A DNA stretch of 64,000 nt from an uncultured Gammaproteobacteria bacterium (GTDB lineage: Bacteria; Pseudomonadota; Gammaproteobacteria; Arenicellales; CAJQKF01), in NCBI GenBank assembly GCA_905478855.1, contig CAJQKF010000079.1:1-64000 (forward strand), in the 5' to 3' direction. Made by a program: the position numbers and the translations under genes. Positions within the stretch are counted from its first letter, which is position 1. The number at the start of each line of letters is the position of its first letter. Of this stretch, positions 1-64,000 are shown piece after piece. The notes beneath the pieces are model-generated. The model ran no database searches and was not told the origin of the DNA. It saw nothing but the letters and a program-made list of their open reading frames with translations.

Positions 1-82
1 GAAAGGTCTATTTGACCGGATCGCCCTCACAATTTGCTTGGCATTAATTTTAAAAGATCTTGAACGGTGACCCGTCCGAGGA
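1..82 (-). promoter_or_regulatory. Pre-rRNA-type leader; rRNA operon expected off the left edge
   Basis: Read on the minus strand, this stretch follows a stable-RNA promoter. It contains a boxA-like element (GATCTTTTAAAA, 59 to 48) and then a segment ending in AAATTGTGAGGGCG, which resembles the sequence just before 16S rRNA in many gammaproteobacteria. A small hairpin (GGTC/GACC, 5-17) follows. No mature 16S sequence is inside the window, so the rRNA itself is inferred from the leader type. Confidence 0.6.
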
Positions 83-116
83 GCGCGAATTATACGCACC
101 AACCGAATCCTGTCAA
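83..116 (-). promoter_or_regulatory. Stable-RNA (rrn P1-like) promoter, leftward
   Basis: Minus-strand TTGACA (116-111), a 16-bp spacer and TATAAT (94-89) are followed by a GC-rich discriminator TCGCGC (88-83). Perfect hexamers, a 16-bp spacer and a GC-rich discriminator are typical of growth-rate and stringently controlled rRNA promoters. The A/T-rich tract upstream (about 117-160) could be an UP element. Confidence 0.8.
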
Positions 117-486
117 CTCTTATTTTCGTACAAATTCGAGTTAATATAAAAAATAACTCTCATTGCTAAAACAGAAGAATGTGCTGATTACTTGTTATCT
201 ATATTTTGATAACAAGAACTTTACTCATACTCCAAAAAATAAACGGAATGCCTGTCCAAAAAAGCGTTCGCGTGATTCTGCGAGTCTTATATCCCGCGAA
301 ACTAATATTGTAAAGAACTAAATATTAGAAACCAGTAAATAAAATAATCGTTACTGCAAAAGGACGAATGCGCTAGTAGAAAGATTTAACTTAATCCGTC
401 CGCTAACTCAAGGACTCTCCATCACATCTTTGCACTCTGCCGGGCAGTATAGCGTTTTAAGTAAATAATGTTTTCAATTTACTAGC
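117..486. other. Intergenic region, no gene seen
   Basis: No convincing coding sequence or RNA gene is visible. The segment holds the A/T-rich upstream part of the rrn-like promoter and one perfect inverted repeat (listed separately). It is the spacer between the end of the CYTH gene and the leftward promoter. Confidence 0.6.
191..216. repeat. Perfect 9-bp inverted repeat
   Basis: CTTGTTATC (191-199) and GATAACAAG (208-216) are separated by 8 A/T bases. No T-run follows on either strand, so it does not look like an intrinsic terminator. It lies about 75 bp upstream of the rrn-like -35 box. It could be an operator or the terminator hairpin of the CYTH unit; the sequence does not decide. Confidence 0.5.
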
Positions 487-954
487 TTACCACTGGCAAA
501 ATGGATGATAAACCAAGCTGCTATTCATATAGTTAGCCATACCGGAAACTTCTTCCCCCACCCAATTCGGTTTCATAAAAAACTGTTCCCTCGACGTTAA
601 CTCAATTTCCGCGACGAACAAGCCACTATTCATACCGTGAAACTCATCAATTTCCCACCTATTGGTATCATCATAAACGATGTAACGCGTCTTTTTAATC
701 GTACCGGTAGAACACATCTTATCGAGAAAGATACGAGCGTCGGCTAATGGTACCGAATATACAAACTCATCACGCCGGATATCTAACCCAGCGCTCTTAA
801 TCGTCAAGTTCGCAGAATCACCTTCTATGCGAGCCCGTACAGAGCACTTATTATTTGTCGTTAAGTAGCCCTGCTCAAAAGCGACCCCCTGCTCAGCATG
901 AGCACGCCATGAATCGTTGATAATTAGAAATTTTCGCTCTATTTCAACTCCCAC
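487..954 (-). CDS. CYTH domain phosphohydrolase (triphosphate tunnel metalloenzyme)
   Basis: 155-aa protein made almost entirely of one CYTH domain. The signature EIERKFL is at residues 4-10. Charged tunnel strands follow: VRARIEG (39-45), TIKS (51-54), EIDEFHG (101-107) and AEIEL (115-119). Family members bind divalent metal in a beta-tunnel and hydrolyse tripolyphosphate or other triphosphates; bacterial single-domain forms are often inorganic triphosphatases, which is the likely activity here. The start lies 12 bp after the gamma-glutamyltransferase-like gene, so it is probably the last gene of a three-gene leftward unit with that gene and the dynamin-like GTPase. The substrate is inferred, not shown. 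Confidence 0.88.
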   Translation of the reverse strand: MGVEIERKFLIINDSWRAHAEQGVAFEQGYLTTNNKCSVRARIEGDSANLTIKSAGLDIRRDEFVYSVPLADARIFLDKMCSTGTIKKTRYIVYDDTNRWEIDEFHGMNSGLFVAEIELTSREQFFMKPNWVGEEVSGMANYMNSSLVYHPFCQW

Positions 955-966
955 TTTAATTCCTCA

Positions 967-2523
967 TCAAACAATAATACATTTTCCATCCCTGCGCGGA
1001 TCCGCATAGCCGTCCACCTTACCATTTCCAGCAGTCGTCGCATGAACGCCTCCAAAATAGAAATCGATGCCCTCAAACAGTCGGTGATTTGGATAACAAT
1101 CCAATAATCCTCTAATTTGCTCAGGAGAAAAACCTCCCTCCATATTCATTACATCGTCTTCAAGATGAATCCTTGGGCGCCGCACCGACCGCTCCAATGT
1201 GTCCTTATGCTGACATAAATTCAGAATCACTTGGAGAATTGCGCTACGTATTCGGCTCGAGCCACCAGAACCTAAAACCGTACACATACCGTCACCCCCC
1301 TCAATAATACAGGGAGACATCATGGAACTAAGCCTAGTCGACAACGGCCAACCCGTGCTACCAGCCGGATTTACGTCTGGTTCTCCAAGCATGTTGTTCA
1401 ACATCATCCCTGTACCTGGCACGATTTCCCCGCAGCCTTCGCCATTCGATAGAGTCATTCCGATGGACAGTCCGTTATTATCCGAAACACTAATGTGTGT
1501 CGTTCCAGTCCATGCTGCAATCCTGTTTTCGACATCGAAAATAAGATCCCGTAATGTCGCAGAACTCGCTATATTGTTGTAGTTGGGCCATTCACCACTG
1601 CGCAGAAAGGCATTCTTGCGAGCAATATTAGTCGAATTCATAATCGATGATAAATACAACAATGCAGATTTTGGATTAGATATTTTGCGAGCTGTAATAA
1701 GTTCAAGAGCCAACCAAATTAACGCTCCACCAACCGAAGGTGATGGAAAAATCGATACACTGTCAGAGCCAAACTTACTAACAAGTGGCGACTTCCAAAG
1801 AAATTTATAGTTATTTAAATCAGCACTTCTGACATGACCACCATTTTGCTGAATGTAATTACCTATTTTATCTGCACATTCTCCCTGATAAAATAAATCA
1901 CTACCTTCACGACTAAGTGACTCCATAAAATCAATCATATCTGACCAGCAAGGAACACCACCTTCGCCAAGAACAGTCCGGTTAAGCGCATGACCAAATT
2001 GGCGCTTAGAACTTTGCCTAGAAAGGTAAATTGGCTCTACTAGCTTAAGAATCTTCGCCTGTTGTGCAGTCAATAACGCGCCATTTTTCGCATACTCAAG
2101 CGCGGGAGTCGATAATTCGGATATCGGCAGACTTCCGTATTCTCTATGCAACTCAAACACACCTGCAACAGCCCCCGGCGTAGCGACTGTGCCGTTACCG
2201 ATAAAGAAATGTTGTGTTGCACTGCCGAAATCAACATCAATACGTTCAAAATCCAACGTATCCGCAGGACATATTTGCGCAGGTGTTTGGACGAAAAAAT
2301 CTAGAGCCCTGACGGTTGATGAGGCATCCCTTATTAGCGCAAATCCTGCACCACCCAAAGCGCATAAAACAGGTTCAGCAAAACAGGCCATAAAGAAACC
2401 AGCTATCGCGGCATCAACAGCATTACCGCCACAGCGAAGTATTTCTGCGGCAGCATTGGCGGTTTCCTCATGCCCACACGCAACTACACCACCCACAATC
2501 ACTTTGCCACCTATTTCGAACAA
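967..2523 (-). CDS. Gamma-glutamyltransferase family protein
   Basis: 518 aa, N-terminal-nucleophile hydrolase fold of the gamma-glutamyltranspeptidase family. Visible blocks are GGNAVDAAIA (32-41), GGAGFALIRD (57-66), the processing site TTHISVSD (341-348; Thr341 is the expected autocleavage point and nucleophile) and a GSGGSSRI block (418-425) in place of the usual GSPGG loop. Classical GGTs are periplasmic and degrade glutathione, but this one starts without an obvious signal peptide, which suggests a cytoplasmic enzyme with another gamma-glutamyl or acylase substrate. It starts 11 bp after the dynamin-like gene. Family membership is sure; the substrate is unknown. Confidence 0.85.
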   Translation of the reverse strand: MFEIGGKVIVGGVVACGHEETANAAAEILRCGGNAVDAAIAGFFMACFAEPVLCALGGAGFALIRDASSTVRALDFFVQTPAQICPADTLDFERIDVDFGSATQHFFIGNGTVATPGAVAGVFELHREYGSLPISELSTPALEYAKNGALLTAQQAKILKLVEPIYLSRQSSKRQFGHALNRTVLGEGGVPCWSDMIDFMESLSREGSDLFYQGECADKIGNYIQQNGGHVRSADLNNYKFLWKSPLVSKFGSDSVSIFPSPSVGGALIWLALELITARKISNPKSALLYLSSIMNSTNIARKNAFLRSGEWPNYNNIASSATLRDLIFDVENRIAAWTGTTHISVSDNNGLSIGMTLSNGEGCGEIVPGTGMMLNNMLGEPDVNPAGSTGWPLSTRLSSMMSPCIIEGGDGMCTVLGSGGSSRIRSAILQVILNLCQHKDTLERSVRRPRIHLEDDVMNMEGGFSPEQIRGLLDCYPNHRLFEGIDFYFGGVHATTAGNGKVDGYADPRRDGKCIIV

Positions 2524-2534
2524 CCTCTAAATTT

Positions 2535-4580
2535 CTAAGACCTATGACTCGGTCTGTTCAACGGCACTATATTATCTGCATTTCTGTTGCTGCGCTGACG
2601 CGCAACGGCTCGACGAACGGGATGAGACTGATCGGCACTTTTTTCAAGGCACTTCTGAAGTTTACTAATGTTCTGTTCCAGTTCGTCCCGTTGCCCAATT
2701 ACCTCATCGAGTGTAAAACGCATTTCTTCCATGCGTTCTTCCAATGAGTCTCCAGTTCGGCTAATACGTTTCATACTTTCCAATCGGCGTCTTAACTGGG
2801 ATTGATGCTCTCTTATCTCAGTTTCCAGCGGCGACATTACAGACCGGATCCAATCGTCAACATCTCGGCCCGCCCTTTCGAAAACATCGCGAACCTTGGA
2901 CATTACCGTATCATAATAACGTTTGACCAAAGTATTCTGCTCGGTCATCACGAGGGAAACTCCGCGCATAAAGAAGTCGTGTCGAATATTTAACGAATCG
3001 ATCTCGCGTCGAAAACGCTGACTGGAGAATTTACGTGGCTCGATCTTGGTAACGCCATGCTCAGCTTGGAACCTCCCGTATGCGCTAGCCATCAAATCAT
3101 ATAGTTGCTTAATTTCGACGGCGGCATCTTCCATAATTCCAGTAACATCAGTCAGGAAAATATTCATATGCTGCCGCATACCCAGCGTGGTTAAGCTAAC
3201 AGCCATATCGCGCTTACTACGGGCAATTAACTGTTCAATACGTGACGGGTTAATATGTTCATATAGTTGATTAGTATGCTTCGCAAACACTGCGCGACTT
3301 GCTTGAAATCGGCGCATATTGACGTCTAGTTGCTCTTTCTCAAGTTTAAGCTTGTTAAGTGTTTCTTTTATAACATCAACATTTCGCGCGCTTAAGGCAT
3401 CGATTTCCTTAATATGTGCTGCAGCATCCTTCTCACGACGAGTTAAGATTGACCGGTTTAGCGCAATAATATCCTGAACTCCATCGGAAATTCTGTTCCG
3501 AACAATATCCTGTTTTGCAGGAATTAACATGCTGGCCAAAGCACTTTCAAAAGCACCAATGCCGCTTAATTGAACCAAATGCCCATCTGCTCGAGTACGA
3601 CCAAGTAGTGCTTTTTGAGCTGACAAGGCAAACAGATTGCGCGTTGGAACATCTAGCGTGCGCGCGGTAATATCGAGCTGAGACCGTACTTGTTCATCGA
3701 TCTCGCTCCGATGACGCATATCATCCCAAAGCACATCGACTTTATTAAGAACCACCAGCTTATTATTGCAACTAGAGTCTTCACCAGCGCAAACATGATT
3801 TCGCCAAACACTCATATCCGACTTGGTTACACCGGTATCTGCCGCAAGTACGAATACAATCGCATGGGCCGAACGTAGCATACCAAGCGTTAACTCCGGT
3901 TCTGCACCAAGAGCATTTAACCCAGGCGTATCCTGTATAACCAAACCTTGCTTCAATAGAGGATGGGGATAATTAATGGTCGCATGACGCCATTTGGGAA
4001 CCTCTACTAATCCATCCTCACCTACCTGCAAGCCGTCGTCATCCGTGGGTTCACGAGCAATAAGAAAGCCAAGCTCACTTGCACGCTCCTTAGTTACCCG
4101 CAATATATCGGTAACACGCTTTAGAGACTCGGCAACAGCATCTGGAGAATCCAGATTCAATGGTAAAATTTTCCATTCTTCCGGCCTTGATTTGTAATCA
4201 CTCATACTGTTTTCCGTTTGCCTTGTCTCAGTAGGCAACAGCATAATTCGAGGTTCAACATCATCGTCATAGCGAAGTTCTGTTGGACACATCGTTGTTC
4301 GCCCAGCAGATGACGGCAAAACGCGACGACCAAGATCGGAAAAAAATGTGGCATTTATTAGCTCAGACTTACCGCGAGAAAATTCCGCCACAAAAGCCAC
4401 GTAAAGATGGTCGTCCTGAATTGAATCCAATAATTGACTAATTCGGGTGCGTGAACGACCATCAATCAAATTATTTTCAATCAGAAGATCTCTGTATTCT
4501 GACAAAGACTCTACCAATGACATCCGCCAATCGCCATACAAGCTAATACGGCGTTCAAATTTGTTGGTTTCTACAACCAT
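2535..4580 (-). CDS. Dynamin-family GTPase
   Basis: 681 aa. The N-terminal GTPase domain shows a P-loop EFSRGKSE (66-73), the G3 motif DTPGL near residue 217 and the G4 motif NKVD near 279. The rest is long and helical with two charged coiled-coil stretches (about 380-430 and 600-655) and a basic C-terminus. This is the architecture of bacterial dynamin-like proteins, which assemble on membranes or DNA-associated complexes and couple GTP hydrolysis to remodelling. Bacterial dynamins often come as tandem pairs; here there is only one. It is the first gene of a compact unit with a GGT-like and a CYTH enzyme. The cellular role cannot be told from sequence. Confidence 0.88.
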   Translation of the reverse strand: MVVETNKFERRISLYGDWRMSLVESLSEYRDLLIENNLIDGRSRTRISQLLDSIQDDHLYVAFVAEFSRGKSELINATFFSDLGRRVLPSSAGRTTMCPTELRYDDDVEPRIMLLPTETRQTENSMSDYKSRPEEWKILPLNLDSPDAVAESLKRVTDILRVTKERASELGFLIAREPTDDDGLQVGEDGLVEVPKWRHATINYPHPLLKQGLVIQDTPGLNALGAEPELTLGMLRSAHAIVFVLAADTGVTKSDMSVWRNHVCAGEDSSCNNKLVVLNKVDVLWDDMRHRSEIDEQVRSQLDITARTLDVPTRNLFALSAQKALLGRTRADGHLVQLSGIGAFESALASMLIPAKQDIVRNRISDGVQDIIALNRSILTRREKDAAAHIKEIDALSARNVDVIKETLNKLKLEKEQLDVNMRRFQASRAVFAKHTNQLYEHINPSRIEQLIARSKRDMAVSLTTLGMRQHMNIFLTDVTGIMEDAAVEIKQLYDLMASAYGRFQAEHGVTKIEPRKFSSQRFRREIDSLNIRHDFFMRGVSLVMTEQNTLVKRYYDTVMSKVRDVFERAGRDVDDWIRSVMSPLETEIREHQSQLRRRLESMKRISRTGDSLEERMEEMRFTLDEVIGQRDELEQNISKLQKCLEKSADQSHPVRRAVARQRSNRNADNIVPLNRPSHRS

Positions 4581-4647
4581 TTCAAGTGTTTTTTCAGTGT
4601 GTGTCTCTAACCTATTGGATTATAAGAAAAAAAACGGAATACAGCAA

Positions 4648-4990
4648 TCAATCGTTTGAATGGGGCAGATAAATTCTTATACCCAGTCCGACGTCGATTC
4701 TATTATGAAACTCCAACCTTCCATTATGGCTATTTACAATATTCTCAACAATCGATAAACCCAACCCGGCACCATTATTGTGTCTGGACGAATCTCTGCG
4801 GAAATAGGGCTCCGATAACCATAACAACCTCGTCCGCTAGCTGACTAACTCTAACAAACACACGTGTTGCAAACCGCGAACAATTAGAAAACATATTTTG
4901 AAAACAGCGCCTTACATCAATTCCTCTCGATCTATAATAATATTTCCAACGCTGCTGAACGCATACTAGACACTTTCGATGCAACAAGTT
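4648..4990 (-). pseudogene. Remnant of a sensor histidine kinase (C-terminal ATPase domain)
   Basis: On the minus strand, two frames together recall a HATPase_c domain. One frame reads FQNMFSNCSRFATRVF followed by VSQLADEVVMVIG, like the N-box and following strands. A shifted frame then reads EPYFRRDSSRHNNGAGLGLS and IVENIVNSHNGRLEF, the F and G2 boxes, and ends at a TGA (4650-4648). The segment between, which should carry the DxGxG loop, is missing. No intact start, dimerisation domain or partner regulator is visible. Seen: motif fragments in two frames. Inferred: a kinase gene truncated at its 5' end and broken by deletion and frameshift. Confidence 0.72.
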
Positions 4991-5185
4991 GGTAAATCCT
5001 CACGATATAGTGCGCAACCCAATCAACACATCGACCAACATATCAAAAGAACAGAAGAAGATATTACGAAATTGAAAGTATTGGATATCCCAATGAAATC
5101 GCCGATAGCTGCCCTAACACCGGACTAACCCCGGAACAGCGGAGAGATATCAATATTTTCTCCCCAAACACTGTAAAAATCGTTT
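4991..5185. other. Intergenic region, no gene recognised
   Basis: This lies between the kinase remnant and the VTT gene. A short plus-strand reading frame is present but matches no family I recognise. It may be further decayed coding sequence of the lost two-component locus. Confidence 0.4.
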
Positions 5186-5914
5186 CTAATTGTTTGCTTT
5201 CCAGGCTTCCCCAGGTCGTCGCCGAACTATTCGTAAAACTACCGGTATCAGAGCACTGGCGGCAACAAGCGCCAATGCGGTTATAACTTTTCCGGCCATT
5301 TCGCTTTCGCCACTAATCGCTTCATAGCCGACGTACCCCGCATAAGTAACTGCACATGTTGCTGGAGCGATACCACCAATAGTTGCAAATGTATACGGCA
5401 AAAGTCTTACAGGCGTCAGGCCTAACGCGTAATTAAGTACAAAATAAGGAACGCCAGCCAGCCGCACCAAAAACACAAACTTCCAGCCTTCGGTTTTTAC
5501 ACCATCCAGCATATAGCGCAGACGGCTACCCGCTCGTTGATGAGCCCATTCTTGAGCCAGATATCTGGAGATTAAAAAAGCAAATACAGCGCCAAGCGTG
5601 GCACCTGATATATTATAAACTGAGCCTAAAACAGGCCCAAATAATGCACCACCAGTCAATATCATCACGGTTGCCGGAATAAAAAATACTGCTGCAATAC
5701 TGAACATTATTATAAAGAGTAAAGGCGCTAAAGAACCTGCTGACTTTACATATTCTTGTATAATCCTCGGGTCCAGAAACTCCCAGTTTTTTATTGCCAG
5801 AAAGACTCCTGCTAAGATTAGCACTATTAACAAAATTTTTAACATTCGAGCAAACACAGTATATTTCCTTCTTATTTTCAAGTCTGACAAGGCCATCGAA
5901 AGACTATACATCAA
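5186..5914 (-). CDS. TVP38/TMEM64 family (VTT domain) membrane protein
   Basis: 242 aa, highly hydrophobic. It has one N-terminal membrane segment (about 24-43), then the VTT core: helices around 63-88 and 92-117, a soluble loop, and the family signature FLVRLAGVPYFVLNYALGLT near residues 148-167, followed by two more helices. Related to DedA proteins, the family is thought to move lipids across or between membrane leaflets; for this member that is family inference. Tandem Met codons at the start leave the exact N-terminus open. It is a single gene, divergent from lexA. Confidence 0.85.
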   Translation of the reverse strand: MMYSLSMALSDLKIRRKYTVFARMLKILLIVLILAGVFLAIKNWEFLDPRIIQEYVKSAGSLAPLLFIIMFSIAAVFFIPATVMILTGGALFGPVLGSVYNISGATLGAVFAFLISRYLAQEWAHQRAGSRLRYMLDGVKTEGWKFVFLVRLAGVPYFVLNYALGLTPVRLLPYTFATIGGIAPATCAVTYAGYVGYEAISGESEMAGKVITALALVAASALIPVVLRIVRRRPGEAWKANN

Positions 5915-6047
5915 TATCCGTTCAAAAAGCCCATAGACATGGCTTATGATAGTTTAGTTAAAAGCGATATAAATCCTAAAGATTTGAATAAAACTGGTCT
6001 TGACTCACAAAAGTATTATTGTAAACATATAAAGCACTGAATACTTA

Positions 6048-6073
6048 TATATATCCCTATTTATATATCCCTA
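6048..6073. repeat. 12-bp direct repeat in the lexA upstream region
   Basis: TATATATCCCTA occurs at 6048-6059 and again at 6062-6073, a 14-bp period, about 70 bp before the lexA start. It sits where a promoter or operator would be. I could not find a canonical CTGT-N8-ACAG LexA box in the 224-bp gap, so this repeat is a candidate regulatory site, without further proof. Confidence 0.45.
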
Positions 6074-6138
6074 ATGGTATATGATATAAATAGAAATATA
6101 TACTTACATAACAATACTATCTAAGAAAATAAAAGGAT

Positions 6139-6735
6139 ATGCTAACTAAAAGACAAAAACAGATTCTAGATGTTATTCAAAAAAGCATTGAAAAACGCGG
6201 CATGCCGCCTACTAGAGCAGAAATAGGTGAAGTCTTCGGCTTTCGGTCACCTAATGCAGCGGAAGAGCATTTACGTGCACTAGAGCGCAAAGGTGTAATT
6301 GATATAATACCAGGCTCATCCAGAGGCATTCGATTACTCATACCAACTGGACTACCGGTTATTGGTCAAGTAGCAGCAGGAAGTCCAATTTTAGCTGAAG
6401 AGCATATTGAAGACCACCATGCCGTACCCTCCAATCTATTCAAACCTAAGGCACATTACTTCCTTAGAGTTAAAGGAATGAGCATGCGGGACGCAGGAAT
6501 AATGGATGGTGATCTACTTGCTGTTCATAAAACACGTAAAGCTGAAAATGGGCAACTGGTTGTCGCCAGACTTGATGATGAAGTAACGGTTAAACAATTT
6601 CGTCAACGAGGCAATATTGTCACATTATTACCGAAGAACCCTGATTTCGAGCCGATTCGTATAGATTTACGTAAGCAAAACATGACAATAGAAGGTCTGG
6701 GAGTTGGCGTCGTGCGCAATGGAAAGATGCTCTAG
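6139..6735 (+). CDS. lexA: LexA repressor, SOS response
   Basis: 198 aa, close to the usual 202. The N-terminal winged helix includes PPTRAEI (24-30) and a recognition helix [12 protein letters not shown] (37-48), almost identical to E. coli LexA. The autocleavage bond is Ala80-Gly81 (VAAGSP), and the serine/lysine dyad is Ser115 (KGMSM) and Lys152 (TVKQF). RecA-stimulated self-cleavage should derepress SOS genes. It is followed, same strand, by imuA and imuB, so it probably controls its own unit. The ATG start is preceded by an AAAGGA ribosome site. Confidence 0.97.
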
Positions 6736-6801
6736 GCTGACTACTAATTGCGAGCCCTGAAATGCATATATTTTATAGTCGCGATATGGGGCCACATTTA
6801 T

Positions 6802-6817
6802 TCTGTCAGAATATAGA
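6802..6817 (+). promoter_or_regulatory. Degenerate LexA-box-like site before imuA (weak)
   Basis: CTGTCAGAATATAGAC lies in the lexA-imuA gap. The left half CTGT matches the gammaproteobacterial LexA consensus CTGT-N8-ACAG, but the right half (AGAC) matches at only two of four positions. It is well placed for SOS control of imuA, but the match is poor. Confidence 0.2.
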
Positions 6818-6887
6818 CCGGAATATTTCTTTTCTTTCCATAAGTGTTTCTTTTTCACGCTCTTATTTTGTTTAATTGGTTGGCTGC

Positions 6888-7580
6888 ATGTTCGACCAAC
6901 CAAAGCAGTCCACCAAAGCAGTCCTAAAGCCTACGACTCCATCATCTGCTAGTGATAAGAAAGAAGCGCTTACAAATAACAAATATATTACGTCAGCTCG
7001 AAACCTAATAGACCATCCTTGTACTGCAATCTCCAGCGGATTTGATCAACTTGATCGCTATCTACCGAGCAATGGTTGGCCTATAGGCTCAGTGATTGAA
7101 GTACTTTCAGGCGCCACAAATGCTTCTGATTTATGGGTTGCATTACCTATATTAAAAAGCTTTAACGCTGATGACTCCTGGTCTGCACTTATAAATCCAC
7201 CTTATATCCCTTACGCACCCACCCTGACTAATTTCGGTATTGATTTAAATAAAATATTGATTGTTAATCCGCCCAATCCAAACGATATATTTTGGACTGC
7301 TGAGGAAGCAATTAAGTCTGATACATGCTCCGTCGTGCTCGTCTGGATTTCACACTACAACCGTAAAGCGTTACGACGGCTACAATTATCTACACAACAA
7401 TATCAACGTATTTGTTTTTGCTTTCATCCCTCGCCAAATACACAGCGACATACAACAACTGCGATTCGATTATCCATACGACCGAACAAAACAGGTATTT
7501 GCATTGACTTACTAAAATGCCGCGGAGGAACAGTCCGAAGTGGAATTAATATCAACTTCAATGATATTGGGTATAGCTAA
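6888..7580 (+). CDS. imuA: ImuA, translesion-synthesis accessory protein
   Basis: About 230 aa, RecA/SulA-like protein of SOS mutagenesis cassettes. The N-terminal block ISSGFDQLDRYLPSNGWP and the following GSVIEVLSG are the typical start of the ImuA RecA-like fold. In family knowledge ImuA, ImuB and DnaE2 act together in error-prone repair. An ATG at 6888 is chosen; a TTG four codons earlier is in frame but neither start has a strong ribosome site. The stop codon overlaps the imuB ATG by one base (TAATG), indicating translational coupling. Confidence 0.85.
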   Translation: MFDQPKQSTKAVLKPTTPSSASDKKEALTNNKYITSARNLIDHPCTAISSGFDQLDRYLPSNGWPIGSVIEVLSGATNASDLWVALPILKSFNADDSWSALINPPYIPYAPTLTNFGIDLNKILIVNPPNPNDIFWTAEEAIKSDTCSVVLVWISHYNRKALRRLQLSTQQYQRICFCFHPSPNTQRHTTTAIRLSIRPNKTGICIDLLKCRGGTVRSGININFNDIGYS

Positions 7581-9124
7581 TGTCCTCAACAACACAATTA
7601 CACAAATTTACCAATCGTTATCCACAAGTAAATAGTCAAGCAGATAAGATCTCAACATCTGCTCCAACCCTAAATAAACAAGAATTATGGCTAGCTTTTC
7701 ATTTCACTCAATTATCACTCGAAGCGGCTTTTCCCAAAAGTATTTTACAATCACAGCCCTGCGGAATATGGGAAAGTAGCGGACAACGACAAATACTTAC
7801 CGCTATTAATCACTTGTCGAAAAATTCCGGACTTCACACTGGAACCAAGGTAAGTGAAGCCTGGGTTCAGATACCTAATCTAAATATATCTCCACGAGAA
7901 CATCAAACCGAACAAACATATTTAGATAAACTTGAAGCAATTGCTTTAAATTTTAGTTCCAAGGTTTCGTTACATCGCAGGCATACTCTTTTATTAGAAA
8001 TTGCAGGAAGCTTACGACTGTTTAATGGCTTAGAAAAACTACTGCTCAGCATCTGTAACGAGTTATCTGTTCTCTCCAAAAATTATTCCTATTCTGTTAT
8101 GCCAACACCTGCGGCTTCATTATTATGTGCTAGTAGCAACACGCAGTCGATTGTTTTCGAAAAACACCTTATTTATTCTAGCATTTCAAAAATACCTATT
8201 TACTATTTTGAATATGATCATAAGACGCTGCAGACTTTTGAGCGGATGGGAATATCAAACATGAGGGATTTATTGCGATTACCCCGACAAGGTTTAAGTA
8301 AACGCTTTGGAAAATCTTTGATAAACCGTATCGATTCCCTTACTGGAGAATCACCAGACCCTCAACTCTTCGTCAAACCGCGATTATATTTTAATAGTAG
8401 GCAGGATATGGATGATGCAACGACTAACACAGAACAAATAATACAAGCCAACGAGTTTCTTCTAAAACAACTTGAAAGTTTTCTAACTATAAACGACTGC
8501 ATTGCGCGCTTATTCTTGTGGACACTACATTGTCGCACCCATGCCCAGGAAATTATAATTAGACCCGGGGTTATCTGTCGATGTGCCAGTGATCTATCAG
8601 CATTATTTGATTTACAGTTGGAATCTATTTCTCTGTCATCCTCAGTAAACTCCGTAACTTTGGAGGCACGGGAGTTTGAAGATTATCGCCCTGAGCATTA
8701 CTCACTTTTTCTGAATAATGCCCCAAAGCCGCAAAATGACCCACAAGTATTAATTGACCGTTTACGTGTACGCCTAGGCCATCAATCAGTATATGGTTTA
8801 CGCACAGTGGAAGACTATAGACCAGAACAAGCTTGGGAAACATGCGAACCTGGCGATTCAATATCAGGCTATTTGCCGCAGAGAAAAGGGTATCCATTAT
8901 GGATCCTTAAAAAAGCCGTACCGCTGAAATACAATTCACCTAACCTATACTTTAATGGACTACTGCAACTAGTAGGACAGGCAGAACATATAAAATTTGG
9001 CTGGTGGGACAAGTATCCTATGAATCGTGACTATCAAAAAGCCACGACAAAAGATGGGCAATTGCTATGGGTGTATCGTGACAAAAACAAAGATAGTTGG
9101 TTTCTTCATGGCTTTTTTAATTAA
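7580..9124 (+). CDS. imuB: ImuB, Y-family polymerase-like mutasome protein
   Basis: 514 aa. The N-terminus LWLAFHFTQLSLEA is the ImuB version of the Y-family palm, where the metal-binding Asp of true polymerases is replaced. A helix-hairpin-helix-like block (RMGISNMRDLLRLPRQGLSK) lies near residue 220, followed by little-finger-like and C-terminal segments ending in the WWDKYPMNRDY region typical of ImuB. ImuB is thought to be catalytically dead and to bridge the beta clamp to DnaE2 and ImuA. In many bacteria dnaE2 (imuC) follows directly; here the next gene is a convergent radical SAM gene, so dnaE2 must be elsewhere or absent. Confidence 0.88.
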   Translation: MSSTTQLHKFTNRYPQVNSQADKISTSAPTLNKQELWLAFHFTQLSLEAAFPKSILQSQPCGIWESSGQRQILTAINHLSKNSGLHTGTKVSEAWVQIPNLNISPREHQTEQTYLDKLEAIALNFSSKVSLHRRHTLLLEIAGSLRLFNGLEKLLLSICNELSVLSKNYSYSVMPTPAASLLCASSNTQSIVFEKHLIYSSISKIPIYYFEYDHKTLQTFERMGISNMRDLLRLPRQGLSKRFGKSLINRIDSLTGESPDPQLFVKPRLYFNSRQDMDDATTNTEQIIQANEFLLKQLESFLTINDCIARLFLWTLHCRTHAQEIIIRPGVICRCASDLSALFDLQLESISLSSSVNSVTLEAREFEDYRPEHYSLFLNNAPKPQNDPQVLIDRLRVRLGHQSVYGLRTVEDYRPEQAWETCEPGDSISGYLPQRKGYPLWILKKAVPLKYNSPNLYFNGLLQLVGQAEHIKFGWWDKYPMNRDYQKATTKDGQLLWVYRDKNKDSWFLHGFFN

Positions 9125-9145
9125 AACCTTAATTAGCCCAAAACC

Positions 9146-10228
9146 TTAGGCACGCCCTTCCTCATATTTTTTTAATAGAACTCCTTCATCACCACAACAA
9201 CTAGCAGGGCATTGCTTAACATTAAGTATAGCCTCCGGAGTATCCAACAAATAATCTGTAACCGGTAAATTTTCTGTCGCACAGTCACATCCTTGATCAA
9301 CGTACACATACGCTCTTTTGAGTCCGCTGTTAACCGCCAAATCATGCGCTCTAGTAAGCGTATCAACTGGAGTCGGAGGCAAATGAGAAAGTTGGTAGGC
9401 AGGGAAAAAACGAGTCAAATGCCACGGACTATCAGCACCCAAGTTTTTACGAATCCACCGCGCTGTTGCCAATATATTGGCTTCGTTATCGTTCATTGTA
9501 GGAATAATATTAGTACGCGACTCAATATGAAATCCAAGTGACTCAGCATACATCAGCGAATCAAGTACATCTGCTACTGTGGCTTTTCCACAAATTTTCT
9601 TATAAAAAGAATCATCCATACTTTTTATATCGGAGCACAATACATCAACATACCCTTGTAAACACTCGAGTGCTTCCTTTGTCACAAAACTATTACTTAC
9701 ATAAACAGTATATAGTCCCCTGTCATGGGCTTGCTGACATACGTCCAACACATATTCCATCCAAATAACTGGTTCAGAATACGTAAACGCAATGCCTTGA
9801 CACCCATGGCGAATCGCTGCATCTACTATTTTTTTCGCTGAAATAAAAGGTCGCGTTGATTTAGCACGAGCAAGTTTATTCAACTCTTCTTCGCCCCAAG
9901 ATATTTCAAGATTATGGCATCCAGTACATCGAAAACTGCATCCGTAACTTCCAATCGACATCACTTGGGTGCCAGGTCTATAGTGTTTTACCGGTTTATT
10001 CTCGATAGGGCCAATATCAATGGATGAAATAATTCCATAACTTAAATTGTAAAGAGTACCGTTACGATTTACGTGAGATTGACAAAAACCTCTCTGTCCA
10101 TGACGCAATCGACACCTCCACGGACACAGATTGCATCTTGTAGTGCCGTCAGCCAACTGTTCTTGCAATCGAGTGGGCACCAATTGATATTCATCAAAAT
10201 TCCGTGTTAGCGATCCTACATTAGACAA
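9146..10228 (-). CDS. amrS: AmrS-type radical SAM enzyme (AmmeMemoRadiSam system)
   Basis: 360 aa. An N-terminal cysteine-rich segment (Cys32, 35, 39, 49) precedes the radical SAM cluster motif C-x3-C-x2-C at Cys97, 101 and 104 (CSFRCTGC). SAM-binding blocks such as FTYSEPVIWMEY follow. The full-length resemblance is to the radical SAM member of the AMMECR1/Memo/radical-SAM trio, related to pyruvate-formate-lyase activating enzymes. The reaction is not settled in my knowledge. Neither an AMMECR1 nor a Memo gene is nearby, so it stands alone, convergent with imuB. Confidence 0.85.
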   Translation of the reverse strand: MSNVGSLTRNFDEYQLVPTRLQEQLADGTTRCNLCPWRCRLRHGQRGFCQSHVNRNGTLYNLSYGIISSIDIGPIENKPVKHYRPGTQVMSIGSYGCSFRCTGCHNLEISWGEEELNKLARAKSTRPFISAKKIVDAAIRHGCQGIAFTYSEPVIWMEYVLDVCQQAHDRGLYTVYVSNSFVTKEALECLQGYVDVLCSDIKSMDDSFYKKICGKATVADVLDSLMYAESLGFHIESRTNIIPTMNDNEANILATARWIRKNLGADSPWHLTRFFPAYQLSHLPPTPVDTLTRAHDLAVNSGLKRAYVYVDQGCDCATENLPVTDYLLDTPEAILNVKQCPASCCGDEGVLLKKYEEGRA

Positions 10229-10465
10229 AATCTGGCTCCTAAACGATAAAAGAGGAAATCGCTTTAAAAAATGAAGTATCCATAAACCTATGACAAATTC
10301 AAATTCATCGCAATAATTGAAGTTTTTTCTTTGGAAATTACTATCCGTTACTTACCAATCTAAATCAATAGTAAATAAAGCTAATAGTATCGCTAAATCG
10401 AGTAATTTGATCAGATCGTAATCACGCGGTATTACGCAACTAGCACAGGGGAGCCTGATAAAACA
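10229..10465. other. Intergenic region, no gene seen
   Basis: A/T-rich spacer between the radical SAM gene start and tRNA-Gln. It probably carries the amrS promoter; no clear hexamer pair or terminator stands out. Confidence 0.4.
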
Positions 10466-10539
10466 TGGCTGGGGGAGAGGGATTCGAACCCCCGCTGGCG
10501 GAGTCAGAGTCCGCAGTCCTACCACTAGACGATCCCCCA
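10466..10539 (-). tRNA. tRNA-Gln (CTG anticodon)
   Basis: Full cloverleaf on the minus strand: acceptor TGGGGGA/TCCCCCA with the U1-A72 pair usual for tRNA-Gln, anticodon stem GCGGA/TCCGC with loop CTCTGAC (anticodon CTG), T-arm GGGGG-TTCGAAT-CCCTC, and an encoded CCA (10468-10466). It lies 82 bp downstream of rpsI on the same strand. Confidence 0.96.
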
Positions 10540-10581
10540 GTAAATCAGATTCGAACTTTAGAACTAATGATAGTGTGAAGC

Positions 10582-10607
10582 GTGTTCCCGACAATAATCG
10601 GGAACAC
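10582..10607 (-). terminator. Perfect 10-bp hairpin after rpsI
   Basis: GTGTTCCCGA (10582-10591) pairs perfectly with TCGGGAACAC (10598-10607) across a 6-base loop. It lies 15 bp downstream of the rpsI stop. No U-tract follows, so it may be a weak terminator or a processing/stabilising hairpin between rpsI and tRNA-Gln. Confidence 0.55.
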
Positions 10608-10621
10608 AGAGCAAAGGGAGC

Positions 10622-11020
10622 TTATCGTTTGGAGAACTGTGGGCTCTTTCGTGCTTTCTTTTGTCCAACTTTCTTACGTTCTACGGCACGTGGATCACGA
10701 GTAACGTATCCTGCTGCACGAAGTGAACCCCTAAAGGTTTCATCGTATTCCATCAGAGCTCGAGTAATCCCATGACGAATTGCGCCGGCTTGGCCGCTGT
10801 TGCCACCACCAGATACTGTCACGTTAATATCGAGCGTAGCCAGCATATCGGTGAGTTCTAAAGGCTGCCTTACAACCATTCGAGCTGTTTCGCGCCCGAA
10901 GTACTCATCCAAAGGACGTTTGTTAACCGTAATAGCGCCAGCACCTGCCTTTGCAAAAACACGTGCTGTAGACGACTTTCGACGACCTGTGCCGTAATAG
11001 ATATCCTGGTTTGCTGCCAT
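10622..11020 (-). CDS. rpsI: 30S ribosomal protein S9 (uS9)
   Basis: 132 aa (130 in E. coli). The N-terminal [14 protein letters not shown] block and the conserved C-terminal tail ending PQFSKR, which reaches the P-site tRNA in the ribosome, are both present. It lies 9 bp after rplM in the standard rplM-rpsI pair. Confidence 0.98.
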
Positions 11021-11029
11021 TATAGTATC

Positions 11030-11458
11030 CTAGATGTCCAGGGTTTGGGGTTGCTGTGCTTGATGCACATGTTCGTTGCCACGAAAGATCTTAAGCTTAC
11101 TGTACATTGATCTACCGAGACTATTTTTTGGTAACATGCCTTTTACCGCGGATTCAATTACTCGGGTAGAATCTTTAGCCAGCAGTTTCTCAAAACTAAT
11201 TTCTTTTAGACCACCCGGATAGCCGGTATGGTGATAGTACATTTTGTCAGCTGCTTTTCTACCCGTAACCCGAATTTTGTCAGCATTTACAATAACAATG
11301 TAATCACCAGTATCAGCATGTGGGGTGTATTCAGGCTTATGCTTGCCGCGTAATCGACGTGCAACCTCAGTTGCCAAACGTCCTAAAATTTTGTCCGTTG
11401 CATCTACAACAAACCACTCCCGGCGAATCGTATCCGGGTTTGCAGAAAATGTTTTCAT
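11030..11458 (-). CDS. rplM: 50S ribosomal protein L13 (uL13)
   Basis: 142 aa, the same length as E. coli. Typical blocks are [23 protein letters not shown] and [18 protein letters not shown]. First gene of the rplM-rpsI unit, with a promoter just upstream. L13 is an early-assembly 23S rRNA-binding protein. Confidence 0.98.
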
Positions 11459-11517
11459 ATCTTTGTATCAGGATCTGTTTTCGTTCAGATATATGGGCAT
11501 AGCCCAAAAGGCGGCGA

Positions 11518-11546
11518 ATAGTACTAAATATATGCACTATATTCAA
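11518..11546 (-). promoter_or_regulatory. Likely rplM-rpsI promoter
   Basis: Minus-strand TTGAAT (11546-11541), 17-bp spacer and TACTAT (11523-11518), followed by a GC-rich TCGCCGCC segment like the other translation-gene promoters in this window. It lies 60 bp before rplM. Confidence 0.55.
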
Positions 11547-11723
11547 CCAGACCAGAGTGAAAATTTTAGTGAAAGAGAAAATTAAGCCTACTTTTATCAT
11601 TCCCTCTAATTTCGGCGGGTAGTATATGCAAATAAAACAGAAATTACACGCCCGATATTGCAGGTAACATCAATAAATCGATAAATAATTCCCTATATAT
11701 CAACTAAATATCATAGGAAGGCG

Positions 11724-12044
11724 TTAATTCGTCAAAAGTAGGCGATTCACTTGTTCCCCGCCAATCAAATGTCGTTCAATAATTTCATCAACATCTTGCT
11801 TATCAACGAACGTATACCAGGTTTCTTCCGGATAAATTACGAGCACCGGACCTTCATCACAGCGATCTAGACAGCCCGCTTGGTTTATACGAACTTTACC
11901 TTTTCCATTTAACCCAAGAGCCTTGATGCGGGACTTTGCATAATCTCTGACCTCTTGCGCATTGTGGTCCTGACAACAGGCCTTACCATTGGTTCTAAGG
12001 TTCGTGCATACAAATACATGATGCGAATAAAATCCTTCACTCAT
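11724..12044 (-). CDS. Small thioredoxin-fold 2Fe-2S ferredoxin
   Basis: 106 aa. Cysteines occur in the pattern of (2Fe-2S) ferredoxins with a thioredoxin fold: CTNLRTNGKACC near residue 13, then GCLDRCDEGPVLVIYPEETWY (split as GCLDRC and EGPVLVIYPEE) near 57-77. It probably carries electrons in the cytoplasm. It lies 31 bp downstream of glcF and is likely co-transcribed with the glycolate oxidase genes, but a link to glycolate oxidation is only inferred from position. Confidence 0.8.
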   Translation of the reverse strand: MSEGFYSHHVFVCTNLRTNGKACCQDHNAQEVRDYAKSRIKALGLNGKGKVRINQAGCLDRCDEGPVLVIYPEETWYTFVDKQDVDEIIERHLIGGEQVNRLLLTN

Positions 12045-12075
12045 TATTAAAATCCCAAATTTAAATAACTCGAGT

Positions 12076-13278
12076 TTAAACCAGAAGCTCGATCCAATGA
12101 ACCACTGGTATCTTCGATCTGGTTAACAAATGTGTTTGACATCCAACATTAGCTGTCGCAATTAGTTCAGGCGAATCACTAGTCAAGTCCACTAGTTTAT
12201 TTTTCAACAAGCTCCCCGAGATTTCAGGCTGTAACAGACTATAACTGCCTGCCGAGCCGCAACATAAATGGGGATTAGCTACCGGACACAACTCATAACC
12301 CGCCTTTTCTAGCAGATTCTCTGCTGTGCCAGATAGGCCTAAACCATGCTGGTAAGTACACGGCGCATGGAAGGAAATTCTCCGACCTTTTCCAATATTG
12401 TCTACTTTAGTAAGCTCTTTGGTAATCACCTCAGATAAATCCATAGTCATAGCACTTATTGTTTTAGCTTTCGCAGCGTAATCAGGGTCATCCAACAAAA
12501 CATGCCCGTAATCTTTGAGCATAACACCACATCCAGAAGCAGTAACAACAATAGCCTCGGCTCCCGACTCGATATGTGGCCACCATGCGTCGATGTTATT
12601 CCGCACGATCTGTTCCGCACGTTGTTTAAATGACAAATGATGACTTAAAGCTCCACAGCAATTTGCTTTAGCGACAGAGACAAGCTTGATACCCGCTCGT
12701 CCTAAAATAATTCGCGCGGCTTGATTGGTTCGTGGTGTTAAATTTGGTTGGACACATCCATCAAGCACAAGCATCGTTCGTTTGCTATCCGTATCGGGAA
12801 CCGGTAAATGTGACTGGCGCTTAATAATTTTCTTGGCAAGTTGCTTTGGCAATATCGGTCTCAGAACACGTGCTACCGTAAATAAAGCACTCGATAATAT
12901 TCGATTGGTTAGCAATCGATCTAACAACAACCTTATAAGTCTCTCTTTAAATGGTCGCGTCGTCCTCTTTTCTACCTCAACGCGCCCTATGTCCAGCAAC
13001 TTACCGTACTCCACACCTGATGGACACGTTGTTTCACAATTTCTACACGTTAAACAACGATCAAGATGAGTGCGGGTTTTGTCCGTCACCTCATGACCTT
13101 CTAGCATTTGCTTTATTTGGTAAATTCGTCCGCGAGGTCCATCTAGTTCATCATTTAATAATTGATATGTTGGACAAGTTGCCGTGCAAAAACCACAATG
13201 CACGCATTTTCGTAAAATACTATCGGCTTCCTGACCTGCACGAGTATTCAAAAATTCTTTTGTAATAGACGTTTGCAT
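12076..13278 (-). CDS. glcF: Glycolate oxidase iron-sulfur subunit GlcF
   Basis: 400 aa. Two 4Fe-4S ferredoxin motifs: Cys25/28/31/35 (CVHCGFCTATC) and Cys75/78/81/85 (CLTCRNCETTC). Two cysteine-rich CCG domains follow (CCGALSHH and CCGSAGSYSLL), as in GlcF and other heterodisulfide-reductase-like subunits. With GlcD and GlcE it forms the membrane-associated glycolate dehydrogenase that oxidises glycolate to glyoxylate. Order glcD-glcE-glcF with tight spacing (5 bp after glcE). Confidence 0.95.
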   Translation of the reverse strand: MQTSITKEFLNTRAGQEADSILRKCVHCGFCTATCPTYQLLNDELDGPRGRIYQIKQMLEGHEVTDKTRTHLDRCLTCRNCETTCPSGVEYGKLLDIGRVEVEKRTTRPFKERLIRLLLDRLLTNRILSSALFTVARVLRPILPKQLAKKIIKRQSHLPVPDTDSKRTMLVLDGCVQPNLTPRTNQAARIILGRAGIKLVSVAKANCCGALSHHLSFKQRAEQIVRNNIDAWWPHIESGAEAIVVTASGCGVMLKDYGHVLLDDPDYAAKAKTISAMTMDLSEVITKELTKVDNIGKGRRISFHAPCTYQHGLGLSGTAENLLEKAGYELCPVANPHLCCGSAGSYSLLQPEISGSLLKNKLVDLTSDSPELIATANVGCQTHLLTRSKIPVVHWIELLV

Positions 13279-13283
13279 AATTA

Positions 13284-14333
13284 TTATAGATCCTTATACA
13301 TGCGGCCGGGATTCAAAATATTTCCAGGGTCGAATGATTTTTTCAATTGCTTATGTATCCTGCCCAAAACTGGATGTAATTTCCCATTGACATCACTTGA
13401 GCGGTCACCATTCCGAAAAAGTATCGCATTACCACCACACTTCTGAGCATATTCATGAAATTGCTCATTCTGCTGGCTTGATTTATACCATCGAAGCGAA
13501 CCACCCCACTCCACCAAACATTCGTCACCTATTTCAGCAACGGCGCTGTTTGCAGGCACGGACACCCGCCAAAGCGGCGATCCGCCATGAAAAAACGAAT
13601 GAGTGTGGTCTCGAAGTTTTTGCCAAAGATCATTATCTAGGCATCGATTCCCCCCAATAATTTCCAGCCCCTTTGCCACCGCCGCTTGAGAACCTGAAAG
13701 TCGAACGAATAATTTATTGGCAACCCAAAGACTAGCCGATAGAGGTAATGAAGTGAGCCCCATCTGTGTGATTTTTTCAATCGACTTTACCTGAGAGCAA
13801 TCGAAATATACGGTGGCACTGGTTTCAGGCTTGGGTAACACTTTAAAGGACATCTGAAGAATAATGCCCAAAGTACCCATAGAACCGACTATAAGTCGAG
13901 AGACATCATAGCCAGCGACGTTCTTCATCACCCGCCCCCCAAACCTTAGATGATCTCCTCGCCCATCTATACACTCAATACCTAAAACATAATCTCGCAC
14001 AGACCCGGTCCAAGGACGAATAGGTCCAGATAATCCAGCGGCAACGACACCACCAATAGTTGACTCAGTGGAAAAATTTGGCGCATCAAACGGCAGGTAT
14101 TGGTTATTTTTTGCCAATGCTGAATTAATATCACGTAAGGCGGTCCCAGCTTTTACGGTAATCACCAGTTCAGCAGGGTCATACTCCACGATGCCACTGT
14201 ACTGAGCTATGGAAAGCGCTGCCCCCTTGGGTGTGCGTCCTAAAAAACGCTTACTGTTACCGGACTGAATATCAAGTTCAATCTTCTTTGCAAAAGCATC
14301 TTTGACGGTTTCTTGTAACTGTTTAATAAACAT
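13284..14333 (-). CDS. glcE: Glycolate oxidase FAD-binding subunit GlcE
   Basis: 349 aa. A FAD-binding type-4 (PCMH) domain fills the N-terminal half, with ESTIGGVVAAGLSGP and the GGRVMKNVAGYDVSRL block characteristic of GlcE. The C-terminus ends in DPGNILNPGRMY. It is a shorter paralogue of GlcD. Its ATG overlaps the glcD stop (TAATG), so the two are translationally coupled. Confidence 0.95.
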   Translation of the reverse strand: MFIKQLQETVKDAFAKKIELDIQSGNSKRFLGRTPKGAALSIAQYSGIVEYDPAELVITVKAGTALRDINSALAKNNQYLPFDAPNFSTESTIGGVVAAGLSGPIRPWTGSVRDYVLGIECIDGRGDHLRFGGRVMKNVAGYDVSRLIVGSMGTLGIILQMSFKVLPKPETSATVYFDCSQVKSIEKITQMGLTSLPLSASLWVANKLFVRLSGSQAAVAKGLEIIGGNRCLDNDLWQKLRDHTHSFFHGGSPLWRVSVPANSAVAEIGDECLVEWGGSLRWYKSSQQNEQFHEYAQKCGGNAILFRNGDRSSDVNGKLHPVLGRIHKQLKKSFDPGNILNPGRMYKDL

Positions 14334-15829
14334 TAAAAGCGCTCTATATCAGCAAATGGGAGATTGCCGTCATGCACATGCATTCCACCAAATTCAGCAC
14401 AACGGGTCAAAGTAGGTATTGCCTTACCAGGATTCAATAAACCTCGAGGGTCAAAGGCGGCTTTAATGCGATGGAATTGTTCTAACTCAAGACGACTAAA
14501 CTGAACACACATCTGATTGATTTTCTCAATTCCAACGCCATGCTCACCCGTTATAGTGCCACCAGCAATTACACAGGCCTCTAATATTTTACCGCCTAAT
14601 TCCTCGGTTCGTGCAAATTCACCGTCCACATTTGCGTCATACAATATCAATGGGTGCAAGTTTCCATCACCCGCATGAAATACATTGGCCACTGACAGAC
14701 CATACTCAGTGGACAGTCGATCAATTTCAACCAGAATATTACCGAGTTCTCGTTTCGGTATAGTTCCATCAATACAGTAATAGTCTGGTGATATTCTACC
14801 CACGGCTGGAAACGCATTTTTGCGGCCCGACCAGAACTTGGCACGCTCCTGCTCGCTCTCGGATATCCGCAACCCTGTGGCACCTGCTTGACTAAGGATA
14901 TCTTGGGCTAGAATAATCTGCGACTTAACTTCTTGTTCTGTACCATCCAGCTCACAAATCAAAATGGCTGCGGCGTCAATCGGATACCCGGCTTTTACAA
15001 AATCCTCCGTCGCTCGAATAGATGGGTTATCCATCATCTCCAACCCCGCTGGCAAGATACCCCTAGAGATAACATCCGCCACGGCATTTCCAGCTGTTTC
15101 AACATCATCAAAACTTGCCAATATAGCAACCGCCACATCAGGTTTAGGCAAAAGTTTCACGGTCACCTCGACAATTATCCCCAAAAGTCCTTCGGAACCG
15201 TGCATTAATGCGAGCAAATCATAGCCTGGAGTATCCAGACCACCGCCACCAATTTCTATTAACTCTCCTTCAATCGTGACGACTTTCAGATGGATCACGT
15301 TGTGTACCGTTAGTCCATATTTTAAACAATGTACGCCCCCCGAATTTTCGGCCACATTGCCACCGATAGAACAGGCAATTTGAGAAGAGGGATCTGGAGC
15401 ATAATACAGCCCGAGATGAGCAACCGCCTCCGTAATAGCTAAATTCCGAACCCCTGGCTGAACGACTGCAACTCGATTTGGCGGATCAATATTGATTACC
15501 TGGTTCAGCCGAGCAAGACTTAATAAAATCCCTTTTTCGTAAGGTAACGCACCACCAGAAAGCCCGGTCCCCGCGCCACGGGCAACAACCGGAATATTTT
15601 GTTTATGGCACAGCCTCATAACCTCACAAACCTCCTCAGCTGTAGCAGGTAATACAACCGCAAGGGGTAGTGCTTTATAGGCACTTAGCCCATCGCATTC
15701 ATATGGGTAGAGTTGTTCTTTTTCCGTCAAAACGTGTGACTCGCCAACTATATCCACAAAAGACTCAAACAGTCCTTTTAGTCCAACAGGCGATAAATCA
15801 GGTTCTATTACTTTAGTATCGATATTCAT
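14333..15829 (-). CDS. glcD: Glycolate oxidase catalytic flavoprotein GlcD
   Basis: 498 aa, usual length. FAD-binding PCMH domain with the pyrophosphate loop ARGAGTGLSGGALP, SQIACSIGGNVAENSGG, and the C-terminal cap with HAGDGNLHP and ITGEHGVG. It oxidises D-2-hydroxy acids, mainly glycolate. First gene of the leftward glcDEF-ferredoxin unit. No glcC-type regulator is next to it. The 167-bp gap to the divergent flavoprotein gene probably holds both promoters. Confidence 0.96.
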   Translation of the reverse strand: MNIDTKVIEPDLSPVGLKGLFESFVDIVGESHVLTEKEQLYPYECDGLSAYKALPLAVVLPATAEEVCEVMRLCHKQNIPVVARGAGTGLSGGALPYEKGILLSLARLNQVINIDPPNRVAVVQPGVRNLAITEAVAHLGLYYAPDPSSQIACSIGGNVAENSGGVHCLKYGLTVHNVIHLKVVTIEGELIEIGGGGLDTPGYDLLALMHGSEGLLGIIVEVTVKLLPKPDVAVAILASFDDVETAGNAVADVISRGILPAGLEMMDNPSIRATEDFVKAGYPIDAAAILICELDGTEQEVKSQIILAQDILSQAGATGLRISESEQERAKFWSGRKNAFPAVGRISPDYYCIDGTIPKRELGNILVEIDRLSTEYGLSVANVFHAGDGNLHPLILYDANVDGEFARTEELGGKILEACVIAGGTITGEHGVGIEKINQMCVQFSRLELEQFHRIKAAFDPRGLLNPGKAIPTLTRCAEFGGMHVHDGNLPFADIERF

Positions 15830-15996
15830 CTCGTAGATTATAGTCTTTAAAAGATCAATTAAAAAAATAAAAGCGCAAATAGAGTTTTAATTTTTAGCTT
15901 AACCATGGTAAATATTCGCATAAGTTCTTATTATCTAATAGTAAGTCTTTTCTACGTATTACTTCATTTTCTTCAACCTTATTTGACATAAAAAAC

Positions 15997-18900
15997 GTGA
16001 GCATTACCCCTTTCGACTACGCTGAACTCCACACCCATCAGGGTTTATTATCCCTCGAGAATCAGTTTAATAACTTCCTTGACTCAAGGGACAAATTACT
16101 GTCTTCTAGCTTTCAATCGTATGTAACCACTAAACGTGAAATATCAAAAACTGACGAAAGCAAGTTATTAATAAATGTAGCCCACCATTTTGATCAATTT
16201 ATCGGCAACCTATTTCAGGTCACAGATCAACTGCAAAGTTTGTCTAATGAAATTCAGCGCGAACAGTTCATCGCACGTTTTAAAAAGGAATTCATTCAAA
16301 AAAAGACTCGCCGATACCGAAAGCCAATCAGTGATCAATTCGAAGAATTAAACCAGCGGGTAATGGGGAAACTTACGCATGGAACGGAAAGTTTTGACGA
16401 TATTGAATTGGCTATTGCTCGGTACAGTTGTCGATTACTGGACAAGAGTGAATCCGAGTCGGACTTAGAAGAACTTTTACAATGGTCAGTGTTAGCGCTG
16501 CAAGAACCGCACCTATTTGAAAACTGGGTATCGTTTCAACAAGCAGGTAGTATCGATCACGCACATCTAGTTTCGATTGAGTCGATAAAAAATGGTCCAA
16601 CAGATGTCGCCCAGAGCGTTATCGACACTTTTCGTCAACGCGCAGACTTTTCACTGACTGATCACCGAATGGATCAGCGTCAGGTTCAAGACGAAATTAA
16701 TTACTGCGTATTTTGTCATGATCATGAAGGGGACTTTTGCTCCAAAGGATTTCCGGAGAAAAAGAAGCAACCGGAGCTAGGCCTAAAGAAAAACCCACTG
16801 GGCGTGACCCTAACGGGTTGCCCCCTAGAAGAAAAAATATCTGAGATGCATGTACTCAAGCGCGAGGGCTTCTCCATCGGTTCTCTCGCTGTAGCCATGA
16901 TAGATAATCCTATGATTCCAGCAACTGGACATCGGATCTGCAACGACTGCATGAAGGCATGTATTTATCAAAAAAAGGACCCCGTAGACATACCACAAAC
17001 TGAAACACGCATATTAACAGACGTTCTCGATCTAGACTGGGGTGTTGAAATTTATGATTTACTCTGCCGATGGAACCCTTTAAGACGCACGCAACGAATT
17101 CAACAAAACTACAATGGTAAGAATGTTCTGGTAGCTGGACTGGGCCCAGCGGGCTTTACAATGGTTCACCACCTTACGATGGAAGGGTGTGCAGTAGTAG
17201 GCGTCGATGGTCTAAAGATTGAACCCATAGACAGCGACTTGTTGAATAAGCCAGTACGACGATTCGAAGATATAAAAGAAAACCTTGACGACAGAATTCT
17301 GACCGGATTTGGTGGCGTTGCCGAATATGGAATAACCGTGCGATGGGATAAGAATTTTCTAAAACTTATTTACCTAACCCTATGCCGGCGACCATTATTT
17401 CAAGTACATGGTGGAATTCGCCTAGGCGGCACGATAACAATCGAAAATGCACAAGAACTAGGCTTTGATCACGTTTGTATTGCGACCGGCGCAGGATTGC
17501 CCAGAGTTATCCCAATGCAAAACAGCCTTGCAAAGGGAATGCGCCAGGCTAGCGATTTTCTTATGGCACTCCAATTAACCGGTGCTGCAAAAAATGATAG
17601 TTTGGCGAACTTGCAAATTCGTCTTCCGGCAGTAGTAATCGGTGGTGGCCTAACGGCTGTTGATACGGCGACCGAAGTGCAAGTGTATTACATTAAACAA
17701 ATTAAAAAGATAGCACATCGATATCAAGTTCTGACAGAACAATACGGTGTGGATCATGTGGTATCCCAACTCGATGCTGAGAACAGGGAAATATTGCAAG
17801 AACATCTTAGTCATGCTCAGGAGCTTGATGCCGAAGAGCTTTCAGCAGTCGAACAATCCCGTTTGGTAGATTACGTAAATCTACTTCGAAAATGGGGTGG
17901 GGTTACTATTGTATATCGACGTGGAATCAATGAATCACCAGCCTATCAGCGGAATCACGAAGAACTTAGTAAGGCCTTAGAGGAAGGAATATTCTATGCA
18001 GCCGGACTTAGTCCATCCAGACTCGTCCTTGATAAATATGAGCACGTCAAATCGTTGGTAAGCAACCGAATGAAGCTTGAAGACGGTCGCTGGCTACATA
18101 CGAATGAATCTATTGAAACACCTGCCCGTTCAGTTCTAGTTGCAGCAGGAACTTTTCCCAACACCATTTATGAGAGTGAGCACCCCGGTACATTTCAGAT
18201 GGAGGAGAATCATTTTCTTCCGCATGTTGAGCATCAATCCCGTTTGCAGCCGGTGCAAGTTGTTGAGCATATTAAGGCTTCCGAATTTGGTCCGTTCACC
18301 TCATACGACGAGAAGATTAAAGTTAGTTTTATCGGCGATACTCATCCGGTATTTAATGGTAGCGTAGTAAACGCGATTGCCTCGGCAGCAAAGAGTTATG
18401 GTGACATAATCGACTCGCTGCTTGAAAGGTCTGAGAACGTCGAAAACCTTAATCCTAGTAAATTTCTCGAACATATTCAGGATCAACTCAGTTGTACCGT
18501 AGTTTCAGTCAATAATGATAATCCAGTCGTATTGGAGCTTTGGGTTCGTGCACCGTTAGCCGCCCGCAACTTCGATGCGGGTCAATTTTTTCGACTACAG
18601 ACATATGAAACCCTGAGTAAAGTTGTCGAAAACACTCGTTTACAGATTCCATTACAAACGATAAGTGGCGCCGGCGTAGCAGGTGATATGGTACGTTTAA
18701 TGCTTCTGCGATTTGGCCCAAACGCAAAACTTGCGTCGCGTCTAAAAGAAGGTGATCCAATTGTATTAATGGGTCCAACTGGTCAAGCCATGGATGTGCC
18801 TACCGGAAAAACCTTTCTAATTATTTCTGGGACCTGGGGTGCCGCAGTAATGCTCGGCCTCGGACCTGTCTTGCGAGCAGCCGGAAATCGAGTTGTGTAT

Positions 18901-19461
18901 ATTGCCGCCTATGGAAGCGAGTCTCAAGTATATGCAAAGCAAGAACTGGAAGCCGCAACAGACTGTATTATCTGGGCGGTGGCCAACGGTAAAAAAATCG
19001 TCCCAAGTCGGCCACAAGATTGCAGTATTCAAACCAGCGACATAATTTCCCTAATTAAGGACTATGGTACCGACGTTATAGCGCCGGAGAACCATCGTTT
19101 GAAAATTCCTCTCAGTGAGGTTGGTGAAGTAATGGTTATGGGTTCTACTGGACTTTTAAAAGGCATGCAGACTGCACTCAAGCGAGACTTGTTGGAATAT
19201 TTCTCAACTGATGTAGAATTTACAGGAACCGTTGGCAGCCCAATGCAATGCATGATGAAGGGAGTATGTGGACAATGTTTACAATGGCAAATAGATCCAC
19301 AATCCGGAGAACGAACTAGAGCCGTGTTTTCGTGTTCAATGCAAGATCAACCGTTAATGTGGATAGACCTAGATAATCTTGCAGCCAGGCAATCACAAAC
19401 ACGCCTGCAGGAACATCTAACCGCTAAATGGGTAGATTACGTTCTCACTAAAGACACATAG
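15997..19461 (+). CDS. Fused Fe-S flavoprotein oxidoreductase (GltD-like + PyrK-like)
   Basis: 1154 aa, GTG start. Residues 1-230 are helical and match nothing I know. From Cys237 (CVFCHDHEGDFC) to CNDCMKAC lies a GltD-type cysteine segment that includes GCPLEEKISEMH. A glutamate-synthase-beta-like two-nucleotide flavoprotein follows, with VLVAGLGPAGF near 377 and a second dinucleotide site VVIGGGLTAVDTATE near 546. From about 830 a ferredoxin-NAD(P)+ reductase/PyrK-like module begins, with CMMKGVCGQC near 1085 as a 2Fe-2S site. Seen: one chain with several redox centres. Inferred: NAD(P)H-linked electron transfer or bifurcation, possibly serving the FMN glutamate-synthase-like protein nearby. 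No close ribosome site supports the GTG, so the start is uncertain. Confidence 0.75.
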   Translation: MSITPFDYAELHTHQGLLSLENQFNNFLDSRDKLLSSSFQSYVTTKREISKTDESKLLINVAHHFDQFIGNLFQVTDQLQSLSNEIQREQFIARFKKEFIQKKTRRYRKPISDQFEELNQRVMGKLTHGTESFDDIELAIARYSCRLLDKSESESDLEELLQWSVLALQEPHLFENWVSFQQAGSIDHAHLVSIESIKNGPTDVAQSVIDTFRQRADFSLTDHRMDQRQVQDEINYCVFCHDHEGDFCSKGFPEKKKQPELGLKKNPLGVTLTGCPLEEKISEMHVLKREGFSIGSLAVAMIDNPMIPATGHRICNDCMKACIYQKKDPVDIPQTETRILTDVLDLDWGVEIYDLLCRWNPLRRTQRIQQNYNGKNVLVAGLGPAGFTMVHHLTMEGCAVVGVDGLKIEPIDSDLLNKPVRRFEDIKENLDDRILTGFGGVAEYGITVRWDKNFLKLIYLTLCRRPLFQVHGGIRLGGTITIENAQELGFDHVCIATGAGLPRVIPMQNSLAKGMRQASDFLMALQLTGAAKNDSLANLQIRLPAVVIGGGLTAVDTATEVQVYYIKQIKKIAHRYQVLTEQYGVDHVVSQLDAENREILQEHLSHAQELDAEELSAVEQSRLVDYVNLLRKWGGVTIVYRRGINESPAYQRNHEELSKALEEGIFYAAGLSPSRLVLDKYEHVKSLVSNRMKLEDGRWLHTNESIETPARSVLVAAGTFPNTIYESEHPGTFQMEENHFLPHVEHQSRLQPVQVVEHIKASEFGPFTSYDEKIKVSFIGDTHPVFNGSVVNAIASAAKSYGDIIDSLLERSENVENLNPSKFLEHIQDQLSCTVVSVNNDNPVVLELWVRAPLAARNFDAGQFFRLQTYETLSKVVENTRLQIPLQTISGAGVAGDMVRLMLLRFGPNAKLASRLKEGDPIVLMGPTGQAMDVPTGKTFLIISGTWGAAVMLGLGPVLRAAGNRVVYIAAYGSESQVYAKQELEAATDCIIWAVANGKKIVPSRPQDCSIQTSDIISLIKDYGTDVIAPENHRLKIPLSEVGEVMVMGSTGLLKGMQTALKRDLLEYFSTDVEFTGTVGSPMQCMMKGVCGQCLQWQIDPQSGERTRAVFSCSMQDQPLMWIDLDNLAARQSQTRLQEHLTAKWVDYVLTKDT

Positions 19462-19492
19462 CGAACATTTAGTTTTACCTAATGTTGCTTGC

Positions 19493-20059
19493 TTATTGCA
19501 TTAATGCATAAAAACGAGCCCAGCTAAAGAACGGTCCTGGGTCTGTTTTTCTGTCCGGAGCTATATCTATATGACCAAAACAATTACTTTTTCTAATTTT
19601 TGGATATTGCCAACGTACTGCGCGAATTAGTTCTGCAAGGTTTTTATACTGTTGGCGGGTAAAGGATTCATAATCGCATCCTTCTAACTCAATACCAATG
19701 GAAAAATCATTAACTCCCTCTCGTCCCAAACAGAAGGATTTACCCGCATGCCACGCTCGTTGCTCAGTGGACACAAACTGTATGATAGAACCACAACGTT
19801 TTACTAAAAAATGCGCCGAAACCCTAAGTTCTTGCAAATCTTCAAAGGCCGGGTTGAGCTGGCAATTCAATTCATTGGTAAATAATTGGCTAATAAAATT
19901 AGTTCCATACGAACCGAGCGGCAAGCTAATTGAATGAATTATAATTGCCACGACATCACAACCTTCAGGTCGAGAATCGAAATTTACACTGACCTGACGA
20001 CCTGCATCATCAACTATCCATCCATGTTCAGATATTCGCACCCGTCTCTCGAGACTCAC
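19493..20059 (-). CDS. ampD: 1,6-anhydro-N-acetylmuramyl-L-alanine amidase AmpD
   Basis: 188 aa, cytoplasmic N-acetylmuramoyl-L-alanine amidase 2 fold. Expected zinc ligands are His42 (IIIHSISLP), His163 (FGHIDIAP) and Asp173 (KTDPGP); GIELEG near 122 is the catalytic strand. It removes the peptide from anhydromuropeptides in cell-wall recycling. It starts with GTG overlapping the stop of the preceding FMN protein gene (GTGA), so it is coupled to that gene, an unrelated function. Confidence 0.95.
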   Translation of the reverse strand: MSLERRVRISEHGWIVDDAGRQVSVNFDSRPEGCDVVAIIIHSISLPLGSYGTNFISQLFTNELNCQLNPAFEDLQELRVSAHFLVKRCGSIIQFVSTEQRAWHAGKSFCLGREGVNDFSIGIELEGCDYESFTRQQYKNLAELIRAVRWQYPKIRKSNCFGHIDIAPDRKTDPGPFFSWARFYALMQ

Positions 20060-21582
20060 TGTGCATCCCGTTTTACAGTTGGATAAAGTTCACTTAATGG
20101 TACCGATTTACTATTTGCCATAACAATCCTAGCATGATGCCGCATTAACATGCGCGGTTCCTCTACCCCACACGAGTGGGCTATCATGCCAACCTCATAA
20201 TTAATATTGTTAATATAATTTTTAACACGAATGGCTTTTTCTTCGGGAACAAGACCCTTTTGCAATTTTTTATCATGAGTGGTTATTCCAGTCGGACAAC
20301 TATTCTTATTGCACTGAAGCGCTTGAATACAACCTAATGCAAACATATTCCCCCGCGCCGAGGCAATAAAATCAGCGCCAACACACAACGCCCACGCAAC
20401 TTCGGCAGGTGTCACCAATTTACCCGACGCAATAACTTTAACCCGCTCTCTAAGATCATATTTTTGTAAGGCATTAATCATCATCGGCAAACTTTCCCGC
20501 AATGGTAATCCTACATTATCGATTAGCGACATTGGCGCTGCCCCAGTTCCACCTTCTGCACTATCAACAGTTATAAAGTCTGGAGCTAATTTCGGTCCTC
20601 GTTCATTTATTGTAGCCATTAGCTCGTCTAACCAAAAATATCCCCCTAACACGGCCTTAAAACCAACTGGTTTACCGGTGACACGCCTAATGTGGTTAAT
20701 CATATCAAGCAATGTATCTACCGATTCGATTTCTATGTGACGATTGGGGCTTATCGAGTCTTCACCTATCGTTATACCTCGAATCTGAGCAATTTCTGCC
20801 GTAACCTTGTCACCAGGGAGTATCCCACCTTTCCCCGGTTTCGCCCCCTGGCTAAGTTTAAGCTCAATCATTTTAACTTGACTGTTGCTCGCAATTATTC
20901 TTAGCTTCTCGTCCGATAAATTTCCTTGAGCGTCACGAACCCCATATTTAGCGGTGCCTATTTGAAAGACCAGATCGGCCCCTCCCTCATAATGAAAATT
21001 TGATATTCCCCCTTCCCCAGTATTTACCCAAGCGCCCGCCTCCGATGCGCCTTTTGATAATGCTAGTATGGCGGGCGCAGAAAGCGCTCCATAGCTCATC
21101 GCAGAAACATTGAATAACGAGCGAGTTACATAGGGAGTCGCACAAAACGGACCAATTATTAATTCTTGCGACAAATGGGATTCATTCGCCAAACTAGGGA
21201 ATGGACTATTTACAAAAAGTACTGTCCCCACCCTCCGCAAATCTCTAGTAGAACCGAACGCCACAGTATTGTCTAAATTCTTAGCGGACCGATACACCCA
21301 AATTCGCTCAGCTCTATTAAACGGTAACTCCTCCCTGTCCATTGCAAAAAAATATTGACGAAAGAACTCGCCTAAATGTTCAAAGAAATATCGAAAATGT
21401 CCAACTACAGGGTAATTTCTTCTGATGGCATTTTTAGTCTGGGTTACATCCATTACATAGACGACTGCTAAAAATGCCATTAACAACCCAATGAGAATAA
21501 CAAACAGACCGGACATAATTTCGACAAATCGAAAAAGAAAGTTACTTATTTCTATGGACATAATTTTCCTTACGGATTTCAA
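20056..21582 (-). CDS. FMN-binding glutamate-synthase-family protein
   Basis: 508 aa. An N-terminal membrane segment (about 18-45) is followed by the FMN/synthase TIM-barrel domain of glutamate synthase large subunits. Typical blocks are NVSAMSYGALSAPAI, WVNTGEGGIS, SQGAKPGKGG, VDSAEGGTGAAP and CNKNSCPTGI, whose cysteines resemble the 3Fe-4S site region. It lacks the glutaminase domain, so it is not a full GltB. Stand-alone membrane-anchored members are widespread; their reaction is not known to me. It heads a two-gene unit with ampD. Confidence 0.85.
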   Translation of the reverse strand: MKSVRKIMSIEISNFLFRFVEIMSGLFVILIGLLMAFLAVVYVMDVTQTKNAIRRNYPVVGHFRYFFEHLGEFFRQYFFAMDREELPFNRAERIWVYRSAKNLDNTVAFGSTRDLRRVGTVLFVNSPFPSLANESHLSQELIIGPFCATPYVTRSLFNVSAMSYGALSAPAILALSKGASEAGAWVNTGEGGISNFHYEGGADLVFQIGTAKYGVRDAQGNLSDEKLRIIASNSQVKMIELKLSQGAKPGKGGILPGDKVTAEIAQIRGITIGEDSISPNRHIEIESVDTLLDMINHIRRVTGKPVGFKAVLGGYFWLDELMATINERGPKLAPDFITVDSAEGGTGAAPMSLIDNVGLPLRESLPMMINALQKYDLRERVKVIASGKLVTPAEVAWALCVGADFIASARGNMFALGCIQALQCNKNSCPTGITTHDKKLQKGLVPEEKAIRVKNYINNINYEVGMIAHSCGVEEPRMLMRHHARIVMANSKSVPLSELYPTVKRDAQ

Positions 21583-21987
21583 AAATTCAGAATACGGTAT
21601 ACCATTTAGAGATTACTAGAAATATTTTTATGGGATAGTACGATCAATTTCGCCTATCTCACGAAACTTTCTTAGCGCAAAAAAGTTTAAAACAATAATT
21701 TCTAAATTATATGCAATCGTGTATTTTAAAACGCTCAATATGATGAAAACGTTCAGAACGATGGGAGAAACTTTACTGCACAGCATCATAAATCTTCACA
21801 TAAACGTAGATTTAATGAGTTAAATCGATGGTCTATATTTTTAGAGGCACCTAAATATTTCCACCCGCGCATCGACTTACAGATTGAACTTTAGTTGGAA
21901 ACATGAATACCGCAATACCTTAAATGAAGATCCGACTACTTGATAGACAACACTTATTAAAACAAACGATTTAGTTTACAGAAAAAT
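21583..21987. other. Intergenic region, no gene seen
   Basis: About 400 bp of A/T-rich sequence between the rplQ terminator and the start of the FMN protein gene. It probably contains the promoter of the FMN-ampD unit. I see no coding potential, RNA gene or repeat. Confidence 0.5.
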
Positions 21988-21989
21988 AC

Positions 21990-22016
21990 AAAAAAAAACC
22001 GGCCATTCAGCCGGTT
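21990..22016 (-). terminator. Intrinsic terminator of the S10-spc-alpha cluster
   Basis: Minus strand: AACCGGC, loop TGAATG, GCCGGTT, followed by a long uninterrupted T-run (21998 down to 21990). Perfect 7-bp GC-rich stem with U-tract, 24 bp after the rplQ stop. Confidence 0.92.
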
Positions 22017-22040
22017 TTATTAACTACAAGCTATTATATA

Positions 22041-22412
22041 CTACTCAGCTTCTGGTTCACTTCCAACCAGTTGCACGTATGCCATCGGCGCAGAATCACC
22101 AGCTCTTACACCGCATTTTAAAATACGAGTATAGCCACCAGGACGTTCATTAAACCGTGGACCAAGTTCATCAAATAATTTACTAACAGCCGCTCTCGAT
22201 CTTAACCGTGCATAAGCCAAACGCCGGTTTGCAAGTGTAGGAGTCTTTGCCATCGTAATATAGGGTTCGGCTATACGACGAAGTTCCTTAGCTTTGGGTA
22301 GAGTAGTTTTTATTTGTTCATGCTCGAACAAAGACACCGCCATGTTCTGGAACATAGCTTTACGGTGGCTAGAGTTACGACCGAGTTTTCGGCCAGTTTT
22401 CATATGTCTCAT
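22041..22412 (-). CDS. rplQ: 50S ribosomal protein L17 (bL17)
   Basis: 123 aa (127 in E. coli). The start [20 protein letters not shown] is diagnostic. Last gene of the alpha operon, 6 bp after rpoA and just before the terminator. Confidence 0.98.
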
Positions 22413-22418
22413 ATCAAA

Positions 22419-23435
22419 TTAGCCTCCTAAACGGCCAATAGCGCCATCACTGGAATCGCGTTGTAGCGATGCCGGAGGCCAATTTTCAAGTTTCTCACCC
22501 AAATTTAAACCACGATTTGCCAAAACGTCCTTAATTTCTGTAAGTGATTTCTTACCCAAATTAGGTGTCTTAAGCAACTCTACTTCAGTCCTTTGAACAA
22601 GGTCACCTATATAATAAATGTTCTCAGCTTTTAAGCAATTAGCGGAACGGACAGTAAGTTCCAAATCGTCAACAGGACGCATCAATACTGGGTCAACAGA
22701 AGGAGACTCCGGTTCAGTATTTACAGGATCAGTAACACGCAAATCAACAAAAACGGAAATCTGATCATAAAGAATTGTAGCTGCGCGACGAACCGATTCT
22801 TCCGGATCTATAGACCCATCAGTATCAATTTCTAGTATTAGCTTGTCCATATCTGTACGGGTTTCAACGCGAGCGTTTTCCACCGTATAGGACACTTTTC
22901 TTACTGGACTATAAGATGCATCTAATTTAAGAACTCCAACGCCTCGACTCTCTTCATCGCCACCGCGGCTTTCTGCTACTTGATACCCTCGTCCTTTTGC
23001 AACTGTTAGCTCCATCTCAATATGACCATCTTTAGAAAGATGCGCAATTACGTAATCCGGATCCACAACCTCAACATCATGTTCAGTTTGAATATCACCT
23101 GCAGTTAACACTCCGGGGCCGTGTTTCGTTACCGTTAGAACCGCTTCATCTCGTTCGTGCATGGCAAGAGATAAATTTTTAAGATTGAGCAATATCTCAA
23201 TCACATCTTCTTGTACGCCTTCAATGGAGGAGTACTCATGCATTACGCCAGCAATACGAACTTCTGTAACCGCGCAACCAGGCATAGAAGAAAGTAAAAT
23301 CCGTCTTAATGTATTACCTAGTGTATATCCAAAACCACGTTCAAGCGGTTCTAGAGTAATCTTGGCTCGCGTAGCATCGATGTTCTGTACATCAATTAAG
23401 CTAGGCTTTAAAAAATCGCCTGTAGTATCCGGCAT
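22419..23435 (-). CDS. rpoA: RNA polymerase alpha subunit
   Basis: 338 aa (329 in E. coli). N-terminal dimerisation/assembly domain with [20 protein letters not shown], a linker, and the C-terminal domain (about 245-325) that binds UP elements and activators, including [14 protein letters not shown]. Located between rpsD and rplQ as usual. Confidence 0.99.
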
Positions 23436-23527
23436 GTAACAAACCTCGAGAACTTAATTCAGTTCAATTGTCAATATAACGAAAAATCTTTGTTTATAAC
23501 TAGAAGCAAATACTTCTTTGACTAGCT

Positions 23528-24151
23528 CTACTTCGAGTACAACGCTACAACTAAAGCTTCGTTGATATCCGCAGACAAATCATCTCTTTCAGGTACCGAC
23601 TTAAACGTACCCTTAGCAGCTTTTGAATCAACATCAACCCAATGAGGAAGGCCAATCTGTTCGGCTATCTCTAAAGCTGAGGAAATCCGTAGCTGTTTTT
23701 TGCTTTTCTCACGTATCTCAACAATATCTCCGGCTTTTACCTGATAGGAAGCTATATTTAGCTTGCGGCCGTTAACTAGAATAGAGCTATGATTAACTAA
23801 TTGGCGCGATTCTGCTCGAGTTACGCCAAATCCCATTCGATAAACAACATTATCTAAACGACATTCTAAAAGCTGAAGTAAGTTTTCACCCGTTGAACCT
23901 GCACGACGTGCAGCTTCCTTGTAGTAATTACTGAATTGCTTTTCTAGTACGCCATACATTCTTCGTAGTTTTTGTTTCTCACGAAGTTGGGTACCGTAAA
24001 CTGTTACTCGACCACGTCGAGCTCCAGCAACAGATCCCGGAGGACGTTGAAACTTGCACTTACTATCAAGCGGTCTTGCGGGGCTCTTTAGAAAAAGATC
24101 TGTACCTTCTCTACGAGCCAGTTTACATGTTGGTCCAATATATCTAGCCAT
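23528..24151 (-). CDS. rpsD: 30S ribosomal protein S4 (uS4)
   Basis: 207 aa. [20 protein letters not shown] start, S4 RNA-binding domain (about 95-160) with NSSILVNGR-type region. S4 is a 16S assembly initiator and, in E. coli, the translational repressor of the alpha operon. A 92-bp gap before rpoA is the largest in this operon. Confidence 0.99.
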
Positions 24152-24162
24152 GATTAACTCTG

Positions 24163-24558
24163 TTATACACGTCGTTTCTTAGGAGGACGACAACCGTTAT
24201 GCGGAATCGGTGTAACGTCAACTATATTTTGAATTTCAAAACCAAGGGAGTTCAGTGCTCGAACAGCGGAATCACGTCCAGGACCCGGTCCCTTAATTTT
24301 CACATCCAACTGTTTCATTCCAAACTCCTGAGCAGTCCGTCCACAATTTTCAGCAGCTACCTGGGCAGCAAACGGCGTACTTTTACGTGAACCACGAAAC
24401 CCAGCGCCGCCCGCAGTGGCCCAACACAACGTGTTACCGTGACGGTCACTAATAGAAATAATCGTATTATTAAATGATGCGTGAACATGCGCGATACCTT
24501 CAACTACGGTCTTTTTGACCTTAGCTTTGACTCGCTTTTTTACTTTAGCTTTTGCCAT
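24163..24558 (-). CDS. rpsK: 30S ribosomal protein S11 (uS11)
   Basis: 131 aa. A lysine/valine-rich N-terminus leads into [18 protein letters not shown]; the tail ends in [16 protein letters not shown]. Part of the platform of the small subunit. 11 bp before rpsD. Confidence 0.99.
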
Positions 24559-24570
24559 AGTATTTGCTGA

Positions 24571-24927
24571 TTACCTCTTGATTGGACGACGCGGTCCTTT
24601 ACGGGTACGCGCATTAGTACTGGTTCGTTGGCCCCGTACCGGCAGTCCACGACGATGTCGCATTCCACGGTAACAACCTAGATCCATTAAACGTTTAATA
24701 TTCATCGATACTTCTCTACGTAAATCACCTTCAACTTGAAAGTTGGCGACTTCTCCACGTAGTTTATCTGCGTCGACTTCTGTTAAATCTGACACTTTTC
24801 GACTTGGTTCGATACCTGCAGCATCACAAATAGATTGTGATGACACACGACCGATCCCATAAATAGACGTTAGCGCAATTACTATATGTTTATGTGCGGG
24901 AAGATTTATCCCTGCGATTCTAGCCAC
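24571..24927 (-). CDS. rpsM: 30S ribosomal protein S13 (uS13)
   Basis: 118 aa, the same as E. coli. [10 protein letters not shown] start, GIGR helix-hairpin-helix region, and basic C-terminus ending [10 protein letters not shown] that contacts P-site tRNA. First gene of the alpha operon, directly after rpmJ. Confidence 0.99.
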
Positions 24928-24971
24928 GATCTGTTTACCCAGTTCTGCGAATAGTTAAATCAATCAGGATT

Positions 24972-25085
24972 TTAACCCTGACGCTGTTTGTGACGAGGAT
25001 CAGAACAAATGACCCTAACACTGCCATTACGGCGTATGACCTTACAATTTCTGCAGATCTTTTTTACCGAAGCACGTACTTTCAT
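24972..25085 (-). CDS. rpmJ: 50S ribosomal protein L36 (bL36), zinc-binding form
   Basis: 37-aa gene in the gap between secY and rpsM. It starts [15 protein letters not shown] and ends [11 protein letters not shown]. Cys11, Cys14, Cys27 and His32 make the zinc-ribbon, so this is the C+ form. It has its own ATG 15 bp after the secY stop. Confidence 0.97.
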
Positions 25086-25100
25086 TACTACATTCCTCTA

Positions 25101-26438
25101 CTAACGCGGCAAACCAATGCCGCCGGTAATTGATGATTTCTTCATAAGACTTTCATATTGACGAGACATCAGATAAGACTGTACCTGAGCCATCATATCC
25201 ATAATTACAACCACGATAATTAATAGAGACGTTCCGCCGAAATAGAACGGCACATTCCATTTAACAATCATAAACTCCGGTATGAGACAAACAAATGTTA
25301 AATATACTGCTCCGGCAAGCGTTAGCCGAGAAACCACTTTATCAATATACTGCGCAGTTTGAACTCCAGGACGAATACCTGGAACAAACGCACCAGACTT
25401 CTTAAGGTTATCAGCTATTTCCTTTGGATTAAACACCAAAGCCGTATAGAAAAAACAAAAGAATATAATCATTAACGCATAAATAGCTGCGTATATGGGT
25501 TGTCCGGGAGAAAGCGTGGTCGCAATATCCCTTAACCAGCCCATGCCCTCTTGCTGACCAAACCAACTTCCTAAGCTTGCTGGAAAAAGAATTATACTAG
25601 ACGCAAATATCGGAGGTATAACACCCGCCATATTAAGCTTCAATGGCAAGTGTGAACTCTGACCCGCCATCATTCGCCTTCCTTGTTGACGTTTAGCGTA
25701 GTTAACAGTTAACCGTCGCTGCCCTCTTTCCACAAATACTACCAAGGCAGTTATCGCAATAGCACCCACAAACAATAGTATAACGCCAATAGGAGAAAAT
25801 GTACCTGTCCTCGCTAATTCAAGGGTACCCGCAACAGCACCAGGCAAACCTGCAACAATACTACCAAATATAATTAAAGAAATACCGTTTCCAATTCCAC
25901 GCTCTGTCATTTGCTCGCCGAGCCAAACCAGAAACATAGTTCCGGATACTAATGTAGCGACCGCCGTAATCTTAAACCCTAAACCGGGTATCAAGACCAC
26001 TGGGCCACCTCCTGCATTCTGACTTTCGATCGCGACTGCGATCCCCAATGCCTGGAAGGTTGCAAGCACTACTGTGAAGTACCTCGTATACTGGGTTATC
26101 TTCTGTCGACCCGACTCACCTTCTTTCTTCAACTGTTCCAACTGCGGAATAATTGAAGTCATCATTTGAATAATTATGGACGCTGAAATATAGGGCATAA
26201 CGCCAAGCGCGAACATAGATAGCCGCGATAGAGCACCACCTGAGAACATATTGAACACATCAATAATTGACCCACGTGTCTGAGCAAATAATGCCGCTAC
26301 TGCAACAGGATCCACACCAGGAATCGGGACATGCGTACCCAATCGAAAAACAACGATTGCACCTAAAACAAAAAAGATACGTTGTCTTAACTCCTTTAAA
26401 CCTCCACTCCCTGAGGATGATTCGCCGCCTATCGCCAT
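25101..26438 (-). CDS. secY: Preprotein translocase channel subunit SecY
   Basis: 445 aa (443 in E. coli), ten membrane segments. Conserved plug/TM2 block [21 protein letters not shown] (split here at 20: [15 protein letters not shown]) and the cytoplasmic loop with [18 protein letters not shown]. Forms the Sec channel with SecE, encoded at 51.6 kb, and SecG. Its ATG overlaps the rplO stop by one base. Confidence 0.99.
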
Positions 26439-26872
26439 TAGTCTTCTACCGTACCACCGACTTGTTCAATCGCTGAACGAGCGCCCTTGGTTACTGCAAT
26501 ACCTTTTAAGTTTACCTTCCGCTCAATGCTGCCAGAAAGGATGATTTTTGCACGAATCGTATTTCGCGCTACCAATCCCGCATTCATCAGCACTGATAAA
26601 TCGATATCACTAGATTCAAGTTTTTCTAATTCATGTAACCTAATTTCTGCCACCTTACGACGTGTAAGTGACCGAAAACCACGCTTAGGCAACCGACGCT
26701 GCAGCGGCATTTGTCCGCCTTCAAAACCGATTGGAGTAGAGCCACCTGAACGAGACTTTTGGCCTTTTTGTCCACGACCACCCGTTTTACCTATTCCAGA
26801 ACCTGCTCCACGTCCAACTCTTTTACGTGTTGGCTTCGAACCTGGGGCTGGTTGTATTGTATTAAGATACAC
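26438..26872 (-). CDS. rplO: 50S ribosomal protein L15 (uL15)
   Basis: 144 aa from a GTG start at 26872, one base after the rpmD stop; this gives the E. coli length and places a GAGGAG ribosome site inside the end of rpmD. A longer frame reaching into rpmD is less likely. Contains [20 protein letters not shown] and the glycine-rich [14 protein letters not shown] loop. Confidence 0.97.
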
Positions 26873-26873
26873 G

Positions 26874-27059
26874 TTACTTCTCCTCAACTCGTAGTAGATG
26901 CGGAATCTTATTGATCATACCGCGCACAGAAGACGTATCTTCCACCATTACTGAATGATGTAATCGACGTAAACCAAGACCGTGGACACAAGCAATGTGT
27001 TTACGACCCCGGCCAGACATACTTTTTATCAAAGTAACTTGGATAGTTTTTTCTGCCAT
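26874..27059 (-). CDS. rpmD: 50S ribosomal protein L30 (uL30)
   Basis: 61 aa (59 in E. coli), taking [13 protein letters not shown] as the start rather than an upstream in-frame ATG inside the spacer to rps[18 protein letters not shown] is the typical core. Confidence 0.97.
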
Positions 27060-27073
27060 TACAGTACCTGTTC

Positions 27074-27580
27074 TCAAATATCTTCTAATGATTTGCCACG
27101 TTTAGACGCAACCTGACGCGGACTCTTCATTCCACGAAGTCCCTCTAGTGTTGCCCGTGTAACATTTACCGGATTCGTAGTGCCGATAACTTTTGCAAGA
27201 ACGTTACGGACTCCAGCGGCCTCAAATACAGCACGCATAGTACCACCTGCGATTATACCCGTTCCTTCAGATGCTGGTCGCATAACTACTCGCGCTGCAC
27301 CATGCCTACCCACGATAGGGTAGTGTAAGGTTCCGTCTTTCAACTGAATTTTAGTCATATTCCGACGTGCATCTTCCATTGCTTTTTGCACTGCTACCGG
27401 TACTTCTCGTGCTTTACCACGACCCATACCAACACGTCCTTTTCCATCCCCTACTACAGTTAACGCTGAGAAACCAAATATTCTACCGCCTTTTACAACT
27501 TTAGCTACGCGGCGAACATTGATAAGCTGCTCTTGCATCTCATCGCCGTCATTCTTTGTTCTTTCTGGTGAAGCTGCCAT
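27074..27580 (-). CDS. rpsE: 30S ribosomal protein S5 (uS5)
   Basis: 168 aa. Double-stranded-RNA-binding-like N-terminal domain with [20 protein letters not shown] and C-terminal domain with [16 protein letters not shown]. Contributes to decoding fidelity. Spc operon, 14 bp before rpmD. Confidence 0.99.
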
Positions 27581-27605
27581 TTTATTTACCTGAATAAATA
27601 TTCAA

Positions 27606-27962
27606 TCAGAATTCCAGTCCACCTTCACGTGCTGCATCAGCAAACGCTTTAGTACGACCATGATATTTAAAGCCGGAGCGATCAAAAGAGACTTTTGTGA
27701 TTCCGGCCTCTTTAGCTTTCTCTGCAATTCGAAGGCCAACTGCCTTAGCAGCTGCCGTATTTCCGCCATTAGGAAACTCACTACGAAAGTCTGACTCAAC
27801 AGATGATGCGCTTACTAAAACCCTAGTAGGTTCATTATCGATGATCTGCGCATAAATATGCTTCGGTGTCCGAAACATACATAACCGCACTTTACGATCA
27901 CGAAGTAATTTCGCACGTAATTTACGAGCGCGACGTAACCGAGATTCTTTCTTATTTGCCAT
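27606..27962 (-). CDS. rplR: 50S ribosomal protein L18 (uL18)
   Basis: 118 aa from [14 protein letters not shown]; an ATG six codons upstream lies in the spacer and is not favoured. Binds 5S rRNA with L5. C-terminal [11 protein letters not shown] block is typical. Confidence 0.98.
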
Positions 27963-27984
27963 TGGATATACCTGTCCCAATTAA

Positions 27985-28518
27985 TTATTTCTTTTTCGCT
28001 TGCTTACGCACAACATGCTCATCTGAATAACGTACGCCTTTTCCTTTATAAGGTTCAGGCGGACGGTAAGCACGAATGTCAGCAGCTACTTGACCTACAA
28101 TTTGTTTATCTGCACCTTTGATAACAAGTTGAGTCTGCGTCGGTGCTTCGATCGTAACTTCCGCAGGAATCTCGTACACTACCGGATGAGAAAAGCCTAA
28201 AGAAAGGTTGAGTTTACTGCCCTGAACGTTTGCACGATAACCTACACCAATAATTGTTAGCTTTTTTTCAAACCCTTCTGAAACACCGACAACCATGTTA
28301 TTCACGAGTGCTCTCATCGTCCCAGCTAGGGCTCGATTAGATTTCTCTTCATTTGAAGGAGTAACTGTTACAACCTGATCTTCCATGGCCAAACCAACCG
28401 ATGGATGAACAGACATAGAAAGATTACCCTTCGGTCCCTTAATACTTAGCAACGTTCCGTCGAGCTTAAACTCAACATCGGACGGCAAGTTAACAGGGTT
28501 TTTCGCTACGCGAGACAT
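27985..28518 (-). CDS. rplF: 50S ribosomal protein L6 (uL6)
   Basis: 177 aa, identical to E. coli length. Two-fold repeated alpha/beta structure; C-terminal IRAYRPPEPYKGKGVRY is the signature near the factor-binding site. Confidence 0.99.
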   Translation of the reverse strand: MSRVAKNPVNLPSDVEFKLDGTLLSIKGPKGNLSMSVHPSVGLAMEDQVVTVTPSNEEKSNRALAGTMRALVNNMVVGVSEGFEKKLTIIGVGYRANVQGSKLNLSLGFSHPVVYEIPAEVTIEAPTQTQLVIKGADKQIVGQVAADIRAYRPPEPYKGKGVRYSDEHVVRKQAKKK

Positions 28519-28534
28519 ATGTTCATTCCTCTAA

Positions 28535-28933
28535 CTAAAATACTGTGCAAATGATTTCGCCGCCAGCACCAGTTTTCCGTGCCTGCTTTTCTGTCATTAC
28601 ACCGTGTGAAGTGGAAACTATAGCCACTCCAAGTCCACCTTCGACAGATGGTAAATCAGATACATCTTTATAAACCCGGCAACCTGGCTTACTTACTCTT
28701 TTAAGTTGCTCGATAACAGGCCGCCCTTGATAATATTTTAAGTTTACTGAAATCACTGGCAAACTATTGGAATCGACACCTGTTTCGTAACTATTTAAGT
28801 AACCTTCACTAACTAATACTTTTAAAATCGCTTCTTTCGCCTTTGAAGCCGGCATACTAACATCAGCTTTCTTAGCAGACAGACCGTTTCTGATGCGTGT
28901 CAACATATCGGCTACTGGATCAGACATACTCAT
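28535..28933 (-). CDS. rpsH: 30S ribosomal protein S8 (uS8)
   Basis: 132 aa from [17 protein letters not shown], preceded by a GGAGA ribosome site; a longer in-frame start upstream is unlikely. The C-terminal [17 protein letters not shown] is diagnostic. In E. coli S8 represses the spc operon by binding the L5 start region. Confidence 0.98.
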
Positions 28934-28946
28934 ATAAATATCTCCT

Positions 28947-29252
28947 TTACCAACTTGACTTAACAACACCAGGCGCTTCGCCCCGCATTATCAACTCTCG
29001 TAGTTTATTTCTACCTAGACCAAAACGTCGAAAATATCCACGCGGTCTACCGGTGATAGAACATCTATTTCTTTGTCTACTTTTACTGGAATCGCGAGGA
29101 AGCTTTTGTAAAGCCAGCATCGCTTCCCAAGTATCATCCATATCAGCATTTTGATCGCTAATGACACTTTTTAAAGTTTCACGTTTACTGTTAAATTTTT
29201 CGGCTAATTTGGAACGTTTAACATCCCGCGCTACCATAGATTTTTTTGCCAT
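28947..29252 (-). CDS. rpsN: 30S ribosomal protein S14 (uS14), zinc-free form
   Basis: 101 aa, the long C-minus type without a zinc ribbon, as in E. coli. The tail [19 protein letters not shown] is typical. Confidence 0.99.
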
Positions 29253-29265
29253 GTCTGTCTCGAAA

Positions 29266-29805
29266 CTACGTTTTCAGTGGGAAGTTAAAAGCGCGTAGTA
29301 ACGCCTCAGCTTCTGCATCAGTTTTTGCACTTGTTGTAATCGCAATATCCATACCGCGCAACGCATCAATTTTGTCATAATCAATTTCGGGAAAGACAAT
29401 TTGCTCCCGAATACCGAATCCATAGTTACCTCGTCCGTCGAACGATTTATTCGACAGACCTCTAAAATCGCGAACTCGGGGTAACGCAACACTTATCAGA
29501 CGATCAAGAAACTCATACATACGACTACGTCGCAACGTAACTTTACATCCAATTGGCCAGCCCTCACGAATTTTGAAAGCCGCCTCGGACTTTCGCGCAT
29601 AGGTTACAATTGACTTCTGACCGGCAATAGCCGTCATCTCGTCGGCTGCCGCCTGAAGCACGTTTTTATTCTTAAGCGCTTCACCCAGACCCATATTGAG
29701 CGTAATTTTCTCAATACTAGGAATTTTCATAGAGTTAGAGTACGTGAACTTTTCATTTAATTCCGCTCTAACTTTCGATCTATAAACTTCTGCCAATCTG
29801 CTCAT
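29266..29805 (-). CDS. rplE: 50S ribosomal protein L5 (uL5)
   Basis: 179 aa, same as E. coli. [11 protein letters not shown] and [16 protein letters not shown] are the family signatures. Binds 5S rRNA. Confidence 0.99.
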
Positions 29806-29820
29806 GACTTCTAATTACCG

Positions 29821-30138
29821 TTAAACGTCTACTACTTCGCCATTAGACTTGAAGAAGCGAACTTTTTTTCCGTCCTCCAGAGTCTTAATCCCAACCCGAT
29901 CTGCCTTATTAGTAGCAGGGTTGAAAAGCGCTATATTTGATATATGAATCGGCGCTTCGCGCTCAATAATACCGCCGGTTTCTCCTTTATTCGGATCCGG
30001 CTTAACATGTTTTTTTACAACATTAATATCATTAACTAGTGCACGATCGCTATCTAACAAACGAAGCACGCTACCCCGTTTTCCCTTATCCCGACCGGCC
30101 AATACGATGACCTCGTCGCCTTTCTTTAATCTATTCAT
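29821..30138 (-). CDS. rplX: 50S ribosomal protein L24 (uL24)
   Basis: 105 aa. N-terminal KOW motif ([20 protein letters not shown]). Assembly initiator for the large subunit. Confidence 0.99.
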
Positions 30139-30150
30139 GACAATCTCTTG

Positions 30151-30519
30151 TTACAAAACTTCAGGCGCTAGCGAAACAATTCGCATAAATTTCTCATTCC
30201 GCAACTCACGTGTTACTGGACCAAAAATACGTGTACCAATAGGCTGGTTTTGCGCATTAAGAAGAACAGCTGAGTTTTTATCAAATCGAATTAAAGAACC
30301 ATCGGCCCGCCGGACGCCATGACGTGTGCGCACAACAACCGCATTATATACATCACCTTTTTTGACCTTACTATTAGGCATTGCTTCTTTTATGCTAACT
30401 TTTATAACGTCGCCAATTCCAGCATAACGACGTTTCGAACCGCCCAAGACTTTAATACACATGACACGTCGCGCACCACTGTTGTCCGCCACATCCAGCC
30501 TACTTTGCATCTGAATCAT
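30151..30519 (-). CDS. rplN: 50S ribosomal protein L14 (uL14)
   Basis: 122 aa. Starts [17 protein letters not shown]; contains [17 protein letters not shown]. First gene of the spc group. Confidence 0.99.
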
Positions 30520-30529
30520 TTATATGCCC

Positions 30530-30805
30530 TCAATCGCTACGACTAACTACTTCGACCAAACGCCAGCTCTTGCTTTTGGAAATCGGACGACATTCTTCTA
30601 TAACTACCTTATCGCCTTCTTTACAAGCATTTTGCTCGTCATGCGCATGCATCTTAGTTCGACGTCGTACATATTTTTTATACAACGGATGTTGTAATTG
30701 ACGTTCAACCAACACGGTGATGGTCTTATCCATCTTGGCACTAGTAACGCTACCAGAAACCTGCCTGGTACGTTTCTCATCCAATTTTTGTTCTGCTTCT
30801 GCCAT
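30530..30805 (-). CDS. rpsQ: 30S ribosomal protein S17 (uS17)
   Basis: 91 aa (84 in E. coli) with a short extra charged N-terminus. [16 protein letters not shown] and [18 protein letters not shown] are typical. Start overlaps the rpmC stop by one base. Confidence 0.98.
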
Positions 30806-30999
30806 TATTGAGCACTCGCTAATTCGGTCATTCGCGTTTTAATACGCGCAATTTGTCGTCGCACAGCCTTGAAACGAGATGGGTTCGCTAACTGCCCAGT
30901 TCCACGTTGCATTCTCAAATTGAATTGCTCATGACGCAATTCAATCAACTCTTTCTTTAAGCCTTCTATATCAAGGCCTTCTACATTGCTATCAGCCAT
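30805..30999 (-). CDS. rpmC: 50S ribosomal protein L29 (uL29)
   Basis: 64 aa, two-helix hairpin protein. Conserved [20 protein letters not shown]. Lies at the exit tunnel. Confidence 0.98.
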
Positions 31000-31000
31000 T

Positions 31001-31414
31001 TCAGACTCCGGAACGACTTACAAAAGTGGTTTGTACGGGCAATTTTGCACCCGCCAAGCGAAACGCTTCTCGAGCCAGATCTTCGGAAACACCTTCAATT
31101 TCAAATAACATTCTTCCAGGCTGAACTAACGCTACCCAGTATTCAGGATTTCCTTTACCTTTACCCATTCGTACTTCTAAAGGCTTTTTCGAAACGGGCT
31201 TATCTGGAAAAACACGTATCCATACACGACCACCACGTTTTATATGCCTATTAATTGCTCTTCGTCCGGCCTCTATTTGACGAGCCGTCAAACGACCGCG
31301 ACCGACACATTTCAAGCCAAATTCACCAAAACTGACTTTACTGCCTCGAATCGCTAATCCGCGATTCCGGCCTTTCATCTGTTTTCTAAACTTTGTTCTC
31401 TTAGGTTGTAACAT
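31001..31414 (-). CDS. rplP: 50S ribosomal protein L16 (uL16)
   Basis: 137 aa (136 in E. coli). [19 protein letters not shown] start and [14 protein letters not shown] motif. Near the A-site tRNA elbow. Confidence 0.99.
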
Positions 31415-31435
31415 CTGAACGTCTCTTTATTCGTC

Positions 31436-32107
31436 TTAGGCCGAAGCAGACTCTGGAGCGGTTTCCGCTACAACTTCTTCTTCGTAAATTTCGCCTTTAA
31501 AAATCCAAACTTTAACGCCGATTACACCGTAAGTAGTATGTGCTTCGGCAAATCCGTAATCAACATCAGCTCGTAAGGTATGCAATGGGACACGTCCTTC
31601 TCGATACCACTCGCTACGCGCAATTTCGGCACCGTTTAAACGCCCCGCAACCATAACCTTCACACCCTCGGCGCCAAGTCTCATGGAATTTTGAACAGAA
31701 CGCTTCATTGCTCTTCTGAACATGATGCGCTTTTCGAGTTGTTGACATATATTTTCAGCAACCAATTTAGCATCCAGCTCAGGCTTGCGTATCTCCTCAA
31801 CAGAAATTTGAACTGGAGCACCGTTAATTTTACCTAACTGTAGCCGCAACTTTTCTATGTCCTCGCCTTTCTTACCAATAACGATACCTGGACGTGCCGT
31901 AAAAATCGTCACATTAAGATTATCGCCGAAACGATCGAGCTGAACTTTACTTACCGCGGCACTCTTCATTTTTTTATCAATGAATGCGCGTACGTTCTGA
32001 TCTATTGTCAACTTGCGAGCATACTCACGCCCGGTCGCAAACCATTTAGCATTCCAATCTCTGATTATTCCTAATCGAAAACCATTCGGATGGACTTTTT
32101 GACCCAT
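31436..32107 (-). CDS. rpsC: 30S ribosomal protein S3 (uS3)
   Basis: 223 aa from [15 protein letters not shown], the universal S3 start; a longer frame runs back into rplV and is rejected. KH domain around 40-110 with [13 protein letters not shown]. The acidic C-terminus is slightly shorter than E. coli (233). Confidence 0.98.
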
Positions 32108-32124
32108 TAGTCTAATACTCCCGG

Positions 32125-32457
32125 CTATTCGTCGCTTACAGTCACAGTAATGTGACAATTTCGTTTCATGATACTCGCCGCGCGACCTTTCGCTCTGGCT
32201 CGCCATCTTTTCATGGTCGGTCCTTCGTCAATCATTATTGCGGACACTCGAAGCTCATCAATATCGGCTCCATCATTGTGTTCCGCATTGGCGATGGCAG
32301 AATCCAACACTTTCTTAATATGTAAAGCAGCTTTTTTATCGCTGAATTCCAATAATTCTATTGCTTTAGCGACTGGAAGCTTACGAACCTGATCAGCCAC
32401 CAACCGACACTTCTGTGGTGACAAACGAACGTATTTTGCTACGGCTGAAACTTGCAT
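32125..32457 (-). CDS. rplV: 50S ribosomal protein L22 (uL22)
   Basis: 110 aa, same as E. coli, from [20 protein letters not shown]. The beta-hairpin with [15 protein letters not shown] reaches into the exit tunnel. Confidence 0.98.
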
Positions 32458-32467
32458 TATATAAACC

Positions 32468-32743
32468 TCAGCGTTTCGATTTCTTATCCGCGATATGACC
32501 GCGGAAAGTTCTAGTTGGAGCAAATTCGCCCAATTTATGACCGACCATGTTCTCGGAAACCAGTATAGGCACATGTACTTTGCCGTTATGTACGGCAATC
32601 GTTAACCCCACGAATTCAGGCATAATCATTGATCGTCGCGACCAAGTTTTTACAGGTCGTCGAGATTTTTCTTCTTGTGCTTTCTGCACTTTTGCCCATA
32701 AGTGATGATCTACAAACGGGCCTTTCTTAATTGAACGAGGCAT
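32468..32743 (-). CDS. rpsS: 30S ribosomal protein S19 (uS19)
   Basis: 91 aa. [15 protein letters not shown] start and [10 protein letters not shown] near the end. Small-subunit head protein, 2 bp after rplB. Confidence 0.99.
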
Positions 32744-32745
32744 TA

Positions 32746-33570
32746 TTATTTCTTCCTTCTACGAAGAATCATTGAATCGGTACGCTTATTAGAACGTGTG
32801 CGATGTCCCTTTGTTGGCACACCCCAAGGACTAACAGGGTGACGTCCACCGGAAGTTCGTCCTTCACCACCACCGTGCGGGTGATCAACTGGGTTCATGG
32901 CTACACCACGAACTGTAGGACGAATACCTCTCCAGCGTTTTGCGCCGGCTTTTCCAAGCTTACGCAAACTATGCTCTTGATTACCAACTTCACCAATAGT
33001 TGCCCGACAAGACAACGGAACTTTACGTACTTCTCCGGAACGCATACGTAACATGGCAGTCGTACCTTCCTTACCTAAAAACTGAATAGAAGCGCCAGCT
33101 GAGCGAGCGAGTTGACCGCCTTTTCCTGGTTTCATTTCTACACAATGGATTACGGTACCAACCGGTATTTTGCGAAGCGGTAGGCAATTGCCAACGGCGA
33201 TCGGAGCAACTTCCCCGGAAATTACACTATCACCCGCCTTTGCTCGGCGAGGCGCGAGTATATAACGCCGCTCGCCATCTGCATACAGCAAAAGTGCAAT
33301 ATGTGCACTTCTATTTGGATCATATTCCAAACGCTCGATTGTTGCTGGTATTCCATCCTTATCTCGCTTGAAATCAATTAGCCGATAATGACGTTTATGT
33401 CCACCACCGCGATGACGAACAGTTATCCGACCTTTATTGTTTCTACCACTTGTTGCAATCTTGTGCTCAAGTAATGGTGCGTATGGTTTACCCTTATGTA
33501 GATCATGATCTACAACTTTCACCATGCCGCGACGTGCTGGTGATGTAGGTTTAGTTTTAACTAGTGCCAT
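32746..33570 (-). CDS. rplB: 50S ribosomal protein L2 (uL2)
   Basis: 274 aa (273 in E. coli). [18 protein letters not shown] near 55 and the C-terminal [17 protein letters not shown] block near the peptidyl transferase centre. Confidence 0.99.
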
Positions 33571-33604
33571 TCAAATTTACCTTTATACAGCGACTATTGT
33601 CGTG

Positions 33605-33904
33605 TTAAGCCCCGCCACCAATAAAATCGATGTCGTTGCCTTCTTTAAGCTTAACGTATGCCTTTTTCCAGTCTTTACGTTTTCCAGGTGTTCGGCCAAA
33701 ACCTTTAGATTTCCCTCGAACATTAACTACCTGCACGCCTTCCACTTCAACCTCAAAAAGTTTCTCAACAGCCGCAGAAATTTCCATTTTTGTCGCCGTT
33801 TTATCCACCGCAAAAACAACCTGCCTATGTTTATCTGCCACGTTTGTGGTTTTTTCTGATACATGAGGGCGCAAAATAACTTGCATTAATCGTTCTTCAT
33901 TCAC
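33605..33904 (-). CDS. rplW: 50S ribosomal protein L23 (uL23)
   Basis: 99 aa. VILRPHVSEKTT start region; docks trigger factor and SRP at the tunnel exit. Overlaps rplD by 4 bp. Confidence 0.98.
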   Translation of the reverse strand: MNEERLMQVILRPHVSEKTTNVADKHRQVVFAVDKTATKMEISAAVEKLFEVEVEGVQVVNVRGKSKGFGRTPGKRKDWKKAYVKLKEGNDIDFIGGGA

Positions 33905-34521
33905 GACAAACTCTCCTCAATTTTTTTCAAAGCAGAAGCCGTCACAAAAACGTTCTGATGCTGAATGAGATTAAGTGGATTAACTTCACCGGCTTCTATT
34001 ACTTCAATACGGTATAAATTGCGCGAAGCCAGCTGCAGATTACGGCTTTCACCATCTACGATTATCAGCACATCACTAATTCCAGCAGCTCTCAACTGAT
34101 CAGCTAGCATTTTGGTCTTAGCTTCTGGCAAATCGACGCTGTCAACTACCTTCAGTCTCTCAGCCCTAATAAGCTCGGATAAGATAGAACGTATTGCGCC
34201 GCGATACATTTTGCGGTTCACTTTTTGCTCGTAGCTTCGAGTCGAAGAAGGGAAAGTAGCACCACCACCACGAAATATCGGGCTTCTGATTGTACCCGCT
34301 CGGGCACGACCAGTTCCTTTCTGTCGCCAAGGTTTACTTCCGCCACCAGATACCGCTGACCTATTTTTCTGGGCGCTTGTTCCTGAACGAGCTGCGGACA
34401 TAAATGCGGTAACAACCTGATGAATAAGCGGCTGCTTATAATCCGTCGCAAATACCGAGTCATTTAGCTCGACCGTACCAGCAGTACTACTGCCGGATAA
34501 ATTGTTTATATTAAGTTGCAC
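33901..34521 (-). CDS. rplD: 50S ribosomal protein L4 (uL4)
   Basis: 206 aa (201 in E. coli). Tunnel loop with KPWRQKGTGRARAGTIRSP. In E. coli L4 represses the S10 operon; here no long S10 leader exists upstream of rpsJ. Confidence 0.98.
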   Translation of the reverse strand: MQLNINNLSGSSTAGTVELNDSVFATDYKQPLIHQVVTAFMSAARSGTSAQKNRSAVSGGGSKPWRQKGTGRARAGTIRSPIFRGGGATFPSSTRSYEQKVNRKMYRGAIRSILSELIRAERLKVVDSVDLPEAKTKMLADQLRAAGISDVLIIVDGESRNLQLASRNLYRIEVIEAGEVNPLNLIQHQNVFVTASALKKIEESLS

Positions 34522-34548
34522 GATTGAATCTCTCTATTCTAACCAGCT

Positions 34549-35187
34549 TCATCTTTTTACTGATGGTGTAACCACAACATCGAGTCCTTTAGGTCCCGGC
34601 ACTGATCCTCGAATAAGGAGCAGGTTACGCTCGGCATCTACCCTTACCACTTCCAAATTTTGTTGAGTAGCAGGCTTGTTTCCCATTTGGCCAGCCATCT
34701 TTTTACCTGGAAAAACTCGACCAGGATCTTGGTTCTGCCCAATAGAGCCAGGTTTACGGTGAGCCTTAGAGTTACCGTGGGTAGCTCGCCCTCCTTTAAA
34801 ACCATGGCGACGCATAACACCGGAGAAGCCGCGGCCTTTTACCACACCCTGAACATCAACACTATCTTTTTCGGCAAAAATGTTCACATCAACCTGCTCA
34901 CCTTCTTTAACAGCCTCTAACGCTTCCGCAGTTACTCGAAACTCCCAAAGTCCGCAGCCTGGCTCAACCTCAGCCTTAGCGTAGTGCCCTTTCATTGATG
35001 CTGTAACACGATTCGGCTTACGACTACCTGTTGTCACTTGAACAGCGCTATAACCATCGCTACTTACGCTCTTTAGTTGCGTAATGCGGTTAGGTGTTGC
35101 ATCGATAACCGTTACGGGAACGGACACGCCGTCTTCAGTAAAGATACGCGTCATCCCAATTTTCTTTCCGATTATTCCCAAACTCAT
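34549..35187 (-). CDS. rplC: 50S ribosomal protein L3 (uL3)
   Basis: 212 aa. [13 protein letters not shown] start; central loop with [20 protein letters not shown] containing the glutamine that PrmB methylates in related bacteria. Confidence 0.99.
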
Positions 35188-35209
35188 GATAATTGACCTT
35201 TATTCAAAT

Positions 35210-35527
35210 TCAGCTCAGTTTGATCTCAACATCGACTCCAGCCGCGAGATCTAACTTCATCAACGCGTCTACTGTCTTATCAGTCGGCTCTACGATATCC
35301 ATAATTCGCTTATGCGTTCGGATTTCAAACTGATCGCGCGCGGTTTTATATTTATGCGGTGATCGCAATAAATCGTATCGCTCTTTTTTAACAGGCAACG
35401 GAATCGGTCCACGAACAATTGCACCAGTTCGACGAGCAGTTTGCACGATTTCAGACGCAGAACGATCAATCATCTTGTGATCAAATGCTTTGAGCCGAAT
35501 ACGTATTTTTTGACTATTTACCTTCAC
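35210..35527 (-). CDS. rpsJ: 30S ribosomal protein S10 (uS10, NusE)
   Basis: 105 aa (103 in E. coli). [17 protein letters not shown] and [20 protein letters not shown] are diagnostic. Also the NusE partner of NusB in antitermination. Only 57 bp separate it from tuf, so the S10 genes are probably read through from the str operon. Confidence 0.98.
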
Positions 35528-35584
35528 TTTGAACTTTTCTCGCGTTATCTGTTAGACGCTAATAAGTAGATTAAGAACTACTCA

Positions 35585-36775
35585 TTACTCGATAATTTTG
35601 GCTACTACACCAGCCCCAACGGTACGGCCACCTTCGCGTATTGCGAATCGTAGACCATCTTCCATTGCGATCGGTGCAATTAACTTCACTTCAATATGGA
35701 CGTTATCACCAGGCATGACCATCTCAATACCTTCCGGCAATTGACATGCACCTGTTACATCCGTTGTTCGAAAATAAAACTGCGGTCGATAATTATCAAA
35801 AAATGGCGTATGACGTCCACCTTCTTCCTTACTCAACACATAAACCTCAGCTTCAAAATGTGTATGAGGAGTAATCGAACCCGGCTTCGCCAAGACCTGA
35901 CCTCGCTCTACATCATCTCGTTTTGTGCCGCGCAATAATGCGCCAATATTGTCCCCTGCCTGACCTTCATCAAGCAACTTGCGAAACATCTCAACTCCAG
36001 TACAGGTAGTCTTCGTGGTATCACGAATACCAATAATCGCAATCTCATCTCCAACTTTGATAATACCACGCTCTACACGACCTGTTACCACTGTGCCGCG
36101 ACCCGATATTGAAAACACATCCTCAACCGGCATCAGAAAATCTCCATCCACCGCACGCTCTGGCTCTGGAATAAATGAATCCAGCGCTGCCGCTAACTCG
36201 ATGATCGCGCCTTCACCCATTTCACTCGTATCACCTTCCAAGGCTTTTAATGCACTACCTTTAATTATCGGTGTGTCATCTCCTGGAAAATCATATTTGT
36301 CCAACAGTTCTCGAACTTCCATTTCAACCAACTCAAGCAGCTCTTCGTCATCAACCATATCGCATTTATTCAAAAATACAACAATGTACGGAACCCCTAC
36401 CTGACGCGCTAACAGTATGTGCTCTCGGGTCTGAGGCATCGGACCATCTGCCGCCGAACATACTAAAATAGCTCCGTCCATCTGCGCCGCACCTGTGATC
36501 ATGTTCTTTACATAATCCGCATGGCCCGGGCAATCAACGTGCGCATAGTGACGCGCTTCTGTTTCGTACTCAACATGTGCCGTCGCAATCGTAATACCAC
36601 GCTCTCGCTCTTCAGGGGCATTATCAATCTGATCAAAAGCCTTTACTTCGCCGCCATACTTCAACGACAAAACCTTTGTCATCGCCGCGGTTAACGTCGT
36701 CTTACCATGATCAACATGTCCGATCGTACCTACATTTACATGGGGCTTCGAACGATTAAACTTTTCCTTAGACAC
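35585..36775 (-). CDS. tufA: Elongation factor Tu, copy A
   Basis: 396 aa from a GTG (36775), preceded by AGAGGTGTTATTCA; a longer upstream frame is rejected because the second copy starts at the same GTG. GTPase motifs [17 protein letters not shown] and NKCD are present. Delivers aminoacyl-tRNA to the ribosome. Differs from the copy at 52.1-53.3 kb at six residues. Located in the str operon after fusA. Confidence 0.99.
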
Positions 36776-36818
36776 TGAATAACACCTCTTAAAATTCAAT
36801 AAATCTGATTATTTTGCT

Positions 36819-38915
36819 TCAACTTGCCTTTTTCATGACAACTTCAACAACATTGTTTGGGGCTGGAGCATACTTTGAAAAACTCATTGTATAAGTTGCT
36901 CTGCCCTGGGTTGCCGACCGTAACGACGTCGCATACCCGAACATTTCTGCTAAAGGCACTTCTGCCTTTATAATTTTTCCTGAAGGCGCTTCTTCCATGG
37001 CTAGAATCACGCCTCGCCTTGAGCTGACATCACCGGTAACATTACCCATGTAATCCTCCGGAGTTACAATCTCAACCTCCATAACCGGCTCAAGAAGCAT
37101 TGCACCGGCCCGTCGACTACCGTCTCTAAAAGCCTGAATAGCGGCAGCCCTGAACGCATGCTCAGATGAATCGACATCATGATATGAACCGTCATAAAGT
37201 GCTACTTTCACATCAACTACCGGATAACCAGCAACAACACCAGCCTCTAGTGCTTGTCGTACTCCTTTCTCAACAGCTGGAATATACTCGCGCGGAACTG
37301 CACCGCCTTTAATTTCATCTGCAAACTCAAAACCAGCGCCAATTTCGTTGGGTTCAATACGTAAATGCACATGTCCAAATTGCCCTCTGCCACCAGTCTG
37401 TTTTGCATACTTACATTCCTGGGTGACAGCTTTATCAATAGTTTCGCGGTAAGCAACCTGTGGCTTTCCTACATTACAATCAACGCTAAATTCACGCTTA
37501 AGTCGATCAATAATAATATCGAGATGCAATTCACCCATACCAGATATAATGGTTTGAGCCGATTCTTCATCGGTACGAACATGGAAACTAGGATCTTCTT
37601 GTGCAAGCTTCTGCAACGCCACTCCAAGTTTCTCTTGATCTACCTTTGTTCTTGGCTCTACGGCCTGAGCAATAACAGGCTCTGGGAATTCCATACGCTC
37701 CAACGTGATAACATTATTGACATCACATAACGTATCGCCGGTTGTTATATTTTTTAAACCAACCGCAGCAGCAATGTCACCTGCTCTAACCTCTTTCAGT
37801 TCGGCACGGTCATTTGCATGCATTTGGAGTATTCGACCAATCCGTTCTTTTTTCCCTTTAATCGGATTATAAACACTGTCGCCAGCCTTCAAAACCCCGG
37901 AATAAACCCGAAAAAACACAAGCTGGCCCACGAATGAATCCGTCATTATTTTGAAGCCAAGCGCTGAAAACGGCTCATCGTCACTAGATAACCTGACTGC
38001 TTCGGTTTCTCCATCCTCAAGAAGCCCAGTTATTGCGGGAACATCTGTTGGACAAGGCATGAAATCAACGACTGCGTCTAACATAGCTTGTACGCCTTTA
38101 TTTTTAAAGGCACTGCCGAGAAACACTGGAACAACTTCGTTAGCTATAGTTAGCTTCCGAATAGAATCCTTCAACTCATCAATGGAAAGAACACCTTCAT
38201 TAAGGTATTTTTCCATTAAGAGTTCACTAGATTCCGCTACCGACTCAACCAATTGCTCACGGTATTTACCAGCTAGTTCGACAAGCTCTTCGGGAACCGG
38301 TCTAGCATCGTACTTTAAACCCTTAGAATCATCATCCCAATAGATTGCCTGCATTGATACAAGGTCAACGACCCCTTCAAACCCATCCTCCGCACCAATA
38401 GGCACTTGCATCACTAACGGATTTGCACCCAGCCTACTTCTTATCTGTTCAACCACCCGGAAGAAATCAGCTCCTGTGCGATCCATCTTATTAATGAAGG
38501 CCATACGAGGGACTGCGTACTTGTCCGCCTGACGCCAAACCGTCTCAGATTGAGGCTCGACTCCACCAACAGCACAAAAAACTGCACACGCACCATCCAG
38601 AACTCTGAGACTACGCTCAACCTCTATAGTGAAGTCGACATGCCCAGGAGTATCGATAATGTTTATTCTATGCTCTTCACGTTGACCATCCATGCCACTC
38701 CAAAAACAAGTTGTAGCCGCTGAAGTAATGGTAATACCACGCTCTTGCTCTTGAGCCATCCAGTCCATGGTTGCTGCACCATCGTGCACCTCACCCATTT
38801 TGTGTGAGGTGCCTGTATAGTAAAGAATTCTCTCAGTCGTAGTCGTCTTACCGGCATCAATATGAGCCATGATGCCAATATTCCGATAATGAGTGAGTGG
38901 AGTCTTGCGAGACAC
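36819..38915 (-). CDS. fusA: Elongation factor G
   Basis: 698 aa (704 in E. coli). P-loop [20 protein letters not shown] and NKMD, then domains II-V, with the domain IV tip region typical of translocating EF-G. Between rpsG and tufA. Confidence 0.99.
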
Positions 38916-38944
38916 GGTATTAAGCCTAGTGAAAGTCTTTGAAT

Positions 38945-39415
38945 TTAGAAACGATAATGAGAAAATGCTTTATTCGCTTCAGCCATCCGGTGAGTCTCCT
39001 CTTTCTTACGAGCAGCACCCCCGCGGTTCTCAGAAGCGTCCATTAACTCACCAGCCAACCTGGCTGACATGGATTTCTCACTACGCTTTCGAGCAGAATC
39101 AACCACCCAACGCATAGCTAACGCAGCACGTCTAGACGGCCTAACTTCTACAGGCACTTGATAGGTAGCGCCGCCTACTCGACGACTTTTAACCTCGACG
39201 ACCGGGCTAACCGACTCTAACGCAGAACCAAAAACCTCAAGAGGTTCGGCTTTACCACGCTCTACAATAATATCTAACGCATCATACAAAATGCTTTCCG
39301 CAATGGATTTTTTTCCATCTCGCATTAATACGTTTACAAATTTAGCAACTGTCTGATTGTGAAACTTAGGATCAGGCAGTATTTCACGTTTAGGTACTTC
39401 TCTTCTTCTTGGCAT
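38945..39415 (-). CDS. rpsG: 30S ribosomal protein S7 (uS7)
   Basis: 156 aa, the common bacterial length. [18 protein letters not shown] start; [16 protein letters not shown] core. In E. coli S7 represses translation of the str operon by binding the rpsL-rpsG spacer. Confidence 0.99.
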
Positions 39416-39451
39416 TACACCAGTCCGTTTATCTGGAATATTTTAGTTAAC

Positions 39452-39469
39452 CACGGAAAAATCTCCGTG
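39452..39469 (-). promoter_or_regulatory. Hairpin in the rpsL-rpsG spacer, possible S7 control site
   Basis: CACGGA (39452-39457) and TCCGTG (39464-39469) form a 6-bp stem. It lies in a 189-bp spacer that is unusually long for this operon and has further small hairpins (GCTGA/TCAGC, CTCG/CGAG). The corresponding E. coli spacer binds S7. Function here is inferred from position. Confidence 0.4.
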
Positions 39470-39604
39470 ATCTACACATAGCAAATCACCGATCAAACAA
39501 ACTCGCAGAAACGAGCTTGCCAGACGGCAATTCGCACGCTGACTAATCAGCAAAAATTATTGCACTAGCCGACCCACTGTTAAGTTAGGGCGGGTAAAAT
39601 CCAA

Positions 39605-39979
39605 CTAGGATTTTGGTTTTTTAGCTCCGTACTTAGAACGACCTTGTCTTCGTTCTGCGACGCCTGAAGTATCCAGAGCGCCTCGCACAGTGTGGTATCG
39701 AACACCAGGTAAATCTTTTACACGTCCGCCACGTATCAGCACTACAGAGTGCTCCTGCAGATTGTGGCCTTCACCACCAATATACGTTGAAACTTCAAAA
39801 CCATTGGTCAAACGAACCCTGGCAACCTTCCTCAACGCGGAATTTGGTTTCTTAGGTGTTGTGGTGTACACACGGGTACAAACCCCTCGTTTTTGTGGAC
39901 ATGCCTCTAATGCAGGCACATTCGATTTAACGATTTGTTTGATTCTTGGCTTTCTAACTAATTGATTGATTGTAGGCAT
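39605..39979 (-). CDS. rpsL: 30S ribosomal protein S12 (uS12)
   Basis: 124 aa from [12 protein letters not shown], same as E. coli; an upstream in-frame start inside the leader is rejected. [14 protein letters not shown] and the [12 protein letters not shown] region carry the streptomycin-relevant lysines in wild-type form (KKPNS and RVKDLPG). First gene of the str operon. Confidence 0.99.
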
Positions 39980-40033
39980 TATTGTAAAAAATCGCTGTAT
40001 TCTAAAAATTCGGCTCAGCTGCAAAGGGCGGCG

Positions 40034-40062
40034 ATTCTATGCTTGATACCGATAGTTGTCAA
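40034..40062 (-). promoter_or_regulatory. str operon promoter
   Basis: Minus strand TTGACA (40062-40057), 17-bp spacer, TAGAAT (40039-40034), then a GC-rich CGCCGCCC. Near-consensus, 54 bp before rpsL. It separates rpsL-rpsG-fusA-tufA-S10 transcription from rpoBC. Confidence 0.85.
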
Positions 40063-40068
40063 GATTAA

Positions 40069-40095
40069 TGTGACCCTGATTTAATCAGAGCCACA
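40069..40095 (-). terminator. Hairpin after rpoC
   Basis: Two 12-base arms (40069-40080 and 40084-40095) pair with two mismatches around a 3-base loop, 13 bp after the rpoC stop and just before the str promoter. There is no good U-tract (TTAATCTT follows), so termination may be partial. Confidence 0.5.
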
Positions 40096-40108
40096 TCGCT
40101 GTTTGTCC

Positions 40109-43100
40109 TTATGCAGACGCCGCTTCATCGGTTTCGTCAACAACACTCGCTTCATCACCAATAATTGATGATCCGAGAAGCTCCTCGAGTTCATCTGTTT
40201 GGTTTACAGCGGAATTTTTGCGACGTTTACGTTCTTCATGATAGGCAAGTCCGGTACCTGCAGGTATCAATCTACCCACAATCACGTTTTCTTTAAGCCC
40301 ACGCAATGTATCACGTTTACCTTTTATACATGCTTCGGTCAATACACGAGTAGTTTCCTGAAAGGACGCGGCGGAAATAAATGAATCAGTAGTCAATGAT
40401 GCTTTAGTAATACCTAGCAGCACTGGTGTGTATTCAATTAAATCTTCATCACGCTCCATCAAACGCTCGTTCTCTTCCAGAACAGTAGAGCGGTCAAGCT
40501 GATCCCCTGGGAGCAACCTCGAACCACCTGGATTCTCAATACGCACTTTTCGAAGCATCTGTCGGACTATCACTTCGATATGCTTATCGTTAATCTTTAC
40601 GCCCTGAAGTCTATACACTTCTTGCACTTCTTGAACGATGTAATTACACAGTTCGTCCACACCCAATAGCGCCAATATATCTTCGGCAATCATTGGACCA
40701 TCAACAATAACCTCACCTCGTTCTACACTCTCTCCCTCAAATACATTGATATGCCGTATTTTTGGAATCAAATGCTCAATTGATGATCCATCAAGTGCTG
40801 TAATTACGAGTCTTTGCTTACCCTTAGTTTCCTTACCAAAAGAAATAACTCCAGACATACCTGCAAGAATCGCAGGTTCTTTAGACTTTCGTGCCTCAAA
40901 AAGCTCTGCTACACGAGGCAAACCACCGGTAATATCTCGAGTCTTGGAGGACTCTTGCGGAATTTTAGCAATAATATCACCGGATGCTATTTCCTGACCG
41001 TCGCTCACGACAATTGTAGCTCCAGCAGGGATCTGATATCGAATAGGCATGTCAGTCCCAGGAATCATCGCAGGATTACCTTCAGGATCAAGAACACTCA
41101 CTGTAGGCTTGACATCAGCCGCGCTACCACGACGTTGACGGGTATCCAGGACCAACATCGTAGACTGACCTGTTATCTCATCAACTTGCTGAGTAATACT
41201 TACTCCCTCGATCATATCGGCGACTTGAATCTTACCCGCTCCCTCAGTAACCACTGGATGCGTATGCGGATCCCATTGTGCAACCATTTGACCCGATGTA
41301 ACAGCATCGCCATCGTTAACCGTAATAAGGGCGCCATATGGCATCTTGTAACGTTCCCGATCGACACCGTGCACATCCTGAATAACTAGCTCACCCGATC
41401 GCGATACAGCGATATGATGATTATCCTTATTTCGAACCGTTTTTATGCGATTGAATGTTACCGTACCGGTATTTCGGACTTCTACGTTGCTTATAGCGGC
41501 CGCACGTGATGCTGCACCACCAATATGGAAGGTACGCATAGTTAACTGCGTTCCAGGCTCACCAATACTCTGAGCCGCGATAACGCCTACCGCCTCTCCT
41601 TTGTTAACTAAGTGCCCACGTCCAAGATCACGTCCATAACAAGCCGCACAAATACCGTATCGAGTTGCGCACGTTACTGGCGAACGAACAAATACTGTAT
41701 TTATGTTATTGGTCTCAATAATTTCAATTTCTTTTTCTTCGATCATTGAGCCGGAAGCGATCAAGATAGATTCATCGACTGGACTTATAACATCATTAAC
41801 CAGAACACGACCTAGAATCCTATCATGCAGAGGGATAACTACATCGCCACCTTGAACAATTGCTTCTCGCTCTGTTCCTTGATCCGTGCCACAGTCATCT
41901 TCCGTAACAACAAGATCCTGACAAACGTCAACCAAACGACGCGTTAGATAGCCGGAGTTTGCAGTTTTTAATGCCGTATCAGCTAGACCCTTACGAGCAC
42001 CATGAGTGGATATAAAGTACTGCAGTACATTCAGACCTTCACGAAAATTAGCCGTAATTGGCGTTTCAATAATGGACCCATCCGGTTTAGCCATCAATCC
42101 ACGCATACCCGCTAATTGACGAATTTGCGCGTGACTACCACGAGCCCCAGAATCCGCCATCATATAGATGGAGTTGAATGACTCCTGGGCAACTCTTTCA
42201 CCCTGAGCATTTTCGACTTCATCCGTTTTCAGTTGATCCATCATAGAATTAGCAATTGAATCACTCGCATGCGTCCAGATATCTACAACCTTATTATATC
42301 GCTCTCCGTCAGTTAACAGACCAGAACCATACTGCGTCTGAATAGTTTTAACTTCATTTTCGGCAGCCTGCAAAGTACTAGCCTTAGTATCCGGAATTTG
42401 CATATCGTTGACACCAATGGAAACGCCTGATCGCGCCGCCATTGAGAAACCGGTATACATCAGCTGGTCGGCAAAAATTACCGTTTCCTTAAGCCCAACA
42501 TTTCGGTAACAACTGTTTATAACAGCCGATATAGCCTTCTTAGACATGACTCGGTTGAGTTCTGCAAACGGCATACCTTTCGGCAAGATTCGAGATAACA
42601 GAGCGCGGCCAACAGTCGTTTCCTTCAATTCAATATTAGCAATGAGCTCACCGTCATCATTACGACTAAACTCTTCAATTCTAGCCCTAATTTTGGCATG
42701 AATATCAACACTGCCACTCTCGTACGCACGATTAACCTCATCAACATCAGAAAAAACCATGGCTTCTCCCTTTACATTGATTTTCTCACGAGTCATGTAG
42801 TACAAACCCAGAACAATATCCTGAGACGGCACGATAATCGGCTCACCATTCGCTGGCGACAAAATGTTATTCGATGACATCATTAGCGATCGAGCTTCTA
42901 ATTGTGCCTCGATTGCTAACGGTACATGTACCGCCATCTGATCACCGTCAAAGTCAGCATTATACGGGGTACATACAAGCGGGTGCAGCTGAATCGCTTT
43001 ACCCTCAACCAATACAGGTTCAAAGGCTTGTATACCCAATCGATGCAAAGTTGGTGCACGATTCAGCAACACAGGGTGTTCCCGAATCACTTCTTCAAGA

Positions 43101-44335
43101 ATATCCCAAACCACAGGCTCTTCACTCTCGACCATCTTTTTGGCTTGCTTAATCGTAGTCGAAAGTCCACGTAATTCAAGCTTGCTAAAAATAAACGGCT
43201 TAAATAGCTCAAGTGCCATTTTCTTAGGAATGCCACACTGATGCAGTTTCAGAGTAGGACCGACAACGATTACTGAACGACCGGAATAATCGACTCGTTT
43301 ACCAAGTAAATTTTGACGGAATCGGCCTTGCTTACCCTTAATCATATCCGCTAAGGATTTCAATTGGCGTTTATTCGGCCCTGTTACAGCCTTTCCACGC
43401 CGACCATTATCGAGTAACGCATCACACGCTTCCTGAAGCATACGCTTTTCATTGCGTACAATAATATCCGGTGCATTTAGATCAAGTAGTCGACGGAGTC
43501 GGTTGTTTCGATTAATTACACGTCGATATAAATCATTTAAGTCCGATGTAGCAAAACGCCCACCGTCCAACGGCACCAATGGCCGCAGATCAGGAGGGAG
43601 AACCGGCATAACATCCAATACCATCCATTCCGGCTTATTACCCGAATGAATAAACGCTTCAATTACTCTAAGACGTTTGGTCAATTTCTTGCGCTTGGTA
43701 TCCGAGTTGGTGGCTGCCAACTCTTCTCGCAGCTCCATAGCTATTTCATCAAGCTGCAGTTCTTTCAGCAGGTCTTTAACTGCTTCTGCGCCCATACGCG
43801 CATCAAATTCAGCACCAAACTGCTCTATAGCTTCGAAATAACCATCCTCTGTAAGAAGCGCTCCTTCCTCAAGAGTGGTCATACCGGGATTGATAACCAC
43901 ATAAGCCTCAAAATACAGAACACGTTCTATTTCGCGAACAGTCATGTCCAGCATTAAACCGAGCCGAGACGGTAAGGACTTTAGGAACCAGATATGTGCA
44001 ACAGGACTGGCTAGTTCAATATGACCCATTCGTTCACGGCGCACCTTGGACAACGTCACTTCGACGCCACACTTTTCACAAATAACACCACGGTGCTTCA
44101 AACGTTTGTATTTACCGCATAAACATTCGTAATCACTAACCGGGCCAAATAGCTTTGCGCAAAACAAACCATCGCGTTCTGGCTTAAATGTCCGATAATT
44201 AATTGTTTCCGGCTTCTTAACCTCACCATAGGACCACGAGCGAATTTTCTCGGGGGAAGCAATACCAATACTTATAGAATCAAAGTCCTGTTCGGCATCT
44301 GTCTTGCGATTATAAAGACTAAATAAATCTCTCAT
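40109..44335 (-). CDS. rpoC: RNA polymerase beta' subunit
   Basis: 1408 aa (1407 in E. coli). Zinc site 1 around residues 70-88 ([19 protein letters not shown]), catalytic NADFDGDQM near 458-466 with the three Mg-binding aspartates, zinc site 2 starting at [20 protein letters not shown] near 815-835, and the conserved C-terminal GLIPAGTG-type region. 59 bp after rpoB. Confidence 0.99.
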
Positions 44336-44394
44336 TTGTTAACCTCATGCAGGTTGATTAGTTCGTATGATTTAATAAAAAGATTGAGAATCAA

Positions 44395-47300
44395 TTACTT
44401 ATCCTGCTGCATCTCTATATTAAGACCAAGGGAACGGATCTCCTTAATCAACACGTTAAAGGACTCAGGTATACCAGCTTCCATACGCTGATCACCCTTC
44501 ACTATATTTTCGTATATTTTAGTACGGCCAGGTACATCATCAGATTTCACGGTCAACATCTCCTGTAACGTATACGACGCACCATATGCTTCGAGCGCCC
44601 AAACCTCCATTTCACCAAAACGCTGACCACCGAATTGAGCTTTACCCCCAAGCGGTTGCTGCGTAATAAGACTGTAAGGCCCAGTGGATCGTGCATGCAT
44701 TTTGTCATCAACCAAGTGATTCAGCTTCAAAATATACATGTACCCAATGGTTACTAAGCGGTCAAATGGTTCTCCGGTACGACCATCAAATAATTGCGTT
44801 TGCCCGCTTTCAGGCAAATCAGCAAGCTTCAACATGTCCTTAATTTCTGCCTCAGAGGCGCCATCAAAAACAGGTGTAGCCATAGGTACACCACCTCTGA
44901 GATTCATCGATAACTCGTGTATTTCCTCATCAGAGAACTGATCAAGATCCTCTTTTCGGCCTGATTTGTTGTAGACCTTATCGAGAAACTTGCGCATTTC
45001 AGCAGCTTTTGCATGCTGTTCAATCATACGATTTATCTTTCGTCCAAGCCCCGCTGCAGCCCAACCCAAATGAACTTCAAGAACCTGTCCAACATTCATT
45101 CGAGACGGAACACCCAAAGGATTAAGAACAATATCTACGGCAGTACCATCGGCGGAAAACGGCATATCTTCGACTGGCACAATCTTTGAGATTACACCTT
45201 TATTTCCATGACGACCTGCCATTTTGTCACCGGGTTGGAGTCTACGCTTAATCGCAATGAAAACTTTAACCATTTTCATCACGCCTGGAGCTAGATCATC
45301 ACCGGCTTCTAGTTTCGATCGTTTCTCAGCGAACAACTCATCAAACTGGAAGCGCTGGGCATCCAAACCATTTCGTATTTGCTCAAGCGAACTATTTGCA
45401 TCTTCATCACGGAGACGAATTTCATTCCAAAGCCTACGATTTACTGTAGCGAGATACTCGTCAGTTATCGTATCACCAGAGCGCAAACCGTTCGGACCGC
45501 CTTCTGCAACCTGGCCCACAATTAACCGTTCAATACGATCATAAGTATCGCCTTCAACAATTCTGAACTGATCGTCTAAATCCTTCCGGATTCGACCAAG
45601 CTCTTCAGCTTCATTCGAAAGCGCTCTCGCATCTTTTTCTACGCCATCTCGTGTAAAAACCTGAACATTAATTACGGTACCACTCATGCCGGAAGGCATA
45701 CGCAAAGAAGTATCCTTAACATCAGAAGCCTTTTCACCAAAAATAGCTCGTAGTAACTTTTCCTCAGGTGTTAATTGGGTCTCTCCTTTCGGAGTAACCT
45801 TCCCGATCAGAATATCGCTTGGTTCAACTTCTGCACCAACATAAACAATACCCGATTCATCAAGCTTAGCTAACGCAGATTCACCCACATTAGGAATATC
45901 TCGTGTTATTTCCTCTGAACCTAACTTGGTATCGCGAGCAACACAGGTACGTTCTTCAATATGTATCGAAGTGTAGATATCATCTTTAACCAAACGCTCA
46001 GATATTAAAATTGAATCCTCGAAGTTGTAGCCGTTCCAAGGCATAAATGCTACTAGAACGTTCCGCCCAAGGGCGAGCTCACCCGTATCAGTTGACGGAC
46101 CGTCAGCCATTACATCACGAGCCTTAACCTTATCGCCTACCTTAACAAGGGGGCGCTGGTTAATCGTTGTATTTTGATTAGAACGCGTATATTTAACCAA
46201 GTTGTATATATCAACCCCTGGATCGCCATCAGCTGTCTCATCATCATTAACTTTGATAACGATTCGTCCGGAATCCACCGTTAAAACGGTCCCACCACGT
46301 TTGGCAAGGACAACAACACCAGAGTCCATGGCAACCTTACGTTCCATACCAGTACCAACCAACGGCTTCTCACTCTGTAGAGTAGGAACAGCCTGACGCT
46401 GCATATTGGAACCCATCAATGCACGATTAGCATCATCATGCTCTAGAAACGGTATCATTGACGCCGCAACAGAAACAACCTGGGAAGGAGCAATATCAAT
46501 ATAATCAATTTGATCAGGCGTAGATAGCGTAAACTCGTTTTTATAACGACAGGAAACTAGCTCATCAGTTAGTTTATTTTTAGCGTCAACTTTTGCATTT
46601 GCCTGAGCAATTATGAATTTATGTTCTTCGATAGCAGAAAGATAATCAATTTCATCGGTAACAACATTATCGATAACTTTTCGATACGGAGTTTCTAGAA
46701 AACCATACTCATTAGTTCTCGCAAAAACGGCTAAAGAATTGATCAACCCGATGTTTGGTCCTTCTGGTGTTTCGATAGGACATACACGCCCATAATGGGT
46801 TGCGTGCACATCTCGAACTTCAAAACCTGCACGCTCTCGAGTCAAACCACCCGGGCCAAGCGCCGAAACACGCCGCTTGTGTGTAACCTCAGATAAGGGG
46901 TTCGTCTGATCCATGAACTGCGAAAGTTGACTGGAACCAAAGAACTCTTTGATTACAGCTGAAACTGGTTTCGCATTAATCAAGTCTTGCGGGGTTAACG
47001 CCTCAGATTCAGCGAGAGACAAACGTTCGCGCACTGCACGCTCTACCCGAACCAAACCAATTCGAAATTGATTTTCTACTAACTCACCAACAGAACGTAC
47101 CCGTCGATTACCTAGATTATCGATATCATCTACATCACCACGACCATTTTTAAGATCAACGAGTGTCTGCATTACTTCAATAATGTCTTGCTGACTTAAA
47201 ATCCCCGGTCCTTCATCGTTATCACGACCAAGACGACGATTAAACTTCATACGACCTACTGCAGATAAGTCGTATCGATCGATATTGAAAAACAGATTGG

Positions 47301-48477
47301 TAAATAGCGCTTGAGCAGCTTCCTTCGTTGGAGGCTCACCAGGACGCATCATTCGATATATTTCTACCTGAGCTTCAAGGATGGAACGAGTTGAATCCAA
47401 TCTAAGAGTGTCAGAGATAAATGGTCCACGATCGATATCATTAGTGTAAATCGTTTCAATTTTATCAAAACCGGCTTTCTGCAATTGCTCTACGGATTCT
47501 TCGGTTAACAAGTCATTGGCTTCCATCAGAACTTCGCCGGTGTCTGAGTCAATGATATCTTTAGCTAACGCTCGGCCGGCCACGAAATCCAATGGGATTT
47601 CTACTCGCGTAATCCCAGCCTTCTGGAGTTCACGAATATGCTTCGCAGTTACTCGTTTGCCAGATTCGACCAGCACTTTGCCTCGAGCACCAAGCAAATC
47701 AAAATGCAGCTGCTGACCACGTAGTCTTTCTGGAACTAGATCCATTTCACATTTTTGATCGCCAAGATAGATCATGTCGTTACCAAAAAATAACGCCAAT
47801 ATCTCCTCGGTGGAATAACCAAGCGCACGTAAAATTATTGTTCCGGGTAACTTCCGCCGTCTATCAATGCGTACATACAAATTATCCTTTGGATCGAATT
47901 CCAAATCCAACCATGAACCACGATAAGGTATTACACGGGAAGAAAACAATAGTTTTCCTGACGCGTGAGTTTTACCTTTATCGTGATCAAAAAATACACC
48001 TGGGGAACGATGCAGCTGTGAAACTACAACACGTTCTGTACCGTTGATGACAAACGTTCCATTATCTGTCATGAGTGGAACTTCACCCATGTAAACATCT
48101 TGCTCTGTTACATCTTTGACAGTCTTTGTATTTGAATTATCGTGTTTATCAAAGATTATCAAACGTAAAACAACTCGCAATGGCGCTGAGTAGATCAGGC
48201 CTCGCTGCTGGCATTCACGAACATCGAACGGGGGGACGCCTAAGCGATAGCTAACAAAGTCTAATGACGCTTTGCCATTATAACTTTCAATAGGAAATAC
48301 ACTTTTAAATGCGGCTTGCAGTCCTTGATCGATACGTAATTCTGGCTTCGTATCCAACTGCAAACAACGGTCGTAGGACTCCTTCTGGGTTTCCAGAAGA
48401 TAGGGGATCAGATCCGTATCATTACGGGTACTGAAATTTTTACGGATTCTCTTTTTTTCGGTAAACGAATAATCCAT
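44395..48477 (-). CDS. rpoB: RNA polymerase beta subunit
   Basis: 1360 aa (1342 in E. coli). Rifampicin region near residue 515 with [20 protein letters not shown] and [12 protein letters not shown] in sensitive-type sequence; C-terminal [20 protein letters not shown]. Preceded by the rplL-rpoB attenuator/processing hairpin. Confidence 0.99.
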
Positions 48478-48527
48478 GCAGACCTCTTGACCGGTGTATA
48501 TTCCGGCTAAACCAAATATTTTACAAA

Positions 48528-48566
48528 CACAACAAGGCCGATCGCATTTACGACCAGCCTTGTGTG
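48528..48566 (-). promoter_or_regulatory. rplL-rpoB intercistronic hairpin (attenuator/RNase III-type site)
   Basis: On the minus strand CACACAAGGCTGGTCG pairs with CGATCGGCCTTGTTGTG over 16 base pairs (two G-U pairs) with one bulged T and a 6-base loop. It lies between rplL and rpoB, where E. coli has a partial terminator and an RNase III site that set the ratio of L7/L12 to polymerase. The function is inferred from that parallel. Confidence 0.7.
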
Positions 48567-48615
48567 CAACTAAATTGCGCTAAGCCCTTTACAGGACCTA
48601 GCTACGACAGTCAGC

Positions 48616-48996
48616 TTACTTAAGCTCAACAGTCGCGCCGGCTTCCTCAAGCTGTTTCTTGAGGTCTTCAGCTTCTGCTTTCTCGACACCTTCTTTAATA
48701 GCTGCCGGAGCGCTTTCTACAAGATCTTTCGCTTCTTTCAGACCTAGACCTGTCAGACCACGAACAACCTTAATAACGCCAACTTTCTTCTCACCAAAAG
48801 AGGTAAGAATTACGTCAAAGTCAGTTTTCTCTTCAACTGCTGCGCCTGCGTCTCCGCCGGCTGCAGGAGCTGCAACAGCAACTGCAGCTGCTGCTGATAC
48901 GCCGAATTTTTCTTCCATATCTTTGATCAGTGAAGACAGATCAAGAACGGACATTTCAGAAATCGCATCCAGGATTTCGTCTTTGGATATAGCCAT
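48616..48996 (-). CDS. rplL: 50S ribosomal protein L7/L12 (bL12)
   Basis: 126 aa. N-terminal dimerisation domain, Ala/Gly-rich hinge (about 38-55, [20 protein letters not shown]), and C-terminal factor-binding domain with [20 protein letters not shown]. Follows rplJ by 59 bp. Confidence 0.99.
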
Positions 48997-49055
48997 GTTT
49001 GGTTAAACTCCGATTGAGTATTGGGTAAAAATTACTTAAGGGCTGATCGTTTCGC

Positions 49056-49580
49056 TTATGCGGACTGCCGGCTTTCCTCAACGGCTGCCAAAGTTCTAAC
49101 GAACCTCGACGGCACTTCATTGAGTGTCTGCACGAACTTAGCGATGGGTGCTTGCATAGTTCCAACAAGGGTTGCAAGTAATTCATCACGTCCAGGCAGT
49201 TTAGCTAACGCTTCAATTTGCTCAATATTGAGCATCTCACCGCCCATACTACCAACGGTGATATTGAGGTCGTCATATTCTTTCGCAAATTTGCTAATCA
49301 ATTTGGCAACAGCAACGGGATCTTCGGACGAGGTCAATATAACAGGACCAACAAAATGATCCTTAAGACCTTCAAACGATGACCCATCAACAACACGTTT
49401 TGCAAGAGTGTTTTTAACAACTCGAACAAAAACACCTGTTTCTCTCGCCTGATCACGCAAACCTGTGACTTGCGAAACGGTGAGTCCCCGGTACTCAGCA
49501 AGAATCATTGCTTGGGCCGCGGAAACTGATTCCGTAACCTCGGCAACTACTGCCTGTTTCTGGGTGAGACTCAAGCTCAT
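49056..49580 (-). CDS. rplJ: 50S ribosomal protein L10 (uL10)
   Basis: 174 aa (165 in E. coli). N-terminal rRNA-binding domain with LTQKQAVVAEVTESV and AEYRGLTVSQVTGLR; C-terminal helix carries L12 dimers. Preceded by an L10-type leader. Confidence 0.98.
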   Translation of the reverse strand: MSLSLTQKQAVVAEVTESVSAAQAMILAEYRGLTVSQVTGLRDQARETGVFVRVVKNTLAKRVVDGSSFEGLKDHFVGPVILTSSEDPVAVAKLISKFAKEYDDLNITVGSMGGEMLNIEQIEALAKLPGRDELLATLVGTMQAPIAKFVQTLNEVPSRFVRTLAAVEESRQSA

Positions 49581-49640
49581 ATGAGCATTCTCCTAAAGGT
49601 TAAGTTTAAGCACATACCAAAAACAATAGTTAGCAATATG

Positions 49641-49715
49641 TACCGCCTACGTAGGCCGATCTTACAATCATTAAGCCGATGCCTGGGGCAAGGAGTACGA
49701 CACCTACGGTCTTTG
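49641..49715 (-). promoter_or_regulatory. L10 (rplJ) mRNA leader
   Basis: On the minus strand ACCGTAGG (5' side) and CCTACGTAGGCGGT (3' side) can form a long-range stem around a TTAATGATTG stretch. This is the pattern of proteobacterial rplJ leaders bound by the L10-L12 complex for feedback. It sits within the 198-bp spacer between rplA and rplJ. Confidence 0.65.
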
Positions 49716-49778
49716 ACATTTCCGGAATATCAGCTATCGCGTCAATTCCGAACCCCGAAATTCTTTTACATCTATCTT

Positions 49779-50474
49779 TTAGATATCCAGAGACGCTCGA
49801 TCAACTCGAACACCTGGGCCCATAGTCGTAGATAATGTAACTCGACGAATGTATTGGCCTTTTGCAGTTGATGGTTTGGCCTTAATCAAGCTACCAAGCA
49901 ACGCATCTAAATTTTCTTTAAGGGCATCAGCTTCAAACGAAGACTTGCCTATAGTGGAATGTATGATCCCGGCTTTATCAATTCGAAATTGAACCTGACC
50001 GGCTTTGGCATTACGAACTGCTGTTTCAACATCTGTCGTAACAGTACCAACCTTGGGATTAGGCATTAAGCCACGAGGGCCAAGAATCTGACCTAATCTT
50101 CCGACAACTCGCATAGTAGCTGGTGTCGCTATACATATATCAAAATCCATAACGCCTTTTTGGATTGATGCTGCTAAATCATCAAGACCGACTAGATCAG
50201 CGCCAGCTGCAGTAGCTTTCTCCGCATCATCACCATCAGCAAATACTGCCACACGTACAGTTTTGCCTGTACCACGAGGCAATACGGTTGCACCGCGTAC
50301 ATTCTGATCCGATTTTTTAGCGTTTACACCAAGATTTATAGCTACATCGACCGATTCGTCAAACTTTGCGGAGGCTGTTTCTTTAACAAGGGTTAAAGCC
50401 GCATCGAGCTCATAGAAAGAATCTCGATCTACCTTAGCAACAACACCGTTAAAACGTTTACCTTTAGAAGCCAT
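49779..50474 (-). CDS. rplA: 50S ribosomal protein L1 (uL1)
   Basis: 231 aa (234 in E. coli). Two-domain stalk protein with [15 protein letters not shown], the classic signature. In E. coli L1 represses rplKA by binding the rplK leader. One base separates it from rplK. Confidence 0.99.
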
Positions 50475-50906
50475 TTACACACCCTCCGTATCTATACCCA
50501 TACTACGGGCACTACCAGCAATTATACGAACTGCATTATCCATATCGTAAGCACTTAAATCAGGCATTTTGATCTTAGCGATTTCCTCAAGCTGCTCACG
50601 AGTCGCTACGCCAACTTTATTTTTATTAGGCTCTGAACTACCTTTACCTAACCCAAGGGCCTTTTTGAGTAAAACAGAAGCAGGTGGAGTTTTCTTTATA
50701 TAGGTAAAACTCTTATCCGAATAGACTGTGATAATCACAGGTACCGGCATTCCATTCTCTAAGTCCTGAGTATCAGCGTTAAATGCCTTACAAAACTCCA
50801 TGATATTGACACCATGCTGGCCCAATGCAGGACCAACTGGTGGACTAGGTTTTGCAGCTCCCGCAGGAACCTGCAACTTAATGTAAGCATCGATCTTCTT
50901 TGCCAT
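50475..50906 (-). CDS. rplK: 50S ribosomal protein L11 (uL11)
   Basis: 143 aa. [20 protein letters not shown] with the flexible proline-rich switch, and a C-terminal rRNA-binding domain ending [13 protein letters not shown]. Part of the GTPase-associated centre and needed for RelA activation. Confidence 0.99.
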
Positions 50907-50965
50907 TTAACACTCCGTCGGGTGCAATCGGTAGAAACTCCACCTCCCCGTTTAAATTATTGAAT

Positions 50966-50986
50966 TTGAGTTACGCGCTAACTCAA
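50966..50986. repeat. Inverted repeat between nusG and rplK
   Basis: TTGAGTTA and TAACTCAA form a perfect 8-bp stem around CGCGC. No U-run follows, so it is probably an mRNA hairpin upstream of rplK rather than a full terminator; a leader or processing role is possible. Confidence 0.5.
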
Positions 50987-51010
50987 TGAAACATAAAAAC
51001 TAATAACTAC

Positions 51011-51589
51011 TTATCCTTTCTCAACCTGACCAAAGCTCAATTCCACAGGCGTTGACCGACCAAAGATCGAAACTGAAACCTTTAATTTGTTCTTTTCGAA
51101 ATTGACGTCCTCAACGGTTCCATTGAAATCCTGAAAAGGACCGTCAATAACCCGCACCATTTCACCAGGGGCGAAAGTATATTTAGGCTTGGGATTATCA
51201 GAGCTATCTTGTACTTGCTGAAGAATCGCTTGAGCTTCGCGATCAGTTATTGGCGCAGGACGAGACGCCGTACCGCCAATAAAACCCGCAACGCGAGGAA
51301 CTGATTTAATCAGATGCCAAGACTCATCATTCATTTCCATTTGTACGAGGACATAACCTGGAAAGAATTTTCTTTCACTGGTCCGCTTCTGGCCGTTACG
51401 CATTTCGACTACCTCTTCAGTAGGGACAAGAATCTCACCGAAATAACTCTGTAGCGACGCACGATTAATATGCTCTAAAATAGCTTTTTGAACATTTTTT
51501 TCATAGCCAGAGAAAGCTTGCACAACATACCATTTCATATCGGATGGCGCTGCTTTTTCGCTGCTAACTTCTTCCACTTCGGTATTCAT
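51011..51589 (-). CDS. nusG: Transcription elongation/antitermination factor NusG
   Basis: 192 aa from MNTEVEEV, with a GGAGAA ribosome site just after the secE stop; the core starts [13 protein letters not shown] at residue 18. NGN domain with [13 protein letters not shown] and a C-terminal KOW domain with [20 protein letters not shown] longer upstream frame overlapping secE is rejected. Co-transcribed with secE. Confidence 0.98.
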
Positions 51590-51605
51590 CTTAGTTATTC
51601 TCCAC

Positions 51606-51959
51606 TCACCCAGCCACACCGAGAACGAGATCGTAAATCGCCCACAATGACAATTTATCCAGTATCCAGATATATAATCCAATCAGAATAACCATTACGA
51701 TAACAACCAACGTACCCTGCATTGTCTCCCGGCGAGTAGGCCAGATAACTTTGCGCACTTCGTTACGTGCTCCAGCAGCAAAAGACCACGCCTCTTTACC
51801 AGGAGCAGTCTGTATTGCTATAAACCCGCCAATACCAAGAGATGCGAGAATCGCAACCGTACGTAGCAATTGAGACGTTTCCGACCAATAGTAATACCCA
51901 ACAAGCGAACTGATAATTATCAATACCGCAAAAGCGAGCTTTATCTTGTCTGTATTCAC
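51606..51959 (-). CDS. secE: Preprotein translocase subunit SecE
   Basis: 117 aa (127 in E. coli), three membrane segments (about 5-22, 32-50, 86-112) and the conserved cytoplasmic helix [17 protein letters not shown] before the last one. Partner of SecY. Start lies 16 bp after tRNA-Trp. Confidence 0.97.
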
Positions 51960-51975
51960 GAACTACCTTGATTAG

Positions 51976-52051
51976 TGGCAGGCCAGGAGGGAATCGAACC
52001 CCCAACCTGCGGTTTTGGAGACCGCCGCTCTGCCAATTGAGCTACTGGCCT
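51976..52051 (-). tRNA. tRNA-Trp (CCA anticodon)
   Basis: Minus-strand cloverleaf: acceptor AGGCCAG/CTGGCCT, anticodon arm GCGGT-CTCCAAA-ACCGC, T-arm with GGTTCGATTCC, encoded CCA at 51978-51976. Sits between tufB and secE as in pseudomonads. Confidence 0.97.
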
Positions 52052-52088
52052 AGAATATTAAGAGTAATACTGCAGATACACTACAGCA

Positions 52089-52119
52089 ACAGTCCGTCGT
52101 TAATCAAACGGCGGACTGT
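52089..52119 (-). terminator. 13-bp hairpin after tufB
   Basis: ACAGTCCGTCGTT and AACGGCGGACTGT pair over 13 bp (one G-U) around a 5-base loop, 12 bp after the tufB stop. No U-tract follows. It may be a partial terminator or a processing site releasing tRNA-Trp. Confidence 0.6.
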
Positions 52120-52131
52120 CAACTTAACTTA

Positions 52132-53322
52132 TTACTCGATAATTTTGGCTACTACACCAGCCCCAACGGTACGGCCACCTTCGCGTATTGCGAATCGTAG
52201 ACCATCTTCCATTGCAATCGGTGCAATTAACTTCACTTCAATATGGACGTTATCACCAGGCATGACCATCTCAATACCTTCTGGTAATTGACATGCGCCC
52301 GTTACATCCGTCGTCCGAAAATAAAACTGTGGTCGGTAATTATCGAAAAATGGAGTATGACGCCCACCTTCTTCCTTACTTAAAACATAAACCTCAGCTT
52401 CAAAATGTGTATGCGGAGTAATTGAACCCGGCTTCGCCAAGACCTGTCCTCGCTCTACATCATCCCGCTTCGTACCACGCAATAATGCGCCAATGTTGTC
52501 GCCAGCCTGACCTTCATCAAGCAACTTGCGGAACATCTCAACACCTGTACATGTAGTCTTTGTTGTATCGCGTATACCAATAATAGCAATCTCATCGCCA
52601 ACCTTGATAATCCCACGCTCTACTCGACCTGTTACTACTGTGCCACGTCCAGATATTGAAAATACATCTTCAACCGGCATCAGAAAATCACCGTCTACCG
52701 CACGCTCTGGCTCAGGGATAAACGAATCAAGGGCTGCTGCCAGCTCCATAATCGCTCCTTGCCCCAACTCGGATTCATCACCTTCAAGAGCTTTCAATGC
52801 ACTGCCTTTAATGATCGGCGTGTCATCCCCTGGAAAATCATACTTGTCTAATAACTCACGAACTTCCATTTCAACCAACTCAAGAAGCTCTTCGTCGTCT
52901 ACCATGTCACATTTATTTAAAAATACAACAATGTACGGCACACCAACCTGGCGCGCTAACAAGATGTGCTCTCGTGTCTGAGGCATCGGGCCATCCGCCG
53001 CTGAACATACCAAAATCGCTCCGTCCATTTGCGCAGCACCTGTAATCATGTTCTTTACATAATCAGCATGCCCCGGGCAATCAACGTGCGCATAATGCCG
53101 AGCTTCTGTTTCATACTCAACATGCGCTGTCGCAATCGTAATACCACGCTCTCGCTCTTCAGGGGCATTATCAATCTGATCAAAAGCCTTAACTTCTCCG
53201 CCAAACTTCAACGACAAAACCCTTGTCATCGCCGCCGTTAACGTCGTCTTACCATGATCAACATGTCCGATCGTACCTACATTTACATGGGGCTTCGAAC
53301 GATTAAACTTTTCCTTAGACAC
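52132..53322 (-). CDS. tufB: Elongation factor Tu, copy B
   Basis: 396 aa, GTG start. Six residues differ from tufA: an R/K and an F/Y near residues 37-42, and four in the segment [16 protein letters not shown]. The coding ends are almost identical to tufA while the middle has many synonymous changes. Located in the conserved tRNA-Tyr-Gly-Thr-tufB order, downstream of four tRNA genes and probably co-transcribed with them. Confidence 0.99.
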
Positions 53323-53439
53323 TGAATAACACCTCTTTGGAAACTACTAGTACAAGTACAAACAAAATAAATTGCGCACACATCATAACGATACGTACAC
53401 ACCTAAAATGGGCCGATTAAAAATCCAACCCATAAATTC

Positions 53440-53515
<76 letters not shown>

Positions 53516-53579
53516 CAACCTAAATACCTTTAACAGGCAACCATATATCCAGCCTAAACCATCGGCTCAACCGGTAAAC

Positions 53580-53653
53580 TGGAGCGGGTGATGGGAATCG
53601 AACCCACACAATCAGCTTGGAAGGCTGAGATTCTACCGTTGAACTACACCCGC
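53580..53653 (-). tRNA. tRNA-Gly (TCC anticodon)
   Basis: Minus strand: acceptor GCGGGTG/CACCCGC, anticodon arm TCAGC-CTTCCAA-GCTGA (TCC), T-loop TTCGATT, encoded CCA (53582-53580). Confidence 0.97.
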
Positions 53654-53692
53654 ACATAATCGATAGCGAATCATTGATCTGCTATCGAAAAA

Positions 53693-53777
53693 TGGTGGAG
53701 GGAGGAGGATTCGAACCTCCGAAGGCTGAGCCAGCAGATTTACAGTCTGCCCCCTTTGACCGCTCGGGAACCCCTCC
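53693..53777 (-). tRNA. tRNA-Tyr (GTA anticodon)
   Basis: Minus strand, 85 nt with a long variable arm. Acceptor starts GGAGGGG, anticodon arm GCAGA-CTGTAAA-TCTGC (GTA), T-loop TTCGAAT, encoded CCA (53695-53693). Confidence 0.97.
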
Positions 53778-53825
53778 AAACACATCTATTTACCTAATCC
53801 AGCTAAAAATCCGAAGATTAGAAAC

Positions 53826-54180
53826 TGGAGCCCGCAGAGGGATTCGAACCCACGACCTGCTGATTCATACCCACTACCGCTTTCGCAGCCCTACCCGAAA
53901 CACCGAAACCGGTTCCCAGATAATTTGGGGTCTGGACTTTCTCTTCGCCATACGTTTCCAAAACGCTTAGGCGGGCGGTGTAAAGTCTCTACACTCAGTC
54001 ACAATCACCACAACACATCCAATACATTGTTTTCAGCAATCAGACCTAGCACGGGATCGCCATCAATATCCAGAAGACATCGGAAGGTTTCCCCGTTTTA
54101 GCCACCTCCACTTCGAAAGTTTCCCAACGAAGGTGCAATTTTTACAAATCAGCTGCTCTGGCCAGCTGAGCTATGCGGGC
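53826..54180 (-). tRNA. tRNA-Thr (TGT anticodon), split by a group I intron
   Basis: Two exons on the minus strand: 54180-54144 (37 nt) and 53865-53826 (40 nt). Joined, they give acceptor GCCCGCA/TGCGGGC, D-arm GCTC-AGCTGGCCA-GAGC, anticodon arm GCTGA-TTTGTAA-TCAGC with anticodon TGT, five-base variable loop AGGTC, T-arm GTGGG-TTCGAAT-CCCTC and encoded CCA. The 278-nt intron separates positions 36 and 37. Synteny supports the identity: E. coli has thrU(UGU)-tyrU-glyT-thrT(GGU)-tufB in this order. The second T-stem pair is a U-U mismatch. It is the first gene of the tRNA-tufB unit, so splicing is needed to obtain the only tRNA-Thr(UGU) seen in this window. Confidence 0.95.
53866..54143 (-). 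ncRNA. Group I intron (small tRNA-type, IC3-like), 278 nt
   Basis: The intron begins AAAAATTGCACC after exon base T36 and ends GTATG, so it has the required U at the 5' splice site and a terminal G. GCA at intron positions 8-10 can pair with the anticodon UGU as P1 (terminal U-G wobble). A P2 stem CTTCG/CGAAG, P4 ACGGG/CCCGT with the GGGGAAACC core, P7 GACTTT/AAAGTC, and P8 CGCC/GGCG with CGTTT-TGG-AAACG follow. Two blocks, GTGTAGAGACT with CCTAAG and TATGGCGAAG with AGTCCAG, closely resemble what I remember of the Azoarcus tRNA-Ile ribozyme. No homing-endonuclease frame fits. Probably self-splicing with GTP cofactor. Confidence 0.93.
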
Positions 54181-54234
54181 CATACCCAATTTCGCGTTAA
54201 AACTAATATGTAACACGAAAGCTGAGGGGCGCGA

Positions 54235-54263
54235 ATTGTAGGGAAAAAATATATCTTACGCAA
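54235..54263 (-). promoter_or_regulatory. Promoter of the tRNA-tufB unit
   Basis: Minus strand TTGCGT (54263-54258), 17-bp spacer, TACAAT (54240-54235), followed by TCGCGCCCCTC. The discriminator is nearly the same as that of the rrn-like promoter at 83-116 (AATTCGCGC then CCTC). The start site is about 48 bp before tRNA-Thr(UGU). Confidence 0.8.
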
Positions 54264-54337
54264 CAAAAATATCGGTTTTTTTTAGATTATGTCGACTTGC
54301 AATCTAACCTGGCGAATTTGACCGATAAATAATCGAC

Positions 54338-54961
54338 TCAAGCAGCACAGGGGAAGGTCAAAACACTGGCCATAGCATCTCCCCATGTAGCTTTCCCTAA
54401 TTCATCTCGTGCATATTGATCGGGCACAGTATCCACTTCTATCCAACGTAAAGGCCCCAAAGTACGCAACTCAGGGCGGTAATTCACCACAATGTTGTGT
54501 TCTTTCAGACGACCAACGAAATTTCGAGCATCACCTGGTTGAGAAAACAGCCCAACCGACAAGTATTCTGAACCACTGTCTTCAAATTTGTAATGATCGA
54601 CAGAAATTTCATCAAGTTTCTGCCGTAAGCGATCTAAGGTAGTTGACTCATTCGGAACAGCAATTAAAGCTCGATATGTTTTTAATTTTCTAGCGCTCAC
54701 TGCAGTTTTACTATATGACAGGCCAATTTCTTCTAGTTGACGGGACGCATCAGCAAAAGTTGACTGCGTCAGAAATGGCCCGATTCGCATACAGATATTC
54801 TGTGAATCCCCTAACGCGTCACGCTCACTCAGCAACATCATAGTTCGAGTATTTATTTCCTCTTCTCCAAGCTGCAATTGCTGCTGATCTTGAGGATGTC
54901 CTGTTGTCCACAAGTACAATGATAGATTTATTAATACTAACGAAAAAAATATCCACTTCAT
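54338..54961 (-). CDS. SPOR domain-containing protein
   Basis: 207 aa. An N-terminal membrane anchor or uncleaved signal (about 3-19), a linker, then a SPOR-like domain (about 120-175, with YLSVGLFSQPGDARNFVGRL) of the kind that binds denuded glycan in septal peptidoglycan. The same gene sits between coaX and the tRNA-tufB cluster in pseudomonads. Overlaps coaX by 4 bp and is co-transcribed with it. Role in division is inferred. Confidence 0.75.
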   Translation of the reverse strand: MKWIFFSLVLINLSLYLWTTGHPQDQQQLQLGEEEINTRTMMLLSERDALGDSQNICMRIGPFLTQSTFADASRQLEEIGLSYSKTAVSARKLKTYRALIAVPNESTTLDRLRQKLDEISVDHYKFEDSGSEYLSVGLFSQPGDARNFVGRLKEHNIVVNYRPELRTLGPLRWIEVDTVPDQYARDELGKATWGDAMASVLTFPCAA

Positions 54962-55698
54962 GCTACGGACCTTTCATATAACTCTAAACCATCAAGCACA
55001 AGATTTTCAACGCAAGTACTCTGAAAATCTAGTTGCTCAGAAATCCATTGTGCATCCCCACCTGTAATCAGCACTCTCGGCTGTTTGTTCATCATCTCGG
55101 ATGCCCGCTTTACGAAATAGTTAATCGATCCCAGAGTACTCATCGAAACTCCCAAGGATATTGCCTGTTGAGTTGAGGTGCCAGGAAACTCAGCATCAAA
55201 ATGCTCAATGCACCCAAGGTGAGGAACTCTATTTTCGAATACACCGGCGAGTATCTGCAAACCAGGAATTAACATGCCGCCCGAATATAATCCAGTATTA
55301 AGTAGTAAATCACAGCTAATTACCGTGCCAGCATCAACCACCACACAACCTCCTGAACATATATCACTTGCAGCAACCAGGGCTAACCAGCGATCTACGC
55401 CTAGAGATTCGGGTATTGTATACCCGTTTACCAATTTTCCCCACGATTTCCCAGTAATTGCAAATTTCGTAGTCAATCCCCATCGGTTCTGGAAAAGGTC
55501 CACTATTTTTTGAGAAATGAGCTTACCTGCGACACACGAAACCCAAATTTTCTCGGGACTTGCTACGTCAACGCACAACAAATCTAAGTGCGCATCCTCA
55601 ACCAAGTACTCTTGAACCCCGGATAAGGTCTGCTCTGGTAATACCCAACGCCATTTTATTCGCGTATTACCGACGTCAAGATAGAGGATTCCGGGCAT
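54958..55698 (-). CDS. coaX: Type III pantothenate kinase
   Basis: 246 aa, ASKHA fold. Phosphate-binding LDVGNTRIKWR near residue 6, GVDRWLALVAA near 98 and VVVDAGTVISCDLL near 120 are the CoaX motifs. Phosphorylates pantothenate in the first step of coenzyme A synthesis. Overlaps birA by one base, as in the usual birA-coaX pair. Confidence 0.96.
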   Translation of the reverse strand: MPGILYLDVGNTRIKWRWVLPEQTLSGVQEYLVEDAHLDLLCVDVASPEKIWVSCVAGKLISQKIVDLFQNRWGLTTKFAITGKSWGKLVNGYTIPESLGVDRWLALVAASDICSGGCVVVDAGTVISCDLLLNTGLYSGGMLIPGLQILAGVFENRVPHLGCIEHFDAEFPGTSTQQAISLGVSMSTLGSINYFVKRASEMMNKQPRVLITGGDAQWISEQLDFQSTCVENLVLDGLELYERSVA

Positions 55699-56663
55699 TA
55701 TGCTAAAACCTCGCCCGTTGTAATTTTGTGAATCTGTCCGTGAGAATCGCTCAACAGAAGACTTCCATCAGGACTTACACCACTCGCAATACCTTCAAAG
55801 ACCTTATTGCCGGCTTGAACCTTAACTAGCTTATCTTTAAAAACATGATTCTTATGCCAGTCATCGGAAAACCAGGCAAACCCGAACTTTTCAAAATTTA
55901 TGACAGCATCCTGCAATTCCATCATCAATGAGGCCGCTAGAAAATTACGATTCACGAGAGTTTCGGTTAAATCACTTAATCCTCCAACCTGTCTTTCTAG
56001 CTGAGCATTCAAATCATCTTCAACGGTTACATTAAGGCCAACACCAATAATACAAGTGCAACTCCCTCCTATTTCCCCAAACATTTCTATTAATACGCCA
56101 CCTAACTTTTGTGATCCGTGCATAATATCATTTGGCCATTTTAAACCAGTTTTATTGAAACCGTGACGAACCAGTACGTTTTGCACAGCGACACCAATCG
56201 CTAAACTTAGTCCTGCGCTGGCTATTGCGCCACCAACAAGCTCAAAGCGAAACGACATCAACATACTGCGATATGGAGTATTTAACCATGTTCTTCCCTG
56301 CCTACCCTTACCGTGCGTTTGGTGCTCAGCAAAACAGAATTTAGGACTCGTACTATTTCGAGCGTTCCGTTTAAGGTATTCATTTGTACTATCAACTTCT
56401 TCCAAAATTATGAAGCTAGGAAGATTTTCAGAACATTGAGTTTCCAATTCAGACAATATGTCTTTAGCACAGAGCTTGGAAATCGGTGACACCAGCCGAT
56501 AACCCCGACCGTGCACACTATGCACTTCTACCCCCGCCAATACCAACGAGGATATACTTTGACTAACTGCAGATCGACTTATATTTAAGTGTGTAGCAAT
56601 TGTTTGCCCCGAAACAAAATCACCAGCCTGCAATAGATCAAGTATTTTTCCTTTAGTCTTCAT
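55698..56663 (-). CDS. birA: Biotin-protein ligase / biotin operon repressor BirA
   Basis: 321 aa. N-terminal helix-turn-helix (about 1-60, with ISRSAVSQSISSLVLAGVEV) means it also regulates transcription. Catalytic domain with GKGRQGRTWLN and KWPNDIMHGSQKLGGVLIEM, and a C-terminal SH3-like domain. Attaches biotin to acetyl-CoA carboxylase. Overlaps rarA by 4 bp. Confidence 0.97.
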   Translation of the reverse strand: MKTKGKILDLLQAGDFVSGQTIATHLNISRSAVSQSISSLVLAGVEVHSVHGRGYRLVSPISKLCAKDILSELETQCSENLPSFIILEEVDSTNEYLKRNARNSTSPKFCFAEHQTHGKGRQGRTWLNTPYRSMLMSFRFELVGGAIASAGLSLAIGVAVQNVLVRHGFNKTGLKWPNDIMHGSQKLGGVLIEMFGEIGGSCTCIIGVGLNVTVEDDLNAQLERQVGGLSDLTETLVNRNFLAASLMMELQDAVINFEKFGFAWFSDDWHKNHVFKDKLVKVQAGNKVFEGIASGVSPDGSLLLSDSHGQIHKITTGEVLA

Positions 56664-57955
56664 GATCCATCTCTCCGTCTACCCAAAAGGTCCATTGCTT
56701 CAAGTTGTCGTATTTTATCGGCAATTTTCTTTTCTAGTCCACGATCAACAGGTTTATAGTATTTTTTAGCTGGCATTTTTCCCGGAAAGTATTTTTCTCC
56801 GGCCGCATAACCACCCTCTTCGTCATGGGCATATCGATATTCTGCTCCGTGGCCTTCTTGTTTAGCTAGTTTCGTCGGTGCATTCCGAAGATGATTGGGA
56901 ACCTCCGCACTCCCATAACGCTTTACGTCTTCACGGGCTTGATTAAATGCGCGATATACTGCGTTGCTCTTGGCAGATATTGCCAAGTAACAGGTAGCCT
57001 GAGCCAATGCCAAATCACCTTCCGGGGATCCCAAGCGATTATATGCTTCAGCCGCATTAAGGCTAATCTCTAGAGCACGGGGGTCCGCATTTCCAATATC
57101 CTCACTCGCTATACGTATAAGCCTACGAGAAATGTAATCAGCTGGTGTGCCACCATCTAATAGACGAGCCAGCCAATATAAGGCGGCATTGGCATCAGAT
57201 CCGCGAATCGACTTATGAAAGGCTGAAATCAGGTCATAGAATTGATCTCCGTTTTTATCAAAACGTCGCACACTTGTTCCCGCAGACGATTTCAGGTCTT
57301 TTATAGAAATCAACCGCTCGCTATTGTCTAATGAATTTACAACAACACCGTCTAATAAATTCAGCAGTCTTCTTCCGTCGCCGTCCGCAACATCGATTAA
57401 CCACTGCCGAGCATTATCCTCGAGAGAAATATTTAGTCCTGAATCATTAATAATGTAATTTAGCGCTCGATTAAGTATTTTCTCAAGGTCCGAGTCTTCG
57501 AGCCCCCGCAATACGTGAACATGAACGCGAGATAAAAGCGCGTTATTAAGTGAAAATGAAGGGTTTTCTGTTGTTGCACCCACCAAAATTAGTAAGCCCG
57601 ATTCAATGTGAGGTAAAAACGCGTCTTGTTGTGATTTATTAAACCGATGAACTTCATCAACAAATAATAGAGTCGTTCCTCCTCGCGCAGTGGCTCTTTG
57701 CACAACTTTTCGCACGTCGCCGATACCATCTACTACCGCGGATAGAGTTTCAAATGCAAATCCGGTACACGCGGATATCAATCTCGCTAATGTAGTTTTT
57801 CCGGTACCAGGTGGGCCATACAAAATCATTGACGAACAACCATTACCCAAAGAAGCAGGTGACAACGGTTTTCCGTCACCCAGCAGATGCCCCTGACCGA
57901 TAAACTCTTCAAAAGAACCCGGTCTTAGTTGCTCAGCTAAAGGTCTTCGAGTCAC
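56660..57955 (-). CDS. rarA: Replication-associated recombination protein RarA (MgsA)
   Basis: 431 aa AAA+ ATPase. Walker A GPPGTGKTTLA near residue 47, Walker B LFVDEVHRF near 97, sensor ATTENPSFSLNNALLSR, and the C-terminal MgsA domain with HKSIRGSDANAALYWLARLL and HLRNAPTKLAKQ. Related to clamp loaders; acts at stalled forks. Unlike E. coli, here it is not beside lolA/serS. Confidence 0.97.
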   Translation of the reverse strand: MTRRPLAEQLRPGSFEEFIGQGHLLGDGKPLSPASLGNGCSSMILYGPPGTGKTTLARLISACTGFAFETLSAVVDGIGDVRKVVQRATARGGTTLLFVDEVHRFNKSQQDAFLPHIESGLLILVGATTENPSFSLNNALLSRVHVHVLRGLEDSDLEKILNRALNYIINDSGLNISLEDNARQWLIDVADGDGRRLLNLLDGVVVNSLDNSERLISIKDLKSSAGTSVRRFDKNGDQFYDLISAFHKSIRGSDANAALYWLARLLDGGTPADYISRRLIRIASEDIGNADPRALEISLNAAEAYNRLGSPEGDLALAQATCYLAISAKSNAVYRAFNQAREDVKRYGSAEVPNHLRNAPTKLAKQEGHGAEYRYAHDEEGGYAAGEKYFPGKMPAKKYYKPVDRGLEKKIADKIRQLEAMDLLGRRRDGS

Positions 57956-57968
57956 TTTCTTATGCCTC

Positions 57969-58547
57969 CTAACTCTGTTGAACCAATCGAAAGGTTAAAT
58001 TAATTCGGGATTTCGCAGATTTTACTCGCGGCACACAATGCTTCCAATCTGCCTGACAAGGTGGGTGCATTACTAATAACGAACCGTTATCTAATATTAA
58101 TTCCATACGCTGACTCTTATCTTTTTTATTTTGCATTCGAAATTTTCTTGACGAACCAACGCTTAAAGAAGCAACAACAGGGTTTGGACCAAGACACGAT
58201 TCATCATCAGAATGCCAACCCATTGCATCCTCACCATTTCGATACAAATTCAGCAAAACGGAATTAAAGCTAACTCCGCAGTAGTCCGACACTTTTTGTC
58301 GCACGGACTCTAAAGTTGTTGTCCAGACTGAAGGAAGGTTTAGCGCTCCAGAGTAGCGATATGAGACACCTTGATCAGCGTAAAAGGCGGTTAATCGAGG
58401 TGAGTAAACTGTTCGACCAAAAATAATTAGCTCGGGAGTAATCCAAGGGGCCTCGGACTCTATCGCTGACAGCAAATGATCAACATAAGGACTAGATATA
58501 AAATTAGGCACATACGTCAGCATGTTGTTTAAATAGGATTGATGCAT
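57969..58547 (-). CDS. AlkB-like 2OG-Fe(II) dioxygenase
   Basis: 192 aa. Iron ligands in GWHSDDE (His and Asp) and HCVPRV (His), and the 2-oxoglutarate-binding arginine pair in KSRINLTFR near the end. The LNLYRNGEDAMGWHSDDE block is closest to the short AlkB homologues (ALKBH2/3-like) that repair alkylated bases in DNA or RNA. It lies 13 bp upstream of rarA on the same strand, so a repair-related unit is likely. Confidence 0.9.
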   Translation of the reverse strand: MHQSYLNNMLTYVPNFISSPYVDHLLSAIESEAPWITPELIIFGRTVYSPRLTAFYADQGVSYRYSGALNLPSVWTTTLESVRQKVSDYCGVSFNSVLLNLYRNGEDAMGWHSDDESCLGPNPVVASLSVGSSRKFRMQNKKDKSQRMELILDNGSLLVMHPPCQADWKHCVPRVKSAKSRINLTFRLVQQS

Positions 58548-58551
58548 AACC

Positions 58552-59469
58552 CTATTTTTGTTCGATTCTAGGCATGGAGTTCGATTTAATAACTAACCAT
58601 ACGCCAATGGCGCACAAAAACATGCCTGAAAAAGCTAATACGGATAGCCCCTCATCGAACATCAACCATGCTTCAAGTGCCGCAAAGGGCGGCACCAGAT
58701 AGAACAAACTAGCAACTTTTGATGCAGCGCCATATCGAATTAGCCACATTAACAGAGTTACGGCACCTAAGGATAAGACCAAACATAGCCACACCAGTGC
58801 TAAGACAAACTCGCTGGACCATTCCACTACTTGCTCTTCATAGAGAAATGACAATGCCCCCATAAATATCGCAGCCGCCAAGAATTGAATCATCGATCCC
58901 GAGCGAAGATCTATCTCCGTGCAAAACTTCTTCTGATAGACAGTACCGATACTTATTCCTACAAGTGAGGCTAGGCAAAAAGCGAGCGCAACTAAATCAT
59001 TATTAGAGAATGTAAATTTTTCAGCAATAATTAACGATATACCTAGTAATCCTAAAGAAAACCCAAACCATTGTTTTCTCGTTAATTTCTCTCCAAGAAA
59101 TGGACCTACAATAAACGCTGTCAGTAGCGGCTGCAGTCCGACAACCATTGCCGAAACCCCCGCATTTACTCCTAGCCAAATGGCAGTAAATACACCACCA
59201 AGATAGATACCATGCACCAAACAACCTACGACAAAAAGGTGCAACCATTGTTCGGGACGAGTAGGTAGCGGTACTCTAAACCACAGCACGAGCAATCCAA
59301 ACAATACGGTTGCAATTGCAAAGCGAATAGCCAAGAAAGTTGCTGGCTCAGCAAAAGCGAGACCTGTCTTTGCGCTAACAAAACCGGTGCTCCAAAGCAG
59401 CACAAACAACAATGGCGCCCACGTAGCCAGGCTCTTGGGGATTCTCACATAGGGCATATTACATACCAA
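58552..59469 (-). CDS. EamA/DMT-family permease
   Basis: 305 aa with about ten membrane helices in two EamA repeats; LLWSTGFVSAKTGLAFAEP and GVNAGVSAMVVGLQPLLTA are typical. Substrate unknown. Alternative ATG codons (second Met at residue 5) leave the start slightly uncertain. 4 bp before alkB-like gene. Confidence 0.88.
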   Translation of the reverse strand: MVCNMPYVRIPKSLATWAPLLFVLLWSTGFVSAKTGLAFAEPATFLAIRFAIATVLFGLLVLWFRVPLPTRPEQWLHLFVVGCLVHGIYLGGVFTAIWLGVNAGVSAMVVGLQPLLTAFIVGPFLGEKLTRKQWFGFSLGLLGISLIIAEKFTFSNNDLVALAFCLASLVGISIGTVYQKKFCTEIDLRSGSMIQFLAAAIFMGALSFLYEEQVVEWSSEFVLALVWLCLVLSLGAVTLLMWLIRYGAASKVASLFYLVPPFAALEAWLMFDEGLSVLAFSGMFLCAIGVWLVIKSNSMPRIEQK

Positions 59470-59527
59470 AACTTGTATACAACAAGCTTGCTGGTTCTAA
59501 ACTCTTTGATCAAAATAAAACTCAAGA

Positions 59528-60466
59528 TCAATAACCTAAAGATCGGTTGGCAATAGGGCCTGGAGTGTCGCCACACTTCCAAACCTGTAAGTTTTTATTA
59601 ATTACCTGAGCGGCTGTCTCAGGATTAGTAACACTGGCTATGTGGGGGCTCACACGCACTTTGGGGTGCGTCCAAAACCTATGATCACGTGGTAGAGGTT
59701 CTTCTCTAAAGACATCCAATACACAATAAGCTAAGTGTCCACTATCCAGCAGATCCAACATATCCTGCTCAACAAGCTGCTCACCCCGCCCAACATTTAC
59801 AAAAACAGCATTTTGGGGTAGTTTTGTTAGTAAATCATGACAAACAATGTCCAACGTATTTTCCGTATTCGGCAACAGATTTATTAATACATCTGTTGCC
59901 ATTAAGAATTCATTCAATTGCAATGGACCATAAAAGTACTGATCATCAACAATATCTTTTCTGCTACGACCCCAGCCTCTAACATTAAAACCTAAGTTAC
60001 TCAATGCCGCTGCACAGGCTTGTCCGAGCACACCAAATCCGAGAAAACCTACGGTAATATCACCTCGGTAGCGCGGATATTTTCGTTGAGAGTGATTCCA
60101 GTCAGGATTGTTGTACTGATCCGTTCTAAGTAAAGCATTCATGACTTGACATACAACATAGTCAACCATGCCCGTAGTTAGAGAAGGATCAACCATACGA
60201 ATAATCGGCACAGATACCGGAATTATTGAGTCCTCTAATAGTCGATCAACACCAGCCCACAGAGATTGGATGATCTCTAGATTAGGATAATTAGCCAACT
60301 CTCCCCCTTTATAGCGTCCAACGAGAGCACAATTTATCGTACTGGGATCGACACTGTCCGGGGTCGCCACACTGAAGTCTACACGGGCATTATTCAGAGC
60401 CGAAAGCCAACGTGACTCATCGCCCGCATTTATAAGAACAGCATTTATCTTCTTCATTTTAATCAT
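59528..60466 (-). CDS. D-2-hydroxyacid dehydrogenase, glyoxylate/hydroxypyruvate reductase A-like
   Basis: 312 aa. NAD(P)-binding GFLGFGVLGQACAAAL near residue 140, catalytic Arg in NVGRGEQLVEQ, Glu in DVFREEPLP and His in VSPHIASVTNP. The overall pattern is GhrA-like, reducing glyoxylate to glycolate. It would run opposite to GlcDEF encoded at 12-16 kb. Start could be the Met at residue 1 or 4 (MIKMKKINAV). Confidence 0.87.
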   Translation of the reverse strand: MIKMKKINAVLINAGDESRWLSALNNARVDFSVATPDSVDPSTINCALVGRYKGGELANYPNLEIIQSLWAGVDRLLEDSIIPVSVPIIRMVDPSLTTGMVDYVVCQVMNALLRTDQYNNPDWNHSQRKYPRYRGDITVGFLGFGVLGQACAAALSNLGFNVRGWGRSRKDIVDDQYFYGPLQLNEFLMATDVLINLLPNTENTLDIVCHDLLTKLPQNAVFVNVGRGEQLVEQDMLDLLDSGHLAYCVLDVFREEPLPRDHRFWTHPKVRVSPHIASVTNPETAAQVINKNLQVWKCGDTPGPIANRSLGY

Positions 60467-60971
60467 AGATTTGTCCTACCAAACGGTAATGGCTTAACTT
60501 CGGCTACACATTTCCCGAAATCCGGTTGCACTCCTAATACGTACAACATACGTACAACATTACGGAATTAGCTCTAAGCCGCAGAAAAAGTTCGCTGCTA
60601 CTTTCACGCGGCAACTATACTGCAAAATCTGTTACTCCATAAGTATACTGGCTAATACTTCCCAACCTTAAAACTTACGGTAAGATCGTCTTAGCTATTG
60701 ATTAGAGCCTCGTAAAACTTAGAATTTAACTTATTATTAATCATACATTTAGAAAAAATTCCTCGCCTCATCACTCACATCACTATCCTACACACACAAA
60801 ACATGTGATAATTCGACGCCCGAAAAAATACATATAGGGTGCAAATCGGGCGACAGAACATCTTGCTAACACAACAAGTTAATAAAGACGTAACACTAGG
60901 CATGGGTCCCGAGAGCGACCTCAGCTTGAAGCAACTCCGTTTACCAGTCGAACATTTTAGTACAGTTATAA
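60467..60971. other. Intergenic region between divergent genes
   Basis: No gene recognised in about 500 bp. It holds a tandem repeat of ACGTACAACAT (two copies near 60539-60560) and an inverted repeat CGCCCGA (60817-60823)/TCGGGCG (60846-60852). Promoters for both flanking genes must lie here, but I cannot place them with confidence. Confidence 0.5.
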
Positions 60972-60974
60972 GTG

Positions 60975-63251
60975 ATGAGTAACGACGATAATACAACCAG
61001 TGACCAAAATGATAGCTACCACGATAAGCCTCATTTAAGTCTAACTAATCCGGGCAAATCAAATAACTTGGAACCACGGGATATAGCTAAGGCGAACACC
61101 GGGAACTGGCTGAAGGTCAACCTAGAACAGGAAGCAAAAAGATTCGGCTTTGACACTGACCGCATCCTAGGGAAATCCCGTTGGTTACCAAAATGGGCTT
61201 TCACTTACCCACCTATCAAACCTACTGACTCCGAGCGCGGCTATCTAACCCGTGTGACAATCCGTGTTTTGCTAATCCGCAGTTTAATACTTTTATTTAT
61301 AGTCGGCATTACGATTTCGAGTTTTGCTATTTGGTTTAGCGTCAACGAGTTGGTAATAAAGCCTAATGAAAAAAGTGAGCATTTGTCCTACTTAAACGAT
61401 CGATTCGAAAATATAGTAGCGGATACTCAATTGGAAATTAATCCAATAAACCCCGAAGTACCTGAGTGGCTATGGTCACGATTCTCTCCGTCGTGGTACA
61501 TCGAAGATGCCATCTACTCATCTAACCTCGATCTTTCGGATCATGATATTGAACTACTATCGTATTTACGAGAAAAGAAAGCCATCGTAGAGAGAGAAAT
61601 TGAACCAGCATACTCAAACGATAAGATTCAAAATCGATTACGTGACCCAAGCATAATCTACTTTGGTAGTGAATATGACCGGGCCTATCGCCGTTATGTA
61701 AACATGGTACTAACCATCATACAGCTAAATTATGACGATTCCGGACTAGGGCAACTCGATAGAGTTTATTCAGAAAAAAGACGAAGCGAGCTTCTTAAGA
61801 CAATCACAACTCCCAAACCTCCTGAGCCAAATGCGCATTACGACCACAGAGTGGATAGTTTGTTATCTGTTCTACAAACAAAGCAACAGCTTTATGGAGG
61901 AGATAATGCACTTATAGAAAAGAAACCAAGTGAAACTCAGGCCATGACAAAGCTACTTGGTGATCTGGCTGCAGCAGTTCCAGTCGATGAGTTTACGAAA
62001 CTCACGGCAAACGGACTCGGTCCATTACTGCGCAAACTTCCGTACGGTTGGGGATCAACAAATCTAACCCGCAGTTTTTATGCGGAAAAGCGTAATAGAT
62101 ATATTAACTGGAACATCCTAGAACTGCGTTTATTAATGTTGGATCTAATATATGGTGCGGCTGAACTACCACAAGAGCTCCCACTCGTTCATCTTTACCT
62201 GTACCACCTTGGTGGCCTTCCATACCACACTTTATTTACAGAGGTTTCATCCAAGCAGCTTTTAGCTGATGCGGTTGATTGGGTCAACACGGATAGGCAA
62301 GGTGATAGTCCAGAAACGACTCGCGAACAGCGATTTATCAATGAACTTTCCGATCATCCGAATTTAAAAGTTGACGATGATAGTCAAGCCAACAAACGTA
62401 TAGCTCTCGCGTTAATTCTAAAAGCCGCAACATTTTTAGATAGCTATTCACTTATAGAATCTATGGATACGGAACTAGAAGCAAGACCCTATCTAGGCAC
62501 ACTTGGTTCGCCTGTAGTTGATTTTAAGCCTAGCGATATTCGACCATGGGGTCTATTCAACGCCCGTAGAAATGGATATGCACATGAAGGGCTCGATGTC
62601 GGTGGTAATCTTGGAGACCCCGCGCTCGCGGTCATGGATGGCACTATTGTCCGCGGCGGATATCAACATCGGGGCGCCGGCAACTACTTAGTTCTTAAGC
62701 AAGGAAACATGGAAGTAACGTACATGCATCTTTTACGCGAACCTAGCCGGTCTAATTATGAACGACTACTAAGCCGTGAAGAAATTGCTTCGACCGGAAG
62801 TGACCGGACAAAGGGCTATGAACTAGCCCTAAAGAAATACGCATCGATAATTCTTGGTAAAAACCTCACCGACATAACTGCTGATGATATCAAGGAATCT
62901 AACTTACGCGCGGAATCAACATTTGATCGATTGCTTACCGCAATACGTAAGGGAAGCAACCCCAAAGTTCGAAAAGGGGACCTAATCGCAAATATAGGCA
63001 TGAGTGGAAACGTAACGCTGAATAGCACGCGTTCTGAAATGATTTATCCACACATTCATCTTGAGATTAATGATGGCAAAATAGATCCGTTAAAAGTCAT
63101 TGAAACGATTGGGTCACGATGGTTTGAAATTAAGGACCATCACTTAAATCATCCTTTTTATCGAGATTGGCTGCAAAGACCACATAATTGGAGCTGGTAC
63201 AGTAAATTCTATCCTAATGGTGCCGTCGTAAATGATCCAAACCGGGGTTAG
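60975..63251 (+). CDS. Membrane-anchored M23-family (LytM-type) peptidase
   Basis: 758 aa from the ATG at 60975 (a GTG one codon earlier is possible). A hydrophilic cytoplasmic N-terminus of about 97 residues, one membrane helix (about 98-122, LLIRSLILLFIVGITIS), then a long periplasmic part. The peptidase domain has HEGLDVGG near 537 (His and Asp zinc ligands), YMHLL, and HIHLEI near 693 (HxH). About 100 residues are inserted between YMHL and VRKGDLIANIGMSGN, unusual for M23. It probably trims peptidoglycan cross-links. The region 130-500 matches nothing I know. Stands alone. Confidence 0.85.
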   Translation: MSNDDNTTSDQNDSYHDKPHLSLTNPGKSNNLEPRDIAKANTGNWLKVNLEQEAKRFGFDTDRILGKSRWLPKWAFTYPPIKPTDSERGYLTRVTIRVLLIRSLILLFIVGITISSFAIWFSVNELVIKPNEKSEHLSYLNDRFENIVADTQLEINPINPEVPEWLWSRFSPSWYIEDAIYSSNLDLSDHDIELLSYLREKKAIVEREIEPAYSNDKIQNRLRDPSIIYFGSEYDRAYRRYVNMVLTIIQLNYDDSGLGQLDRVYSEKRRSELLKTITTPKPPEPNAHYDHRVDSLLSVLQTKQQLYGGDNALIEKKPSETQAMTKLLGDLAAAVPVDEFTKLTANGLGPLLRKLPYGWGSTNLTRSFYAEKRNRYINWNILELRLLMLDLIYGAAELPQELPLVHLYLYHLGGLPYHTLFTEVSSKQLLADAVDWVNTDRQGDSPETTREQRFINELSDHPNLKVDDDSQANKRIALALILKAATFLDSYSLIESMDTELEARPYLGTLGSPVVDFKPSDIRPWGLFNARRNGYAHEGLDVGGNLGDPALAVMDGTIVRGGYQHRGAGNYLVLKQGNMEVTYMHLLREPSRSNYERLLSREEIASTGSDRTKGYELALKKYASIILGKNLTDITADDIKESNLRAESTFDRLLTAIRKGSNPKVRKGDLIANIGMSGNVTLNSTRSEMIYPHIHLEINDGKIDPLKVIETIGSRWFEIKDHHLNHPFYRDWLQRPHNWSWYSKFYPNGAVVNDPNRG

Positions 63252-63291
63252 TACAATTTACCCTTAAGGTGGACCACGTACTTTAATCTGT

Positions 63292-64000
63292 TTATTTCGG
63301 ATCAGCCGAAATAGTAGCTGAGTAATTACGGGGCGTCACCATTGCCATGCCAATTAGCATTAAAACTAGTGCCCCCCAAACCCAAAGGCTGTGGGATTCG
63401 TCAAAGAGCAGAATCCCCCAACCGACACCGCTTAGTGTAACAACATACCCCATCTGACTTGCAAAAACAGATCCACTCATACGAATCAGAAAAAGAAACA
63501 ACAGATAGCAAATCACGTTAACTATCGCAAGAGAGGTCACCGCATACTCAGTTATTGTTAACGGCCATTGAAGCATCTCAAACGTACCAAACATGATATT
63601 TATTGGTATCAAGATTAAGACTGACGATATGGACGCTAAAGTTAATAAAATCACAAAATCTACGTGTTGCCCAATTTTACAATCAACATACAGATTCTCG
63701 ACCGTATAACAACAACCAGCTAAGGAAGCAATCAGTACCCAAGGCAAAATTGTAGGGTCCGGCAAACTTGTTTCAGGAACAGTCAAGCAAAGTATGGCCG
63801 CAAATCCGAAGAATATCCCCAAAAACCTTGTCATTGAATACGATTCAATACGAATGATAAATGCTAATGCATAGGTCATCATAGGGACAAGGGCAATGGT
63901 TATCGCCATAATCCCGGAAGGCACATGCTCAGCCGCATAATAAAAAAACAAGTTCGGAGCTACATTTCCTGCTAACGTAATTACGATAACATGGCTCCAG
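63292..64000 (-). CDS. DMT-family permease, 5' part beyond the right edge
   Basis: At least 236 residues, open to the right edge: the frame continues upstream of the TTG at 63951 as GNVAPN and WSHVIVITLA, so the start is outside. Several membrane helices with EamA-type spacing (MAITIALVPMMTYALAF, SGVGWGILLFDESHSLWVW). Substrate unknown. Convergent with the M23 gene. Confidence 0.85.
   Translation of the reverse strand, partial: WSHVIVITLAGNVAPNLFFYYAAEHVPSGIMAITIALVPMMTYALAFIIRIESYSMTRFLGIFFGFAAILCLTVPETSLPDPTILPWVLIASLAGCCYTVENLYVDCKIGQHVDFVILLTLASISSVLILIPINIMFGTFEMLQWPLTITEYAVTSLAIVNVICYLLFLFLIRMSGSVFASQMGYVVTLSGVGWGILLFDESHSLWVWGALVLMLIGMAMVTPRNYSATISADPK

Follow-up and report, generated by a model that had tools for sequence, protein, structure and literature searches.

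A putative group I intron in the anticodon loop of tRNA-Thr(UGU) in Gammaproteobacteria

The only known tRNA-Thr(UGU) gene of an uncultured gammaproteobacterium, located in the 64,000-nucleotide stretch of DNA analysed here (the window), very probably carries a group I intron of the kind found in bacterial tRNAs, inserted after U36 and self-excising from the precursor transcript. tRNA-Thr(UGU) is probably a new host for such introns, which would have reached it once through retargeting of the guide and been long kept in a single-copy decoding gene, in an order with up to four self-splicing tRNA species.

The split gene occupies window positions 53826-54180 on the minus strand, with 278 nt inserted after U36. 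A preliminary description of this DNA had recovered a complete tRNA-Thr(TGT) by removing 278 nt past base 36, and ARAGORN, with introns allowed, agrees to the nucleotide, placing a 278-nt intron in tRNA-Thr(tgt) at the same coordinates. Run without introns, ARAGORN calls no tRNA at 53826-54180 and five other tRNAs in the window. The 5' exon (bases 1-36; 54144-54180, minus strand) ends in the anticodon UGU and is placed both by the intron mode of ARAGORN and by uninterrupted orthologues that join at this point. The intron (53866-54143, minus strand) starts AAAAAUUGCACC and has an omega-G as its last base, as supported by ARAGORN, Rfam, an alignment of 20 introns, and a count of the paired fold. 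The 3' exon (53826-53865, minus strand; ARAGORN intron mode) runs from A37 to an encoded CCA end. Joined, the exons form a complete cloverleaf with a single T-stem mismatch (ARAGORN). This mismatch, U50.U64, falls in the 3' exon and is common to many, not all, intron-bearing relatives. The sense strand of the intron has stops in every frame, with no open frame running through it, and no homing endonuclease ORF is present in the sense frames checked. Lacking an endonuclease gene, it has no evident route to homing and is presumably kept mainly by descent. A promoter scan returned matches no better than chance.

The split gene heads a cluster of the order Thr(UGU)-Tyr-Gly-Thr(GGU). Beyond it come tuf, tRNA-Trp, a short ORF resembling SecE, NusG, and genes for ribosomal proteins, an order that we take to be the usual gammaproteobacterial tufB arrangement. 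tRNA-Tyr(GUA) is next in the cluster (53693-53777), followed by tRNA-Gly(UCC) (53580-53653) and the intact isoacceptor tRNA-Thr(GGU) (53440-53515), all on the minus strand and all called by ARAGORN/Rfam. The tuf gene (EF-Tu; 52132-53322, minus strand) uses ACA or ACG for 22 of its 26 Thr codons, a higher share than in other window genes. A tie between this bias and the intron was considered and rejected; intronless relatives favour ACG as well.

The preliminary description proposed a group I core with P4, P7, and P8 and forecast an Rfam score well above threshold; the core is upheld, and the forecast failed. The whole Rfam Intron_gpI model aligns to 53913-54155 (minus strand) at 34.6 bits, with a significant E-value (4e-7 in a 601-base search), below the gathering score of 50 bits. 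That score is an annotation cut-off and no biological feature, and related tRNA-Leu introns reach just 51 bits with the same model. An RF00028 search over the whole genome gave no match, and a full-window Rfam search at the gathering threshold missed the Thr intron, which, scoring below the cut-off, is thus overlooked by routine annotation. A purpose-built covariance model, R1, running from P7 to the 3' exon, was needed. Weak matches to LOOT RNA, sX4, and Plastid-psbl-rps4 were dismissed as chance or tRNA-like. A chance match is ruled out for the intron itself by dozens of other genomes that carry this insert in this gene, together with covariation support. A single covariance model matches the Thr intron and the introns of tRNA-Leu and tRNA-Arg, a tree places the Thr intron among them, and the IC3-type feature of insertion in the tRNA anticodon loop is present, after U36. 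Judged by its sequence, the insert is a group I intron, probably belonging with those of other bacterial tRNAs.

The standard group I fold (P1, P2, P3, P4, P5, P6/P6a, P7, P8, and a P9-region hairpin) was written down and scored across 20 aligned introns. With the P3/P7 pseudoknot included, the fold is paired in 99.3% of cells, compared with 39-44% when slid. Doubly changed cells, including some in pseudoknot P3, number 75 against 22 in shuffles, a control that ignores relatedness; the slid control does not, and the two agree. Changes on both sides occur in 12 pairs. P4 and P7 are nearly invariant and hence contribute little covariation signal, P3 varies between U-A and C-G, P8 varies between A-U and G-C, and both P6a and the P9 hairpin are highly variable. 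The U before the 5' site and the G at the 3' end of the intron, both pointed out in the preliminary description, recur in 20/20 introns, and AATCAG directly follows the terminal G at all 20 loci. Across the 20 species, exons and core are near-invariant and the loops diverge.

The elements of the fold all lie on the minus strand. The predicted internal guide sequence GCA (54134-54136) forms P1 with the anticodon UGU (54144-54146), with U.G at the splice site, in 20/20 introns. The P10 strand AUU (54137-54139) pairs with the first three bases of the 3' exon, AAU (53863-53865), in all 20 (G-U in two). The P2 hairpin (54111-54132) shows compensatory changes in three of five pairs. P3 joins GGUGG (54102-54106) to CCGCC (53974-53978), which in the fold count forms the P3/P7 pseudoknot; its third pair is U-A in 12 introns, C-G in seven, and U-G in one, and P3 reads GAUGG/CCAUC in a carrier from a second order (L153). 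P4, formed by ACGGG (54092-54096) and CCCGU (54051-54055), is invariant and paired in 20/20. P7, formed by GACUU (53983-53987) and AAGUC (53935-53939), is paired in 99% of cells, lies inside the full-length Rfam alignment, and by analogy would be the guanosine-binding site. The P8 stem-loop, CGCC...GGCG (53946-53973), includes one pair that is A-U in 13 introns, G-C in five, and G-U in two. The P9-region hairpin (53877-53888) is capped by a GAAA tetraloop, and three of its four pairs show compensatory changes.

Group I introns are removed through an ordinary two-step, guanosine-initiated splicing pathway. On this scheme, the guide triplet GCA would pair with the anticodon UGU as P1, setting U.G at the junction, and a guanosine bound in P7 would cut after U36. 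The terminal G would then take the same P7 site, P10 would bring the AAU of the 3' exon into line, and the 3'-OH released at U36 would join the exons to yield mature tRNA-Thr(UGU). From the sequence we infer that the Thr intron is catalytic and works without a protein cofactor. It is unlikely that the intron has lost unaided self-splicing and relies on a host protein in the manner of some organellar introns. In the window copy the base of P9 is weak, with U.G, U.G in place of the C-G of most relatives, and a CAGA/UCUG hairpin adjoining P7 may compete, so a helper protein is conceivable. Yet all core helices and the tetraloops of P2 and the P9 region are retained, and characterised bacterial tRNA introns, such as that of Azoarcus pre-tRNA-Ile (cited in PMC3984707), self-splice.

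BLAST, ARAGORN, and Rfam tRNA searches found no second or intact Thr(UGU) gene and no Thr(CGU) gene in the host assembly, where the Thr tRNAs are Thr(GGU) and the split Thr(UGU). Across 14 window genes, ACA and ACG account for 115 of 236 Thr codons. With these codons in such use and the searches yielding no further Thr(UGU) gene, the split gene should be under strong selection to splice. Decoding of ACA and ACG should depend on splicing, and splicing should be essential; the case is strong, not final, given an assembly that is 94% complete in 170 contigs and might have left an intact Thr(UGU) copy unassembled. The preliminary description had entertained an intact tRNA-Thr(TGT) elsewhere with this copy decayed, and no intact copy was found in the 94% complete assembly. 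A tRNA gene decayed to a pseudogene, carrying an inert insert and replaced in function by another tRNA, would fit the U50.U64 mismatch in the T-stem, but that mismatch is common to many relatives, the loops diverge across 20 species whose exons and core are near-invariant, and the assembly yields no substitute Thr(UGU) gene; we regard this explanation as very improbable.

Contiguous tRNA-Thr(UGU) genes occur in many genomes of other families in the same order, at up to 94% identity to the joined exons, and lie within the same Thr-Tyr-Gly-Thr cluster in nine of the loci examined. These intronless orthologues read CTGATTTGT^AATCAG, joined exactly at the predicted junction, so intron removal yields exactly the uninterrupted form. 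One genus of family f3 includes a genome with the Thr intron (G066; L038/L074) and another, G072, with an uninterrupted match (G072:C80:14286-14361), identified by its 84% identity to the joined tRNA. The sequences of this pair may reflect recent gain or loss of the intron.

The Thr intron is not an isolated case, as a search of relatives of the kind proposed in the preliminary description makes clear. BLAST in 100 relatives found the same intron, with 19 further loci where tRNA-Thr(UGU) is split at the same place. With R1, 23 of the 109 genomes searched in the order give Thr-type matches, scoring 118-145 bits. A sample of 369 genomes drawn from the class adds one carrier (G314), and 16 of 18 genomes of one family in its order carry the intron, with the introns read there spanning 210-223 nt. 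A search of 398 genomes of the phylum gave no other Thr-level score and matched mainly in Leu(UAA) and Arg(CCU). The intron is present in several families of the host order and in one family of a second gammaproteobacterial order, which could have acquired it either by descent or by transfer. In that family (L153, L183-L196), the majority of tRNA-Thr(UGU) genes are without an encoded CCA end. In one of its members, G474, the tRNA gene sits between tuf and a set made up of birA, coaX, and a SPOR-like gene, an arrangement also seen in the window, but with extra genes interposed (L233). These are an aconitase-like ORF and an ATPase gene, which separate tuf, the tRNA, and the SPOR/coaX/birA set.

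An exact-letter pattern scan of an 84,980-species collection returned 29 stretches, 22 of which are true cases, bearing the submitter labels Gammaproteobacteria, Arenicellales, Candidatus Spongiihabitans thiooxidans, Acidiferrobacterales, or a marine bacterium; demanding exact letters, the scan missed the family of G314. The other seven stretches were discarded as chance matches without the intron core. The same kind of scan of IMG/VR viral sequences gave 22 matches, none with the intron core, and no phage carrier. An assembly or binning artefact, such as a chimaeric contig in a host genome fragmented into 170 contigs, is refuted by the same structure in independent assemblies from many projects, including the one-contig genome G474.

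Related introns are widespread in these bacteria. R1 also matches weaker introns, at 31-90 bits, in tRNA-Arg(UCU), Arg(CCU), and Leu(UAA), and introns in these three tRNAs are common in the class Gammaproteobacteria. Four genomes of one genus (G019, G024, G044, G073) have introns in Thr(UGU), Arg(UCU), Arg(CCU), and Leu(UAA) alike; those of G019 are at L032, L096, L099, and L141. A further group I intron in the window genome, 286 nt long, lies between U34 and C35 of tRNA-Arg(UCU) (L120 236-598, G000:C34), and this split gene is the only Arg(UCU) gene found there. ARAGORN calls of Ser, SeC, or Stop beside tRNA-Pro(UGG) were set aside as misreadings of the Arg(UCU) gene. In G386, a match at L176 (1501-1622, minus strand) points to a group I intron between U34 and G35 of an apparent tRNA-Ser(UGA), with perhaps another at L311; tRNA-Ser(UGA) is possibly another unreported host.

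The nearest known counterparts of the Thr intron sit in other tRNA genes. Arg(CCU) and Ile2(CAU) introns, including that of Azoarcus pre-tRNA-Ile, are likewise small, with three-base guide-exon pairing, a terminal G, and a related core from P7 to the 3' end. Arg(CCU) introns have the same insertion point, after U36, but use the guide GGG instead of GCA, and the Thr introns form a group of their own. The tRNA-Leu(UAA) introns belong to the same fold class and are matched by the same model, mostly at 50-90 bits, but sit between U34 and A35 and have the guide GAG. Arg(UCU) introns of the same order occur in the same genomes with a related core, but interrupt the gene between U34 and C35 and form a separate group. 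Support in the tree is 93/84 for the Thr group and 100/99 for the Arg(UCU) group, on 95 columns with unsettled bootstrap and without fixing the deeper order. By eye, the guide triplet matches the exon in the hosts examined: GCA for UGU, GGG for CCU, and GAG for CUU. The grouping of Thr introns and the guide-exon match are consistent with a single origin by guide retargeting.

Bacterial tRNA hosts named in the literature are Leu(UAA), fMet, and Ile2(CAU), and also Arg(CCU) (PMC8450103, PMC4033280, PMC3984707, PMC5733544). No report of a group I intron in a bacterial tRNA-Thr was found in open-access text, in line with the preliminary description, which knew of none, and tRNA-Thr(UGU) appears to be an unreported host, although prior notice elsewhere is possible. 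The preliminary description also knew of none at this locus in a gammaproteobacterium; that proviso was framed too narrowly, because Leu(UAA), Arg(CCU), and Arg(UCU) introns are common in the class. No open-access paper was found that names Arg(UCU) as a group I host.

If this account is true, tRNA-Thr(UGU) joins the short list of bacterial tRNA genes with catalytic introns, and its splicing could limit or control translation. In each host examined the guide matches the exon triplet that precedes the splice site, which suggests that the list could grow by retargeting. Both tRNA finders run without introns and Rfam at its cut-off miss such genes, a blind spot that can make genomes seem short of tRNAs they need. 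Lineages with four intron-split tRNAs offer a natural system for testing whether self-splicing limits or regulates translation.
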